64,000 bases of DNA, taken from positions 1,957,409 through 2,021,408 of the forward strand of contig NZ_CP036264.1 of assembly GCF_008035925.1 (NCBI RefSeq). Direction: 5' to 3'. The stretch comes from Stieleria maiorica. Lineage in GTDB: Bacteria; Planctomycetota; Planctomycetia; Pirellulales; Pirellulaceae. Position 1 is the first letter of the stretch, and every line of letters starts with the position of its first letter. This document shows, one piece after another, positions 1 to 64,000 of this stretch. The notes under the pieces were generated by a model. It made no database searches. It had not been told where the DNA came from and worked only from the letters and a program-made list of their open reading frames with translations. The translations under genes and the position numbers were made by a program.

Positions 1-2104
1 GTACGCCGAGTGTCTTGATCAATTCGGCACGCCGGCGTTTCAGCCATTGCACGCGCGGCGAACCGGTGCCGTCGAGTGTCACATGGTGCTCGGGTGCGAC
101 GGGTTGTTCGAGCGTCCGAAGCTCGGCCAGTGTGGCGTCGATCAACGCTTGCAGCCGAACCGGATCGGACGCGAAATCGCCCAGTGGCAGGTGGCCGAGG
201 TCAGGTGATCGGAGCATGGGATCCAGCGCTGCACCCGTGGTGAACGCCGCGCCGGTGGCGATCGGGGCAGCGCCGATTGGGGGCACCATTCGACGCCGCA
301 ATTGCGACGCTCTGGCGAGACAGCGGTCCAGTTGTGCGGTGACTTGTTCCAGCTCTCGGCTGCGTGCCAGCGATTCGCCGTCGAGGTGATTGATGTACCA
401 AGCCGACCAGGTTTGTCGATGGTAGGTGTCGTCCAGCCAGGACGGATAACGCACCAAGTCAGCCAGCTGTCGGTTGCGAACCAAACTTTCCCGATAGGAC
501 AGCAGTCGCTCGATCGTCGCAACCACCCACTGCTCGCTGCGGCGCAAGTCGTCCACTTCATGTTCTCGGCGTAGTGCGATCGCACGCTCAGCGGCACGTG
601 TTTGTTCGGCACGTGTATATTCAGCACGCGCGGCAAACCGAAATCCCTGGCGGCGAACGTTTTGCAGGTCTTCGCGAATCGCACGCAAGGATCGCACCAA
701 GGATCCGCTGCCGCGATAGGTCAATTCGCTTGGCAAGTCGCGATACCAAGCGGAAGCGAGTGAATGCGGTTGATCGTAGCGTGCGGCCAGCCAGTCGACT
801 TGGCGAACGATCGCTTCGATTCTCAAGTCGATCTCGTCGGGCCAACGCGTCGTGTGGCCGTCAGCGGCAAACGCTCCCCATGACGTCGCAACGGTGGGAT
901 CGGCGGCGTGATGGTCCAGCGCCCACAGGAAATGATGCATGCGTCCGCGACGCAGCACCTGCTCGGACATCGGCAACGTCCCAAGACCGTCAAAGGTTCG
1001 GCGCAGGTCCCAACGGTTTGCATCCGAAGCGACCATCTCGCGCAAGCTGGATAATTCGGTCATCACGCGACGCCAACGCGTGATTTGGGCGTCGACATCG
1101 ATCAGTTTGCGACGCAGTTCGGCGTCCATTTCCAGCGCGGCGGCCGGCGGGATCGATGCAACGCCGAAGAAGTCGTCGTTGGAGTGGCGGGCATAAGGCG
1201 ATGCCGTGATCGGCGCGGTGTATCGGGCACGATTGCGGTCGGATTGCAGGTGTGCCAGCCAGCGAGAAAGTTCGCTGTGGCGGACACGCAGCTGCCAGAT
1301 TTGATCATGAAGCTCGGCCAGTTCGCCTTCGATCGGCCAGCCGGCGGCATTCCGCTGTGTCGATTGCAACTGTGCCGATTGCAACTGTGCCAGACGCGAC
1401 TGCAGGTATCGGCGGCGGGCGGCGATCGATGCTCGTTCACGCAAATCGGCGGAATCTGGGGCGTCTGCCGATCCGTTCCGGGACAATTCGATCGATGCCA
1501 ATTCCGTTTCGATTCGTGCCAGCTCGTCGCGCATTGCCCGCCGTGATGTCTGTTGGTCGGCGGTCTCGGCCGGCGAAAGCCCGCTGACGGCCGAGCGATT
1601 GAGCGGCAATCCGGCGAACAAGGCCGGGTCGCCAAGTCCGCTGCGCAGGCACGCGCTGATGACGCGTGAAACGCTGGTCACGGCGGTGTCGGTCAGGATG
1701 CCGTCGACGATCGATTCGGGGATTCGAATCGATTCCAGGGCACGCGTCGCGTCGGTCGAATCGGCGATCCCGTTGATCCAGCTGCCGTGTAGCCAATCGA
1801 ATCGATGGGCCGCTTCGCCGCGTGATTCGAATTCGATCGTCCGCCGTCCGCTGGAGGTCCCGTCGTGCTCGCGACGGCAATGGATTTTTCCGTTGCGATC
1901 GGCCCAGACCACGCGGCCGGCCGAAGAGCTCATCATGCCCAGCGGATACTCGCGACGAATCAACGAGTCGCGAACGAAACGGACGATCGCGGTTTTCCCA
2001 GACCCTTCGGGCGCGCAAATCACGTTCAAGGCTTCTGAGAAAGGCCCCAGCTCGACACGAGTCAGGGGGCCGTGGGTGTCGATATCGATCCGGTCCAACA
2101 ACAT
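1..2104 (-). CDS. P-loop ATPase with long helical region (SMC/RecF/YhaN-like), C-terminus beyond the window
   Basis: The open frame runs from an ATG at 2104 off the left edge, giving about 700 visible residues. The start is set by a strong ribosome site (AAGGAGGAG at 2112-2120 on the minus strand, 7 bases before ATG). Residues 1-45 read like the N-terminal lobe of an SMC/RecF-type ATPase: strand, then the Walker A motif APEGSGKT near residue 32. The rest is long, charged, Arg- and Glu-rich helix with repeated L/R/E patterns, as expected of a coiled-coil arm. The second nucleotide lobe (signature and Walker B) would lie off the window. Such proteins usually act on DNA ends or chromosomes. That role is inferred from the family, and the exact subfamily is not recognised. 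It is divergent from the lipoprotein gene to the right. Confidence 0.7.
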   Translation of the reverse strand, partial: MLLDRIDIDTHGPLTRVELGPFSEALNVICAPEGSGKTAIVRFVRDSLIRREYPLGMMSSSAGRVVWADRNGKIHCRREHDGTSSGRRTIEFESRGEAAHRFDWLHGSWINGIADSTDATRALESIRIPESIVDGILTDTAVTSVSRVISACLRSGLGDPALFAGLPLNRSAVSGLSPAETADQQTSRRAMRDELARIETELASIELSRNGSADAPDSADLRERASIAARRRYLQSRLAQLQSAQLQSTQRNAAGWPIEGELAELHDQIWQLRVRHSELSRWLAHLQSDRNRARYTAPITASPYARHSNDDFFGVASIPPAAALEMDAELRRKLIDVDAQITRWRRVMTELSSLREMVASDANRWDLRRTFDGLGTLPMSEQVLRRGRMHHFLWALDHHAADPTVATSWGAFAADGHTTRWPDEIDLRIEAIVRQVDWLAARYDQPHSLASAWYRDLPSELTYRGSGSLVRSLRAIREDLQNVRRQGFRFAARAEYTRAEQTRAAERAIALRREHEVDDLRRSEQWVVATIERLLSYRESLVRNRQLADLVRYPSWLDDTYHRQTWSAWYINHLDGESLARSRELEQVTAQLDRCLARASQLRRRMVPPIGAAPIATGAAFTTGAALDPMLRSPDLGHLPLGDFASDPVRLQALIDATLAELRTLEQPVAPEHHVTLDGTGSPRVQWLKRRRAELIKTLGV

Positions 2105-2480
2105 GGTCGGGCTCCTCCTTGGCCACAGCAACAATACAGTTTCAGTTGCCCGATCGACGTCCAAAACTCATTTCGGCGTTTGCGGGGATCAAGCAGCTGG
2201 GATGCGGGATCGGGGAACTTTAGTGAATGTCGTGTTTCACGAAAAGAGGAATCTGGCGAGGGCTTGTCTTGACGCGGATGCCGGAAAAATCGTAGTCCCT
2301 GGGGCGTGAAACGACGTTTCGCCGCGGCCGCCAGCGCCGCCCACGGCTGTCGCCCCGAAGCGTTTGTTGAAGTCAACTCGGGGAATCGTCTTCCGTCTCG
2401 CCTTCCAATTCGGGTAAGCCGTCGTGGACGACGCGAGGAGTCCTCGCCGTTGGCATGACGAATCCGCCATTTTCTGCCCT

Positions 2481-3434
2481 ATGCCGCGAATGCCCACTCC
2501 GCGACCGAATCGAATTCCCGGCACGCCCGGTCAGAATTGCTGTCGGAAACCCTGCCGGCGTCGATTTTATCTGGCGATCTCGCTGATTCTGACCTGCGCG
2601 ATCCTGCCGGTCGGATGTGCGTCCTGGTCCAGCTGGCCCGGACACGAAGACTCGCCCCACTCGGATCGTGGTGGTCCCACGCTGCCGCTGAAAAAGATCA
2701 CGCGTACGATCGAACTGGAAACGCGATTCGTCCAGATCCGATTTGATCCGGCGGATCCAGACCAGCTGCAATCGATGTGGCAATGGGTCGACGAAACCGT
2801 GTTGTCGCCGGAAACCCGAACGGTGTTGCGGCACAACGGATTGCGGATCGGTAAAGCGGCCCAGCCGGAGCGACTGGTCGGCAAATTGGACGCGTTGCAG
2901 TCCGCCCAGTCGCCCGACATCGTGGCCGATTTTCTGAGTTCGGTGGCCGTTTCCAGCCACCAATCCGAAGGCACCAAGACGATCCCGATGCGATTGGGAA
3001 AACGCTATGAGTTGCCGGTTCGGTTGCCGATCCAAGGCGACCAGGTCGTCATCATTCACGACCACCCGCAGCCGATCGGCAGGACCCTGCGCGACCCCCA
3101 GTTCTTGCTGGCGGTCACACCACGGCCCGACAGGGTGGCCAGTCAAATCCGCTTGCGAGTGCGGCCGGAAATCCAACACGGCGACATGCAACAGGATTGG
3201 GTCCAAGGCGACGCGGCGTTGCGGATCGATGTCCGCCGTCAATCCTGGTCGCTCGATTCGATGGAATTCGAGCTTGCCGGCGGCGAAGGCGACCTGTTTG
3301 TCGTCTCGGAAACGACCGAACGAAAGGGGCTCGGTCGGGAGATGTTTGGGGGCAAAAACGTCGATCAAATGGAACAGCAAACCGTGTTGCTGATCCGCAT
3401 CGCCAACGTGCCCACCCCCGCCGAAAAGCTGTGA
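2481..3434 (+). CDS. Putative lipoprotein of unknown function
   Basis: The protein has about 317 residues if it starts at 2481; the frame is open from 2424 but the upstream part lies in a dispersed palindromic repeat and looks non-coding. An ATG at 2490 is an alternative. The N-terminus carries basic residues, a hydrophobic segment and a lipobox-like LPVGC, so it should be exported and lipid-anchored. The mature part is soluble-looking and mixed alpha/beta with no motif I recognise. It ends about 80 bases before alaS and may share its transcript, although nothing suggests a common job. The coding call is supported by length, codon use and the clear export signal. The function is unknown. Confidence 0.7.
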   Translation: MPRMPTPRPNRIPGTPGQNCCRKPCRRRFYLAISLILTCAILPVGCASWSSWPGHEDSPHSDRGGPTLPLKKITRTIELETRFVQIRFDPADPDQLQSMWQWVDETVLSPETRTVLRHNGLRIGKAAQPERLVGKLDALQSAQSPDIVADFLSSVAVSSHQSEGTKTIPMRLGKRYELPVRLPIQGDQVVIIHDHPQPIGRTLRDPQFLLAVTPRPDRVASQIRLRVRPEIQHGDMQQDWVQGDAALRIDVRRQSWSLDSMEFELAGGEGDLFVVSETTERKGLGREMFGGKNVDQMEQQTVLLIRIANVPTPAEKL

Positions 3435-3512
3435 CGCTCCGGCTACGAGAAATCGGATCCATCCGATATCATCGGCACCACTGCACTCCTTTCTATCTCC
3501 GTGCGTTGACCC

Positions 3513-6344
<2,832 letters not shown>

Positions 6345-6346
6345 AC

Positions 6347-6910
6347 CTCGTTCCCAGGCTCCAGCCTGGGAACGCAAGGCCGCGGAGGCTCTTGCCTCCG
6401 ACGGCGTTGCTGAGGCCGGACACTCAGTGACAGCGCGTGACGAGGCAAGAGCCTCGTCACGAGTAATCCCGTACTCGTTCCCAGGCTCCAGCCTGGGAAC
6501 GCAAGGCCGCGGAGGCTCTTGCCTCCGGCGGCGGTGCTGAGGCAGGAGCCTCAGTGGCAGCGCGTGACGAGGCAAGAGCCTCGTCACGAGTAATCCCGTA
6601 CTCGTTCCCGGGCTCCAGCCTGGGAACGCAAGGCCGGGGAGGCTCTTGCCTCCGACGATGGTTCTGAGGCAGGAGCCTCAGTGGCAGCGCGTGACGAGAC
6701 CGGAGCCTCGTCACGAGGGACAAAAAAGAGTACAAACAGCGTGACTCGTTCCCGGGCTCCGGCCTGGGAACGCAAGGTGCCGGAGGCTCCTGCCTCCGAC
6801 CATAAACGCAAGATGCCTGAGACATTCGTCTCTGGGAATTCTCGTCACGAGAGAACGATCTTCACTCCCAGGCGACCGCCCGGGATCGTGAGGTCGCTGA
6901 GGCTTCGCCT
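6347..6910. repeat. REP-type hairpin repeat array, upstream block (3 good units plus a decayed fourth)
   Basis: Units begin at 6347, 6474, 6601 and 6745, each opening with CTCGTTCCC. A full unit is about 127 bases and holds four hairpins: GTTCCCAGGC/GCCTGGGAAC, GGAGGC/GCCTCC, CTGAGGC/GCCTCAG and CGTGACGAGGC/GCCTCGTCACG. All four share an inner AGGC/GCCT stem closed on a four-base loop. The fourth unit decays after its second hairpin. The block lies between alaS and the REP-associated transposase gene and matches the block on the far side of that gene. Open frames across it are artefacts. Confidence 0.92.
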
Positions 6911-7009
6911 CTTCCGCGATATCGGATGCGCTGATGAAACAAGTTTGCATCGCACACGCATGCAAATTTCAACAGCTCATTCATTCTGAAAACGCGGAGA
7001 AGTAATCTT

Positions 7010-7546
7010 ATGGGCCGAACTCGCTACAAATTCGATGAAGATGCTTACCCCCATTTCGTAACATGCACCATCAACGCGTGGTTGCCGGTGTTCTCCAATC
7101 CTGACTTTGTGGATATCGTGCTTGATTCCTGGCGGTTTTTACAACGGGAACGGAGCATTCAAATCGAAGGTTGGGTCGTCCTGGAAAACCATTTGCATTG
7201 GATCGGCGTCGGGCCATTGCTCGGGAAGCGTGTGGGGGAATTCAAATCCTACACTGCAAAGCAGATTCTGATTGAGATGCAGAAACGGGGTTATCAGACG
7301 CTGCTTGACCAGTTTCGCTACTTCAAACGACGCTACAAGAATGACCAGGTTCATCAACTTTGGCAGGAGGGAAGTCATCCCAAGCGGATTGATACCGACC
7401 AGATGATGTGGCAAAAATTGGATTACATTCACCACAATCCGGTCAAGCGAGGTTATGTCGATGATCCGGTCCATTGGCGATATTCAAGCGCGCGAAGCTA
7501 CGCTGGACAGCAGGGGCTGTTAGAGATCTGCCAGGACTGGCGTTAG
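7010..7546 (+). CDS. REP-associated (Y1/HUH-type) transposase
   Basis: This 178-residue single-strand DNA transposase-like protein belongs to the IS200/RAYT superfamily, which binds and cuts REP hairpins. The HUH metal motif is visible as ENHLHWI (His61, His63). The C-terminal signature LDYIHHNPVKRGYV and the tail RYSSARSYAG are typical of the family. A GGAG ribosome site lies about 10 bases before the ATG at 7010. At the place where many RAYTs carry the catalytic tyrosine (WQ..Y), this protein reads WQEGSHPK; Tyr139 in YIHHNP is the nearest tyrosine, so catalysis is uncertain. It is flanked on both sides by arrays of hairpin repeats, the expected arrangement for a REP-mobilising or REP-maintaining enzyme. 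Confidence 0.88.
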   Translation: MGRTRYKFDEDAYPHFVTCTINAWLPVFSNPDFVDIVLDSWRFLQRERSIQIEGWVVLENHLHWIGVGPLLGKRVGEFKSYTAKQILIEMQKRGYQTLLDQFRYFKRRYKNDQVHQLWQEGSHPKRIDTDQMMWQKLDYIHHNPVKRGYVDDPVHWRYSSARSYAGQQGLLEICQDWR

Positions 7547-7567
7547 CCTCAGATTCGCAAACCCCAC

Positions 7568-8756
7568 CTCGTTCCCAGGCTCCGGCCTGGGAACGCGAGG
7601 CCGGGGAGGCTCCCGCCTCCGGCGGCGTTGCTGAGGCCGGAGCCTCAGGGCAGCGCGTGACGAGGCCGGAGCCTCGTCACGAGTATCCCGCACTCGTTCC
7701 CAGGCTCCGGCCTGGGAACGCAAGGTCGCGGAGGCTCTTGCCTCCGGCGACGGTGCTGAGGCAGGAGCCTCAAGGCAGCGCGTGACGAGGCCGGAGCCTC
7801 GTCACGAGTATCCCGCACTCGTTCCCAGGCTCCGGCCTGGGAACGCAAGGTCGCGGAGGCTCTTGCCTCCGGCGACGGTGCTGAGGCAGGAGCCTCAGAG
7901 GCAGCGCGTGACGAGGCCGGAGCCTCGTCACGAGTATCCCGTACTCGTTCCCAGGCTCCGGCCTGGGAACGCGAGGCCGCGGAGGCTCTTGCCTCTCCGA
8001 CGGCGTTGCTGAGGCAGGAGCCTCAGTGGCAGCGCGTGACGAGGCAAGAGCCTCGTCACGAGTATCCCGTGCTCGTTCCCAGGCTCCGGTCTGGGAACGC
8101 GAGGCCGCGGAGGCTCTTGCCTCCGACGGCGTTGCTGAGGCAGGAGCCTCAGTGGCAGCGCGTGACGAGGCAAGAGCCTCGTCACGAGTATCCCGTACTC
8201 GTTCCCAGGCTCCGGCCTGGGAACGCGAGGTCGCGGAGGCTCTTGCCTCCGGCGACGGTGCTGAGGCAGGAGCCTCAAGGAAGCGCGTGACGAGGCCGGA
8301 GCCTCGTCACGAGTACCCCGCACTCGTTCCCAGGCTCCGGCCTGGGAACGCAAGGCCGGGGAGGCTCTTGCCTCTGACGATGGTTCTGAGGCCGGAGCCT
8401 CAGGACAGTGCGTGACGAGGCAAGAGCCTCGTCACGAGTATCCCGTACTCGTTCCCAGGCTCCGGCCTGGGAACGCAAGGCCGGGGAGGCTCTTGCCTCC
8501 GACGGCGTTGCTGAGGCAGGAGCCTCAGTGGCAGCGCGTGACGAGGCAAGAGCCTCGTCACGAGTATCCCGTGCTCGTTCCCAGGCTCCGGCCTGGGAAC
8601 GCGAGGCCGCGGAGGCTCTTGCCTCCGACGGCGTCGCTGAGGCCGGAGCCTCAGTGGCAGCGCGTAACGAGGCAGGAGCCTCGTCACGAGGGAAGACGAG
8701 ACCGGAGCCTCGTCACGAGGGAAGACGAGACCGGAGCCTCGTCACGAGGGAAGAGG
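7568..8756. repeat. REP-type hairpin repeat array, downstream block (9 units)
   Basis: Units of 125-128 bases begin at 7568, 7693, 7818, 7944, 8072, 8198, 8323, 8448 and 8574, each starting CTCGTTCCC. After the ninth unit (about 8690) two further partial copies of the last hairpin (GAGACCGGAGCCTCGTCACG) follow. Each unit holds the same four AGGC/GCCT-core hairpins as the block before the transposase gene. Loops alternate between types such as AAGA, CCGG and AGGA, which keeps the stems intact. The array ends just before the 3' end of the minus-strand TM2 gene. Confidence 0.95.
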
Positions 8757-8771
8757 GAAGGAGGGCACGGT

Positions 8772-9215
8772 TCAGATCTCCGCGTTCAACTCATCGACCT
8801 GTTCGTTCAGCGTCAGCAGGTCATACACGAACCCGACGCCGAGCAATCCACCGGTCAGCAGGAACAGCACCCCGGTGAAGATCTTGCCCAGGTACAACCG
8901 GTGGACGCCGAACAGTCCCAAGAACGTGTGCAGCACCCAGCAGATGGTGTAGTCAAACCGGCCCGGTCGATAGCGACGCGAGGCATCGTCGGCCATCGAG
9001 GGGATCAGAAACAGGTCCACAATCCAGCCGATTAACAGCAATCCACCGGTAAAGAACCAGATCGCGCCGGTGACAGGACGGCCGAAATAAAACCGGTGCG
9101 CTCCGAAGATGCCCAGAATCCAGTACAGGTACCCGATCAACACCGGGTGGGTCGGAGCCGTCACCTCGGTCGCGGTCTGGCCTGGGTTTGTGTAAAGGTC
9201 GGTCGTAGCGTGCAT
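8772..9215 (-). CDS. TM2 domain membrane protein (two TM2 modules)
   Basis: The 147-residue protein contains two TM2 units in tandem. The first reads YWILGIFGAHRFYFGRPVTG followed by a hydrophobic FFTGGLLLIGWIVDLFLIP. The second reads HTFLGLFGVHRLYLGKIFTG followed by LLTGGLLGVGFVYDLLTL. Four membrane segments are expected, with a short soluble N-terminus. The G-x-H-R-F/L-Y motif is diagnostic of the family, whose biochemical role is unsettled in bacteria. The start at 9215 is the first ATG before the first TM2 unit. The gene is divergent from the GT2 gene across a 300-base gap with no other visible feature. Confidence 0.9.
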   Translation of the reverse strand: MHATTDLYTNPGQTATEVTAPTHPVLIGYLYWILGIFGAHRFYFGRPVTGAIWFFTGGLLLIGWIVDLFLIPSMADDASRRYRPGRFDYTICWVLHTFLGLFGVHRLYLGKIFTGVLFLLTGGLLGVGFVYDLLTLNEQVDELNAEI

Positions 9216-9518
9216 GGCTCGGAAATTCAGGGCGATGGAAGTCGGAAAAAACGACAGCGGACATTCATGGCAGACCCTACCCGCCGAGTCACAATCTTCA
9301 GCAAATCACATTCCAATTCGCCACTCCCGCTCCGATCTTGGCAACGTCCGGAACAGGAAGTTTGCCGTTCGCAAGTCTGATGGCCGGACGCTGGCGACCA
9401 TCGGTGGGACCAGTTCGTTGCGATGTTCGAGCGATCGATCCCACGACAATTCCATCCCATTTCTGCTAGGATGCCGCGTTATTCATCCCCCTGGTCAAAT
9501 GCGCGTGAGACAGCTTTG

Positions 9519-10517
9519 ATGAACGGTTTTCCGGGATCCGCGACGTTCGTGATCCCCACCATGGACGAACAGGATACGGTGGGCACGTTGGTCGAGAAGA
9601 TTGACGCGGCCTGTGGGGGCATCGGGTTGCCCCACGACGTGCTGTTCATCGACGACGGCTCGACCGACGAAACGTGGTCGCGAATCGAGGCACTTGCCGA
9701 GCAATATGATCACGTCCGCGGCATCCGTTTCCGGCGGAATTTTGGCAAAGCGGCCGCGCTATCGGCCGGGTTCGCCCAAGCCACCGGGGACGTCGTGTTC
9801 ACCATGGACGCCGATCTGCAAGACGATCCGGTGGAGATTCCCGCGTTCATCGACAAGCTGAACGAAGGCTTTGATGTCGTCAGCGGATGGAAACAGAAAC
9901 GCAAGGACGCGCTCGACAAGACGTTGCCCAGCAAAGTCTTTAACTGGCTGGTCAGCCGCATGACCGGTGTGCACCTCCATGACCACAACTGCGGGTTCAA
10001 GGCCTATCGCGGTCCGGTGACCAAGGACGTCACCTTATACGGCGAACGACACCGTTTCGTGCCCGTGTTGGCCGCAGCCAGGGGGTGGCGAATCGCCGAG
10101 ATCCCGGTCGTTCACCATGCCCGCCAGTTCGGCCAGTCCAAGTACGGTGTCTCGCGACTGGCCAAAGGATTCCTGGACCTGCTGTCGATCTTCTTCCTGA
10201 CAACGTTCGGCAAGCGACCGTTCCACTTCGTCGGGGCGATCGGATTGCTGTTCTTTTTAACCGGAGGCTTCGGCCTGGTCTATTTGGCCGCGATGTGGGT
10301 GATCTCGCGACAATTGGAATCGATGACCGACGTCGATCTGCACGCCTCGGCATTGTTTTATTACTGTATCACCGCGCTGCTGCTGGGCGCCCAAATGTTC
10401 TTGGCCGGATTGCTGGCCGAGCTGATCGTGTCGCTGTCGGATCAATCCAAGACCCCGTACAGCATTTTGCAAGACACACAATCGCCGCGTGAAACGACCG
10501 AGCGCTGTCCGTCATGA
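9519..10517 (+). CDS. GT2 glycosyltransferase with C-terminal membrane segments (DPM1/GtrB-like)
   Basis: The protein has 332 residues from the ATG at 9519; the frame is open further upstream but the fold begins at SATFVIPTMDEQDTVGTL, so the later start is preferred. The GT-A fold shows DDGSTDETW, the DxD-type MDADLQDDP and the acceptor-side GQSKYG motif, as in enzymes that transfer a sugar to a polyprenyl phosphate at the cytoplasmic membrane face. Two hydrophobic segments near residues 235-260 and 285-310 would anchor it. It overlaps the next gene by four bases (ATGA at 10514), so the two are almost certainly co-translated. The next gene could be the integral-membrane transferase that uses the lipid-linked sugar; that is inference. 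Confidence 0.92.
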   Translation: MNGFPGSATFVIPTMDEQDTVGTLVEKIDAACGGIGLPHDVLFIDDGSTDETWSRIEALAEQYDHVRGIRFRRNFGKAAALSAGFAQATGDVVFTMDADLQDDPVEIPAFIDKLNEGFDVVSGWKQKRKDALDKTLPSKVFNWLVSRMTGVHLHDHNCGFKAYRGPVTKDVTLYGERHRFVPVLAAARGWRIAEIPVVHHARQFGQSKYGVSRLAKGFLDLLSIFFLTTFGKRPFHFVGAIGLLFFLTGGFGLVYLAAMWVISRQLESMTDVDLHASALFYYCITALLLGAQMFLAGLLAELIVSLSDQSKTPYSILQDTQSPRETTERCPS

Positions 10518-12082
10518 CGAACCACAACGACCGAGGATTCTCGGTTGCCACCGTCTACACCTTGTTGATCGTGATCGCGTTGTCGGTCGTCTCCGGCCGG
10601 ATCGCGACCGTCATCAGCCGCGAAGGCGACACGCCGTTTCTAAGTGCCAACGACCGGTCCCGCTGGTGCACGATCGCCGCTTTGGTTGAAAACGGAACCT
10701 ACCAAATCGATCCATTTCTGGAGCGTCGCGGGATCAAGCAGAACCGCCGACCGTGGGCGACGATCGACTTGGTGCGGCATCAGGGACGTGACGGACAATT
10801 GCACTACTACAGCAGCAAGCCCCCGTTGTTGCCGACGCTCTATGCCGGCGTCTACTGGTGCGTTTCGCGCACCGTGGGGATGTGGCTGAGCGACTATCCG
10901 ATCTATGTCGGCCGGATCGTGTTGTGGTTGGTCAACGTCCCGACCCTGTTTGTCTTTTTGCTGTGTACCATCCTGGCGATCGACCGCATCACGCAGTCGG
11001 TTTGGGCGAAGTGTTTTCTGGCCGCATCGGTCTGCTTCGGCACGATGTTGCTGCCGTTCACGATTGCTTTGAACAATCACCTGCCGGCCGCCGCCTCGGC
11101 AGCGGTCGTGCTGTACGTCTACGTTCGATCGCTGGACACGACGACCGGGCACGGTTGGTGGTTGCTGGCCGGACTGGCTGCCGGATTCACCGCGGCCAAC
11201 GAGTTGCCGGCGTTGTCGATGACGGTGTTCTGGGCCGGGCTGCTGCTGTTGGTCCGGCGGCCTGCCCTGCCGGCCTACTGCGCCGGTGTGTTGGTCGTCG
11301 CCGCCGCGTTCTTTGCGACCAACTGGATCGCACACCAAAGCCTGCGACCACCCTACATGCATCGTGGCGACGGCGACCTGATCGCCACACTACCGCAGAC
11401 GAATCCGGGCGTCGAAGAAGTGCGATCGGCGCTGCTGAAACAGGCTCTCGCTGCCGAACAATCGGACATCCAAATCGGGCCATCGAGAGTGCCCCAGCGG
11501 TCCAGGGTGCTCGTCGACGGAAAACGACAATTCGGCTTGATCCAGCTCGACGACGGACCGGCGCAGCTGCGCCATTGGGACGACTGGTATGACTATCCGT
11601 CCAGTTACTGGGTGGACGGAAAACGCCGTGGCGTGGACATCGGCCAGCCGTCGCGGCTGGTCTATGCGGCCCACATGACGTTTGGGCATTATGGCATTTT
11701 TTCGCTCACCCCGATCTGGTTGTTGATGCCGATCGGATTGCTGGGGTTGCGAGCGTCACGGTCGACGGAGCTGCGTCTTTTGCTAGCAGCGATCGCTCTG
11801 GCCACGGTCGTGTGCGCGGTGTTTTATGTGCTGCGTCCGGAGATCGACCGCAACTATGGCGGCGTCAGCGTGTGTTTTCGCTGGATGTTGTGGTTCGCTC
11901 CGTTGTGGTTGTTCGCCATCGCCGGTCCCGTCGAGTGGCTCTCCGGCCGTTCTTGGGGGCGGTGTTTGACGTTCGTTTTGCTAGCAGCCAGTGTGACTTC
12001 CGTTTCGATCTCGCTTGATGGTCCTTGGCAGTCTCCCTGGCTTTACCGTTTTTGGCACTATTTGGGCTGGATCGCCCCGTAA
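10514..12082 (+). CDS. Polytopic membrane protein, probable GT-C-like glycosyltransferase partner
   Basis: This 522-residue protein has an N-terminal membrane segment, an exported-looking loop with DxxW and YYSSKPPLLPTLYA patterns, then about eight more hydrophobic segments. It has a second large loop (about 280-390) and a membrane-rich C-terminus. The YSSKPPLLP stretch resembles the 'KPPL' motif of PMT/ArnT-like GT-C enzymes (family knowledge), which take sugars from polyprenyl-phosphate donors. The four-base overlap with the GT2 gene fits a donor-making/donor-using pair. Sequence similarity to a named family could not be tested, so the substrate is open. Confidence 0.75.
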   Translation: MTNHNDRGFSVATVYTLLIVIALSVVSGRIATVISREGDTPFLSANDRSRWCTIAALVENGTYQIDPFLERRGIKQNRRPWATIDLVRHQGRDGQLHYYSSKPPLLPTLYAGVYWCVSRTVGMWLSDYPIYVGRIVLWLVNVPTLFVFLLCTILAIDRITQSVWAKCFLAASVCFGTMLLPFTIALNNHLPAAASAAVVLYVYVRSLDTTTGHGWWLLAGLAAGFTAANELPALSMTVFWAGLLLLVRRPALPAYCAGVLVVAAAFFATNWIAHQSLRPPYMHRGDGDLIATLPQTNPGVEEVRSALLKQALAAEQSDIQIGPSRVPQRSRVLVDGKRQFGLIQLDDGPAQLRHWDDWYDYPSSYWVDGKRRGVDIGQPSRLVYAAHMTFGHYGIFSLTPIWLLMPIGLLGLRASRSTELRLLLAAIALATVVCAVFYVLRPEIDRNYGGVSVCFRWMLWFAPLWLFAIAGPVEWLSGRSWGRCLTFVLLAASVTSVSISLDGPWQSPWLYRFWHYLGWIAP

Positions 12083-12166
12083 AAACCGGCGTACCATCGC
12101 AGGGTCGGACGGCTGACGATCCGCCGGCCGAATCAGGATCGCTTGCTAGCTGGAGCTTGAAACTCT

Positions 12167-15100
12167 TTGAGCGGCACGGACGCCGAATCGCACAACCGCG
12201 CACCATCCGGGAACTCGTCTCGATGGATGGTCGTTGCGCTATTGATTGCGGCGATCGTTTTCATCTTTCGCTTCATTGCTCCCCAGACCGTCGGGGAACA
12301 AGTCCGACGCCATGTCGAACAGACGTTCCGCGACCACTATCCCGAATTGGACATTTCGATCGGACGGGGCCGGGTGGAACCGAACATCGGGTTGATCCTG
12401 GACGACATCCGCATTGCGTTGCCCGAGACGTCTGGATCGGGTGCGGGACGACGGGGACGGACGTTGAGCGAGCGTCTGGGGATCGCTGACGATGCGTCTC
12501 GCCAATTGGTCCAGATCAGCCAGATCGTGGTGGTGGCCAGTGCGGACGTTTCGAAGTTGTGGGAGCAAGAAAATCCGCTGGTCACGCGTCGGATTGTCGT
12601 CAGCGGCGTTCACGCGAACGCGTGGCTGGATCGCGACGGCAAGGTTTCGTTGGAGTCGCTGTGGCCGTTGCCGAAGTTTGGCAAGGTCGCCTGTCCGCGA
12701 ATTGAAGTCCGCGATGCGAAGATCGTCCTGGCCAATGAGTCGGTCGACGCGCGGCCCATCGAGATCGATCTGGCCCAAGCGGTGATCTTGAACCATGCCG
12801 ATGACGGATCGAATTCCACCGCCGGCAATCGCGAACGGAAGTCGGGCGCTGGGGGAGCGGGGGCTCCGCCGTCGACAGCCATCAGTATCAACGGTGCCGC
12901 GGCGTTCGCCGAACATTTTGCCGCGCAGGTGACGATTCGGAACGGACAAACCGATGTGCGTGCGGAGGTGCGTGGCGGCAGGCTGAGTGGCGATCTGATC
13001 GACCGCTTGCCGGCAATGCTCCAACAGAGACTTCAGCCGCTTCGAGGGCTGGAACTACTTGCCGACACGACCGCGATCGCACGGATCCAACCCGGCAAAC
13101 CGACCAATTTTGCAACCCGCAGCCGGATTCATGACGGTCGTTTTCGGCATCCAAAATCATCGATGCCGGTCAAGCAGATTCGCGGCGTCTTGAGCTGCCG
13201 GCCGCAGGGGGCGCAGCTCGAATCGTGCCAAGCCTTTTGGGGCGACGCTCGGATCAAGCTGGACGGATACACGACCGGCTATTCGCTGCCGCTGGAAGCC
13301 CACTTGGATGTGTCGGCGTACAACTTGATGCTGGATCAACGGTTGGCCGCCGTGATTCCCGAGCGGTTGGAAAGTGGTTGGAAAAAATTCGAGCCGCGAG
13401 GGTTGATCGATGTGACCAGGGCGCACCTGGACATCCTGGGGGATCGGATCGAAACCACTGCCGAGATCACTTGCAAGGGCGTCGACCTGAACTACGAAAA
13501 ATTCCCCTATCCGGTCCGACAGATCACCGGCGACCTGTTCATCGCGGACCATCGGGTGCAAACCGAACTGGTCAGCGGCCGGGTCGGCGGCCAGCTGATG
13601 CAGTGCGTTTTTGATCTACCCCTTCGGCCCGGCGCGCAGCATCCCCGCGTGTTTTCAGCGGCGATGGCTGGGCCCGTCGCCATCGATGGCGAATTGCTAA
13701 ACGCGTTGTCACCGCGCGGCGGCGAGGTCACCAAGCTGGAACAATTCATTCGCTCGCTCAACCCGCTGGGGGCGGTTCATTTGGTCCGCGGCACGATGCG
13801 AACCGACGCCGACGGCGTCAAGCACCAAGATCTGGAGTTGAAGGTCAGCGACGCGACGCTCCGGTTCAGCGGGTTCCCGTACCCGTTGTACAACGTCGCC
13901 GGCGACGTTCGCGTGATCGACGATCAGGTGACGCTCTCCGGGTTTCAAGGCTCCAACGCCAACGGCGGGTTGATTCGCTGTGAAGGCGATTACCGTGTTC
14001 CGCCCCGCGAAGGCCAAGCGGACGTGGCAGGAACGAACCCGCCGACACCACCGGCGATGGCGCCCCAGGCATCGCCTTCGCTGGTCTTGGATTTTGACGC
14101 CACCCGAATCTCGCTCGACGAGGCGCTGCGAAGCTCGCTTCCGCTGCCGTCCCGGCAAACCTGGGACGCCCTGGCACCGAGCGGTGTGCTCGATTCGCTG
14201 AAAATCAAACTCGTCCGTGATGCACCCAAGGGGCCGTTAAAGCTGACCGTCGTCGCCCACCAATTCGATGCCAAGCGGATCGGATCGGACACCCTGCGTT
14301 TGCAACCGATTGCCCTACCGTACCGATTGGACATCGTCGAAGCGGCGGTCCGTTATGAAGGCGGTCGGGTCATGATCGATGCCGTTCGCGCCGAGCACGG
14401 TCGGTCGCAGGTTTCCGCCGACGGCGGCTGTTGGCAACTCGACGACGGACGCTGGTTGCTTAGCGTCGACGTTCACAACGGCAGCCGTTTGATCCCCGAC
14501 GCCGAACTGATCAACGCGCTGCCGCAACAGATGCGTGGTGCGATGCGCGGGCTGAACCTCCGCGGACCGGTCGGAGTGAGCGGGCTGACCGAAACACTGC
14601 TCAGTGACGACAGTCATCCCGATCCGGTCTTCGGTTGGGACTTGCAACTGCAATTGGAAGGCAACCGGATCGGTGACGTCGGTCCGGTGCACGGGCTGAG
14701 GGGAGAGTTGTCGATCAAGGGCCGCAAGGACGCGCGCGAAATCGCCGCCGAAGGCGAGGTCCGCATCGATTCGCTGCACGTCAACGATCTACAAATCACT
14801 CGGTTGCGCGGGCCGTTCCAAGTCAGCGACGATCGGCTTCGGCTGGGCGGCGTGGGACGCGACGGCCAATTTCAACATCCGATCGAAGGCCGTTTGTTCG
14901 ACGGAACCCTTCGCATGGACGGCAACGTGATGCTGTCCGATGCCAGTTTCAACGTCCGCTTGGCACTGATTCAAGCCAAGCTGCCCGTGCTGCTGGCCGA
15001 ATTGGGCCACGGCAACAGCGAGCTGACCGGGACGCTCGTCGGCAGCACCAACCTGGAAGGCGTGCTGGGAACCACCGATCTGCTCCGCGGCCAAGGACAC

Positions 15101-15559
15101 GCCGTCGTCACCAATGCCAACCTCTACGAAGTGCCGGTGCTGATGCAGCTGTTGAACGTGCTGTCGATCACGCCGACCGAAGATGTCGCGTTTACCAACG
15201 CCGACGTCTTTTTTCGGCTGAGCGAAAACGAACTCTATTTTGACGATCTGAAACTGTGGGGCAGCTTGATCGCACTGCACGGCAAAGGAATGTTGGATCG
15301 CCGTCGCGAGTTGGACCTGACGTTCAACACCCGCGTCTCGCCTCGCAATACCTTCACCCGCATCCTCCGCCCGCTGATGGACCAGCGTTACACCCTGTGG
15401 ACCGTTGATGTGTCGGGGCCCGTTGATAACCCCAGCATCGAACGACGTGCCCTGGACGGCGTCGGCCAAACGATCGAACGGTTGTTCCAAGGGATGAACG
15501 GCTCGCCGGACGCCGATCGCAAGGACCGCTCCGCCGGCGTCGGCCGCGTGCTGCAGTAG
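12167..15559 (+). CDS. AsmA-like large envelope protein
   Basis: This 1130-residue protein has one N-terminal membrane segment (WMVVALLIAAIVFIFRFIA) followed by a very long beta-rich domain of repeated amphipathic strands. The C-terminal part (about 930-1105: LTGTLVGSTNLEGVLG, GHAVVTNANLYEVPVL, LDLTFNTRVSPRNTF) matches the AsmA_2/DUF3971 pattern. The family is thought to form bridge-like lipid-transport grooves or to affect outer-membrane assembly. The listed start is TTG at 12167; an ATG at 12227, right before the membrane segment, is the alternative. It follows the glycosyltransferase pair by about 85 bases on the same strand. No ribosome site decides between the two starts. Confidence 0.85.
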   Translation: MSGTDAESHNRAPSGNSSRWMVVALLIAAIVFIFRFIAPQTVGEQVRRHVEQTFRDHYPELDISIGRGRVEPNIGLILDDIRIALPETSGSGAGRRGRTLSERLGIADDASRQLVQISQIVVVASADVSKLWEQENPLVTRRIVVSGVHANAWLDRDGKVSLESLWPLPKFGKVACPRIEVRDAKIVLANESVDARPIEIDLAQAVILNHADDGSNSTAGNRERKSGAGGAGAPPSTAISINGAAAFAEHFAAQVTIRNGQTDVRAEVRGGRLSGDLIDRLPAMLQQRLQPLRGLELLADTTAIARIQPGKPTNFATRSRIHDGRFRHPKSSMPVKQIRGVLSCRPQGAQLESCQAFWGDARIKLDGYTTGYSLPLEAHLDVSAYNLMLDQRLAAVIPERLESGWKKFEPRGLIDVTRAHLDILGDRIETTAEITCKGVDLNYEKFPYPVRQITGDLFIADHRVQTELVSGRVGGQLMQCVFDLPLRPGAQHPRVFSAAMAGPVAIDGELLNALSPRGGEVTKLEQFIRSLNPLGAVHLVRGTMRTDADGVKHQDLELKVSDATLRFSGFPYPLYNVAGDVRVIDDQVTLSGFQGSNANGGLIRCEGDYRVPPREGQADVAGTNPPTPPAMAPQASPSLVLDFDATRISLDEALRSSLPLPSRQTWDALAPSGVLDSLKIKLVRDAPKGPLKLTVVAHQFDAKRIGSDTLRLQPIALPYRLDIVEAAVRYEGGRVMIDAVRAEHGRSQVSADGGCWQLDDGRWLLSVDVHNGSRLIPDAELINALPQQMRGAMRGLNLRGPVGVSGLTETLLSDDSHPDPVFGWDLQLQLEGNRIGDVGPVHGLRGELSIKGRKDAREIAAEGEVRIDSLHVNDLQITRLRGPFQVSDDRLRLGGVGRDGQFQHPIEGRLFDGTLRMDGNVMLSDASFNVRLALIQAKLPVLLAELGHGNSELTGTLVGSTNLEGVLGTTDLLRGQGHAVVTNANLYEVPVLMQLLNVLSITPTEDVAFTNADVFFRLSENELYFDDLKLWGSLIALHGKGMLDRRRELDLTFNTRVSPRNTFTRILRPLMDQRYTLWTVDVSGPVDNPSIERRALDGVGQTIERLFQGMNGSPDADRKDRSAGVGRVLQ

Positions 15560-15626
15560 TGGCATCCGGCGGCGGGCACGAAGAATCCACCGGGCGAGCA
15601 CGGATCGCGGGGTGAAGTTTCAAGTT

Positions 15627-15654
15627 TCATCATTCTGCCCCGAATCATTCTGCC
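15627..15654. repeat. Short dispersed repeat, ATCATTCTGCC motif, two direct copies
   Basis: The sequence holds two direct copies of ATCATTCTGCC separated by a few bases. The same motif occurs in both orientations at 53698-53823. It lies in the gap between the AsmA-like and DUF2200 genes. Confidence 0.65.
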
Positions 15655-15745
15655 ATCGCTCTCTTGATTCTCACCGGTCTTCCGCAGCGGTTATAAAAAT
15701 GAGATCAGTGGCATGTGATTGGTCTTCATTCAACGGGAACTCAAG

Positions 15746-16111
15746 ATGAGCGGCAAAAGCAGTCAGGACGAGCGAATCGCAAAGATGACGTTCGCTTCGG
15801 TTTACCCGCACTATCTGGCAAAGGTTGAAAAGAAAGGCCGCTCGAAAGAGGAGCTGCATCAGGTGATCAAGTGGCTGACCGGGCTGAACGAGCGGTCGCT
15901 GCAAAAGCAGATCAAGGACAAAACGACGTTTGAACAATTCTTTCGCGCCGCGACCATCCATCCGAACGCGCACCTGATCACCGGCGTGATCTGCGGCCAC
16001 CGGGTAGAAGACATCGAAAACCCGCTGACGCAACGGGTCCGCTACCTCGACAAGTTGGTCGACGAACTTGCCAAGGGACGGAAAATGGAAAAAATCCTTC
16101 GCTCCGTGTGA
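15746..16111 (+). CDS. DUF2200 family protein
   Basis: The 121-residue cytosolic protein matches DUF2200 almost throughout: RIAKMTFASVYPHYLAKVEK, ELHQVIKWLTG, NPNAHLITGVICG-like text (here HPNAHLITGVICGHRVEDIE) and the C-terminal RYLDKLVDELAKGRKMEKIL. The ATG at 15746 is chosen because similarity starts right there, although the frame extends upstream. The molecular role of the family is not established. It stands as a single gene between AsmA-like and DUF4349 genes with its own spacing on both sides. Confidence 0.93.
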   Translation: MSGKSSQDERIAKMTFASVYPHYLAKVEKKGRSKEELHQVIKWLTGLNERSLQKQIKDKTTFEQFFRAATIHPNAHLITGVICGHRVEDIENPLTQRVRYLDKLVDELAKGRKMEKILRSV

Positions 16112-16245
16112 CCACCGAGTCTCTATTGTCCGCGCCGCAGGCCGCATCCCATCGCTCCTGCATTCTTCCGAATTTTTGAAATCCGAATCGGCCCGTCGCT
16201 CGTCAGACCGGTAGTGCACCGCCCGCCCCAGACGAGGACCGAACC

Positions 16246-17148
16246 GTGATTGATCCATTGAAATCAAAACGCTTGCTGGCTGCCTTCACGTTCTGCCTGC
16301 CGCTGCTGGGGTGTGCTCAGCAATCCGAAAGCACCAGCATCGCCGAGGTGCTCGATCGTGCCGAAATCCAAACGTCGGCGGAGAATCCTGCGGTCGCCTT
16401 GGTCGCCGGAGGTGACGTGCCCGCGCTCCAGACGGCCGATCGATCGGTCTCCAAACGCAAGATCATCTACACGGCCGAAGTCGAATTGGTGGTCGAAGAT
16501 TTTGCAGCCTTCGAACGCCAGATTCCCGCCGTGATCGGCACCCACGGCGGGTTTGCCGCGGAGCGTCAGACCGATCGACGCCACGGCGACCACCGCGGCG
16601 GCACCTGGGTGATTCGCGTCCCGGTGGAAAACTACGACGCCTTTCTTTCGGGCCTGGATTCGCTCGGTTTTGCCAGATCCCGCAGCGAGACGTCCGATGA
16701 TGTGACCGAAGCCTATGTCGATTTGGAAGCCCGCATCAGCAACAAACACAAGCTGGAAGAACGCATCGTCGCGATGCTGGAAGAACGCCCCGGCAAACTC
16801 TCGGACCTGATGGAGATCGAACGGGAACTGTCACGGGTGCGGGAAGAGATCGAACGGATGGAAGGTCGAATGCGGGTGTTGACCGACCAGACGTCGCTGG
16901 CCACCGTGACGCTGCGGATCACCGAAGAAGCGACCTACCAGCCGCCGGCGGCACCGACCTTGGGCGACCGCATCGCGGCTACCTGGAGCGGTTCGGTCCG
17001 ATCGATCACCGGCCTCGCCAGCGGACTTGTGATCCTGGCGGTGGCACTGGCTCCCTGGACCGTAATCCTGCTACCGATCGCGATGATTGCCTATCGACTT
17101 CGCTCGCGGTGGATCGGTGTGTTTCGACACAACCTTCCGGCTTCGTGA
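16246..17148 (+). CDS. DUF4349 lipoprotein
   Basis: The 300-residue protein starts with GTG at 16246 behind a GAGGA-type ribosome site. A signal peptide ends in the lipobox LLGC (Cys about 23). The central DUF4349 domain is seen as IIYTAEVELVVEDFAAFERQ, the Gly-rich GTHGGFAAER, then a charged coiled coil (about 165-210, LMEIERELSRVREEIERME). A TM segment near the C-terminus (about 255-285) is followed by a basic tail. The topology suggests a periplasm-exposed lipoprotein with an additional C-terminal anchor. The function of DUF4349 is not known. An AT-rich inverted repeat follows 36 bases after the stop. Confidence 0.9.
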   Translation: MIDPLKSKRLLAAFTFCLPLLGCAQQSESTSIAEVLDRAEIQTSAENPAVALVAGGDVPALQTADRSVSKRKIIYTAEVELVVEDFAAFERQIPAVIGTHGGFAAERQTDRRHGDHRGGTWVIRVPVENYDAFLSGLDSLGFARSRSETSDDVTEAYVDLEARISNKHKLEERIVAMLEERPGKLSDLMEIERELSRVREEIERMEGRMRVLTDQTSLATVTLRITEEATYQPPAAPTLGDRIAATWSGSVRSITGLASGLVILAVALAPWTVILLPIAMIAYRLRSRWIGVFRHNLPAS

Positions 17149-17184
17149 TTCCTCGTCGTCTACGTCAGCCCAAAGGTCGGTTAA

Positions 17185-17252
17185 GATTGCAAATTGCAAA
17201 ATGAACATTTCCAATTGAAAATTTGCATTGTTCAATTTGCAATTTGCAATTC
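17185..17252. repeat. AT-rich inverted repeat built from AATTGCA units
   Basis: The left arm (17185-17207) and right arm (17229-17252) are near-perfect reverse complements, each containing two tandem copies of an AATTGCA/TGCAATT unit. The 21-base loop is also A/T-rich. It sits downstream of the DUF4349 gene in a high-GC genome, so it stands out strongly. It could end transcription or be a mobile palindrome. Confidence 0.7.
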
Positions 17253-17288
17253 TCCGTCCGCCCGCGTCCTCACGGCCCATCCTGTTTC

Positions 17289-17443
17289 GGCTAAAGCCCA
17301 ATACCGCTAAGTTAAGGCCGAGGGAGAAGCCCGGACGCTGGCGCGAACCGGCTGATGTCGGACGATGATCAACCGTTTGGCGCGAGCCTACGGGCCCTCC
17401 CCGCAGGAAACAACGCTCAACTTAGCGGTATTGGGCTAAAGCC
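17289..17443. repeat. Palindromic element with 25-base terminal inverted repeats (MITE-like)
   Basis: The ends, 17289-17313 and 17419-17443, are inverted copies matching at 23 of 25 positions around the core CCCAATACCGCTAAGTT. The 105-base interior has weaker internal symmetry (GGCGCGA twice, GAGGG against CCCTC). It has no coding potential. The compact size, terminal inverted repeats and intergenic position fit a non-autonomous mobile element. No flanking target duplication could be confirmed by eye. Confidence 0.7.
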
Positions 17444-17517
17444 AGGCCGAGCGGCGACAAATTTGAGAAGGAAGCGAAACCGGGGCAGACGCTTGAGCGG
17501 CTTCAGCCGATCGTCTC

Positions 17518-17757
17518 TCAGCCGATTTCCACGCAGTTGCAGACTTGGCCGAGCACGCCGGCTTGGCGGATCGCCGGAACCAGGGCTTGCTTGAGGGCGA
17601 CCGACGGCAATTGTCCGCGAAGCACGATTCGCGACCCCTCCATCGAAATCTCAAGGTTGGCCAAGTGGTCACAGAGTTCGTGGTGGGCACACAGAACCGA
17701 GTCGATTCGCTGGATCAGGCGGGTGAAACGCGAATCGGAAAGTTGTGATGTAGCCAT
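17518..17757 (-). CDS. Small BON-like protein
   Basis: The 79-residue frame from the ATG at 17757 reads as a BON-type alpha/beta fold: an N-terminal helix, then ANLEISMEGSRIVLRGQLPS and a C-terminal QALVPAIRQAGVLGQVCNCVEI. The strand-turn-strand with GxxxxLxGxLPS and the closing hydrophobic strand match BON domains, which are linked to envelope stress and lipid or chromosome binding in other bacteria. It lacks a signal peptide. The frame opens further upstream to 17829, but 17757 is the better start. It resembles the BON gene in the island at 39985-40230 in fold only. Confidence 0.65.
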   Translation of the reverse strand: MATSQLSDSRFTRLIQRIDSVLCAHHELCDHLANLEISMEGSRIVLRGQLPSVALKQALVPAIRQAGVLGQVCNCVEIG

Positions 17758-18408
17758 CGGGCTATCTCCCAAGCGGCGGAAGTGATTTTCGCTACTCGAA
17801 CAAGCGGACTTCTGCCGTTGAAGTGACAAACAAAACTGGAAATTTTGCCGGGACGCAGAAATATCAGGCGGAGACTCCTACGTCGAGGCGAATCGGAGTC
17901 AACATTTTGTTTTCGTGAAAAACGCGCAATGTCGATCTATCTACCGCAATCGTCCCTTAACGCTAATCAGATGCTCGAAAAAACGTTTTGTTTTCCAAAA
18001 ACTTTTTAAAAGTTCATGCCTTTCGGGCCGATTGAACGCTCCGCCCGGTTCCCCCCGTGCGCGCCGGCACAGGCAACACGGAAAGTACCGTTTTATTGTC
18101 CTGCTGGATGAACCCTCCCCGCGGGAGGGTTCGCAATGGCACGAGAGCATCGGCTCCAAATTTAGCCCCGGAACCGGAAAACGAATGAAGCCCCTCCCTT
18201 GAAGGATTTTTGTCGTCAGGTGGTGCGCTCGGTGCGGGGGTCTGTGGGAATCAAAAAAGCCCACCGATGGCAGCGCGAACCCACGGATCGTCGACCGCAT
18301 AATATCCGTGGATTCGCGCTGCCATCCGTGGGCACTGATCTCCTTGTGGTGTAGGGTGGCCGGCGAACAAATGAGTCCCCCTTTGCAACCCAACGATGGA
18401 GCAAACCG
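17758..18408. other. Gap with hairpins and a dispersed palindromic element, no gene seen
   Basis: The left part (17820-18030) is AT-rich and may hold the promoter of the small BON-like gene. At 18110-18132 a 10-base perfect stem (GAACCCTCCC) closes on a three-base loop. The rest is occupied by the palindromic element described at 18205-18345. No coding frame here has convincing codon use. Confidence 0.6.
18205..18345. repeat. Dispersed palindromic element, copy 1
   Basis: Core arms 18261-18288 and 18304-18331 are inverted copies matching at 26 of 28 positions (left arm contains GGCAGCGCGAACCCACGGAT), around a 15-base loop. A second copy lies at 59610-59747 with the same arms, the same A-rich lead (AAAAAGCCCAC) and partly conserved flanks. 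Two copies 41 kb apart in one window indicate a genome-wide repeat family. Confidence 0.8.
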
Positions 18409-18825
18409 ATGGCTGTCGAGATTCATGTGGTGTACACGGGCCAGCTCGGTTGCACGGCGACGCACGGCCCGAGCCAAACGACCTTGATTACCGACGCACC
18501 GCTGGACAACGGCGGCAAGGGGGAATCGTTTTCCCCGACGGACCTGGTCGCCGCGGCACTTGGTAGTTGCGTCCTAACGATTCTGGGGCTCGTCGCCGAG
18601 CGTCACGAGTTGGACATCAAGGGGACCGAAGTCCGGGTGGTCAAGGAGATGATCCAGAAGCCGGTCCGTCGGATCGGAAGTTTGCGGACGGTGGTGACGA
18701 TGTCAGCCGCCGCGGTGAGCGAGGCCGCGATGCGGGACCGGCTGGAATCGGCGGCGCGGAAGTGCCCGGTCCACCAAAGTCTTCATCCGGACATCGATGC
18801 GGCGATCGAGTTTGTCTATGTGTGA
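18409..18825 (+). CDS. OsmC family protein
   Basis: This 138-residue cytosolic protein of the OsmC/Ohr superfamily probably reduces organic hydroperoxides through two cysteines. The family frame is clear: GKGESFSPTDLVAAALGSCVLTILG carries the first cysteine and AARKCPVHQSLHPDI carries the second. The ATG at 18409 has GGAG about 10 bases before it. The gene converges on purM, and a shared palindrome between them probably ends both transcripts. The subfamily looks YhfA-like rather than classical Ohr, so the substrate is uncertain. Confidence 0.92.
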   Translation: MAVEIHVVYTGQLGCTATHGPSQTTLITDAPLDNGGKGESFSPTDLVAAALGSCVLTILGLVAERHELDIKGTEVRVVKEMIQKPVRRIGSLRTVVTMSAAAVSEAAMRDRLESAARKCPVHQSLHPDIDAAIEFVYV

Positions 18826-18868
18826 ATCGTCCACAGGGATTCCGCCGCAGCTTGGTTTTCGGGTCAAC

Positions 18869-18936
18869 GGTAGTGGGCGACGCGAGGAGTCCTTGCACTG
18901 CGCGTTTGGAAAGGACTCGTCGCCTCGTCCACTACC
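18869..18936. terminator. Palindrome between convergent osmC-like and purM genes
   Basis: Arms of about 26 bases starting GGTAGTGG...CGAGGAGTCCTT pair with three mismatches around a short loop. Convergent placement fits a two-way transcription end, but no T-tract follows. A partial copy of the left arm (GGACGACGCGAGGAGTCCT) occurs at 2424-2457, so it is also a dispersed repeat. Confidence 0.55.
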
Positions 18937-18960
18937 CAAAACCGAAGCGGTGGCAGATCG

Positions 18961-20019
18961 CTAAACGTAGCGAACCTTGCCGGTCCCGAAGGTGATGTTT
19001 CCGATCGGCGTGGCTTGGATCCCCAGATCGGCCAGTTGAGATTGGATGCTGGCGGCATAGAAATCACTGACGATCATGGCCATGCCGATGCCCATGTTGA
19101 AGACGCGTCGCATTTCGGCGTCGGCGACGTTGCCGGTTTGTTGCAGGAATCGGAAAACGGCAGGCGGTTCCCAGCTGGTCGGATCGATTTCGGCATCCAC
19201 GCCCGGGGGCAGGATCCGATCCAAGTTCTCTTCGATCCCGCCGCCGGTGATGTGGGCCAGACCGTGGATGACCTGTTTGACTCGGTAATGGTTTTGGACG
19301 GCCCGAACGGCGGCGACATAGATTTGAGTCGGCGTCAGACATTCTTGGGCGATCGTTTTGCCGCCCAGGGCCTCGGGGGTGGAATCCCAGGTCAGCCCTG
19401 CATCGGCGATGATTTTTCGCACCAGTGAAAACCCGTTGCTGTGCAAGCCACTCGAGGCGATCCCCAGCACGACGTCGCCTTCGCCGATCTGTTTGCCGTC
19501 GATCAGCCGTTTTCGTTCGACGACACCGACGGCGAAACCGGCCAGGTCGTAGTCATCATCGCCGTACATGTCGGGCATGATCGCGGTTTCGCCGCCCAGC
19601 AGTGCCATGTCGCCGGCGACGCAGCCGTCGCTGATTCCCTGGACGATCTGTTCCAGCCGAGCCGGGTCGTCTTTGCCCATCGCGACGTAATCGAGAAAGA
19701 ACAGCGGTTCGGCGCCGGTGCAGAGCAGGTCGTTGACGCACATGGCCACCAAATCGATTCCGACGGTGCTGTGGACGCCGGTGGTTTGAGCGATTTTCAG
19801 TTTGGTGCCCACGCCGTCGGTGCCGCTGACCAGTACCGGCTGTTCGTAGTTGCGGGCGAACAGTTTGCCGGCGAAATCGAGTTGAAACAGGCCCGCAAAC
19901 CCACCATCGCTGGCCAGCACGCGTGGGGAGAAGGTGCGATGCATCAGTTTGGGCAAACGCCGCATCGATTCGGCGTACACGTCGAGGTCAACGCCGGCGT
20001 CCTTATATGTCGCAGCCAT
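18961..20019 (-). CDS. purM: Phosphoribosylformylglycinamidine cyclo-ligase (AIR synthetase)
   Basis: The 352-residue enzyme closes FGAM to aminoimidazole ribonucleotide with ATP in purine synthesis. Recognised stretches are [14 protein letters not shown] at the N-terminus, [45 protein letters not shown], the glycine-rich [14 protein letters not shown], and [16 protein letters not shown]. Length is normal for PurM. The ATG at 20019 is chosen because homology starts directly after it, although the frame is open to 20112 with only a TTG start and no ribosome site is evident at 20019. It is monocistronic and convergent with the OsmC gene. Confidence 0.97.
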
Positions 20020-20515
20020 GGAGGGGGGATCAGCAGTCAGGTTGGGAGTGGAAAATCGGGTCAGCGGCTCCAGTTTGACATCACCACGGCGGCTCTGGTA
20101 GCCGTCTGGCAATCAGAACGCCATTATCCGCGGTGTAGTGCGCGGCGATGTTCCACCCACCCTTGCGGGCCTCCGATGGCGGTCATTGAGGCCGCCAAAA
20201 ACGCCGGAAAACGGTAAACTGTGCCGGTTGACTAAGTGATGTCGGGGCCAATTCCCGGCTGATAGGTCCGACCGTCAGTGTTTCACCAACCGTTTCCTGA
20301 GGCTTCTTCGGCAATCCATCGCTAGGCGTCATCGCATGCTCGGCGGCCTGCCTGTTTTCCAAACTCCGCCCCGTGTCTGACAGAACAATGGTCAGCAGGT
20401 GGTAGGGTTTCTGGCAAGCATTGTGCAGGCACGTGATGCAGGCGCATTGGAGGTGGCACATGGTGTGCTCACCCCACAGACGCGTTCAGAAAGGATTGCA
20501 GGAGACACTCACAAC
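20020..20515. other. Divergent intergenic region purM / glgX
   Basis: About 500 bases separate the divergent purM and glgX starts. The glgX side carries an AGGAG ribosome site at about 20500. Promoters for both genes must lie here, but no single -35/-10 pair is convincing by eye. Open frames in the region lack codon bias. Confidence 0.4.
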
Positions 20516-22618
<2,103 letters not shown>

Positions 22619-22745
22619 GGACGCGAAGCGGCGAAAATAACCGCCACTCGCTTCACCTTGCTCAGATTTGTTACACTCTGGAGAGCCCGATCTCGGCACC
22701 GTTTGCCGGCTCGGGTTTTTCCATTGGAATCGATTCGGAACGGCG

Positions 22746-23321
22746 ATGCTTCTATCGAGCGACGAGATTCACCGGCGGCTGCGACTGGACGAAATCAAGA
22801 TCGATCCGTTCGACCCCGCCCGGTTGAACCCCAACGGGTACAACCTCGCCTTGCACGACGAACTGTTGGTTTACGAGGAAGTTGTGCTCGACGTCGCGGT
22901 CCCCAATCGCTATCGGCGACTGGAGATCCCCGCCGAAGGGCTGACCCTGCAACCCAACGTGTTGTACCTGGGCCGAACGGTCGAATACACCGAGACCCGG
23001 GGCTTGGTGCCGATGATCCAAGGCCGTAGCTCGCTGGGCCGATTGGGGTTGTTCATCAACCCCGGCGGATCGCTGGGCGACGTGGGCTATTGCGGCACCT
23101 GGACGTTGGAAATGCATTGCGTCCAACCGGTCCGGATCGTCCCCGGCATGCAGATCTGTCAGATTTATTATCAAGAACTCAGCGGCGACGGTGCGGCGTA
23201 CTGTAGTGACAAGTATCAACACAGCCGCGACATCCAACCCAGTTTGATGTACCGCGAATTCGGCGGCACGGTTGACGAAACGCAACTGGAGCTTAACTTC
23301 GGCGAAACTCCCAGCCGTTGA
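22746..23321 (+). CDS. dcd: dCTP deaminase family protein
   Basis: This 191-residue cytosolic trimer-forming enzyme is expected to turn dCTP into dUTP. It begins MLLSSDEIHRRL, and the substrate-binding IQGRSSLGRLGLFI and GTWTLEM (with the catalytic Glu) correspond to the RSSxGRxGL and xTLEL motifs of the family. The start at 22746 precedes the conserved N-terminal helix; longer upstream frames are not conserved-looking. The gene is followed after 4 bases by the DUF2141 gene, forming a three-gene plus-strand operon with an ABC permease. Bifunctional dUTPase activity cannot be judged from sequence. Confidence 0.92.
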   Translation: MLLSSDEIHRRLRLDEIKIDPFDPARLNPNGYNLALHDELLVYEEVVLDVAVPNRYRRLEIPAEGLTLQPNVLYLGRTVEYTETRGLVPMIQGRSSLGRLGLFINPGGSLGDVGYCGTWTLEMHCVQPVRIVPGMQICQIYYQELSGDGAAYCSDKYQHSRDIQPSLMYREFGGTVDETQLELNFGETPSR

Positions 23322-23325
23322 TCGC

Positions 23326-23913
23326 ATGCCTGTTCCGAAAGACAATCGCCCGCTCCGCTCTCCCAACGAGAAAGGCCGCTACCGCCGCGCCTGGAAGGAG
23401 AGTCATGGAAACCTGCTGCTGGCCTTTGCCGGGCTGATCTTCCTGATCGGGTTGGCGATGATCTGGGCCAGCCCCCCGGGCACCCCAGAAATCGACGTCG
23501 ACTTGGGAACCGTTGACAGCGCCGACCAAGTTGTTTCGCTGCCTCCCAACGTGATTTTGATCCGGGTGGCGACCAGCCAGCTCAATTCCGAAGGCCCGAT
23601 TCGGATCGCGGTTTACGATTCGCCCCACACGTTTGGAAACCCGGAACAGGCGATCATCAAAGATTCGTTGGTTCCGATCGACGGGTTCGTGGTGTGGGAG
23701 ATCAAGCTGGATTTCTTGCCGGAACAATTCGCGATCGCCGCCTACCATGATCTGGACGACAACGGCGAACTGAATCGCGCGCTGTTCAATGCGCCGGTAG
23801 AACCCTACGGGTTCTCCAACAATGCACGCAGCCTGGTCGGGCCGCCGACCTACGAGCAAACGATCATGCAGCGGCCGACCGAATCGACGGCCATCGAAAT
23901 CCGTGTGTATTGA
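23326..23913 (+). CDS. DUF2141 protein with N-terminal membrane anchor
   Basis: The 195-residue protein has a basic N-terminus, one membrane segment (LLLAFAGLIFLIGLAMIWA, about 29-48) and an exported DUF2141 domain. In the domain IRIAVYDSPHTF, FAIAAYHDLDDNGELN and PYGFSNNA mark the family's beta-sandwich. The role is unknown; family members are extracytoplasmic. It starts 4 bases after dcd and ends 3 bases before the permease start, so it is translated within one operon. Confidence 0.85.
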   Translation: MPVPKDNRPLRSPNEKGRYRRAWKESHGNLLLAFAGLIFLIGLAMIWASPPGTPEIDVDLGTVDSADQVVSLPPNVILIRVATSQLNSEGPIRIAVYDSPHTFGNPEQAIIKDSLVPIDGFVVWEIKLDFLPEQFAIAAYHDLDDNGELNRALFNAPVEPYGFSNNARSLVGPPTYEQTIMQRPTESTAIEIRVY

Positions 23914-23916
23914 TTG

Positions 23917-25446
23917 ATGCTTTGGATTCGCCCGCTGTTGTTGACGTTGCAATTGATGGGGTTGAGCGTCTTGGTGGCCGCGGCGATCGGAATCCCGCTC
24001 GCGTTCTTGATTTCGCTGGTTCCGCAACGCCGCCGATGGGGGCGTGCGGTCAACGCCTATTGTCTGGTCAGTTTGGTCGCCTGCCTGGCCACCCCGATGA
24101 TCCTGCACGCCGCGGCGTGGGAAGCCACCGCGGGAAAATTCGGCTGGTTGACGTTTTCACAAACGGCCGCGCGGACCTACACCGGACTGGCCGGCCGCTA
24201 TAGCGGGCTGGTCGCTTGTGTTTGGATTCACGGCTTGTTGGGCGCCGCGGTGGTGTCGTTGGCGACGTGGTTCGCGACCGTGCGGATCGCCCCCGAAGTG
24301 ATCGACCAGAGTCGGCTGGACGGCGGCAGGACATGGACGTGGTGGCGGATCCGGTTGCCGATCGCCGCGCCGTGGGTGGGCACCGCTCTGTTGGCCACGG
24401 CGATCCTGGCGGCCACCGAAATGACCGTCGTCGACCTGTACGGCGTGCGCACCTTGGCCGACGAGTTCTACCTGTTTCACGCCGTCAGCCCTTCGATCAC
24501 GTCCATCCTGGTCCTGCTGGTGCTGCCCTGCGCCCTGTCGATCGCGATCTTCAGTTCGTTTCTGGTTTCCAGACGCCGCGGATCGGACGTCCGCAGTTTG
24601 CGACACCAACCATCGCAAAGTGGTGACGACGGACGACGGCCGCTGATCCCCGGCTTGGCGGCGGCCGCCGCGATTGTGATGGTGACGCTGATGTATGCGT
24701 TCCCGTTGGCCGGTTTGGTGGTCAAGGTCGGGCATCAGATCACGGTCTCGTCGGATCCCGAATCGACGCTGGCGGTCGACTGGTCGCTGCGGCATGCGAT
24801 CGGGTTACTCGCCGCGGCGCCGCGGGAGTTTTCCAGGGAATACGTCGGGACGGCCACGCTGGCGGCGCTGACGGCCGCGGTCTGCATCCCGCTGGCGTGG
24901 TCGCTGGCGTCGGTCACTCGCCGGCGCCCGACCTTGGGCCGAAGTGTCGAGCTGCTCTCGCTGATTCTGTTTCTGATTCCCGGCCCGATCATCGGCCTGA
25001 CCGTGGTGCGTTTGTTCACACTGCCCGTGCCCGGGCTGCAGACCCTCTATCACCAAACGCTGGTGCCGACCGTGGTGGCGCTGATGGCCCGTGCGCTGCC
25101 GGTCAGTTACTGGATCCTGCGGGCCGGTTACGCGGGGATCGACAGGGCGATCTTGGACAGCGCCCGCATCGATTTTTCCTGGCTCGGCCGCTTGTGGCTG
25201 GTCGATCGGCCGCTGCTCGCCAAACCGTTGTTGATTGCCGGACTGGCCGCGGCGGTGGTGGCCAGCGGCGATGTTCCGGCAACACTTCCGGTCATCCCCC
25301 CCGGCGTCGTGACCGTCGGCACACGCTTGTTCGCGCTTCTGCACAGCGGCGCGCGTCATCAAGAAGCCGCGCTGGCATTTTGGTATGTCGCCGCGATCAT
25401 CGTTCTGGCCATCGCCAGTCGGTTCCGTTGGAAGCGAGCCGCGTAA
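23917..25446 (+). CDS. ABC transporter permease, fused double domain (Fe3+/thiamine FbpB/ThiP-like)
   Basis: The 509-residue protein has about twelve membrane segments in two homologous halves. Each half carries an EAA-type cytoplasmic loop: EVIDQSRLDGGRTWTWWRI near residue 130 and AILDSARIDFSWLGRLWLV near residue 410, the coupling helices for an ATPase subunit. The fused architecture is typical of FbpB/ThiP-like importers. The ATG at 23917 is preferred over TTG at 23914. No ATPase or binding protein gene lies next to it, so partners must be elsewhere. It is the last gene of the dcd operon. Confidence 0.88.
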   Translation: MLWIRPLLLTLQLMGLSVLVAAAIGIPLAFLISLVPQRRRWGRAVNAYCLVSLVACLATPMILHAAAWEATAGKFGWLTFSQTAARTYTGLAGRYSGLVACVWIHGLLGAAVVSLATWFATVRIAPEVIDQSRLDGGRTWTWWRIRLPIAAPWVGTALLATAILAATEMTVVDLYGVRTLADEFYLFHAVSPSITSILVLLVLPCALSIAIFSSFLVSRRRGSDVRSLRHQPSQSGDDGRRPLIPGLAAAAAIVMVTLMYAFPLAGLVVKVGHQITVSSDPESTLAVDWSLRHAIGLLAAAPREFSREYVGTATLAALTAAVCIPLAWSLASVTRRRPTLGRSVELLSLILFLIPGPIIGLTVVRLFTLPVPGLQTLYHQTLVPTVVALMARALPVSYWILRAGYAGIDRAILDSARIDFSWLGRLWLVDRPLLAKPLLIAGLAAAVVASGDVPATLPVIPPGVVTVGTRLFALLHSGARHQEAALAFWYVAAIIVLAIASRFRWKRAA

Positions 25447-25472
25447 TCACCTACACTGGATAGCACGGCATG

Positions 25473-25557
25473 CGTGTTGGTGTACAGGCTTTAATCGCCC
25501 AATCTCGCTGCGACGCAGCGACCGGGAATCGCCTAAAGGCTAGACGCCAACGATTGC
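25473..25557. repeat. Imperfect palindromic element around a perfect CGCTGCG/CGCAGCG core
   Basis: Outer arms containing GGCTTTAATCGCC and GCGATTC...GGCTAGACGCCAACG form an imperfect inverted repeat. The middle holds the perfect palindrome TCGCTGCGACGCAGCGA. It occupies most of the gap between the permease and DUF1570 genes and has no coding content. Confidence 0.6.
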
Positions 25558-25613
25558 CGCATCGCTCGTTCGCTCACTGCTCTTCGCCCTCTCGATGGAT
25601 TCCCCGTCCAAGG

Positions 25614-26744
25614 ATGCCCCTTTTGATTTTCAACAACGCCGGCGTGATTGCGATTCCAGTTTTCCTGTTTTGCACCGCCAGTTTGGCCCTGGTGGCGTCA
25701 CCGGCCGTCGCGGTGGAAACCGTCACTTTTGAATCGGACAAGACGGACCTGGTCAACGGCGCACCGATGCCGACCCGAACGGTCAACGGAGAAATCCTGG
25801 TCGAGGCCCAGGACGGCGGCTTGATGCTGCAAAGTGATGACGGCCGCATCTGGATGATCCAGCCCGACCAGATCCTCAAACGTGAATCCGACGATGAAGT
25901 GATGCGTCCGCTCACGGCCGATCAGATGGCCGAGCGGATGAAGGAAGAATTGCCCGACGGCTTTTCGATCTACCAAACCGCCCACTACGTCATCGCCCAC
26001 AACACTTCGGACGCCTATGTCAAGCAAGTCGGATTGCTGTTCGAACAGCTTTACAAAGGCTTCTATGCGTTCTGGAAGAATCAACGCTGGCGATTGCCCG
26101 AACCCAAGTTTCCGCTCGTCGCACTGGTGCTGGCCGACCGCGACGATTTTTTGAAACACGCCGGCGCGGAGGTCGGCGACACGGCGCAGCTCGTGATCGG
26201 TTACTACCATCTGTCCAGCAACCGCATGACGACGTTCAACATGCCCAATCTGGAACGCAACGTCGCAACGATCATTCACGAAGCCACGCATCAACTGGCC
26301 TACAACTGCGGCTTGCAACGACGATTCGCCGACAACCCGATGTGGGTCAGCGAAGGGCTGGCGATGTTTTTTGAATCCCCCGATTTTCAAAGTGCGTCGC
26401 GTTGGCGTGGGATCGGTCGCGTCAATCAGGTGAACCTGAAACGATGGCGTGACTATCTGCCGACGCGGCCGTCCAATTCCATCGTCACGCTGTTGTCCGA
26501 TGACGATCGATTTCGCAGTTCTGACACCGCCACCGACGCCTACGCCGAAAGTTGGGCCCTGACCTATTACTTGCTCAAAACTCGTCGCGAAGAGTACGTC
26601 GAGTACCTGAGGCAGCTGAGTAGCGGCAAACCGATGGCCGAATTGACCGCGCGCGAACGCCTGGAGATGTTCGAGGAAACTTTTGGCACACCGCTTGTTG
26701 AAATCGACCGGGCGCTGTTGAAATACATGCGCCGCGTCCGCTAG
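25614..26744 (+). CDS. DUF1570 family secreted zinc peptidase-like protein
   Basis: The 376-residue protein has a signal peptide (ending near ASPAVAVE), an SH3-like N-terminal part, and a gluzincin-type site IIHEATHQLAYN with the downstream WVSEGLAMFFE giving the third ligand. This layout is the DUF1570 pattern, which is common in planctomycetes. It probably acts as a metallopeptidase outside the cytoplasm; the substrate is unknown. The frame opens further upstream to 25470, but the export signal begins at 25614. Confidence 0.88.
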   Translation: MPLLIFNNAGVIAIPVFLFCTASLALVASPAVAVETVTFESDKTDLVNGAPMPTRTVNGEILVEAQDGGLMLQSDDGRIWMIQPDQILKRESDDEVMRPLTADQMAERMKEELPDGFSIYQTAHYVIAHNTSDAYVKQVGLLFEQLYKGFYAFWKNQRWRLPEPKFPLVALVLADRDDFLKHAGAEVGDTAQLVIGYYHLSSNRMTTFNMPNLERNVATIIHEATHQLAYNCGLQRRFADNPMWVSEGLAMFFESPDFQSASRWRGIGRVNQVNLKRWRDYLPTRPSNSIVTLLSDDDRFRSSDTATDAYAESWALTYYLLKTRREEYVEYLRQLSSGKPMAELTARERLEMFEETFGTPLVEIDRALLKYMRRVR

Positions 26745-27477
26745 CCCGATTTCCCCAGTTCGCGGCGTCAACCCCGTTTTTCCGGTGTCGGCCCCAACGC
26801 GTTGGCACTCCATTTCCATTTGCCGTGATCGCTCGACCCGATCTTGCCCGGTTCATCCACCACACGCCGGGGGACAGCGCCCAGGCCTGCCTGCTCGCGT
26901 AGAGCGCCGAGCATTTTCCACATCACGTCACTGGTTACCCCTGAAGAACGGATTCGCAGTCGCCAAGCATTGGAAGCATCCCCAGGCATCTGCGACCGGA
27001 CCGTAATTTGACCTCGCCCCCACGGCGATACCGAAGGTCCAACCGGCGCGGCGGTCCAACGCTTCCCCCTGCCAAGACAGCGGTGTCCGCCACCGCCGGC
27101 ACGAACCGATGTCGCTTCGTGCGGTCATTGGCCCAACCTCCGCGACGGTAACAGCGAGGCTTGGTCCATTCCAATGGCTCGGATTCCGGCGTTAGAGCAG
27201 CCTCGACCGACACGAGCAGTTGGAAATAACGCTCGCAGCCGCCAATCGTGGAGAACGCTTGGTCTGCAGCGCAAACAGTCGGTTAGGAAGTGTTTTGGTG
27301 GCAAAACGCACGCTGCCCTGTCTGCTCGTTCTGATGAACATGAGCTGGCTGTCTGAACGCAGGAACGGCGATCCAGAACAGGCGAGGTTTCATGGCACCT
27401 TTTGCCACATCGCGGAAGCATGGCCAGTTCAATGACCAACGAAGCTACAAGCATGGTCACACAGGTCGGTAAGCATT
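26745..27477. other. 733-base gap at the left border of the island, possible gene remnant
   Basis: No intact gene is supported. On the minus strand, frames in 26768-27213 read peptide-like stretches (KWKWSANALGPTPEKRG, WTFGIAVGARSNYG) that change frame, which could be a decayed gene. Frames on the plus strand have no ribosome sites. GC falls across this gap toward the island. Confidence 0.4.
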
Positions 27478-27750
27478 TCAGAAAAAAGCGTGCCCGCATT
27501 GACAGACTTTCTGACGTATATGTACCACGTGCTTGCACTTTGGACACGTCTTCTTATTCCATGACGATGTTTCAGTTCTGGTCGCTTCGGCCAATTTTCT
27601 TGTCTTGATCTCCTCGGTTCGGTCGGCGTCGGCCAGCTTTACCGCACACTGCGGATGAATGCCTTCTCGCGAGTACGAGCGCTGCCCGCAAACAGGACAC
27701 GTCTTTCGGTTTCCGCGATCAAGTAGTGGTACCGGCTTCTTTTCGCTCAT
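27478..27750 (-). CDS. Small double zinc-ribbon protein
   Basis: The 90-residue protein starts at the ATG at 27750 (a TTG lies four codons upstream). It has two Cys clusters: CPVCGQRSYSREGIHPQC near residues 19-36 and CPKCKHVVHIRQKVCQCGH near the C-terminus. The pattern is that of two zinc ribbons with a charged linker. Such proteins bind nucleic acid or partners, but no specific family is recognised. It is the left-most gene of the minus-strand island. Confidence 0.75.
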   Translation of the reverse strand: MSEKKPVPLLDRGNRKTCPVCGQRSYSREGIHPQCAVKLADADRTEEIKTRKLAEATRTETSSWNKKTCPKCKHVVHIRQKVCQCGHAFF

Positions 27751-27831
27751 GAATTCTCGCAAGGCGGGGGAATCGGACTCAAGTCGCTGGTATCGATTCG
27801 CGGGGCACTGGGGTCTCGGGGAGGCATCTCA

Positions 27832-28152
27832 TCAGTCTTCATGGTCGCGGATCGAATCAGTTAGCTGCTTGATGGATATTGTGGCAACGAAGCGATATCG
27901 ATACGTGTCGCCAGTTGTTTCGCGCGCATAAAGAGCGACGCTCGTCACGGATTGGTGAGAATCAGAATTCGAGTCGTGGCCGGCATCCTTGAGTCTTCTG
28001 AGTGCATCCGCGCCGACGCGCCAAGTCAATTCTTTAGGGAGAAGCCGGGCACGAGTGTGATAGGTTTCGACATGACCATCGTACGGCCCTCCAATGAAGT
28101 CGATGTGCAGCAATCGAATCGGGTCCGCGTCAAAATCAGGCGACTGAGTCAT
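27832..28152 (-). CDS. Hypothetical protein with GGPYDG motif
   Basis: The 106-residue protein starts at the ATG at 28152; the frame extends upstream without conserved-looking sequence. The N-terminal IDFIGGPYDGHVETYH resembles a motif seen in many short phage and environmental proteins of unknown role. The C-terminal YRYRFVATIS looks like a beta-strand. No catalytic motif is seen. Confidence 0.6.
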   Translation of the reverse strand: MTQSPDFDADPIRLLHIDFIGGPYDGHVETYHTRARLLPKELTWRVGADALRRLKDAGHDSNSDSHQSVTSVALYARETTGDTYRYRFVATISIKQLTDSIRDHED

Positions 28153-28254
28153 TGAGCACCATTCCTCTCGGCATGTCGCATTGCCTGCTGGGGTCGGTGA
28201 ACGAAGTATCCGTTTCGTTGAGAAATTCAACCGCTTGCTCGAAAGGTGGGTGAC

Positions 28255-28707
28255 TCACGCTTCACCTCCAATGTCGATCGAAAAAGCATTTTGGAGCAAT
28301 TGACACTCCTGTTCTCGCAATGAGCGGAGTGATCGGATCCAAGCTTTGATCTCGCCGCATTCTCTCGCATCAATTGGCTCGGAAGGCGATTCGTGTCTGA
28401 TGCGTTTGCATAGCTCGTGAAGAGATGACAGGGAACAGGCGTTTGCTCTCCGAAGTGCTTTAATGTGCCGCTGCCAACTTGGGCGAAGGCGACGCACCTC
28501 GATCAAGTAGCCTCCTTGAGATGCCAGCTCAATGTGCAGGGGAAGATTGTCAAGCAGGCGATTGAGAATCGTTAAGATCGCATGCCGCGTAGGCGCTGTC
28601 GCTGGTTGTTCAAGCAAAAGACGCAGCTCGCCAATCAGCCGCGACTCCATTTTGTGGCAGTCCGTTAAGTCGCGAAACCGTTCGATCACTTTTTTCGGTT
28701 TAATCAT
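28255..28707 (-). CDS. Helical protein, degenerate hemerythrin-like
   Basis: The 150-residue all-helical frame begins MIKPKKVIERFRDL. The order HKMES, LPLHIELASQ, QRHIKALRR and a last helix with REQECQLL resembles the four-helix HHE/hemerythrin arrangement, but several iron ligands are missing. Iron binding is therefore doubtful. The start codon lies within the last codons of the gene upstream (8-base overlap), so the two are co-translated. The function is unknown. Confidence 0.6.
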   Translation of the reverse strand: MIKPKKVIERFRDLTDCHKMESRLIGELRLLLEQPATAPTRHAILTILNRLLDNLPLHIELASQGGYLIEVRRLRPSWQRHIKALRRANACSLSSLHELCKRIRHESPSEPIDARECGEIKAWIRSLRSLREQECQLLQNAFSIDIGGEA

Positions 28708-29041
28708 GGCTCCTGGACCGGCGCTCGGCACGCTGTTGCATTCTTGCCAGTTTTCGTGTCGCTCCTGTTTTCATATGGGGCGGTGCGTCACGCATCTTCA
28801 GAACCATATTCAGGTCCGTTGCTCCCCTACTGTCGTCGACATTGGCGTACGCCAACGTGCGGTTGAATGGCGACATTGCTTTCACATCTTCCGGCACAGC
28901 CGAATTGCCAATGACCGTTGCGTAGTGCTGAATCGTGACATCATGCTTGCCCTGTCTCGCTTGGGAGATTCCGCGATTGTAGACCCGCAACGACTTTTGC
29001 CGCGTCGAGAAGCAGCCGACGATCCAATCGAATTGTTTCAT
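28700..29041 (-). CDS. TPR-like small protein
   Basis: The 113-residue protein has a helix-turn-helix pattern YNRGISQARQGKHDVTIQHY followed by FNRTLAYANVDD and a very basic tail (RKLARMQQRAERR). The first part reads like one or two tetratricopeptide units. It overlaps the next gene downstream by 8 bases. A regulatory or scaffold role is possible; no enzyme motif is present. Confidence 0.6.
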   Translation of the reverse strand: MKQFDWIVGCFSTRQKSLRVYNRGISQARQGKHDVTIQHYATVIGNSAVPEDVKAMSPFNRTLAYANVDDSRGATDLNMVLKMRDAPPHMKTGATRKLARMQQRAERRSRSHD

Positions 29042-29253
29042 CAAAAACACGCCTTCTCATTCGAGACTCGTGAGCGCAGCCTTTCTTTGTCCGCTACCGG
29101 ACATTCGGCGTTAACGCCTCCGTCGACATCCATCGCCGAAGAGTTGCCGCGACAAATCAGCAGTCCGTGCACCAAGTGTTCCAGAGTCATCCCGCGCAGA
29201 CATCTACACCCTTGCTCAAGGCAAGCCGCATGGGTCGACGGCACGAAGCCAGT

Positions 29254-29766
29254 TTAGCGGTGAGCTTGAGATCGTCTCGGTGCTGCCTCAAGTTCGCTGC
29301 ACCGCTGTCGCACGGAGCGGAATGGCATTCCATTCTTGAGTTCGTATCGTTCGGCGCGCACAAACCAGAACGCGAGGCCCCCAGTGTTGTGGGCAGGAGT
29401 CCGCGCTGCTCCGGACGCGCGAACCCCCAATGAACCTTTTCTCCCTGTCTTTTTCCAGCCACGACGCTCCATAATCAACCGAACCAAGACCCCGATAGCC
29501 TGGCGAAATCGATTGTTTCGTTGCACTTCCGCCTCGGCGAGAAAGCAATCGATCTCCGGCAAGGATTCCAACTCGCGTACCACGCCGGCTAACGGTGATC
29601 GGTCGTGGTGCAACTCGGCATCCTCCATCCTCCGTTGCCGGTTCTGATCGTTGAAGAACTCCAAAGCGACATCGAATGGTTGCTTTGGGTCGTCCACAAC
29701 ATCTGCGTACGTCCGCCCCTGCGGATCTTCGAGGAAACTCTCTCGTGATATTTGTATTCCCGGCAT
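29254..29766 (-). CDS. Hypothetical protein
   Basis: The 170-residue frame is chosen from the ATG at 29766 (MPGIQISRESFLEDP). The N-terminal half is acidic and helix-rich (DVALEFFNDQNRQRRMEDAEL). The middle (FRQAIGVLVRLIMERRGWK) is amphipathic. The C-terminus is basic and low in complexity. No family is recognised. Codon use is intermediate, so the call is moderate. It is separated from its neighbours by 100-210 bases. Confidence 0.5.
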   Translation of the reverse strand: MPGIQISRESFLEDPQGRTYADVVDDPKQPFDVALEFFNDQNRQRRMEDAELHHDRSPLAGVVRELESLPEIDCFLAEAEVQRNNRFRQAIGVLVRLIMERRGWKKTGRKGSLGVRASGAARTPAHNTGGLAFWFVRAERYELKNGMPFRSVRQRCSELEAAPRRSQAHR

Positions 29767-29875
29767 TTGCAGCGGCGTTGTGTTTGGATTCGTGCGACAG
29801 GCTGCGTAAAGGTGCAAAAGCCGCACCTCCCATTATTGTACCTCGGGTTCCCTCGGCGATGCAAGCGGACTACTT

Positions 29876-30310
29876 TCAGGCTCGTTCACAGACGCGGTCT
29901 GGGAAAAAGGACGCCCGAACAGCGGACCCAAGATTGCAAAGTGCAATGCGGCTCCCCTTGGATTGAAGCTTTCGAAGAAAGCGTGCCAGTTCTTCAACGC
30001 ATCTGGCGGAAAATTCGTCCAGACCTTCGAAGTCCACCAGGACTGGGCTGTCATTGACCAATAGACCGGTGAGCCTCGCAAGATCTGCGCGGAGGTCACA
30101 TGGATGATCTTGCTCGGGACAGTTGGAAGATTTGAAGGTGACGTGAATGACGCGCTCGCCGCGGCAAACTGTCAGACACCGGAATGTCCAAACTTCGTCT
30201 GTTTCGCGGCTCTGCTGAAGTACTTTTTGCGACGACTTTGACTCAAGGGCGAACGCCGCCTCGTTGTAGGTGTCGAATATCTCAAATGTTCTATGCCGGT
30301 GTTTGGCCAT
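29876..30310 (-). CDS. STAS-like protein (possible anti-sigma antagonist)
   Basis: The 144-residue protein starts at the ATG at 30310 (MAKHRHRTFEIFDTY). The C-terminal part (about 55-140) reads as a STAS fold: VIHVTFKSSN, then VLVDFEGLDEFSARCVEELARFL and KGSRIALCNLG. STAS antagonists in partner-switch systems are held inactive by Ser phosphorylation and freed by SpoIIE-type phosphatases. Here the usual DSSG box is altered to EFSAR, keeping the Ser but not the Asp or Gly, so phosphoregulation is uncertain. The island also encodes a SpoIIE-type phosphatase (37075-39837), which makes this a candidate partner. Confidence 0.6.
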   Translation of the reverse strand: MAKHRHRTFEIFDTYNEAAFALESKSSQKVLQQSRETDEVWTFRCLTVCRGERVIHVTFKSSNCPEQDHPCDLRADLARLTGLLVNDSPVLVDFEGLDEFSARCVEELARFLRKLQSKGSRIALCNLGSAVRASFFPDRVCERA

Positions 30311-30582
30311 CGTTCGTGCTCTTTTTGCTAATGCGAGAATCACTTACTGGACTGAATCGTAGAGGCGGCCACAGTCGAGTCAGGATTACGCGTTCGATCC
30401 AACATTGTCGCGACTGAATACAGCGAACAACCGATGAAGCAGGCCGCGCTGTTCGGTGCCGTCAGAGGGACGCAGGATGCGGATGCCAGCGAGACGCACT
30501 CCAGTGTGCAAAAAGACGCTGGCACTTGAGAAAGTGCCGACGTCCAGAATTGCCTCGCTGCACGTGAATTAAGTGCTGACGA

Positions 30583-30789
30583 TTACTCGTTGTCCACACG
30601 TACATTCTCAGCACGCGGGCCCTTGGGGCCTTGGCCGATCATGTAGGTCACTTTTTGGCCTTCGCGGAGGTCATTGAAGTGTGCTCCATCGACGGACGAA
30701 CTGTGAAAGAACATGTCGTTGTCGCTGTCTTTGGGCGAGATGAAACCGAATCCTTTGTCTGTGATTCGCTTGATTGTGCCTTGTTCCAT
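30583..30789 (-). CDS. Cold-shock domain protein
   Basis: This 68-residue single-domain RNA chaperone reads MEQGTIKRITDKGFGFISPK with the RNP1-like KGFGFI motif and the RNP2-like DMFFHSSS. It closes with EGQKVTYMIGQGPKGPRAENV. It belongs to the CspA family, which melts RNA structures and can act in antitermination. This is of interest because two leaders with intrinsic terminators lie in the same island. The gene stands alone with about 145 bases upstream. Confidence 0.95.
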   Translation of the reverse strand: MEQGTIKRITDKGFGFISPKDSDNDMFFHSSSVDGAHFNDLREGQKVTYMIGQGPKGPRAENVRVDNE

Positions 30790-30934
30790 TTTTTAATCCA
30801 ATACTCTTCAAAACAGTTGTGTCGGTCCGGTTTGCGAGAAACGTTCACGCAGTCAGTTAGACACGGTGATTGTGATCAACACCGGGGAAGAGACCGAGGT
30901 CTCGCCAGACGGCGTCGTGTTTGTCTTTGTGCAA

Positions 30935-31246
30935 TTAGTTTTCGTCGGCGGGAGATTTCTCGGTCTGCGTCGGAGCCACTTCTTCAGTTTCGTCGTCCGA
31001 TTGAGCTTGCGGCAAAGCAGATTCCGCCGCCTTTCGCTCTTTGCGGCGATTTAGCTTCGCTTCGGCCTTGCGTTTCTTTTCCATTTCGCGAGCTCGCTTG
31101 GCGAACGCATTTTGGTTTTTAGCGATGATGAATTTTCCTAGGTTACTGGTGCGCGTAGTTCGATCGTGATTCAGGCAATCGCCGACCCCTTCCGTTTGTT
31201 CGTTCTGTTCAGCTAAAGCCCGCTGAAGCGAGGCAAACAAATCCAA
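30935..31246 (-). CDS. Small basic protein, helical, C-terminal acidic tail
   Basis: The 103-residue frame has a short N-terminal helix, then FAKRAREMEKKRKAEAKLNR, a highly basic helix resembling small proteins often found beside cold-shock genes, and an acidic Asp/Glu-rich end. It probably binds RNA or ribosomes; that is inference. It is located just upstream of the cold-shock gene on the same strand. Confidence 0.6.
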   Translation of the reverse strand: MDLFASLQRALAEQNEQTEGVGDCLNHDRTTRTSNLGKFIIAKNQNAFAKRAREMEKKRKAEAKLNRRKERKAAESALPQAQSDDETEEVAPTQTEKSPADEN

Positions 31247-32121
31247 GGCTTCGAATTCCTTCGAGGTTTTTTGTCGTTTAGGGGGACGCTCGTCCGGATC
31301 CGATCAGCGGATGGAAACTTCTGATCCGCCGACTCCGTGGTCGATTCTGCGATGGACAGCAATTGCTGTCATTGGTTGCGTAAAACTGCCAACAAGCCGA
31401 GAAATCTGCGTGTGCGCCTTGGCTGGATTCGTAGTTTTGCTGGCGACGATCGCGTTTTGCTTTCGTGGCATCAGCGAAGACCGCTTTCCTTAGATTCCGG
31501 ACCAACAAACTTGTCTCGGAATGGGATGCGTCGTGATGACGCGAGCAGCATCTCCAGGAGGTCGACGCGACCGATGGTTAGCAGCAGATGGCGAATACAT
31601 CATTCGCCGAGCGAGAAGATGAGCACCTAGCTCAGCCTATTATCTCGTGATCGGAACCCACGTGCCGGCTAAAGCTGCGTGTCTCATTCATTCCGATCAA
31701 AGTGTAAGTGGTCGGGACAAAAGGTCCCGACACGGAAAGAGTAGCGACGCGGAACAGAAAAGGCAATGCCAATCACAAAGATCAGCAGATTTGCCTCGTT
31801 GATCAGGTCGATCTCTCCATTTGTGCCGACGAATGTTGCGAATACAGTGCGGCCGGTGTGTTAGTCGTCTCGAACGGTTTATCGAGAACGACTCGTTTAG
31901 CGCACCAGTCGCTGCCACACCACGGCTTGGCAGATGGCGATTTTCATTTCCCGTCCCGCATCCAAGGAAACAGCGTTTTTTTTTGTGTGGCGCTCGAAGG
32001 ACATTTCGATGGCAGAGGATGGAATTGGGGTGATTTCTGAAAGGTACGAGTCGGACCTGCACCTCGTTCGCAGGGTGATTGGATGGCCAAATTTGGATCA
32101 TATTCTCGCGAAGCATCTCTT
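31247..32121. other. 875-base gap inside the island with one weak small frame
   Basis: No gene is clearly supported. A plus-strand frame at 31311-31493 (60 residues, METSDPPTPWSILRW..., one or two hydrophobic stretches) could be a small membrane protein but has no ribosome site. A perfect hairpin with an 8-base stem (GTCGGGAC/GTCCCGAC) lies at 31711-31731. The minus-strand frame at 31697-32116 is Cys/Arg-rich and looks spurious. Confidence 0.4.
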
Positions 32122-33567
32122 TCAGATCATCGAAGATAACAGTTTGTCAACGGGCACCGTGGCAAAGGTGGTGGCGTAGTCCGACATCGCGTAGGGAAGC
32201 ACGAGATGACCGTTGTGGATCACGCTACCGCAACTGTAAACCACATTTGGGACGTAGCCTTCTCGCTCGTTCTCGTTGGGCGTTAGCAGCGGTTCCTTTA
32301 AGCGACCGATCAATCGTGATGGGTCGTCCAGGTCAAGCAGGATTGCGCCGATACAGTACTTGCGCATCGGGCCGACACCGTGAGTGAGCACTAACCATCC
32401 CGAATCGGTCTCGATCGGTGAACCGCAATTTCCCATCTGGACAAACTCCCAAGGAAAGGTTGGCTTCACGATGATCTCTTTGGCATACCAGAAGTACAGC
32501 ATATCGGAGTACATCAGGTAGAGATGTTCGCCGTCTTGCCGTGACAACATGGCGTAACGCCCGTTGACCATTCGAGGGAACAAAGCGAGACCTTTGTCGG
32601 AGATGGCTGGTCCATTGAGCGTGTGCATTTTGAAACGCAGGAAGTCTTTGGTTTCTAGCAACTGTGGCAGGACCATCTTTCCGTCATACGCGCTGTAAGT
32701 GGCGTAATACTGCGACGAGCCGTCTTCCTCTTGAAACTGCACGAAGCGAGCATCTTCGATCCCGTTGGTTTCGGTAGGTCCGAACGGGAAAATCAGACGT
32801 TCGGACAATTCGTGGTCTGGCAAGTAGGTGATTTCGTAGTTTGATTTCGCGAGCGTGATGACCTTCTCGACGATCGGTGCTAACTCGTGATGTTGGGACC
32901 GATATTCGCGCAAACAACTTTTCAGCGAGGTGTCCAGTTGATCCAAAGTGAACGCGCTGGCCAATTTAGATAGCACATGCCCTGTGAACGGATTGCCCAA
33001 ATCAAGTTCGGCCAGTTTACGAAAAAACAACTCTTTGTCGTAAACCGCGTCGGGTACGAATTCGGGCGTCGTGACGAATTTTGTCGGACCATCGATCGAC
33101 AACTGGTTGTCCCCATCAATGACGCCCGAGCGAAACGTAACCGATGAAGTGTGTCCTTCACCTACCGCCCGAAGACTCAATACGAAACGCCGAGAACCCG
33201 CGGCGAGATTCGACTGGTTGGGGTGCCAGACCATCGACGGATTGAACAGTGCTGCAGATTCCAACGCGTATTCCTGGGTAAAGTAGGCACCAACCAACAG
33301 TTGGCGGTTTTCGCTAAGCGGTGTGTCGGTCGGCAAGTAACATCGCATCGCTTCGTATCGTCGCAAGAAGAATTCACGTGGCCGTTGATGTCTGCCGTGG
33401 AACTCTTCCAGTACATGATGTAGCTGTGCATCAACTTCGTTTTCCGAAAGTGTCGCAATGCGAGCGATGACCCGAAGCCTTCGGTCGTTACCAGGGAGAT
33501 CAAAGGGGCGAAGCACCACCCGTCGATTATTGGGGGAAAGAACGATCCCGGTCCGTTTAAGTGGCAT
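32122..33567 (-). CDS. GH130-like glycoside phosphorylase/hydrolase
   Basis: The 481-residue protein starts at the ATG at 33567, overlapping the end of the glycosyltransferase gene. A five-bladed GH130-type propeller occupies about residues 130-480. The family's catalytic-acid motif is seen as NGIEDARFV, with EREGYVPNVVYSCG and GNCGSPIETDSGWLVLTHG as further markers. The N-terminal 130 residues are an extra helical region. GH130 enzymes phosphorolyse or hydrolyse beta-mannosides. The exact linkage cannot be read here. It is the last gene of the EI-PP2C operon. Confidence 0.85.
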   Translation of the reverse strand: MPLKRTGIVLSPNNRRVVLRPFDLPGNDRRLRVIARIATLSENEVDAQLHHVLEEFHGRHQRPREFFLRRYEAMRCYLPTDTPLSENRQLLVGAYFTQEYALESAALFNPSMVWHPNQSNLAAGSRRFVLSLRAVGEGHTSSVTFRSGVIDGDNQLSIDGPTKFVTTPEFVPDAVYDKELFFRKLAELDLGNPFTGHVLSKLASAFTLDQLDTSLKSCLREYRSQHHELAPIVEKVITLAKSNYEITYLPDHELSERLIFPFGPTETNGIEDARFVQFQEEDGSSQYYATYSAYDGKMVLPQLLETKDFLRFKMHTLNGPAISDKGLALFPRMVNGRYAMLSRQDGEHLYLMYSDMLYFWYAKEIIVKPTFPWEFVQMGNCGSPIETDSGWLVLTHGVGPMRKYCIGAILLDLDDPSRLIGRLKEPLLTPNENEREGYVPNVVYSCGSVIHNGHLVLPYAMSDYATTFATVPVDKLLSSMI

Positions 33568-35884
33568 AAGCACCGGTGGTGGATTCCTTGGGTTGGCCCA
33601 GCTTTGTTGTCGGGTTGGGTAGTGAACTCTTGAACGCAGCGAGAGAAACTTCCAATCGTTGCATTTCTGCTAAAGAAAGCAGATATGCCAGCGTCGATTC
33701 TGCGCCTTGGTTTTCGTTGACCTGGTGTTCGGCGAGCCCGTCGTAGCATCCGCCGGTCATCGCGTTGTAGATCGGTAGCCCGAGATCGTTTCGACCAAGG
33801 AACCAGTCGAAAGCCAAATGGGCTTGTTCGCACCAGAACGGCTCTTTGACCACGTCGAAGGCGGCAATCGCAGCCGAAACCATGGCGTGTGCTTCGATCG
33901 CCTGCTGATCATAGACGGCAAGAGTTTCGCCCTGACGACAGAAGCCATTGCATCCGATCGGACGGAATCTGCCCTCGGGAGACAACTGTTTCGCGCACAG
34001 CCATCGAAGCGACTCCAGGCCGATTTCCGTGATCCGCGGATTGTCATTCCAACGCCCGTTCAGGATCAATGCGTGTGATAACTTGGCATTGTTGTAAGAA
34101 GCGACATCCTCGAACCAGCACCAGTCTTCGGTCGCCACGTGGTCGTATAGATCGACGAGTTTCTCCGCCAATCGTTCGCCGGTTTGACCGATGACACGAT
34201 CACCGCTCATCCGGCGTAGGTATTCGTGGACACCGAGCAGTGCGAGTGCCCAAGTGCGTGGCGACGTCGTGCTCTCGCACGCGGGCAGCGCCTTGGAAAA
34301 CAGCTCCATTGCCCACGCCTGAAAGCCTCGACGCCGTGAACGACCGACGCAGGTCCCGAGCGCCCAAACCGCGCGACCCTGCGAATCATCGGAACCATCT
34401 TCCTCAAGCCATCGTCGGTCAAAACCGAGGAAGTTGCGAAAGCGGCGACTCCTTTCATTGAAGGCGTAATTCAGAAATGCGGCGTAGGTTGATGCCAGCG
34501 AGTGCAGTTCCTGCGAATCCTTGCCTAATTCTTCCAGCAACACCGTCAAGATCAATGCTCGCGCGTTGTCGTCGGTGCAGTATCCTTCATGATGATTGGG
34601 GATCGAAAAACTTGCGTGCTGAATAATGCCGGCGGAATCGGTCATCCGCTGGAGGTGTTCCAAGTTCATGTGAGGCAGGTCTAGCGGTTGCTCATCCAAC
34701 GTTCGCATTGCCAGCGGCTTGCGGTCGTTGGCCCGCTTCGCTTGCGCATCGTGGAAGGAACGCAGATAGATTTCTGCGACATGACTCCAGAGCATATCGC
34801 GTCCCATTTCATAGGCATGGTCTCGCATCGCCCGGCGTCTTCGATCGTCGCCCAACAGCGAGATTATCTCTCGTGCAATTGCATCCGAATCAGCAAACGG
34901 GACGAGTACTCCGCGATCGTCCGCGAGCAGTTCCTGGGCGTGCCAATACGGAGTCGAGATGACAGCTTGCCCGCAGCCGAATGCATAGGCAAGCGTTCCA
35001 GAGACTGCCTGTGCTTCGTTCAGGTAAGGAGTGATGTAGAGGTCAGAGGCGCCGATGAATTCGGTCAGCTCATGTAGTTCTACGAATCGATTGTAGAAGC
35101 TGACATGCCTGGTAATCCCCAACTCCTTTGCCATCCGCTCTAAGCTGATTCGATACCGTTCGCCTTCGCTGCGCACCAAACTGGGATGCGTCGCTCCTAG
35201 AATCAGATAGATGAAGTCGGGGAATTCGCGAACGACATCCGGAATCGATCTCAAGACGTACTCGATACCTTTGTTCGGAGAAAGGAGCCCAAACGTCAAC
35301 GCAACCTGCCTGCCTTCCACGCCGAAATGCTTTTTAAATCCGCTTGTATCCGCATACGGCGCGTCTGGAATGCCGTGTGCGATCAGATCCACCTTGCTTT
35401 CGGGGACGGTGTACGTTTTGCACAACGTTACACGGCTTCGCTCCGTCATCACGACCAATCGCGTGGAAAGCTCAGTCAATTGTTCCATGACCCGCCGCTG
35501 CGTCGCATCCGGATCCGACAAAACCGTATGCAATGTCGTCACGACCGGAATCCGTATGTCACGCAGAAAGGCCAGGATGTGGCTGCCACCAAGACCTCCG
35601 TAAATACCAAATTCGTGCTGCAGTGAGACCACATCGACATTGCTGAAGTTCAAAAAGTCAGCGGCACGTCGATAGGCATCGATGTCCTGTTCTATGATTT
35701 GAAAACGCACCTCGGGCGGATAGTTGTAGCCATCTGCGAGATCGTCCACTGGCACAACAATACACTGGGCCGACGAAGCACTGGCGACTGCGCCGCGCAA
35801 ATCGTGCGTGAAAGTTGCAATGCCGCATTTCCGCGGTGTGTAGTCGCCAACGAAAGCGATTTTGGTAAGGTCAGGGTTGGCCAT
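33557..35884 (-). CDS. GT4 glycosyltransferase with C-terminal alpha/alpha-barrel domain
   Basis: The 775-residue protein has an N-terminal GT4 domain (about 1-390): GDYTPRKCGIATFT, SLQHEFGIYGG, GLLSPNKGIEYVL and PYLNEAQAVSGTLAYAFGCG, the last carrying the donor-binding EAxxxSGT pattern. The C-terminal part (about 410-770) is an all-helical barrel with HHEGYCTDDNARAL, WFEDVASYNNAKLSHAL and the terminal VNENQGAEST, as in mannan-type hydrolase-like folds. It sits between two GH130 genes. A retaining transferase plus phosphorylases suggests making and recycling of a mannoside-type oligosaccharide; that is inference. The ATG at 35884 is preferred over 35920. Confidence 0.85.
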   Translation of the reverse strand: MANPDLTKIAFVGDYTPRKCGIATFTHDLRGAVASASSAQCIVVPVDDLADGYNYPPEVRFQIIEQDIDAYRRAADFLNFSNVDVVSLQHEFGIYGGLGGSHILAFLRDIRIPVVTTLHTVLSDPDATQRRVMEQLTELSTRLVVMTERSRVTLCKTYTVPESKVDLIAHGIPDAPYADTSGFKKHFGVEGRQVALTFGLLSPNKGIEYVLRSIPDVVREFPDFIYLILGATHPSLVRSEGERYRISLERMAKELGITRHVSFYNRFVELHELTEFIGASDLYITPYLNEAQAVSGTLAYAFGCGQAVISTPYWHAQELLADDRGVLVPFADSDAIAREIISLLGDDRRRRAMRDHAYEMGRDMLWSHVAEIYLRSFHDAQAKRANDRKPLAMRTLDEQPLDLPHMNLEHLQRMTDSAGIIQHASFSIPNHHEGYCTDDNARALILTVLLEELGKDSQELHSLASTYAAFLNYAFNERSRRFRNFLGFDRRWLEEDGSDDSQGRAVWALGTCVGRSRRRGFQAWAMELFSKALPACESTTSPRTWALALLGVHEYLRRMSGDRVIGQTGERLAEKLVDLYDHVATEDWCWFEDVASYNNAKLSHALILNGRWNDNPRITEIGLESLRWLCAKQLSPEGRFRPIGCNGFCRQGETLAVYDQQAIEAHAMVSAAIAAFDVVKEPFWCEQAHLAFDWFLGRNDLGLPIYNAMTGGCYDGLAEHQVNENQGAESTLAYLLSLAEMQRLEVSLAAFKSSLPNPTTKLGQPKESTTGAYAT

Positions 35885-35916
35885 CGGAGGCCCCTTCGGT
35901 GTTCTGGTGTTGAATG

Positions 35917-36987
35917 TCAATGAATTGCGTTCAGTATGTCTCGCTTGGAAAATGCGACGACGCCGATCGATGTGTCGGTCGCGCCGTAGTAAACGCTGAG
36001 CACGTCGTCGTGATCGTCCCTGTTCGATTCGATCAATGCCGTCGGAAACACGACATTGGCTACGAAACCGTTTCGCTCGGACTCAGCCACCGGTCGCATG
36101 ATCGGCTGCTGAGATCGCGCCAGCACTTGAGACGGATCGTCTCGGTCCAATAGCAATGCCCCCACGGAGTATTCGCCGACGCGGCCACCTTGCCGGGCTC
36201 GCTGACTGCCGTGGTAAAGATGCAACCAGCCTTCGTCGATCAATATTGGCGGAGTTCCTCCACCGACTCGGTCTGCTTCCCACGTCGTTCGTCCTCGAAG
36301 CAGCGGCTGATGTCTGCCCCAATGCAGAAGGTCGGGCGATCGGGCAAGCCAGATTTGAGGCTGGCTGAAATGCGAGTTCGGATTGGGGCGATGCAGTGCT
36401 ACGAACTGGCCATCGATCTTATGAGGAAATAAAACGACGTCTTTGTTCTCGGGACAAAAGATCAAGCCGTGCCGCTTGAAGGTCAGCATGTCATCGCTGG
36501 AAGCCAGCGCCGTTGCGGCTCCCGGTCGCGAGACCGCCACGTAGGTGATCCAATACGTTTGATCGATCTTCGTAATCCGCGGGTCTTCTATGCCAAACTC
36601 TTCCAATGCCGTCGCTGGAATGAGTGTTGGCCCCGGCACCCAGCCCTCGGGGCTACCGGCCCGTTTGCGAAACACACGTAGATGGGATACCGACGTCAGC
36701 CGCAGAAGACCCTCGGACTTTGTTCGCACGACACGCGGATCGACCGAAATCAAATCGTCGTCATGGACCCAGTCGACAACACAGTCACCACTCGATTCCC
36801 ACCGAGGCAACCCCGTGAAACCGGCACGTTGTGCTATCGGCCTTTCAGCAACTCGCGTGAGCATGACGACTTCATCGCGAATTTGGACGACGCCTGGATT
36901 GAAGACGCCGATCACCGCGAAATCATCTCGCGACGGTCGCAAATCCGCGGGACAGAGCAGGACCGATTCGGATAGTCGTTGTATCAT
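35917..36987 (-). CDS. GH130-like glycoside phosphorylase/hydrolase
   Basis: The 356-residue protein is a compact single-domain GH130 propeller. Family marks are FNPGVVQIRDEVVMLTRV, the catalytic-acid motif FGIEDPRITK, HRPNPNSHF, and WLHLYHGSQ with the closing RNGFVANVVFPTAL. It is shorter than the second copy because it lacks the extra N-terminal region. It probably acts on short beta-mannosides. It is translated between the EI-PP2C gene (88 bases upstream) and the GT4 gene. Confidence 0.88.
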   Translation of the reverse strand: MIQRLSESVLLCPADLRPSRDDFAVIGVFNPGVVQIRDEVVMLTRVAERPIAQRAGFTGLPRWESSGDCVVDWVHDDDLISVDPRVVRTKSEGLLRLTSVSHLRVFRKRAGSPEGWVPGPTLIPATALEEFGIEDPRITKIDQTYWITYVAVSRPGAATALASSDDMLTFKRHGLIFCPENKDVVLFPHKIDGQFVALHRPNPNSHFSQPQIWLARSPDLLHWGRHQPLLRGRTTWEADRVGGGTPPILIDEGWLHLYHGSQRARQGGRVGEYSVGALLLDRDDPSQVLARSQQPIMRPVAESERNGFVANVVFPTALIESNRDDHDDVLSVYYGATDTSIGVVAFSKRDILNAIH

Positions 36988-37074
36988 CAATAATTGACCA
37001 GCTGTGTCGGCGATGGTCGCTCCACCCGCATCATTTCACCGGCACCCTTCGCCGGAATCGTTCGCGTCATAGCA

Positions 37075-39837
37075 CTATCCATTCTCGTCTTGCTTCCGAT
37101 CTCGAGGATTCTGGGGCCGACATGGCGGTAATACTTTGACGACAAGTGCAGTGATATCGTCTTCCTGCGGACGGTGGTCAGCAAAGTCACGTGCCGCGAG
37201 AAAGAGAGCATTGACGATTTGAGCAGCGGACATTCTCCGGTTGGTGCGAACGACGTTGAGCATTCGTTCCTGACCGAACTCTCTCCCTCCGGGACTCATC
37301 GATTCCTCGGTACCATCGGTCGGCACCACAAGCGTGTCGCCGGTTTGCAAGACAATCGCCGGTGCGGAGGAAATGGCTGCGTTCAATTCGACGCCCAGTG
37401 GATAGCCTGTCGAACCGAGCACTTGCGCCGCACCATTGCTTCTGACGAGGTATCCCTGGTGCCCGGCACCGGCGTACACGAAGGATCGCGTCGCTGCGTC
37501 GAGACGGCCGAGAAACGACGTGACGGTGTGTCCGGTGTCGCTGTTTCCGAAGAGCCGATTCGTGTTGGTCAGCAGTTCGCCGGGATCAGAAGAGTTCTCG
37601 GCCAGTGCGTGCAAGTAGGCCTGGGTTTGAGCCTTCAGCAAAGCCGCTCCCAATCCATGGCCGCTGACATCCGCAACAATAACGCCGACCGAGTCCGGTC
37701 CGAGAGAAATGAAGTCGAAGAAGTCTCCGCTGACTTGTTGGGCAGGATGCACCGCGCCGGCGATATCAAAACCGAGTAAGCAGGGTGCGGCTGCCGGGAA
37801 CAGGGCCCGCTGCACCATGCGGGCGGCTCGGATCGATGCGGGATCAGCTTCACTGCGTTTCTCAACCAAGATGCTGTCGTCGGTATCGAAGGCGGCCGCC
37901 GCAATGCGTGAAGCTTCTGCGGCTGCGTCCAGGTTATGGTTGGCTCCGGATAGCAGCTCCCTTTCTTTGACAACTCGATGTTTCAAAGCGATGTTCGTTT
38001 CACGCAGCAACTTTCGCTCGGCAGCAGCTACGGCGATCGATCGCGACTGCGCTTCGATGGTCGTGGTTCCCACATCGTCCTGCTGGCACGTCCTTTCATC
38101 AGCCGAACGCGTCGCAATCAACTTGCCCGATCGCAGTGTGCCAATCAACTGTTGCACTTGTCGCGGAGATTGGCAGCGAAGCGCCGAGTCAGCGACCCGA
38201 CGTGCCTCACATTGGCTAATGTGTCGTATCGCATGTCGCACGGCCCCGGCGCGCGACGGTCCCAAGCTGAGCTCACGAATTCCCAATCCGACAAGCAGGC
38301 ACGCGAAGTCCGCGTCCCCTGCCTCCTCGCCGCAGACGCAAACGGAACATTGCTGCTTTTCTGCAGCCTCCACAACTTGTTGGATTGCACGTAACACAGC
38401 TGGGTGCATCGCCGTGCAGTCGTCTGTCCCCTGAGACAACTCACGATCAGCTGCCAGCATGTACTGCGTCAAGTCGTTCGTACCGATCGCGACAAAGTCG
38501 GCCAATGCAAGGATCTCGTCCAAAGCAAATAACGCCGCAGGTGTTTCAATCATTGCGCCGACGGAAGGTCGACGGAGAACATCCAGTTGCCGCACGGCGC
38601 GATCGACAGCCTCGCTCGCTTGTGCAAAATCGTGGCTCCCGATCACCATCGGAAACAAAATGCGAACATCTGTCGTTTGTGCGACCTGAACAATTGCCCG
38701 CAATTGGGCATCCAGAAGATTCTTTTCAGAGAGCGAAAATCGTAGTCCACGCAGGTGAAGACTCGAACGATTTCTTATTTCATCGAGTGCAAGGAAAGGA
38801 GGGAGCTTGTCACCGCCGAGATCGAAAGTGCGAATTGTCATCGGCAAACCGATTAACTTGCTTGCCATGTCGCCATAGACGTGCAACTGCGAATCGAAGC
38901 TCGGACGCGATTGCGATTCGATAAATAAGAACTCGGTGCGAAACAACCCGACTCCGGTCAAGTGATGTTTCGCGACCTGATTGACTTCGTCGGGCAATCC
39001 AACGTTCGCCATTAATGAAATCTCCACTCCATCGAGCGTCATACACGGCTGCATTTCTTCCGACAGTAGTGACGCGATCTGCCGTTCGTGCTGGAGCTGA
39101 CGAACCGAGAAGGCAGCCTTCTCAGGTTCGGTTGGCTGTATCGTTACGACTCCCGTCAAGCCATCGACAAGCAGCATTGCGCCGGACTGAATCCGAGAGG
39201 TGATGCTGAAGATGCCTGAGATCGCCGGAATCCCCAATGCTCGGGCAACGATTGCGGTGTGACTGAGCTTTCCTCCATCTTCACAAACGATCGCGACAAC
39301 ACCGCTATTGGCAAGCCCGACCGCTTCGGACGGAAGCAGTTCGCGGGCTACGATCACGGATCCTGGCGGCAACGAATCACAACTCCACGGCGTCGTGCCT
39401 GCCAACGCGCGCGTCATCCGCTGGCCTACGTCTCGGATGTCTTGTTCACGTTGCCGCAAGTACTCGTTGTCGAGCTGTTGCAATCGGCTGATCCAATCGC
39501 GGATGACAGAATCAAGGGCCTGTTCCACATTGACAAGGTCGCATCCAATCTGCTGCTTGACGGACACCGCAATCTCGCTGGCCATCGCGGCGTGAGCAGA
39601 CAACAGTGCAGCTGCGTCGGCGAGTTTTGGATCGTTGTTTGCAATTTGCTCAGCGGTTTTTAAATCTCGTTTGGACTGTTCAAGCGCATCATCCATCCGA
39701 TCGCATTCAACTTGCACATCAGAATGCTGTATTTCACGAACCGGCAATAACAGCTTTCGTTCAACTTCATAGCCGTAAACGATCGCAATTCCACTTGCAA
39801 ATCCGGGTGAGACGGGACTCCCTTCCAATACTGTCAT
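37075..39837 (-). CDS. PTS enzyme I fused to a SpoIIE/PP2C phosphatase
   Basis: The protein has 920 residues from the ATG at 39837, which has the ribosome site CAGGAAAGAGAA; the frame is open to 39921. Residues 1-560 are a complete PEP-protein phosphotransferase: GGKLSHTAIVARALGIPAI with phospho-His193, GLFRTEF, RTFDLGGDK, IGTNDLTQYMLAADR and the active-site CGEEAGD (Cys502). After a helical linker (about 590-660), residues 665-905 form a SpoIIE-type PP2C: GDFFDF (Asp705), ADVSGHGLG (Asp723), PTDGTEE (Asp841) and EDDITAL. All core residues of both halves are present. A phosphatase output driven by PEP status is the natural reading, but no HPr gene lies in the window. The target may be the STAS-like protein at 29876-30310. 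Confidence 0.9.
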   Translation of the reverse strand: MTVLEGSPVSPGFASGIAIVYGYEVERKLLLPVREIQHSDVQVECDRMDDALEQSKRDLKTAEQIANNDPKLADAAALLSAHAAMASEIAVSVKQQIGCDLVNVEQALDSVIRDWISRLQQLDNEYLRQREQDIRDVGQRMTRALAGTTPWSCDSLPPGSVIVARELLPSEAVGLANSGVVAIVCEDGGKLSHTAIVARALGIPAISGIFSITSRIQSGAMLLVDGLTGVVTIQPTEPEKAAFSVRQLQHERQIASLLSEEMQPCMTLDGVEISLMANVGLPDEVNQVAKHHLTGVGLFRTEFLFIESQSRPSFDSQLHVYGDMASKLIGLPMTIRTFDLGGDKLPPFLALDEIRNRSSLHLRGLRFSLSEKNLLDAQLRAIVQVAQTTDVRILFPMVIGSHDFAQASEAVDRAVRQLDVLRRPSVGAMIETPAALFALDEILALADFVAIGTNDLTQYMLAADRELSQGTDDCTAMHPAVLRAIQQVVEAAEKQQCSVCVCGEEAGDADFACLLVGLGIRELSLGPSRAGAVRHAIRHISQCEARRVADSALRCQSPRQVQQLIGTLRSGKLIATRSADERTCQQDDVGTTTIEAQSRSIAVAAAERKLLRETNIALKHRVVKERELLSGANHNLDAAAEASRIAAAAFDTDDSILVEKRSEADPASIRAARMVQRALFPAAAPCLLGFDIAGAVHPAQQVSGDFFDFISLGPDSVGVIVADVSGHGLGAALLKAQTQAYLHALAENSSDPGELLTNTNRLFGNSDTGHTVTSFLGRLDAATRSFVYAGAGHQGYLVRSNGAAQVLGSTGYPLGVELNAAISSAPAIVLQTGDTLVVPTDGTEESMSPGGREFGQERMLNVVRTNRRMSAAQIVNALFLAARDFADHRPQEDDITALVVKVLPPCRPQNPRDRKQDENG

Positions 39838-39984
39838 TTCTCTTTCCTGTTCGTCGAGTATGAAACTTTTGTGAGCGATGCTGCCAACGGTAGCATGAGT
39901 TGGTTTAGACCCATCACGCATATTTGCCGATGACCGTCGTATGGACCTCCGACAAACTCAACCCTGAACATCTTTCTGGATCTC

Positions 39985-40230
39985 CTAACCGTTTGGGTTG
40001 ATCTTCTCTGCTACCCGCAGCTGGTCGACAACACGCCGGATTCCCTGCACGGCCGCGACACATCGAACGATCGGTTTGCGCTCGTGTTCATGCCTGAGCG
40101 TTCCCGTGATGGTCGCATCACCGCTCCGAACTGTCGCACTGATTCTTACGCTTCCGACACATTTCTGCATCAATTTACGTTCGACATTCTTTAGGAGCGT
40201 TTTGTCAGAGGTTTTGTTGCCAAGCGTCAT
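39985..40230 (-). CDS. Small BON domain protein
   Basis: The 81-residue protein is a single BON domain: LLKNVERKLMQKCVGSVRIS, the strand GDATITGTLRHEHER and the final IVRCVAAVQGIRRVVDQLRV. It has no signal peptide, so it is cytosolic or peripheral. Its ATG overlaps the stop of the YHS gene by four bases. BON proteins are tied to envelope and osmotic stress in other bacteria (family knowledge). Confidence 0.85.
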   Translation of the reverse strand: MTLGNKTSDKTLLKNVERKLMQKCVGSVRISATVRSGDATITGTLRHEHERKPIVRCVAAVQGIRRVVDQLRVAEKINPNG

Positions 40231-41039
40231 GGTTCATTCCTAAGTGAAACCGGTGCTGTGCAGCCCGGATCAACAGTTGAACCGAAAGGGGCACCGAGGT
40301 AATAAGAAGGGCGTTCGTCGAATAAGCGGCAGGATTCCTCGGTGAAGAAATGGAGAGTCAGTCCATGCCGTTCTCGAATATCCGAAGCCATGGATTTTGG
40401 AAACGGAATCCCAAATACTGGATCGGTCACCAAATGCTTCCTTTGATACTCGCGATGAAAGAAAACATCGAAATACGTTTCCACAAAACCAACGAGTTTC
40501 GCATCGATCCAATCGATCACGCACGTATCGGTTTCGTCAGCGATCGGAATGGTCAATTGGTCGCGAGCAGCGAATCTCACGAAAACAGGAAGAACCTGCA
40601 TGCGGTATTCGACAACCGCGGTCTTGACGTCGGTGTCATGAAAGACACGAAGAGAAAACTCCATTGCCTTGTGTCGTGTCGCGGAAATCGGCAGAGTGAT
40701 CGTTGTGATACTGCCACTGGATCTCGTTCCCGCTGTGCAACCAATGCCATCGCCGTCTGTCAACGTTGCGTCGCTGAAGATGCTCTGGCTTGTCAAGACT
40801 CCCAGGCGATCATCAATGATTCTCTTGATTTGCTTTTGAGTTGCGGCAAAGTGAATCATTCGCTCCTCGTGCTTGGAAAACTCGGTGACGGCTTTCTTCC
40901 GCATCAATCGAAGGCGATCTTCAGCATTTTCAATCAATGTGATGAATCGACCGGCAAGATCTGTTGTCGAATGACTTGACTGGACTCTTGTGTCACCGCC
41001 GGAGCTTGCGATGCTCGTGCTAGATGCGCGGTTTTGCAT
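40227..41039 (-). CDS. Protein with C-terminal YHS domain, novel N-terminal part
   Basis: The 270-residue protein has N-terminal 60 residues that are low in complexity, a helical middle (about 40-80) and a beta-rich section of unknown type (about 100-205). The end (about 210-260) is a YHS domain: TDPVFGIPFPKSM, LTLHFFTEESCRLFDERPSYYLG. The usual second cysteine of DPVCGM is replaced by Phe (DPVFG), while the later Cys remains, so metal binding may be altered. It overlaps both neighbours (20 bases with CsbD, 4 with BON), consistent with tight co-translation. Confidence 0.7.
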   Translation of the reverse strand: MQNRASSTSIASSGGDTRVQSSHSTTDLAGRFITLIENAEDRLRLMRKKAVTEFSKHEERMIHFAATQKQIKRIIDDRLGVLTSQSIFSDATLTDGDGIGCTAGTRSSGSITTITLPISATRHKAMEFSLRVFHDTDVKTAVVEYRMQVLPVFVRFAARDQLTIPIADETDTCVIDWIDAKLVGFVETYFDVFFHREYQRKHLVTDPVFGIPFPKSMASDIRERHGLTLHFFTEESCRLFDERPSYYLGAPFGSTVDPGCTAPVSLRNEP

Positions 41040-41307
41040 GACGATAGCTCCGAATGTTTTCCCAACAACGTTGAGGCCATGAAAGAATTTTCGACCGCTC
41101 TGTTTGAGCCTTCAATTCTTGCACGAACGCGTCTACTTTCCGTTCGGCTTCCGCTCGGCCGTCTCCGTATCGTTGTTCGAGTAGCTTCACAAACGTGTCT
41201 CGCTGGCCGGAGATCATGGCAAGATCTTCGTCTGTGAACTTGCCCCACTTAAGCTTGACTTGTTGGCTGACCGACGACCAATCGCGTTTCACCTGATCCC
41301 ACTTCAT
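41020..41307 (-). CDS. CsbD-like small stress protein
   Basis: The 95-residue protein matches the CsbD pattern: an N-terminal WDQVKRDWSSVSQQVKLKWGKFTDEDLAMI and EQRYGDGRAEAERKVDAF. CsbD proteins are induced under general stress in Bacillus and others (family knowledge); their mechanism is unknown. It is the first gene after the leader RNA element at 41386-41505 and heads the operon that leads to the EI-PP2C and GH130 genes. Confidence 0.88.
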   Translation of the reverse strand: MKWDQVKRDWSSVSQQVKLKWGKFTDEDLAMISGQRDTFVKLLEQRYGDGRAEAERKVDAFVQELKAQTERSKILSWPQRCWENIRSYRHAKPRI

Positions 41308-41385
41308 CTGAGCGTCTCTTGGTTAAAGGCTTATTGACAGTGTGTCGTCTACAGCCGCTTGATTTGGCATGAATGATCAACACGC

Positions 41386-41505
41386 AAAAAAAAACGGTGT
41401 TGCGGAACACTCACTAGAGTTCCGCAACACCGGTTTACTTTTTAACTAGCCCCCTGGATCTGCCAGGTTGCTCTTTATTCAGTCATCCGAAACGATGGCC
41501 GCACG
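41386..41505 (-). ncRNA. Structured leader / small RNA candidate A with intrinsic terminator
   Basis: On the minus strand the order is a conserved stretch (AAAGAGCAACC), a CCTGG/CCAGG stem, GGGGGCTAGTTAAAAAGTAA, then a perfect 14-base stem (CGGTGTTGCGGAAC at 41395-41408 with 41419-41432) with a 10-base loop, and nine T residues. The CsbD start lies 79 bases beyond the T-tract. The same order, with variable stem sequence, occurs at 47284-47440. It could be an attenuator for the operon or a separate small RNA. The predicted transcript is about 115 bases to the T-tract. Confidence 0.7.
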
Positions 41506-41512
41506 ATGTAAC

Positions 41513-41541
41513 AGTATACGACATCGAGTTGCAAAAAACAA
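41513..41541 (-). promoter_or_regulatory. Sigma70-like promoter of leader A
   Basis: The minus strand shows -35 TTGTTT (41536-41541), a 17-base spacer, and -10 TATACT (41513-41518). The predicted start is near 41505, just before the conserved leader. Confidence 0.55.
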
Positions 41542-41659
41542 GTCGCGGGGAATTACATTGAGCACCGAGAGGTAGCTGACAGTACGCACTCGATGTATGC
41601 AGCCACTTCATCGTCGATGTGACTTCGTTTTATTGAAGACGAATACGCGACCGTGTGCG

Positions 41660-42472
41660 TCACCCAGGGACTTCGTCGGCCCAAACCTTGAAGGACTCCA
41701 ATTCATTCGCTCCAAAAGTAGTTGTGAGCGCCGCGTCTGCCGCATCGCGTCCACGCGCGATCAAGACACGACCAATTCGCGGTACGTTGTTGCGAGGATC
41801 AAAAGTGTGCCACTTTCCACCCAGATACGCTTCGAACCACGCGCAGAAATCCATAGGGTCATGTGTCGGCGTTACGCCGATATCGCTGAGATACCCGGTG
41901 CAGTATCGGGCTGGGATATTCATACAGCGGCAAAGCGTGATTGCCAAATGCGTGTAGTCTCGGCAAACACCGGTGCGTTCGTGAAACGCCTCAAGCGCCG
42001 TCCGGTTCGCGCGGGCCTGCTGGTAGTCAAAACCAAGATGCTGAAAGACAAAGTTGCAGATCGACTGCACGCGCTGCCAGCCGGGGGGAGTCGAATTGAA
42101 TAGATTCCCCGCAAGATCCTTCAAGTCGCTGTCTACCTCGCAGTAGCGGCTGGCGAGCAAGAATATCAGTACTTCATCGGGTAGGTCCTGAACGCTGTGC
42201 TGCACCGCATTCCACAACTGCTGATCTGATTGTCCGCAGTCCTCAACGGTAGTGTCGTTTCGCAAGGTAACGCTTCCAGCGGGAGCGAAAAGGCGGCTGC
42301 ATCGATTGCCAAATGAATCGACGAATTCTGAAACCGATGTATCCGGATTTACCTCGAAACACTCGGGTGTTTGGATTGTGGAGGCGCGGGACGGATGCAC
42401 ACTAAGCAACGCTAGCATCGCGGTGGGTTGGGAGAAACAGAAGGAAATTTCAAAGCCTACACGGATTCGCAT
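41660..42472 (-). CDS. Transglutaminase-like cysteine peptidase family protein
   Basis: The 270-residue protein starts at the ATG at 42472. The transglutaminase-like core shows the Cys motif ERTGVCRDYTHLAITLCR, then ARYCTGYLSD and the His/Asp motif GKWHTFDPRNN, giving a Cys-His-Asp triad. The N-terminal 100 residues form the usual beta-rich lead domain. No signal peptide is seen, so it is likely cytosolic. Family members cleave or cross-link amide bonds; the substrate is unknown. It is the last gene of the MpsC-FloA-GroEL operon. Confidence 0.88.
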   Translation of the reverse strand: MRIRVGFEISFCFSQPTAMLALLSVHPSRASTIQTPECFEVNPDTSVSEFVDSFGNRCSRLFAPAGSVTLRNDTTVEDCGQSDQQLWNAVQHSVQDLPDEVLIFLLASRYCEVDSDLKDLAGNLFNSTPPGWQRVQSICNFVFQHLGFDYQQARANRTALEAFHERTGVCRDYTHLAITLCRCMNIPARYCTGYLSDIGVTPTHDPMDFCAWFEAYLGGKWHTFDPRNNVPRIGRVLIARGRDAADAALTTTFGANELESFKVWADEVPG

Positions 42473-42539
42473 CATCGATCCCTTTTGAAGTTCATGAACT
42501 TGTCTAGCCTGTGCACGCTGAAAATAACCTGCGCATTGG

Positions 42540-43457
42540 TTACTTCAGCAATCGGATCGCGTGACGCAATACATCACAACGGCTGATTTGGCCGACCAAC
42601 CTACGTTCTTCAAGTACAGAGAAACGACGATAAGGGGATTGAAGAAAGAGCTGGGCTACTGAAAACAAATCCATTTCAGGATCGATGGAGTGAGAAGTCG
42701 TATCAGCGAAGGCTTTCACGCTGTGATCAGACAACATCCCGTAAGCCGCAAGGAATGTATCCGCTGCAGGAAGACTTGACTCGCGTTCGGTCTGCGGCAG
42801 GTCTAGGCGGTGTCGCAGGATACTTGAAAGTATGTTGGAGTGGTTGAGTACGTCGCGCCGTGAAATCTGCCCGATGATCCGATCGTCTCGCACAACCGGC
42901 AAGCGAGCGTAGGACGTTTTAACGAATATCCTCGCAATTGCGTGCAAGTCCGTATCGGCATTGATGAGCCGATTACTGTCCGGATCAATGAATCCGCCAA
43001 CCTTCGCCGAAGGGATTTCGCTGTAAGCGGCCTCAATGACGAACCCCAAACAGGTCCTTTCCGAGAATATGCCGAGGAATTCTCCATCGGAGGCAATGAC
43101 AGGTGCGCCGGAATATCCCATCGCAAGCAATGATGACATCGCGTCAAATACGTCTTCCCCAGGGTCCAGCGTAAATAATTTCTTGCGAGGAATCATTACA
43201 TTGGAGGCTTTTGGAGGATCTCGTTTCGATGCATCAATCAACTCGATGAGGGAAGCCAGAACGCGCATACAGCACTTCTCAGAGAACATCCCAAGGTACT
43301 CGCCGTCTTCATTGACGATTGGCATCTCGGAATACTGTCGTGTGAGAATTTCGTGGATTGCAAGTGGTACCAGGGTATCGGGTAACAGTGTTTGAATATT
43401 CGGCATCATGATGGCTCTGGCGAGCGGCACCTTGATTGGGTTTGATTTTGTTTTCAT
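42540..43457 (-). CDS. Four-CBS domain protein
   Basis: The 305-residue protein is made of two CBS pairs. The repeats are visible as SEMPIVNEDGEYLGMFSEK, SGAPVIASDGEFLGIFSER, ARLPVVRDDRIIGQISRRD and RRFSVLEERRLVGQISRCD. CBS pairs bind adenine nucleotides and regulate partners (family knowledge). There is no attached enzyme domain, so it is a stand-alone sensor. It lies between the GroEL/hypothetical pair and the transglutaminase in one operon. Confidence 0.92.
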   Translation of the reverse strand: MKTKSNPIKVPLARAIMMPNIQTLLPDTLVPLAIHEILTRQYSEMPIVNEDGEYLGMFSEKCCMRVLASLIELIDASKRDPPKASNVMIPRKKLFTLDPGEDVFDAMSSLLAMGYSGAPVIASDGEFLGIFSERTCLGFVIEAAYSEIPSAKVGGFIDPDSNRLINADTDLHAIARIFVKTSYARLPVVRDDRIIGQISRRDVLNHSNILSSILRHRLDLPQTERESSLPAADTFLAAYGMLSDHSVKAFADTTSHSIDPEMDLFSVAQLFLQSPYRRFSVLEERRLVGQISRCDVLRHAIRLLK

Positions 43458-43565
43458 CGCATGTTTCTTATGGGTGGGGTGTGTTAACCAGGTACACCTG
43501 GTCTTGTTCGATTTCGTTCGGCGGAATGACGTACTGGTCCGTAATGAGTTCGCGGACCAAGATTG

Positions 43566-44009
43566 CTACCCCCTCTGCGACTCTTTTGGGCTGTTCGTGA
43601 CGCCCAAGTCAGAAGAGGCGTTCTCGACGCGGTAGGCCTGTGAACCAGGGTCCAACATTAAATGGAACGAAATAGTTACCCGTTCTGATTCTTGTTCCTG
43701 AGCTGTCAAAACAGATTTCATGGTTGTTGCATTCAATTGAGTCTCATTCGGTCCTTCAGCATCGACCACTATCAGGTGAATGGCATTGCCCGAATCAGTG
43801 ATCTGATTCTTCAAATAGCCTTTCACAAGCGGGTAGGGTGTCAGCGCGAGATTGCTATTGGCACAAAACAGGTCGTAGGTTGGCTTGTCCGAAAACCCAT
43901 ATATTGCCACACCCTCGGGTCCGAGATGTGGGCGTAGAAGCTTCGGACCGAGACGCTGCTTTCCGTCGAGCAACACGTAGTATGGGGTGTCAACTAATTG
44001 AGCAGTCAT
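43566..44009 (-). CDS. Hypothetical protein
   Basis: The 147-residue protein has the ATG at 44009 preceded by AAAGGAATC. The first half has strand-rich text (YYVLLDGKQRLGPKLLRPHL, GVAIYGFSDKPTYDLF) and the second half VTISFHLMLDPGSQAYRV. No family is recognised. It is located 23 bases after groEL in the same operon. Confidence 0.65.
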   Translation of the reverse strand: MTAQLVDTPYYVLLDGKQRLGPKLLRPHLGPEGVAIYGFSDKPTYDLFCANSNLALTPYPLVKGYLKNQITDSGNAIHLIVVDAEGPNETQLNATTMKSVLTAQEQESERVTISFHLMLDPGSQAYRVENASSDLGVTNSPKESQRG

Positions 44010-44032
44010 GGTTGATTCCTTTGCGTGTCGTT

Positions 44033-45601
44033 TCACGGCGTTTTTGTGATCAGCACATCGCTGGTGAGCAGCAGGGTGGACACACTGGCCGCGTTCTGCA
44101 ATGCACAACGAACGACCTTCGCGGGATCGATGACGCCCGCGACCATCAGGTCTTCGAAGCGATCTTCGGCAGCGTTGTATCCACAGTTGCCTTTCGCCGC
44201 GGCGACCTTTTCACAGATCAAGCGACCGTTCCCGCCAGCGTTCTCGGCAATCCATGTCAGCGGTGAGCGGCAAGCGCGAAGCACGATGTCGTAACCTATC
44301 TGTTCATGTTCGTTCAGATCAGTGCGTTTGCAGCCCGCGGCGGCGCGAAGGAGGGCAACGCCGCCACCTGGAACGATCCCCTCCTCGACCGCAGCACGCG
44401 TCGCATTCAAGGCGTCCTCGAAACGTGCTTTCTTCTCTTTAACTTCCAATTCGGTTGAGCCCCCGACGCTGATCGTGGCAATGCCTCCGCAGAGTTTCGC
44501 TTTCCTCGACCGCAATTTCTCTCGATCATAGCCTTGGGTCGCTTTCTCAAGCTCGCTCTCGATCTGAGCGATTCGGCCTCGAATGCCTGCCTTCGTCCCT
44601 GCGCCGTCGATGATCGTTGTGTGGTCCTTATCGACAATTACTCTTTTGGCACTGCCGAGTGAGTCGAGACCCAGATTCTTCAATTGCAGACCGAGACTCT
44701 CGGAGATGTTTTGTGCACCGGTCATGATTGCGACGTCTTCCATCACTGCCTGACGAAGACCTCCATAGCCCGGCGACTTCACGGCACAGCAAGTGAATGT
44801 TCCTCGCAAACGATTGATCACTAGCGTCGTCAACGGTTCACCCTGCACGTCTTCGGCCACGATCAACAGCGGTCGGCCGGCCTCCGCAACTTTTTCAAGT
44901 AGGGGCAGGATCTCCCGGACGCTGGAGATTTTTGCTTCGTGGATCAAAACATACGGATCCTCCAAGACACACACCATCGATTCCGGATGGTTGACGAAAT
45001 AGGGTGATAGGTATCCTTTGTCAAATCGCATCCCTTCGACCCAATTGACTTCGTTGTCGACCGCTTTCCCGTCTTCGATCGTGACGACGCCTCCGGAGCC
45101 AACCTGCTCTAAGGCATCGGCGACTGTCCTTCCGATCGTCAAGTCGTTATTGGCGGCAATCGATGCGACCTGAGCCATCGCCTTTTGTCCCTTGGTCGCG
45201 ATCGAGATCGATTTCAGGTGACTAACGACGTCGGCAGTTGCCTTTTCGATGCCGTCTTTTAGGCCGACTGGATTGACTCCGGCGACTACTGCTCGCAGCC
45301 CCTCGTTGAAGATTGCATCTGCCAAAACCGTTGCGGTTGTCGTGCCATCGCCCGCCACCTGGTTGGTTTTGGACGCAACTTCGCGAACCATTTTGGCGCC
45401 AATGTTTTCGTTCGCGTCTTCCAATTCAATGGCGTTGGCAACGGTGACGCCGTCTTTGGTAACTGTTGGGGGACCAAACGAGTTCGCGAGCATTACCGTA
45501 TGGCCGCGCGGGCCCAGTGTGCTGCGCACGGTTCGCGCGAGTTGCCCCACTCCGCGCCTAATTGCTTCTCTCGCTTCTTCGTGAAAGATCATTGTGGACA
45601 T
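44033..45601 (-). CDS. GroEL-type chaperonin paralogue without GGM tail
   Basis: This 522-residue group I chaperonin is recognisable throughout: [26 protein letters not shown] (ATP-site Asp), [62 protein letters not shown] and YGYN-type text as [13 protein letters not shown]. The protein stops at SDVLITKTP, so the flexible Gly-Gly-Met tail of normal GroEL is absent. No groES or CIRCE element lies nearby. It is embedded in a stress operon between FloA and a hypothetical protein, pointing to a specialised paralogue. ATPase residues are intact. Confidence 0.93.
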
Positions 45602-45632
45602 CTTGGTTCCTTTATGTGATTTGTTGTTCGGT

Positions 45633-46739
45633 TCATTCGTTTTCGTCTCTCACTCTTTGGAACGGATTCGCCGACGAGCCATTATCATCGCCGGCTCCTT
45701 GCGGAATACTTCGACGTTCGAGCGTCATCGGCTGCTTTATTTCATGGCGTCGCTTGCCTTGCGTCCTATCCATTGACGTTGCACGCAACTGTCCTGCGCG
45801 AAATGCATCAGCCAACGCAGCGGGCACCTCGGCCTCGGCAAGCACGAGTTCTGCTTGGGCTTCCTTGACCTTGGCAAGCATTTGTTGTTTTTCAGCCACC
45901 GCATTGGCGCGACGCACTTCGGCCTGGGCTCGGGCAATTCGAGTATCAGCGTTAGCCTGGTCCTTCTGCAGTCGAGCCCCAATGTTTTCGCCAACGTCGA
46001 TATCAGCAATGTCAATCGAGACGATTGAAAAGGCGGTGTTTGAATCCAATCCACGTGCCATCGCACCTTTCGAGATTTGCGACGGCATCTCGAGCACGTC
46101 CATGTGTGAATTCGCTGAGCCGATTGCAGAGACGATTCCTTGACCGACACGCGCGATGATCGTTTCTTCGGTCGCCCCTCCGATTAGTTGATCCAAGTTC
46201 GTACGGACCGTGACCCTCGCGCTGACCAGAAGTTCGACGCCATTCTTGGCGACCGCGCTAAGGGAGTTCGTGCTTTCGTCATCCTGGCGCGGGCAAGAGA
46301 TCACCTTGGGAGAAACACTGGTTTGCACGGCAAGTAGCACATCACGGCCGGCGAGGTCGATCGCGGCTGCACGGTCAAAGTCCAAGACGATTCCAGCGCG
46401 CTGGGCGGCAATGATCGCGCAAACCACCTTCATCACATCGCCGCCGGCCAAGTGATGTGCTAGCAAGCGAGCCGTGCTCATTCCGTCTTCGCGGTCGATC
46501 CGCAAACCCGCCTGCCGGCCCATGACCTTGGCGGTCACGATTAAACGTTGCTCAATCCTCAGGAAACTCATAACGATCAAGCTTTTCATGCTCACGTCTG
46601 CACCCGACATGTACGCCTGAAGCCAGTACGTGCCCCACTTAGCGAACACCACAATGAGCAGCACGACCACCAGGGAAGCGATCAACGCTGCCCCAAGCAG
46701 CAGTTGCAAAGCACCGGGAATCCAAATGTTTGCCATCAT
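45633..46739 (-). CDS. floA: Flotillin-like membrane scaffold protein FloA
   Basis: The 368-residue protein has an N-terminal membrane hairpin ([20 protein letters not shown]), an SPFH-like domain ([28 protein letters not shown]) and a long Ala/Glu-rich coiled coil (about 270-330, [26 protein letters not shown]). It ends with a longer-than-usual charged tail. The pattern is FloA/YqfA (SPFH), which organises membrane microdomains. Its ATG shares a base with the stop of the upstream MpsC gene. Confidence 0.93.
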
Positions 46740-47221
46740 TAGGCACGCTCACTTTCTTCAGAACCATCGGCCTGCGCCGGCAGATGGAATCCGTCATCGT
46801 CAGCTCGCTCCAACGATTCACGGTCACTTCCTTGGTAGGAGCTCAGTTCAGGGGTCAAGATGAACACTTGCACCATCGCGCCCGACTTAAATAGATGAGC
46901 GAGGGTGCCCGCATCTGTTTGGATTTCCGCGGCTTCCTCTCGCACGTCTCGCCCCGTGATGGTCTTGATCTTCTCTCGCATCGACTCAGACGAACTGGCG
47001 AAGAGTTGCCGGTGGAACTCTTGTACCTGTGTTACGCCCGGCGGAGTCTGGGCCAAGGCCTGCTCGGCCGGTGTTAGTACGCCTTCCATGGTCACGACCA
47101 ACGTGTTTTCGCAGAGTGTCGCGGTCACGGTTTTGGGAGCGACTCCCGTCCTCTGGCGTTGCAGCGTACTAGCGACGCGGGCGAGCTGTTGCGTCATTTG
47201 CGACTTCGATTCGTCCATTTG
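46739..47221 (-). CDS. MpsC/DUF2294-like protein
   Basis: The 160-residue protein starts at the ATG at 47221 with a GAGAGA ribosome site; a TTG at 47275 would add 18 residues. The DUF2294 core is seen as [20 protein letters not shown], and [22 protein letters not shown] close to the C-terminal part. The acidic tail of about 40 residues is extra. MpsC is linked to membrane-potential-related bicarbonate/sodium systems in staphylococci (family knowledge). It is the first gene after leader B. Confidence 0.75.
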
Positions 47222-47283
47222 GTCTCTCTCGGCCCATGGGTGTAACACTCGTTGGAGGTGTTCTGCATTAAGCAATTGCGCAT

Positions 47284-47440
47284 AAAAAAACCGACGTGGC
47301 AGAACACTAACGAGCGTTCCACGACGTCGGCTTACTTTTCAACGAACCCCCTGGACTTCCCACTGATGGGGCTCGCCAGATTGTTCTTTATCTTGTCGTC
47401 CGGGGTCTTGGAGTGGAGCGGCTAGTCGAACCGCTCTCTC
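47284..47440 (-). ncRNA. Structured leader / small RNA candidate B with intrinsic terminator
   Basis: The minus strand holds AAAGAACAATCTGGC, an inserted small hairpin (CCCA/TGGG), CCAGGGGG, TTCGTTGAAAAGTAAGCCG and then an imperfect stem (CCGACG...CGTCGG, 47291-47330) with loop GCTCGTTAGT, followed by seven T residues. Sequence and order match leader A, but the stem bases differ, including a whole extra helix, which suggests that structure is conserved. It lies 63 bases before the MpsC start and no minus-strand gene lies directly upstream, so it is not simply the end of another operon. Confidence 0.7.
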
Positions 47441-47449
47441 AACTGATTC

Positions 47450-47477
47450 ATCCTATCGCGTCAGATTGAGAAAACAA
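47450..47477 (-). promoter_or_regulatory. Sigma70-like promoter of leader B
   Basis: The minus strand shows -35 TTGTTT (47472-47477), a 16-base spacer and -10 TAGGAT (47450-47455), similar to the promoter of leader A. The -10 is a weaker match. Confidence 0.4.
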
Positions 47478-47758
47478 GGTCGGAAAACCGACAAAGCCAA
47501 TTCGGTTGCGTTGACCCGATGAATGTGGCTGCGTTTTTTATGCGACAATCGCCTCACAACGAGACAGTGTTGGTGTTGCAGGCGTTCGACTACCAACCAA
47601 TCCAGCGAAGAAAACACGCCAGCACCTATTCGTCTCGAGCTGCCATCACTGGGCATCTGGTAGAATGTCGATTCACGCATGTATTGCGTGTTGATTCACG
47701 GCTCCGTCTCTTGTCCGCAAGCGTCGCAGGCAGTTGCTCATTGAAGGAAGCAAGGTAG

Positions 47759-48139
47759 GTGAAAACACAGGGAGAAATCGAAGCTGCCGTCTGCAAAGGA
47801 ATGTCCCATTTCGAGCAGGAGTATATGGGGCGTGGCCCGACGGACATCCGCGCGCATTTGATTGGCGATCTGCTGGTGGTTCGACTGAAAGGCGTATTGA
47901 CCGCCGCTGAGCAGCACTTGGTGAGAACCCTTCCGGCGGAGAAAGGGCGGGACCTGCTGAAACAGGTTCGAACGCAACTGATTGAGACAGCGCGGCCAGC
48001 TTTGGAGACAGTGATCCACGATATCACTGGCGTCAAGCCTCGTAGCTTGCACCACGATATCAGTACCCACACAGGCGAAGAAATCGTCATTTTTACGCTC
48101 CATGAGTCGCCCGCCTATCGTGAGTCAAAAAAGAAGTAG
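47759..48139 (+). CDS. MpsC/DUF2294 family protein
   Basis: The 126-residue protein is a full DUF2294 domain: KTQGEIEAAVCKGMSHFEQEYMGRGP, GDLLVVRLKGVLTAAEQHL, TARPALETVIHDITGVKPRSL and HHDISTHTGEEIVIFTL. It starts with GTG at 47759 behind AAGG. It is the only plus-strand gene of the island's right side and is divergent from the second MpsC-like gene across the leader B region. The two may be parts of one system; function beyond membrane energetics is unknown. Confidence 0.9.
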   Translation: MKTQGEIEAAVCKGMSHFEQEYMGRGPTDIRAHLIGDLLVVRLKGVLTAAEQHLVRTLPAEKGRDLLKQVRTQLIETARPALETVIHDITGVKPRSLHHDISTHTGEEIVIFTLHESPAYRESKKK

Positions 48140-48745
48140 GCGTCGGGCGTTAACCGTTTGCCCTGACTGCGTCGCGTTTCAGTTGACGCCGCTGGAACTG
48201 TCAAGGGCGCAGAACCTGCCTTTGAACGATCGGCACTCTGGCATCGTTCGAGCTGAACGTTGCACCGACCGCCGCGCCGAATGAAGTCGGTTTCGCCGCG
48301 GCGGTCAGATTCACCGCCGCGCCGAATCGCACGACCGAACATGCGTCGGCGGGTCCACCCGCGGCGCCGAAAGCGTGCGGTTCAGTTTACGTCACCACTG
48401 AATCGTAGGGGCAGCACGAACAGAAGAGCTCGACGGGATCCGGAGGCGATTTCATTCGCCCGCGATCAATGGGCCCGGGCAAACGAGTTTACTCAGGATG
48501 TTTGGAACGGAGTGCCGCATCGCCGGAAACGAAGATTGAAAATCCTTCGAATTGGCAAGCGCTGGTGAGCAAATGGATTGCCGAATCGTGTCGCCATTCG
48601 TTCTCGCGTTTTCCGCAACTTTGCCGTCGCGAAATGACTGGAGACGCTCGTATTCCAGGTGCCGGATCACATCCATTCCGCGTTTCACGTCCGGGCAGAA
48701 TGATGTTCCGATTGCGTGCGTCTTGGGTTTAGGGACTGCGCCTCG
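48140..48745. other. 606-base gap at the right border of the island
   Basis: No gene is supported. The motif ACCGCCGCGCCGAAT occurs twice (about 48268 and 48310). Arg-rich frames here are artefacts. The region separates the island from glycerate kinase, where GC rises again. Confidence 0.4.
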
Positions 48746-49876
48746 TCAACCAGCCTTTAGCAATTCCTCGGCCGCGTCAACCAACAGGTCTTTGGCCCGG
48801 CGAATCGTCTCTTCCACCGGACGCTGCGGGTCGTGGATTTGACGGACTTTGGCGAGTCCCAAATCCTCGATCGAAGCATTCTCGAGCGACAACAATCCGC
48901 ACAGTGCGGCGACCGGCACGCCGTATTTTTCTCCGACATCGGCGACCCCGCGGACCAGTTTCCCGTAGGCGGTTTGGTCATCGATCCTGCCTTCCCCGGT
49001 GACGATCCAGTCGATCGTTCCGCCGGACAACAGCGACTCCACGCCGGTCAGCGAGAGCACGAACTCGATCCCCGACAAAAACTCGGCCCGCAGGAACGCT
49101 TTCAGTCCGTAACCGGTTCCGCCGGCGGCACCGGCACCGGGAACATTGGCGACATCCAGTTTCAAATCCCGCTGGACGATTTGTTGCAATCGATCCAGCC
49201 CGTGATCCAGTTGCACGACCATCACGCCATCAGCCCCCTTTTGCGGCCCGTAGACGGCCGCCGCTCCTTCCGGGCCAAGCAGCGGGTTGGCGACATCATT
49301 GATCGCAAACACCTGCGCAGAATCCAACTCGGGCATCACGCCGGACGCATCGATCGAATCGATTTGCGAAAGCGCCCCGCCGGTCGCCGGCAAGGCTGCC
49401 CCGTCGGCGTCCAAGAACCGATACCCCAGCGCGGTGGCGATTCCGATGCCGCCATCGTTGGTCGCGCTGCCGCCGAGTCCGATGTACAACTTCGCTGCGC
49501 CGCGGCGCAACGCATCGGCGATCAGAGTCCCGGTGCCCAACGTCGACGTCAGCAGCGGATTGCGTTCTTCGGCGACCAGCAACTCCATCCCTGAGGCGCG
49601 GGCCATCTCGACGTACGCGATGCCTTGCTTTGATTCAAACCCATACTCGGCGTGAATCGAACGGCCGAGCGGATCGGTCGTTTCACATCGAATCGTCTCG
49701 ATCGACTCATCGGTCTTTCGAATCGCATCGAGAAACCCGTCGCCGCCGTCGGACGCTGTGATCGAATGCACTTGGATATTCGAGTCGAAACGGCGCAGGC
49801 CCGCCTCGATCGCTTCGATAACCTCGGTCCCGGTCAGCGAACCTTTGAATTTGTCAGGAATGATCAAGACGTTCAT
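48746..49876 (-). CDS. Glycerate kinase (GarK/GlxK type)
   Basis: The 376-residue enzyme phosphorylates D-glycerate with ATP. It reads MNVLIIPDKFKGSLTGTEVIEAI, SITASDGGDGFLDAI, the signature LYIGLGGSATNDGGIGIATALG, the AGAAGGTGYGLKAFL glycine-rich stretch and IDWIVTGEGRIDDQTAYGK. Length and motif order are those of the type I (GarK/GlxK) family. Together with the glycogen genes it feeds triose metabolism. A GGGAGTT repeat lies between it and the phosphorylase gene upstream. Confidence 0.96.
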   Translation of the reverse strand: MNVLIIPDKFKGSLTGTEVIEAIEAGLRRFDSNIQVHSITASDGGDGFLDAIRKTDESIETIRCETTDPLGRSIHAEYGFESKQGIAYVEMARASGMELLVAEERNPLLTSTLGTGTLIADALRRGAAKLYIGLGGSATNDGGIGIATALGYRFLDADGAALPATGGALSQIDSIDASGVMPELDSAQVFAINDVANPLLGPEGAAAVYGPQKGADGVMVVQLDHGLDRLQQIVQRDLKLDVANVPGAGAAGGTGYGLKAFLRAEFLSGIEFVLSLTGVESLLSGGTIDWIVTGEGRIDDQTAYGKLVRGVADVGEKYGVPVAALCGLLSLENASIEDLGLAKVRQIHDPQRPVEETIRRAKDLLVDAAEELLKAG

Positions 49877-49950
49877 CGAGTATTCATGGTCCAGGTTTCA
49901 AGTTCCAGATTTCAGGTTTCAAGTTCCAGTGGCCGCTCGGCATCTTCTTT

Positions 49951-49994
49951 CCAACTCCCAACTCCCAACTCCCAACTCCCAACTCCCAACTCCC
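49951..49994 (-). repeat. GGGAGTT tandem array A (about 6 units)
   Basis: On the minus strand, units of GGGAGTT begin on the base after the phosphorylase stop codon (TAG at 49995-49997). Six spacers separate runs of three G, enough for a G-quadruplex. The same unit forms the array at 53598-53695, again right after a stop codon. Confidence 0.9.
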
Positions 49995-52217
49995 CTACCG
50001 ATACCGCATTTCGCAGGTCACGCCGCCGGCGGCCCAGACGTAGGATTTGGAGGTGTAGTCGGCGACCATGCGGTGGCTGCTGAATCGCCAGGCCAGGGTG
50101 CTGATGCTGTTCATCATGCGTTTGATCCATTGCCGGGGCAGCCCATCGTTGTCGCGGGAGTAGAAACAGGGGATCACCTGTTCTTCCAGCGTCCGGTACA
50201 GCGATTCGGCATCGCGTCGATCGGTGATTTCGTCGCTGACGTGGGAGCGACCGTTGCCGATGGCGAACCCGTTGGAACCGTTGAACGCTTCACCCCACCA
50301 GCCGTCCAGGATGCTGCAGTTCAACCCGCCGTTCAGGACGACCTTTTGACCGCTGGTGCCGCTCGCTTCCAGTGGGCGACGGGGGTTGTTCAACCAGACG
50401 TCGACGCCTTGAATCAGGTGGCGGCAAACGTTGATGTCGTAGTCTTCGACAAAGGCGACGCGTCCGGCGAAGCGCGGGTCGTGTCGCAGATTGGCGATCT
50501 CCTGAATGAACTTCTTGCCCGGTTCGTCTTTCGGGTGCGCCTTGCCGGCATAGATCAATTGGACCGGGCGATCGCTGCTGCCGATCATTTCGGCGACCCG
50601 ATCGATGTCGCTGAACAACAAGTTGGCGCGTTTGTAGGTGGCGAATCGGCGGCCGAAACCGATCGTCAGGATCCGTGGGTCCAAGATGTGCCTCGCCGCT
50701 TCGACGGCCTGATCGTCTTCGCCACGGCGCCGACACTGACGGCTGAACCGACGTCGCACGAAGGACAGCAAGTTGTGCTTGAGCGCGTTGTGTGTTTCCC
50801 ACAATTCGCCGGGGTCCACGTCGTGAATCGCTTGCCAGGCGTCGGGCTCCTGCAACCGCTCCTTCCAGTCGGTGGCGAAGTGTTTGTCGTACAGCGTTTG
50901 CATTTGAACCGCCAACCAACTGGCCACGTGCACGCCGTTGGTGATGTGTCCGATCGGCACTTCATTCTCCGGGCGATCGGGCCACATCGATTGCCACATC
51001 CGTCGCGAGACGACTCCGTGAAGACTGCTGACCGCATTGGCACAGCGGCTCATTTTGAATCCGATCACCGTCATGCAAAACGATTCGTTGTCGTTGTCGG
51101 GGTCGACGCGCCCCAGCGCCAGCAGTTCCTTTTGACTGATCCCCAGCGAATCGCGCAGCGGCCCTAAGTGCTCTTCGACCAACGAGGGCGGGAAGCGGTC
51201 GTGCCCGGCGGGAACGGGCGTGTGGGTGGTGAAGCAGGTGGCGCGGGCCGACAACTGGACCGCGTCTTCGAACGACATGCCGTCGTTGTCCATCAACTGC
51301 TTGACGACTTGCAGGGCGCCGAACGCCGAGTGTCCTTCGTTCAGGTGATAGACGCCGGGGTCGATCCCCAGTGCCGCCAACGCTTTGACCCCGCCGACAC
51401 CTAGAACAAGTTCTTGGCGAATGCGAGTGCGCTCGTCGCCGCCATACAACCGGCTGGTCAATTCGCGGTCTTCCGGTTTGTTACCTTCGACGTTGCAATC
51501 GAGTAGGTACAAACGCACGCGTCCGACATGCATCAACCAGACTTTGGCCAGCAATTGCCCGTCGCGGGTATCGATCGACACCGTCAACGGTTTGCCCTTT
51601 GAATCCAAGGCCGCCTGGATGGGCAGATTCTCGATCTTGGTCTCCAAGTAGTCTTCGCCCTGGAACCCGTCCTCGTCCAGATATTGGCGAAAGTACCCTT
51701 GGCTGTAATACAGCCCGATGCCGACCAGGGGAACGCCCAAGCCGGACGCACTTTTGATGTGGTCGCCCGCCAACACGCCCAGGCCGCCGCTGTAGATCGG
51801 GATCGATTCATGAATCCCGAACTCGGCCGAAAAATAGGCGACCGGTTTGGCCCCCAAGACGCCGGCGTTGGTCGATGCCCAGGTCTGTGACGACGTCAGG
51901 TATTCCTGCAGCCTCCGGTAGGCGTAATTGATGCGGCTGTGCAACACCAACTCGCCGGCCCGGTCGGCCAGGCGTTCCGGTGTCATCTCACGCAACAACG
52001 CCACCGGGTTGTGACCGAGTTGTCGCCAGCGAATCGGGTCCACGTCACGGAAAATCGCATCGCATTCCGGATGCCAACTCCACCACAGGTTGTTGGCCAG
52101 CGTCCACAGTTTGCCGTACAGGTCGTCCGCGTGATGCAGTTCATCGAACAAGTCGGGGGCGCCGGACGCAGGGCCGGATGGGACACTTTGGGGGGGCGGC
52201 AATTCGGTCTGACTCAT
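49995..52217 (-). CDS. glgP: Alpha-glucan (glycogen) phosphorylase
   Basis: The protein has 740 residues from the ATG at 52217 (a TTG at 52274 would add 19). It is a GT35 enzyme of the short TIGR02094 branch. Markers are YFSAEFGIHESIPIYSGGLG, VYHLNEGHSAF, GHITNGVHVASWL, FGRRFATYKRANLL, IYAGKAHPKD, and the PLP region LEASGTSGQKVVLNGGLN whose Lys binds pyridoxal phosphate. It releases glucose-1-phosphate from glycogen in the cytosol. It pairs functionally with GlgX, but the two are 27 kb apart. Confidence 0.96.
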   Translation of the reverse strand: MSQTELPPPQSVPSGPASGAPDLFDELHHADDLYGKLWTLANNLWWSWHPECDAIFRDVDPIRWRQLGHNPVALLREMTPERLADRAGELVLHSRINYAYRRLQEYLTSSQTWASTNAGVLGAKPVAYFSAEFGIHESIPIYSGGLGVLAGDHIKSASGLGVPLVGIGLYYSQGYFRQYLDEDGFQGEDYLETKIENLPIQAALDSKGKPLTVSIDTRDGQLLAKVWLMHVGRVRLYLLDCNVEGNKPEDRELTSRLYGGDERTRIRQELVLGVGGVKALAALGIDPGVYHLNEGHSAFGALQVVKQLMDNDGMSFEDAVQLSARATCFTTHTPVPAGHDRFPPSLVEEHLGPLRDSLGISQKELLALGRVDPDNDNESFCMTVIGFKMSRCANAVSSLHGVVSRRMWQSMWPDRPENEVPIGHITNGVHVASWLAVQMQTLYDKHFATDWKERLQEPDAWQAIHDVDPGELWETHNALKHNLLSFVRRRFSRQCRRRGEDDQAVEAARHILDPRILTIGFGRRFATYKRANLLFSDIDRVAEMIGSSDRPVQLIYAGKAHPKDEPGKKFIQEIANLRHDPRFAGRVAFVEDYDINVCRHLIQGVDVWLNNPRRPLEASGTSGQKVVLNGGLNCSILDGWWGEAFNGSNGFAIGNGRSHVSDEITDRRDAESLYRTLEEQVIPCFYSRDNDGLPRQWIKRMMNSISTLAWRFSSHRMVADYTSKSYVWAAGGVTCEMRYR

Positions 52218-52484
52218 GGCGGTCCCGTCGAGCGATTTGGGAAGTCGGTACTCCAACTGGCGCACTTTTTCCAAGTACGCAGAAGTCTGTTGTCGACCAC
52301 TTGCCCCGACGAATCAAGCAACGCCGGCCCCAGTGGCGGGCAAACTTCCAAAGTTTCACCCTTGGGGCGGAGCGGGACCGAAATTGTCGCAGCAGACAAC
52401 CTTGCCAAATCATCGCAAAGCGTCCAACCTAACGCAGTCTGCACCAGCCATTCCCGTTACCGGATCCCGTCACCGCGATCGCAC

Positions 52485-53597
52485 ATGTGTCATTACAGCA
52501 CGCCTCCGGGTTTCCAACAGTTGTGCCAAACGCTTGCTTCGCTGGCCCCGCGCTGGCGCACCACGCGCGACTGGCCCGCCGAATCGCTTTCGCTGTGTGG
52601 GCAACACGGGATCTTTTATGCGCTGACCGGAATGAACCCGCCGGGGCGCGACCATCCGATCGGGTCTGCCGCCGATCAGGTCGAAACGTTGATCGAATTG
52701 GCGCGTGCGGATCTGTTGACCACGTTCGTCATCACACAACATCTCGGCGCGATTAAACGGATCGCAGCATCAGACCGGCTCGCGGGCGATGAAGCTACTG
52801 GAAGCAGATTGCAAACAACCGTGCTGCCGTCGCTGCTAGACGGTTCGACGATCGGCTCGGTCGGCATCAGTCATTTGACCACCAGTCGGTTGCACTTGGA
52901 CGGCCCCGCCGTCGTCGCGACGGAGGTCGACCATGGTTATCGGCTGCGAGGCACCATCCCTTGGGTCACCGGGGCACCGGCGGTCGGCTACGTCGTTGTC
53001 GGTGCAACGCTGGATGATGCCACACAGATCCTGGCGTTGATCTCTCCCGAGGATCAAGGCGTTCACCCTGGCGCCGGCGCAAACATGATCGCGATGACGG
53101 CAAGCTGCACCGACGCGATTGGGCTGCGAGACGTTTTCGTCCCCGAGGCGCACGTCCTCTCTGGCCCGCGCGAAAACGTCCTCGCTGCGGCGAAACCCAC
53201 CGGCGACGCGCCGACCGGTGCCGGCGGATTGCAAACCTCTGCACTCGCGCTCGGATTGTCCTTTGCCGCGCTGGATTACTTGCGTGATGAATCGCTCCGA
53301 CGTGATAGCTTGACGCCGATCGTCGATCGATTTGGTCACGAACATCAACAGCTGCACGAGATCATTCTTGCGGCCGCCAACGGAGACCCCCGACACGACT
53401 CGGGAACGATTCGCTCGCTGGCCAACGGTTTGGTCGCCCGAACGACCGCCGCCGCGATGACGACCGCCAAAGGGGCCGGCATGATGACCGACCATCCGGT
53501 CGGCCGCTGGTGCCAGCAAGCCCTGTTCTTTCTGGTCTGGAGCTGCCCCCAACCGGTCGCCCAAGCCCACCTTTGTGAACTGGCGGGGTTGGAGTGA
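52485..53597 (+). CDS. Acyl-CoA dehydrogenase-like protein
   Basis: The 370-residue protein starts at the ATG at 52485 although the frame is open to 51939. It has a central beta domain (about 110-205: [39 protein letters not shown]) like the FAD-binding sheet of acyl-CoA dehydrogenases, then a helical C-terminal domain. The catalytic Glu position of classical enzymes is not evident, so the activity may differ. It is divergent from glgP. Its stop is followed at once by the second GGGAGTT array. Confidence 0.75.
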
Positions 53598-53695
53598 GGG
53601 AGTTGGGAGTTGGGAGTTGGGAGTTGGGAGTTGGGAGTTGGGAGTTGGGAGTTGGGAGTTGGGAGTTGGGAGTTGGGAGCTGGGAGTTGGGAGCT
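53598..53695 (+). repeat. GGGAGTT tandem array B (14 units)
   Basis: Fourteen 7-base units, GGGAGTT with two GGGAGCT variants near the end, start on the base after the TGA of the dehydrogenase-like gene. Fourteen runs of three G with four-base spacers can form several G-quadruplexes. Confidence 0.95.
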
Positions 53696-53697
53696 GG

Positions 53698-53823
53698 CAG
53701 AATAATACGGGGCAGAACAATGAAAGCCGATCACTGGTCCCTATTCATCATCGTTTTGCCCCCATCGTTTTGCCCCCATCGTTTTGCCCCATCATCATTC
53801 TGCCCCGCATCATTCTGCCTCCC
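53698..53823. repeat. Inverted pair of ATCATTCTGCC motifs around TCGTTTTGCCCC direct repeats
   Basis: The left end (53698-53724) is the reverse complement type of the right end (about 53794-53820), which reads ATCATTCTGCCCCGCATCATTCTGCC. Between them CATCGTTTTGCCCC is repeated three times. The motif also occurs at 15627-15654. It lies between convergent genes and may fold as a hairpin. Confidence 0.7.
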
Positions 53824-53834
53824 TTTCCCCCTTC

Positions 53835-55229
53835 TCAAAACTCCGCGTTTCCCGGCGTCCTGGGAAACGGGATCACGTCGCGGATGTTGGTCATCCCGGT
53901 GACGTATTGCACGGCGCGTTCCAGGCCGAGCCCGAATCCCGCGTGCGGCACGGTGCCGTATTTACGCAAATCGATGTACCACCAATAGTCGTCTTCGCTG
54001 AGCGACTGGGCGGCCATTCGTTTCCGCAGCACATCCAGCCGTTCTTCCCGTTGGCTGCCGCCGATAATCTCGCCCACGCCCGGGACCAGCACGTCCATCG
54101 CGGCGACCGTTTTTTCGTCATCGCTGACCCGCATGTAGAACGGTTTAATCGTCGACGGATAGTCGGTCAGGATCAGTGGTCCGCCGACGTGTTGCTCGGT
54201 CAAGTAACGTTCATGTTCGGCTTGCAGGTCGCTGCCCCAGGCGATTTGGTAGTCGAACTTTTGGCCGGAAGACTCCAGCACCTTGATCGCTTCGGTGTAC
54301 GTCATGTGCTGGAACGGTTTGTCGATCACCGCGCGGATCTGTTCGATCTTTCCCTTCTCGATCCGTTGGTCGAAAAACGCCATGTCTTCCTCGCAGCGAT
54401 TGAGACAGTCCGAGAAGACCTGTTTCAGGAACCGCTCGGCCAGCTGCATGTTGTCGGCCAGATCAAAGAAGGCGGCTTCGGGTTCGATCATCCAGAATTC
54501 CGCCAGGTGCCGGCTGGTGTTGCTGTTCTCGGCGCGAAACGTGGGGCCGAACGTGTAGATCCGTCCCAGCGACGTCGCGTACGTCTCACCTTCCAATTGC
54601 CCGCTGACGGTCAGAAAGGTGGGTTTGTCGAAGAAGTCGAAGGAATAATCGACCGGCCCGCCGGACTTGGCCAGCCGCTCCAGGTCCAGCGTCGTGACAC
54701 GAAACATCTCGCCGGCCCCTTCGCAATCGCTAGCGGTGATGATCGGCGTGTTGACGTACAGGAAACCGTTTTCGTGAAAGAACCGGTGAATCGACTGGCA
54801 GATCTGGTCGCGGACCCGCATCACCGCCCCCAGCGTGTTGGTGCGGGTTCGCAAGTGCGCCCACTCGCGCAGTTTTTCGAACGAGTGACGTTTTTTCTGT
54901 AGCGGATACGATTCCGGATCGGCCCAGCCCAGCACGCGGACCGCCGAAGCGTGCAATTCGGTCGCCTGGCCTTTGGCCGGACTGACTTGCAGTTCACCCT
55001 GGACGACCACGCTGCAACCGGCGGTCAACTTTTGAATCTCGTCGACGTAATTGTCCAGTTCACCCGGCGCGACGACTTGCAGGTTTCCCATGCACGAGCC
55101 GTCGTTGACTTCGATGAAGCTGAAACCACCTTTGCTATCACGGCGTGTGCGAACCCAGCCGCGGACCTCGCAGGGTTGGCCGGCTGATTCGGCAAGACGA
55201 GCTTGTTTGACGGGGATCCAATCATTCAT
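53835..55229 (-). CDS. asnS: Asparaginyl-tRNA synthetase
   Basis: This 464-residue cytosolic class IIb enzyme charges tRNA-Asn. It has an N-terminal OB-fold ([20 protein letters not shown]), motif 2 [21 protein letters not shown], and motif 3 [16 protein letters not shown] near the end. The AsnRS-type choice over AspRS rests on the compact length and the [15 protein letters not shown] text. The gene is divergent from the haem-domain gene on its right with a 177-base promoter gap. Confidence 0.97.
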
Positions 55230-55406
55230 TGCAGCGACTTTGGTTCCGGTGAAGACGGAGGGGTGTTTGGGCGGCGGCGGACGGGCGAAAGCTACCGGTC
55301 AATCGAACCATTCGCAATGCGGGAATCGATCTTGCATCGATTTGCCCGCCCCACCTATGTTGCCAGAGTACTTTTGTCGCCCCCCTCCCTACAAGATGAT
55401 AGCGCC

Positions 55407-58400
55407 ATGGACGGCCGTTGGAACGAAAACCGAACCTGCGTTTCGAAGTCACGTCATTCCCGCCTTCGTGAGCTCTTGACCGGCTTCACCGCCCTGGCGT
55501 TGTTGGCCGTAGTCGGATCCGGCGATCTGGCGGCGAGCGAGGCCGAGTGGATTTGGGCTCATGGGACGACGGCGGAAGAACCGATCGCCGCGGGTGCCCA
55601 ATGCCTGTTCCGCAAACCGATCAATCTGCGTGTCGCGGCGGAAGTTCGCATCGAGATCGCCGCGGATGACCAATACGAGCTGTTCGTCAACGGCCACTCG
55701 ATCGGCAACGGCCAGTCCTCGCGGACGGTCGACGAATATGACGTCAGCGAGTACTTCGAAGTCGGACGCAACATCGTCGCGGTCCGTGTCCGCAACCGCC
55801 GCGGTGACACCGCCGCCTTGGCCGCCCGCGTGTCGGTCCGACCGGACAACAGCGACAAATGGTTCACGTTCAGCTCCGACGCGTCCTGGAAAACCAGCAC
55901 CGAAGACAGCGAGCTTTGGGAAACCGTCGTCTTCAACGATCGTTTGTGGGGATCGGCGTCGACCTTCGGACCGCTCGGCGACACCGCACCCTGGGACCGC
56001 ACCGAAACGGAGGCCGAACGGATTGCCGCGGCACCGTCGCGTTTGGCCCCCTCGCGGACGGCGTTGACCGATCCCGCCCCTGCCAATTCAACCGCACAGG
56101 TCGCCCCAAACACCAATCGTGCGGGCCAATCAGTTATGGCGTCCACCAAACCCGCCCCGCCGGCGACACCGCAGCGCGAGCGATTTCAGATTCAAAAGGG
56201 GTTCGGCGTTCAACGCATCCTGTCGGACGACAAGATCGGTTCGGCGATCGCGATGACGTTCAACGAATTCGGTCACCTGTTGATTTCCAAGGAGAACGGA
56301 CCGCTGTTGCTGGCCTATGACGACAACGACGACGGGGTGCCCGAGACGGTCCGCACGTACTGCGACAAGGTCGAATCCTGCCAGGGCATCCTGGCACTCA
56401 ACGGACAAGTGTTCGTCACCGGCGACGGCCCCGAAGGCCCCGCGTTGTACAAGTTGTCCGACAGCGATCGCAACGGAACGCTTGAGAAGGTGGAAGCGAT
56501 CGTCAAGTTCGTCGACTCAAGCGGCCGGCCGGCACGCCCCGGTGAACACGGCCCGCACGGTTTGCGACTCGGCCCCGACGGCATGATCTATGTCGCGTTG
56601 GGAAGCCACGTGCAAGCGGTCGGCGAAGTCGGCGACGGCCAGACCTATCGTGATCCTTATGAAGGCGACTTGTTGCCGCGTTACGAAGACCCCGCCGGTC
56701 ACGGACAAGGCATCAAGGCTCCCGGCGGAACGATCATCCGAACCAACATCGATGGCAGCGTGATCGAACGCGTCGCCGGCGGACTGCGCAATCCCTACGA
56801 CATCGTCTTTCACTCCGGCGGCGCGATGTTTGTCCACGACGCCGACATGGAAGCGGATGTCGACACCGCCTGGTATCGCCCCAACGCCGTGTTTGATGTC
56901 ACCGAAGGCGGCGAATTCGGTTGGCGGACCGGTTGGGCGAAATGGCCCGAATACTACTACGATCGCTTGCCCGACATGCTCGATACCGGACGCGGCAGCC
57001 CGACCGGCGGCGTCTGTTACGAACACTACGCGTTTCCGGTCCGATACCAAGGCACCTTGTTCTTGGCCGACTGGAGCGAAGGGCGAATCCTGAACGTTCG
57101 TCTGAAGCCGCGCGGGGCAAGCTTTGTCGCCGACAGCGAGGTCTTCCTGCAGGGGCAACCGCTGAACGTCACCGATTTGGAAGTCGGCCCCGATGGCGGT
57201 TTGTATTTCTGCACCGGAGGTCGATCGACTGCCGGCGGCGTGTACCGAGTCATTTACAAAGGCGAAGTGCCCGACCGAATGAACAAGCTCGGTTCCGGCA
57301 TTGCCGCGGCGATCCGCCAACCCCAAATCGAATCGGCTTGGACACGCCAAACGATCGCTTCGATCAAAAGTGAACTCGGTGACAATTGGAATCAATTGGT
57401 CGCCGGTGTCGCCTACAGCGATGACAACCCGCCGGATTACCGTGTCCGCGCGATGACGTTGATGCAATTGTTCGGCCCGATCCCCAGCGAAGACCTGTTG
57501 CTGGAACTCAGCCAGGCCGAAAGCGAACTCGTCCGCGCCAAGTCCGCACAGATGCTCGGCCGGGCCCCCGGTCCGCAGGGCCGCAAACGTTTGGCCGCGT
57601 TGTTAGAAGACGACGCGCCGGTCGTCCGACGCGCCGCGTGTGAAGCCATGCTGCGGGGCAACATCACCCCGGACAGCGTCGACGGTCTGTTGGACGTGAT
57701 CGCCAGCGGCGATCGGACGCTGGCCTATGTCGGCCGCAAATTGCTGGAGCGGATGCCGGTCGAAACATTCCGTGACGAAGTGCTGGCGACCGACGAAACA
57801 CGGGTCGCCATCGTCGGCATGCTCGCCCTGGTCGCGATCGACCACAGCGAACCGACCGCGCTGGCCGTGCTGGAGCGTTGCAGCGAAATGATGACCGGCT
57901 TCTTGAGCGACGCCGACTTCATCGATGTCCTGCGTTTGTGCCAGGTCACCTTGCATCGCAGTGAACTGGATGCGGACAAGGTCGCCACGCTGGGCGAACA
58001 GATCGCCGAAGAGTTTCCTGCCGGCGAACCGCGAATCAACCACGAAGTCATTCGCTTGGCGACGTACCTGAGCAGCGAATCCTTGGCCGATCGCGCCATC
58101 GAATATCTGGAGTCCGATGCACCGCACGAAAGCCGCACGCTGGTGGCGATGTGTCTGCAATCGATGTCCGATGGTTGGAACGCGAAACAACGCTTCGCGA
58201 TCCTGAAGTTCTTTGAAAAAGCCGCCAATCGTTCGACCGCCGGTTCGCTGCCGATGTACATGACCAACGTCACGCGTGACTTCGCATCGACGCTGTCCGA
58301 AGACGATCTGCAAGCGATTCTGGAACAGGGGCACGTTTGGCAAAACGCCGCGCTGGCCGCGATCTATAAGGTCAAGCAACCGATCGACACCAAAACGACC

Positions 58401-59399
58401 AATACCTTGCTGTCGCTTGATAAGAAGATTCGCGACAAACAAGACGGCCGAGACGTCCAGCGACGATTGCGGACCGGCATCGTCGCGCTGTTGGCGTCGT
58501 CGGAAGAATCCGAAGCCCAGGAGTACCTGCGCGAACTGTGGCGCGATGAACCACAACGCCGCGCCGTCATCTCAATGGCCTTGGCCATGCACCCCGAAGG
58601 CGAAAACTGGGACTACCTGGTCCGCAGCTTGAACATCGTCGACGCCGAAGCCGGTGATGACGTTGTCGCGGCACTTGGCAAGGTCGATGTTGCGACCGAC
58701 GATCCGATGGCCCTGCGACATTTGATCTTGCTGGGCGTCCGGGCCGAAGAAGAAGAGCGTCCGTTTGAAGGGATCGAACGACTGCTGGAACATTGGACCG
58801 GAATGGAACGCCCGGCCGATGGAAAGAAATCGATGCGGCCGTGGCAAAAGTGGTACGCCAGCGTCTACCCCGATCGCCCGCCGGCGGTGCTGCCCAAAGC
58901 CGACCAGTCACGCTGGGATTTTGAGCAACTGGTCAGCTACCTCGACAGCGACAAGGGGCGCTTCGGCGACCCGGCCTTGGGGAAAGCGGCCTACACCAAA
59001 GCCAGCTGTGCCCAGTGCCACCGGTTTGGCAACTACGGCGAATCGATCGGACCGAACCTGTCGGGGATCGCGCGTCGTTTCACCAAACGCGAAATCGTCG
59101 AATCGATCCTGTACCCGGCCCACGTCGTCAGCGACCAGTACGCCAGCAAGAAGATCCTGACACTGGACGGTAAAGTGTTGGTGGGAATGGTCAGCGAACA
59201 GTCCGACGGCACGTTGGTCATCCGCGACGCCCGCAACAACACGGCGATGATCGAGGCGTCCGAGGTGGATCAGATCCTGCCCAGCACCAGCAGCATCATG
59301 CCCAGCGGGCTGATCGACGAGCTCACCTTGCGAGAAATCAGCGACATGATGGCCTACCTGGGCGTCGTCCCCTCGGCCGAAATCGCATCGCGCCCCTAA
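55407..59399 (+). CDS. Large secreted dehydrogenase-like protein with HEAT repeats and CxxCH haem site
   Basis: The protein has 1330 residues from the ATG at 55407; the frame is open to 55203. A signal peptide is followed by a galactose-binding-like region (about 45-190: AEWIWAHG, YELFVNGHSIGNGQ). A beta-propeller of the TIGR02604 'membrane-bound dehydrogenase' type (about 250-640) shows EHGPHGLRLGPDGMIYVALG and GGLRNPYDIVF. Helical HEAT-type repeats (about 650-1120) follow, and the end is a TIGR02603 haem domain with SCAQCH near residue 1200 and ESILYPAHVVSDQYASKKI. The architecture is typical of planctomycetes. Its redox partner and substrate, probably a polysaccharide or sugar, are unknown. 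Confidence 0.93.
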   Translation: MDGRWNENRTCVSKSRHSRLRELLTGFTALALLAVVGSGDLAASEAEWIWAHGTTAEEPIAAGAQCLFRKPINLRVAAEVRIEIAADDQYELFVNGHSIGNGQSSRTVDEYDVSEYFEVGRNIVAVRVRNRRGDTAALAARVSVRPDNSDKWFTFSSDASWKTSTEDSELWETVVFNDRLWGSASTFGPLGDTAPWDRTETEAERIAAAPSRLAPSRTALTDPAPANSTAQVAPNTNRAGQSVMASTKPAPPATPQRERFQIQKGFGVQRILSDDKIGSAIAMTFNEFGHLLISKENGPLLLAYDDNDDGVPETVRTYCDKVESCQGILALNGQVFVTGDGPEGPALYKLSDSDRNGTLEKVEAIVKFVDSSGRPARPGEHGPHGLRLGPDGMIYVALGSHVQAVGEVGDGQTYRDPYEGDLLPRYEDPAGHGQGIKAPGGTIIRTNIDGSVIERVAGGLRNPYDIVFHSGGAMFVHDADMEADVDTAWYRPNAVFDVTEGGEFGWRTGWAKWPEYYYDRLPDMLDTGRGSPTGGVCYEHYAFPVRYQGTLFLADWSEGRILNVRLKPRGASFVADSEVFLQGQPLNVTDLEVGPDGGLYFCTGGRSTAGGVYRVIYKGEVPDRMNKLGSGIAAAIRQPQIESAWTRQTIASIKSELGDNWNQLVAGVAYSDDNPPDYRVRAMTLMQLFGPIPSEDLLLELSQAESELVRAKSAQMLGRAPGPQGRKRLAALLEDDAPVVRRAACEAMLRGNITPDSVDGLLDVIASGDRTLAYVGRKLLERMPVETFRDEVLATDETRVAIVGMLALVAIDHSEPTALAVLERCSEMMTGFLSDADFIDVLRLCQVTLHRSELDADKVATLGEQIAEEFPAGEPRINHEVIRLATYLSSESLADRAIEYLESDAPHESRTLVAMCLQSMSDGWNAKQRFAILKFFEKAANRSTAGSLPMYMTNVTRDFASTLSEDDLQAILEQGHVWQNAALAAIYKVKQPIDTKTTNTLLSLDKKIRDKQDGRDVQRRLRTGIVALLASSEESEAQEYLRELWRDEPQRRAVISMALAMHPEGENWDYLVRSLNIVDAEAGDDVVAALGKVDVATDDPMALRHLILLGVRAEEEERPFEGIERLLEHWTGMERPADGKKSMRPWQKWYASVYPDRPPAVLPKADQSRWDFEQLVSYLDSDKGRFGDPALGKAAYTKASCAQCHRFGNYGESIGPNLSGIARRFTKREIVESILYPAHVVSDQYASKKILTLDGKVLVGMVSEQSDGTLVIRDARNNTAMIEASEVDQILPSTSSIMPSGLIDELTLREISDMMAYLGVVPSAEIASRP

Positions 59400-60219
59400 A
59401 CCGTCGCCTCTCGGAAAGATACGACGGCCCTTCTGCGGCGGTCGCGAGGTGGTCTTGGACGTACGATGGCCCTTCCGGGCCGTCGCGGGATGGCCTGGGA
59501 CACGACGGTGGACGCTCCCAATGGAGAGGCTACCCTTCCTGGGGAGGTCGTGCGGTATCGACGTCGGAGATGCAAGGCGTTTGCGCGTTTCACTCCCCTC
59601 GGCAGGAAGCTTTCTTTGAAGGTGGTGCTTTCGCGCAGGAGATCTGGGGAAACCGAAAAAGCCCACAGATAGCAGCGCGAACCCACGGATGTGATGCGGC
59701 CTGAGATCCGTGGGGTCGCGCTGCCTTCCGTGCGCAATCGACCTCCCTGGAGTAGGGGACTCCATGCGTTGGGTGACTCCACGTCTTAACTTGATGCTAA
59801 TTGTGCGAGAAGCCTTGCGCCCGACCAGTTTTAGTCCGCCGGCCCCCTCATCCCCAGCCCTTCTCCCCCCGCAAGGCCGGGGAGAAGGGAGCCATGGTAG
59901 GTGATGTGAGGACCAGTGGAGTCAGAGAGCATTCATCTGGTCCCGCACAGGCCCCCGCGGCTTCTGCTGGCAGATGGCCAGCGGAAGCCGTCTCGCGGCG
60001 GTCCTTCGCCACGGCGCGCCGGAAAAGCTTCGCGGACCCGGACGACCCGACGGTATGATCGCTCCAGACGGGCAATCGGGCGCCGCTTTGAAGTAGACCC
60101 CGGCGGCCGAAGCGGCTATTTTCTCGATTGAATCTTTGGGCGGAATTCATTGGGCCAGTCACGGCACCGGAATACTTGCGTCGCCCGTCTCTACCCAACC
60201 AATCGGAAATCTACCCCCT
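59400..60219. other. 820-base gap with hairpins and a dispersed repeat copy, no gene seen
   Basis: It holds the second copy of the palindromic element (59610-59747) and a perfect 11-base hairpin CCCTTCTCCCC/GGGGAGAAGGG (59858-59868 and 59879-59889), a type commonly seen as a genomic repeat. Frames here are shadows of repeats. The promoter of the RND gene should lie at 60100-60215. Confidence 0.55.
59610..59747. repeat. Dispersed palindromic element, copy 2
   Basis: Arms 59663-59690 and 59706-59733 are inverted copies and match the element at 18205-18345, with the right arm more decayed. The flank TTTGAAGG and the lead AAAAAGCCCAC are shared. Confidence 0.8.
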
Positions 60220-63200
60220 ATGCCAAACCCCCAGCAAGAACAGGGCCCGATGGAGCGGCCATTGCTGGAGCGTCGGACTCCGCTGGGAGTTTCCGTCGCG
60301 CTGGTCGTGCTGTTCGGCTTCTTCTTTTTGGTGCCGTTCGCGTTTCGCTCCGCGCGATTGAGCCTGAACAAGAAAGAAAACGACATCAAGGATTGGCTGC
60401 CCGCGGATTTCGTCGAGACGGCCGAACTGGAGTGGTTCGCGGACCATTTTGCCGGCGAAAGTTTTGTCATCGCGACCTGGCCGGGGTGCACCGAAGACGA
60501 CCAACGGCTGAAACTGCTGGAATCCAAGCTGCGGCACGAATCGAGCGAGTCGGACCCGGCCGAAGGGATCGCCGATCCCAAGCTCGCCCAGGACTATCGG
60601 TCGGCCAAGGAATACGGCGTTCGACTGGGGTTACTGCCCGCATCGCGCAAGCTGAATAACTGGGGCGGCAAGAACGAGAAATGGCTGACGACCGCCGACG
60701 GCAAGTGGTACTACATCACGCCCAACGGTCATCTGCATCGTTGGGAAGGTCGTTCCAATGGCCCGGCCGGACTGATTCGTGGCATTAAGCGTTCAATGGG
60801 GACGCACGAATTGGAGGGCACCTTCGTGGCCGCGTTTGGCCCCGAAGACGGCGAGCGAGCCAACCCCTTCCACAACGATCCTTCCTTGCTGTGCGCCCCC
60901 ATGTTCCGGTCAGTGGAAACCGGCGTGTCGCTGGTCAAGGAGTTGTCCAAAGAGGGCGGACTGCTCTGGCCGGTCGACTTTACCGATCAATCACGGCGCC
61001 CGATCGTGGCCCGTCGCCGGGCGATGGAGCGGTTGACCGGTTCGCTGTTCGCCCCGGCGGTTCCTAATGAATTTGCCTGGACCGCGGCGGCGTTTCGCGA
61101 CGAGGTGCCGAGCGACCAACGCGACGACATTCCCGAGAATTTCGAGGGAATCGTCGAAAAAACGCTCGCCGAATTTGCCGACGAAAACCTGGATGGCGAG
61201 CGGGAACGGCTGGCGACCAGCGAGACCGAAACGCAAACCGATGCTTGGTACGCGGTGTTTGATGCAGCTGGATTGAAGCCGCCGCCACGTCAGACCTGCT
61301 TGCTGATCACGCTGACCGACATCGCTCAAGACAACCTGTCACACGCCCTCGGCCGCGGCGTCTTGGGGGCCCCGCGCGGCCGCTTGCTGGAATTGGCGCA
61401 CGACTCGGGAATCCAACCCGCCGCGCCCCCATCGATGGCCCCGCCGCCCTTCAATCGAACCGAAGTCGAATCGCTGGCCGGTGCCCCACCACTGCGTTTG
61501 GGCGGCCCACCGGTCGACAACATCGCGATCGATGAAGAAGGCACGGTGACGCTGGTCCGGTTGGTCGGCTACAGCATCTTGGTCGGCGCGCTGCTTTCCT
61601 ACCTGTGTTTCAGCAGCTTCAAGATCACGTTGATGGTGTTCATCGTCGGCGGTTCGGCGGCGATGCTGTCCATGGCGGTCGTCGGATGGACGAACGGCCA
61701 AGTCGATGCGATTTTGATGAGCATGCCGTCGCTGGTCTATGTGCTGGGACTCTCCGGTGCGATCCACGTGATCAATTACTACCGCGACGAAGTCCGCAAA
61801 TCGGGGCGACGTGGTGCAGCCGGTCGCGCCCTCCGGCATGCGATGTTCCCCTGCTCGCTGGCCGCATTGACCACGGCGATCGGGCTCGGGTCGTTGTACA
61901 CCAGTAATCTGACGCCGATCAGCAACTTTGGACTGTATTCGGCCATCGGCGTGATCGCCACGTTGGCAATCCTGTTTACCTACCTGCCGGCGGCGCTGCA
62001 GACCTTCATTACCGAATCACATTCCGAACCGGAAACGCCGTCGCTGGAGCGGCGCGAGGACAACGACGAACCCAAAGAATCGTGGTTGTCGGACCGTTGG
62101 GCGGACGCGGGCGCCTGGATTTGCAGACGCCATCTGCTGGTGACCGCCGGCTGCCTGATCCTGTTGGTCGCCGCCGCGATGGGGCTGCCCAAGATCAAGA
62201 CGTCCGTCCAGTTGCTGAAACTGTTCGACGAAAATGCACGGATCATCCGCGACTACGCTTGGCTGGAAAGCAATTTCGGCAAACTGGTGCCGATGGAATT
62301 GGTGCTGCGTGTGCCGCCGTCGATGCAGCTTGAAACCATCGCCGAAGCGGCCGCGGCGACCGAGTCAAACGGCTTGGCCGACGTGGCATCAGCCGACGGC
62401 TCTGACCCTGAAACGACCTCGGCCGATTCCGCGTTGCCACTGAATGTGTTGGAGCGGGTCGAAGCCGTCGCGCGGGTCAGCTCGGTCGTGCACCGAACAC
62501 TCGGCGAACCAGGGTTGGACATCGTCGGATCGACGACCGCCGTCAACACATTTTTGAAACCCCTGCCCGGCGTGACCAACAGCTGGAATCCGGTTCGATC
62601 CCAGTACATCACCGAATTGAACCAGGGCCGTGCTGAATTGCTCGCCAACGACTATGTCCGCTTGGAAAAAGCTGGTCCCTACGCGGGCAGCGAACTGTGG
62701 CGGATCAGTTTGCGGGTCGGGGCGCTGGCAGACGTCGATTACGGGCAATTCATCAAGACGCTGCGTGTTTCCGTCGAACCGGTGCTGCGTGCCTATGACA
62801 CTCGCGAAGAGCTGCTTGACAAGATCGCGGCGGCCGATGCGAGCGGCGGGAAACAGCCCGTCATCGTGATGCTGGGCGCCCCGCGGCCGAGTCCGCTGGC
62901 GGAAACCGAACTGGTGGACTTGAGCGACGATCCAGATCTGGCCAGTGAAGATCGGATCCGAACGCGTTCAATCTATCTGTCGGTGTTGGAAGAACTACTC
63001 CGCGGCGAGCGATTGCGCGAACCGATTTGGGTCGACCACCTCTCGACGGAAAAACCGATCGATATCGGCGGCGAGCGTTGGAACAAGGTGATCGACATCG
63101 CGGATGTCGTCGTCTGGGTGGGCGAAGATCCGGCCCCGCGGGCCGCCTTGGCCGACGCCAAAACCTTGATCGACGCGCAAGGGATTTTCGCCAAATCGAT

Positions 63201-64000
63201 CAGCCATGAATTGATCGACGATACGATTCCCGAAGTGGCCGGCTCGGGCGCGATGCAGGTCGTTTACACGGGAGTGGTCCCGGTGGTCTACAAAGCCCAG
63301 CGGACGTTGTTGGGCAGCCTGGTCGAATCGATCGCATTGGCGTTTGTTTTGATCTCCGTCGTGATGGTGGTCTTGCTCAATCCGGCTCGCACGCCGCTGC
63401 GAATGCTGGGACCGGTCAGTTTCGGTTCGGGGCTCGGTGCAGGCGTCGTCTCGATGATCCCCAACATGTTCCCCGTCTTGCTGGTGTTCGGGTTGATGGG
63501 GCACTTTGGTCGGCTGGTCGATATCGGAACCATGATGACGGCATCGGTCGCGATGGGCGTGGCGGTCGACGACACCATTCACTTCCTCAGCTGGTTCCGT
63601 TCCTACTTGGATCGCGGCTTCGATCGCATCAAGGCGGTGGAAATGACGTACCGTCGTGTCGGGCCGGCGATGACGCAAACGACCATCGTCGGCGGGCTCG
63701 GCCTGTTCGTGTTCGCCCTCTCGACGTTCACGCCGACACAGCGATTCGGAACGTTGATGCTGGTGTTGCTGGTCGCAGCCCTGGTCGGAGACCTGATCTT
63801 GCTGCCCGCATTGCTGGCCGGTCCTTTTGGAAAACTGTTCCGACCACGCGTCGGATCCAAGGGCGCTTCGGGTGTCAGCGACGATGAATTGGCGCTGCTG
63901 CAACCCGACGGCGACGGCCCCGATGGCGGCGCGTCGCAACCCGTCGAAGACGAACCCGCCGCGGCCACGTTGGCGATCGACAAAGAATCGCTGCCGAGTC
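60220..64000 (+). CDS. RND/MMPL-family exporter with two SSD-type membrane halves, C-terminus beyond window
   Basis: About 1260 residues are visible from the ATG at 60220. One N-terminal membrane segment (VALVVLFGFFFLVPFAFR) is followed by a long periplasmic loop, a first block of membrane helices (about 445-600, including MSMPSLVYVLGLSGAIHVINYYR), a second segment and loop, and a second block (about 1030-1210) with VAMGVAVDDTIHFLSWFR. These D-x-x-I-H helices are the proton-relay type of MMPL/HAE3 exporters, many of which carry lipids or hopanoids. The substrate is unknown. The acidic cytosolic tail runs off the edge. Confidence 0.9.
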   Translation, partial: MPNPQQEQGPMERPLLERRTPLGVSVALVVLFGFFFLVPFAFRSARLSLNKKENDIKDWLPADFVETAELEWFADHFAGESFVIATWPGCTEDDQRLKLLESKLRHESSESDPAEGIADPKLAQDYRSAKEYGVRLGLLPASRKLNNWGGKNEKWLTTADGKWYYITPNGHLHRWEGRSNGPAGLIRGIKRSMGTHELEGTFVAAFGPEDGERANPFHNDPSLLCAPMFRSVETGVSLVKELSKEGGLLWPVDFTDQSRRPIVARRRAMERLTGSLFAPAVPNEFAWTAAAFRDEVPSDQRDDIPENFEGIVEKTLAEFADENLDGERERLATSETETQTDAWYAVFDAAGLKPPPRQTCLLITLTDIAQDNLSHALGRGVLGAPRGRLLELAHDSGIQPAAPPSMAPPPFNRTEVESLAGAPPLRLGGPPVDNIAIDEEGTVTLVRLVGYSILVGALLSYLCFSSFKITLMVFIVGGSAAMLSMAVVGWTNGQVDAILMSMPSLVYVLGLSGAIHVINYYRDEVRKSGRRGAAGRALRHAMFPCSLAALTTAIGLGSLYTSNLTPISNFGLYSAIGVIATLAILFTYLPAALQTFITESHSEPETPSLERREDNDEPKESWLSDRWADAGAWICRRHLLVTAGCLILLVAAAMGLPKIKTSVQLLKLFDENARIIRDYAWLESNFGKLVPMELVLRVPPSMQLETIAEAAAATESNGLADVASADGSDPETTSADSALPLNVLERVEAVARVSSVVHRTLGEPGLDIVGSTTAVNTFLKPLPGVTNSWNPVRSQYITELNQGRAELLANDYVRLEKAGPYAGSELWRISLRVGALADVDYGQFIKTLRVSVEPVLRAYDTREELLDKIAAADASGGKQPVIVMLGAPRPSPLAETELVDLSDDPDLASEDRIRTRSIYLSVLEELLRGERLREPIWVDHLSTEKPIDIGGERWNKVIDIADVVVWVGEDPAPRAALADAKTLIDAQGIFAKSISHELIDDTIPEVAGSGAMQVVYTGVVPVVYKAQRTLLGSLVESIALAFVLISVVMVVLLNPARTPLRMLGPVSFGSGLGAGVVSMIPNMFPVLLVFGLMGHFGRLVDIGTMMTASVAMGVAVDDTIHFLSWFRSYLDRGFDRIKAVEMTYRRVGPAMTQTTIVGGLGLFVFALSTFTPTQRFGTLMLVLLVAALVGDLILLPALLAGPFGKLFRPRVGSKGASGVSDDELALLQPDGDGPDGGASQPVEDEPAAATLAIDKESLPS

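Follow-up and report, generated by a model that had tools for sequence, protein, structure and literature searches.

Two leader RNAs of the planctomycete Stieleria maiorica are members of a large RNA family that has no Rfam match. We estimate the probability at about 65% that each of them acts in cis as an ON-type transcription attenuator (antiterminator), belonging to one family common to planctomycete stress-regulon operons. To our knowledge, the way in which planctomycetes turn on their stress genes is poorly understood. If operons share a leader RNA that carries its own terminator, their regulon would be defined straight from sequence, and the leader would offer a small RNA with which to look for the signal in vitro.

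Two leaders ahead of stress genes

The window, meaning the whole 64,000-nucleotide stretch of contig NZ_CP036264.1 that we analysed, carries leader A at positions 41386-41497 and leader B at 47283-47410, both read in the sequence on the minus strand. A first-pass annotation, made from the letters alone, had described a common order of parts, and on re-reading both leaders indeed contain AAAGA(G/A)CAA, CTGG/CCAG, CCAGGGGG, GTT(A/G)AAAAGTAA, a GGAAC...AGTGTTC hairpin and a run of T9 or T7. The TTGTTT -35 element it had assigned to both is also there, within promoter-like minus-strand sites at 41513..41541 for leader A (TTGTTT 41541-41536, 17 nt, TATACT 41518-41513) and 47450..47477 for leader B (TTGTTT 47477-47472, 16 nt, TAGGAT 47455-47450). 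Its distance of 60-80 bases to the start codon agrees with our measurements from the T-run, 79 nt for leader A (CsbD) and 66 nt for leader B (MpsC).

Leader A heads a CsbD-like gene (41020..41307, minus strand; E 3e-06, 27.5 bits, below the Pfam cut-off of 40), followed on the same strand within 37075..41039 by genes that probably share its operon, namely those for a 270-aa protein without a Pfam match, a BON protein (39985-40230) and a PEP-utilising/SpoIIE fusion (37075-39837). Leader B heads an MpsC-like gene of type 2 (46739..47218, minus strand; PF10057, E 2.1e-22), and the putative operon continues through 41660..46739 with FloA, Cpn60, a 180-aa ORF without a Pfam match, a CBS-domain protein and a transglutaminase-like protein. 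A same-strand gene lies upstream of leader A, 163 nt from the element. As the annotation had stated, leader B has no minus-strand gene just upstream, its neighbour there being on the other strand; a type 1 MpsC gene of 126 aa, a candidate partner of the RNA, is divergently encoded at 47759..48139 (plus strand; PF10057, E 3.4e-35). The cold-shock gene that had been thought able to act on the leaders exists (30583-30789, PF00313) about 10.6 kb away from leader A, and our analysis found no link between it and the leaders.

When up to 3 mismatches are allowed, the core pattern matches nothing in the window but leaders A and B, and in 100 shuffles it never occurs (mean 0.00, maximum 0). Both leaders fold more stably than expected (z-scores of -5.23 for A and -3.74 for B), with none of 200 shuffles being as stable. 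The genome holds only these two copies according to model R1 (E <= 0.001), and the receptor-only model R2 likewise gives two at E <= 1, with 150 of 2456 first-look candidates scored. A BLAST-type search of the same genome with leader A returned only leader A itself and its reverse-strand terminator hairpin.

A large family in planctomycete genomes

Searched against Rfam 15, the two leaders of the window gave no match at gathering scores. Scans of both leaders and ten relatives at permissive settings found nothing better than E 0.35, and the ten relatives had no Rfam match at E <= 10; RT-12 was rejected as an identity (E 9.8; 14.5 bits where 44.2 are needed). Model R1, built from 20 relatives, matches 34 of 149 same-family genomes, and model R2 matches 76 of 296 genomes in the order and 5 outside it, so that homologues before other genes, asked for in the first-pass annotation, are plentiful. 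The exact core pattern was found in two genome contigs, both of one MAG, and there were no matches in viral contigs (two patterns) or plasmids (pattern search). The loose 3-mismatch pattern was discarded as a detector on its own; it is unspecific, and a reversed control matches comparably often.

Of 179 matches 106 were kept, the other 73 being weak or overlapping a better opposite-strand hit, in which the terminator palindrome is read backwards. Alignment A2 omits hits judged by eye to have no hairpin and T-run (L003, L004, L007, L008, L010-L019, L021-L023, L025-L027, L029), a copy cut by a contig end at position 6 (L035) and some further hits. The set of 165 leaders combines 99 at >= 60 bits with 66 at >= 41 bits, after 7 and 2 weaker ones, respectively, were dropped. 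Copies are clustered and patchily distributed, and one pair is apparently duplicated (L079). Ten tandem pairs lie no more than 800 nt apart with no called gene in between.

Model R1 matches as many as 14 distinct sites in a single genome. It is conceivable, if somewhat doubtful, that a single new class of RNA antiterminator governs a large share of the stress response in many Pirellulales; its receptor would sense a stress signal and would represent either a novel riboswitch class or the first case of RNA binding by DUF2294/MpsC.

An imperfect hairpin kept by covariation

Across the family the element is an imperfect 65-nt hairpin directly adjoining an intrinsic terminator, with consensus helices GAGC/GCUC, UAA/GUU, ACU/AGU and UCGG/CCGA. 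The CTGG/CCAG stem of the first-pass annotation is present but is not a separate stem, being the tip of this longer hairpin, whose last helix is overlapped by the terminator. In leader A the receptor hairpin (41428..41492, minus strand; 74.4 bits with model R2, with covariation) is built of P1 (UCGG 41490-41487 with CCGG 41433-41430), P2 (ACU 41483-41481 with AGU 41439-41437), P3 around AGC/GCU, and P4 (CCUGG 41467-41463 with CCAGG 41457-41453). The terminator occupies 41386..41434 on the same strand (hairpin 41434-41395, T9 41394-41386), and its 5' arm contains the P1 3' strand. The receptor of leader B (47325..47405, minus strand; 60.9 bits with model R2, placed by alignment A6) closes with P1 (CCGG 47403-47400 with CCGA 47330-47327), keeps two of three P2 pairs with one mismatch in A6, and leads into a terminator at 47284..47330 (hairpin 47330-47291, T7 47290-47284). 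The additional CCCA/TGGG helix noted in leader B is real and sits in the receptor loop, and several same-genus copies likewise have an extra loop helix. A further hairpin is predicted upstream of the receptor of leader B (47411..47440, minus strand); this segment differs from copy to copy.

The claim that pairing is kept while bases change is amply borne out, with strong covariation in the family alignments. For the 32 pairs of the full element in 98 distinct rows, 94.0% of cells are paired (84.2% column-shuffled, 34-55% slid), and double-sided changes occur in 25 of 32 pairs (18.6 in shuffles). With the receptor alone, aligned from sequence only, 91.4% are paired (85.3% shuffled, 23-49% slid) and 15 of 20 pairs have double-sided changes; a second, model-aligned set from other loci gives 93.4% and 16 of 20. 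The P2 pair C16-G100 emerged, at rank 26, from a covariation scan in which it had not been included, and is 99% complementary (CG 85, UA 4, UG 2), and in the second set P2 changes from U-A to G-C in 13 rows. P1 rests on nesting, conservation and folding, because compensatory changes in it are almost absent: CGG/CCG is near-invariant, of 96 rows in the receptor alignment, pair U3-A84 fails in 13 and the outermost pair in 43, and in an earlier count of 85 leaders its pairing was no better than column composition predicts. Three further candidates were rejected, namely a local CUCG/CGAG hairpin as a competing fold, which has no covariation, a pairing of the 5' segment with the terminator arm, for which observed equals expected (85 leaders, 13 skipped by rule), and a conserved AUG in GGAUGAC, whose U changes to C, A or G.

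That the copies are a spreading repeat such as a mobile cassette, or plain operon-end terminators without a regulatory role, is very improbable. Their clustering, patchiness and the one apparent duplication would fit such an origin, but the double-sided changes (25 of 32 pairs), a receptor that precedes the terminator, promoter-like sites, strict orientation toward the next gene and an upstream gene that is divergent in 77 cases all speak against it.

A terminator that shares bases with the receptor

The terminator adjoins the receptor at a near-fixed spacing: model R2 spans only the first bases of the terminator 5' arm, yet a T-run follows 20-110 nt beyond in 67 of 68 loci. Since the basal helix P1 uses the terminator's first bases, the two folds are predicted to be mutually exclusive. 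In predicted folds of 98 sequences the mean P1 pair probability is 0.94 when the RNA is truncated and drops to 0.008 at full length, with the terminator then reaching 0.98, and an alternative fold that excludes the terminator is thus available in prediction. Leader A follows this pattern (P1 0.86 truncated, 0.00 full). Leader B is an exception, for its truncated RNA prefers another predicted fold (P1 0.28, P2 0.15, P3 0.07, P4 0.10), and it fits the folding-switch model poorly. Because the full-length fold favours the terminator, antitermination would need kinetic or ligand help.

The surroundings of the element have the layout of an attenuator, with the terminator lying between a promoter-like site and the downstream gene. 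TTGnnT-16..20-TAnnnT occurs upstream of 98 of 159 elements (Markov mean 2.8; reverse complements 1). The downstream gene shares the strand of the leader in 152 of 159 cases, whereas the strands of the upstream gene, which serve as a control for orientation, are even (77/77). The start codon lies 1-60 nt after the T-run in 50 of these 152, which leaves little room there for another promoter; in 35 of 152 it is more than 200 nt away. Element-led targets include MpsC, CsbD, BON, FloA, Hsp70, response regulators, PAS kinases and sigma factors, a regulon-like set that is functionally diverse and linked by stress.

The first-pass annotation had left attenuator, riboswitch and small RNA all open. Orientation, terminator-to-start distance and the mutual exclusion of the two folds speak more for an attenuator acting in cis than for a free-standing small RNA. 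An RNA acting in trans, with the downstream gene incidental, would explain why a promoter-like site and terminator that could yield a short separate transcript come together, as well as the 7 of 159 downstream genes that are not co-oriented; it is nonetheless improbable in view of the 152 co-oriented genes beside an even upstream control, of starts often within 60 nt, and of target families that recur. Ribosome-mediated attenuation through a leader peptide appears unlikely. An ORF of at least 6 codons preceded by a ribosome site is present in 32 of 165 leaders by a simple rule without shuffled control.

According to the attenuator model, transcription of the leader would start at the sigma70-like promoter, and the nascent RNA would fold into the imperfect hairpin P4-P3-P2, the conserved internal loops of which would form the receptor. 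The short helix P1 (UCGG/CCGA) would then close the receptor, its 3' strand doubling as the first bases of the terminator 5' arm. With no signal, the more stable terminator would capture the P1 bases and RNA polymerase would halt before the gene; a stress signal on the receptor, either a small molecule or a protein, would hold P1, so that the terminator could not begin and the operon would be transcribed. It is an inference that the leaders regulate at all, that they do so in the ON direction, and that a signal of either kind exists. A signal that instead favours termination, or an RNA that modifies RNA polymerase for processive antitermination, is rather unlikely: the direction of control is our inference and the full-length fold does favour the terminator, but near-fixed spacing between receptor and terminator is needed for local exclusion and not for a polymerase-modifying RNA, and P1 and terminator use the same bases.

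Metabolite or protein as the possible signal

Direct binding of a stress-made metabolite or ion to the receptor is plausible, at a little short of even odds, and with a metabolite as ligand would make the element a riboswitch class for general stress. Certain unpaired bases are highly conserved (A7, G9, A25, G62, G68 and A78, at 92-98%), tandem copies occur, the targets are diverse in function and joined by stress, and neither CAT_RBD nor ANTAR tracks the element. On the other hand, the covariation scan revealed no junction or pseudoknot, and the targets have no biosynthesis or transport theme that would name a ligand. Loop conservation is also not exceptional overall, since paired receptor columns carry more mean information than unpaired ones (1.32 vs 0.92 bits).

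Less probable is a version in which an RNA-binding protein, perhaps type 1 MpsC (DUF2294), stabilises the imperfect hairpin as LicT/BglG does on its RNA target; this would give the MpsC family a function. A single imperfect hairpin overlapping a terminator resembles protein-bound antiterminators. Of the 76 genomes with the element 67 have MpsC, compared with 22 of the 220 without it, counts that ignore genome kinship. Type 2 MpsC is element-led 43 times; type 1 is so in none of 64 cases, and in 42 of the 64 it is divergent and lies no more than 1.2 kb upstream of an element. Identity of type 1 to the window copy is 64-88% in 37 of 42 relatives and 48-60% in 5. Yet MpsC may be no more than one of the regulon's members, and it is undetected in nine element-bearing genomes, including one that is 99% complete (G004) and one with three copies (G192). 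Its median pI is 6.6, and a confident structure model (pLDDT 91.9) matches no solved fold at E <= 0.001 (best E 0.051, TM about 0.3); as a known RNA-binding fold MpsC was rejected, Foldseek giving weak hits only. MpsC tracks the element and is a candidate partner. Its deletion in Staphylococcus aureus is reported to have given no phenotype (PMC6689103). The two known antiterminator domains do not fit either: CAT_RBD was detected in none of the 296 genomes of the order at E <= 0.001 (4 of 14 control genomes were positive), and ANTAR occurs in 14 of 76 element-bearing and 33 of 220 other genomes (p 0.47).

Comparison with known systems

In transcriptional ON riboswitches, such as those of the pbuE adenine and crcB fluoride type, the helix that closes the receptor lends its 3' strand to the terminator, many operons are headed and tandem copies occur, as with our element. 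The element differs in matching no Rfam family at gathering score, in being a single imperfect hairpin, and in heading stress targets and not one metabolic pathway. The antiterminators of BglG, SacT and LicT are likewise imperfect hairpins with internal loops that overlap the 5' side of a terminator, but they measure about 30 nt where the element has about 65 nt, and the CAT_RBD domain was found in none of the 296 genomes. Antitermination by ANTAR proteins also places a leader hairpin and a terminator before several operons, and some of the targets are response regulators; in contrast, the ANTAR RNA targets have a paired hexaloop architecture, which the element does not, and ANTAR presence does not track it.

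LoaP/put-type processive antitermination (PMC12691694) is a further comparison. It similarly ties a 5' leader RNA hairpin to terminator read-through, whereas in our element the terminator keeps a near-fixed distance from the hairpin and has bases in common with it. Titles and abstract beginnings in the literature yielded no published description of the element. The Rhodopirellula-1 candidate motif is entered in Table 1 of Weinberg et al. 2010 (PMC2864571) for Planctomycetes and also for Proteobacteria, with cis-regulatory 'y', switch '?', RNA '?' and no Rfam accession, and as far as that table entry allows a comparison, it could be the same element.

A structured leader family and its range

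Two look-alike minus-strand RNA leaders, A (41386-41497, before a CsbD-like gene) and B (47283-47410, before an MpsC-like gene), had been proposed in the first-pass annotation, and reading of the sequence confirmed that both exist where it had placed them, with the motif order it claimed. Their common core is confined to these two places within the window, and 100 shuffles produced no occurrence; the fold of each leader is more stable than 200 of 200 shuffles. In an Rfam 15 scan of the window no family attains its gathering score; under permissive settings the two leaders had four matches, none better than E 0.35, and ten relatives had no match at E <= 10. No description of the element was found in a literature search at the level of titles and abstracts. 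A table in Weinberg et al. 2010 (PMC2864571) has a candidate, Rhodopirellula-1, found in Proteobacteria and Planctomycetes and without an Rfam accession; going by its table entry, it could be the same element.

A loose core pattern run over 98 related genomes was no more frequent than its own reversed control, and the exact core pattern run over GTDB contigs found two contigs of MAG HKST-UBA30, a Planctomycetales bacterium. Flank inspection after both searches yielded 20 clear members (alignment A2), the basis of the full model, R1. The further homologues that the annotation had called for are found with this model, which matches 34 of 149 same-family genomes (E <= 0.001), at least one of them (G106) counted on one weak and one terminator-only match. 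The top tally is 17 in a single genome, where 14 separate sites account for all but 3 matches, these being the terminator read on the reverse strand. In all, 52 regions were fetched around such matches, beside 14 from an earlier retrieval; rescanning 65 sources produced 179 matches, of which 106 were kept. With a receptor-only model, R2 (65 positions, built from 96 sequences), 76 of 296 genomes within the order have a match. In a phylum-wide draw 7 of 294 genomes do; five of these lie outside the order (one match weak), and two belong to the same family as the window. The leader family is real, widespread and structured, and has no match in Rfam 15.

Receptor, terminator and predicted switch

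The receptor is an imperfect hairpin of ~65 nt, with helices P1 (basal) to P4 (tip), abutting an intrinsic terminator that ends in a T-run; RNAalifold on A2 recovers most of both. The covariation first suspected from two copies holds across 98 distinct copies of the full element, where 25 of 32 pairs have double-sided change. In that alignment, which had been fitted to the model, 94.0% of pair cells form, against 84.2% in column shuffles and 34-55% when partners are slid. When 94 non-redundant rows were scanned for covariation, 19 of the top 25 column pairs were ones already modelled; at rank 26 stood column 16 with column 100 (CG 85, UA 4, UG 2), and because this pair is 99% complementary and nested, helix P2 (ACU/AGU) was adopted. 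In leader B, P2 contains a mismatch. When 96 receptors were aligned by sequence only, the nested P1-P4 pairs formed in 91.4% of cells (85.3% in shuffles, 23-49% when slid), with double-sided change in 15 of 20 pairs. A second receptor set (73 rows aligned to the model, five of them reverse-strand hits) gave 93.4% and 16 of 20 pairs, P2 changing from U-A to G-C in 13 rows. P1 (YGG/CCGR) is almost invariant and therefore unproven by covariation. Unpaired bases A7, G9, A25, G62, G68 and A78 are strongly conserved (92-98%), and mean information per receptor column is higher for paired than for unpaired positions.

In predicted folds of 98 sequences, RNA cut just past the P1 3' strand has mean pair probabilities of 0.94, 0.86, 0.80 and 0.87 for P1 to P4; in the full RNA mean P1 drops to 0.008 and the terminator stands at 0.98. 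Leader A is predicted to follow this pattern (P1 0.86 truncated, 0.00 full), and leader B is the exception, its truncated RNA favouring an alternative fold (P1 0.28). Anything stabilising the receptor and P1 would block the terminator, an ON-switch arrangement, and it is from these folds that we infer the direction of control.

Genomic setting

A T-run lies 20-110 nt past the receptor in 67 of 68 loci, drawn from 40 regions selected by the analyst among the order and phylum hits of R2, a model that spans just the first bases of the terminator 5' arm. The next gene lies on the same strand in 152 of 165 cases (opposite 7, absent at a contig end 6), and the previous gene is evenly divided (77 same, 77 opposite, 11 absent). 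With gene starts from our simple codon-usage caller, the median distance from T-run to start codon is 80.5 nt, with 1-60 nt in 50 of 152 and >200 nt in 35; the seven at or below zero are probably mis-called starts. Promoter-like sites (TTGnnT-16..20-TAnnnT) precede 98 of 159 elements, against 2.8 for a Markov model and 1 for reverse complements, and the window's own sites at 41513-41541 and 47450-47477 belong to these 159 upstream regions. A stricter form, (C/A)TTGnnTT then TAnnAT, occurs in 60 of the 159 and TTGAC then TAnnAT in 4; in those 60 the site ends 2-94 nt ahead of the element. The family is very probably cis-regulatory.

Domains were scanned in 83 of 85 first downstream genes. The 25 commonest of the 101 families include MpsC (17), response regulators (9), PAS (6), histidine kinase domains, BON and CsbD (5 each), FloA, sigma70 and glycosyltransferases (3 each), and baeRF and DUF1328 (2 each). 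Individually scanned single cases include Hsp70, YflT, KaiC, PP2C, acetyl-CoA hydrolase, a phospholipase-D-like enzyme, a rhodanese/beta-lactamase-fold protein, DUF302 and acetate kinase. The tally gives counts among element-led genes alone, not an enrichment for stress genes. Spacing and strand suggest minus-strand operons of CsbD-270aa-BON-PEP/SpoIIE behind leader A and MpsC-FloA-Cpn60-180aa-CBS-transglutaminase behind leader B. One protein (37075-39837, minus strand) fuses a PTS enzyme I-like, PEP-utilising part to a SpoIIE phosphatase domain. The cold-shock domain gene (30583-30789, minus strand) lies ~10.6 kb from leader A, with no link to the leaders seen. Sigma-70 family genes with an element in front (L081:4765-5778, L105:2042-3097, L107:761-1798) hint that sigma factor and RNA element control the same regulon.

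A candidate partner and likeness to known systems

Of the 76 genomes that carry the element, 67 also have MpsC (PF10057), compared with 22 of the 220 without an element (Fisher p 7e-37, relatedness uncorrected). By better phmmer score MpsC falls into two types: type 1 (126 aa in the window) is element-led in 0 of 64 cases and lies divergently, <=1.2 kb upstream of an element, in 42 of 64, and type 2 is element-led 43 times. In the window the two MpsC/DUF2294 kinds face each other (47759-48139, plus strand; 46739-47218, minus strand), a pairing that recurs across the order. Type 1, divergent beside the element and without a leader of its own while type 2 often has one, resembles a regulator placed next to the gene it controls; however, detectable MpsC is missing from nine element-bearing genomes, its pI is close to neutral, no solved structure matched its predicted fold at E <= 0.001 and the PDB holds no sequence relative at E <= 1. 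In S. aureus, deleting mpsC caused no growth phenotype (PMC6689103). The established antiterminator domains checked both fail as partners: CAT_RBD was found in 0 of 296 genomes, and presence of ANTAR is not associated with the element.

The family most likely acts as an attenuator of the ON type that governs a stress regulon. Locus L079 carries two equal-score elements (3761-3872 and 8710-8821), each 29 nt before a 216-aa gene; the first 45 residues of the two genes are identical, apparently a duplication within one genome. Elsewhere, paired elements, each with its terminator, precede one gene (L095:10869-11098, L181:8722-8913, L089:6923-7253, L099:2163-2533), an arrangement like that of tandem riboswitches.
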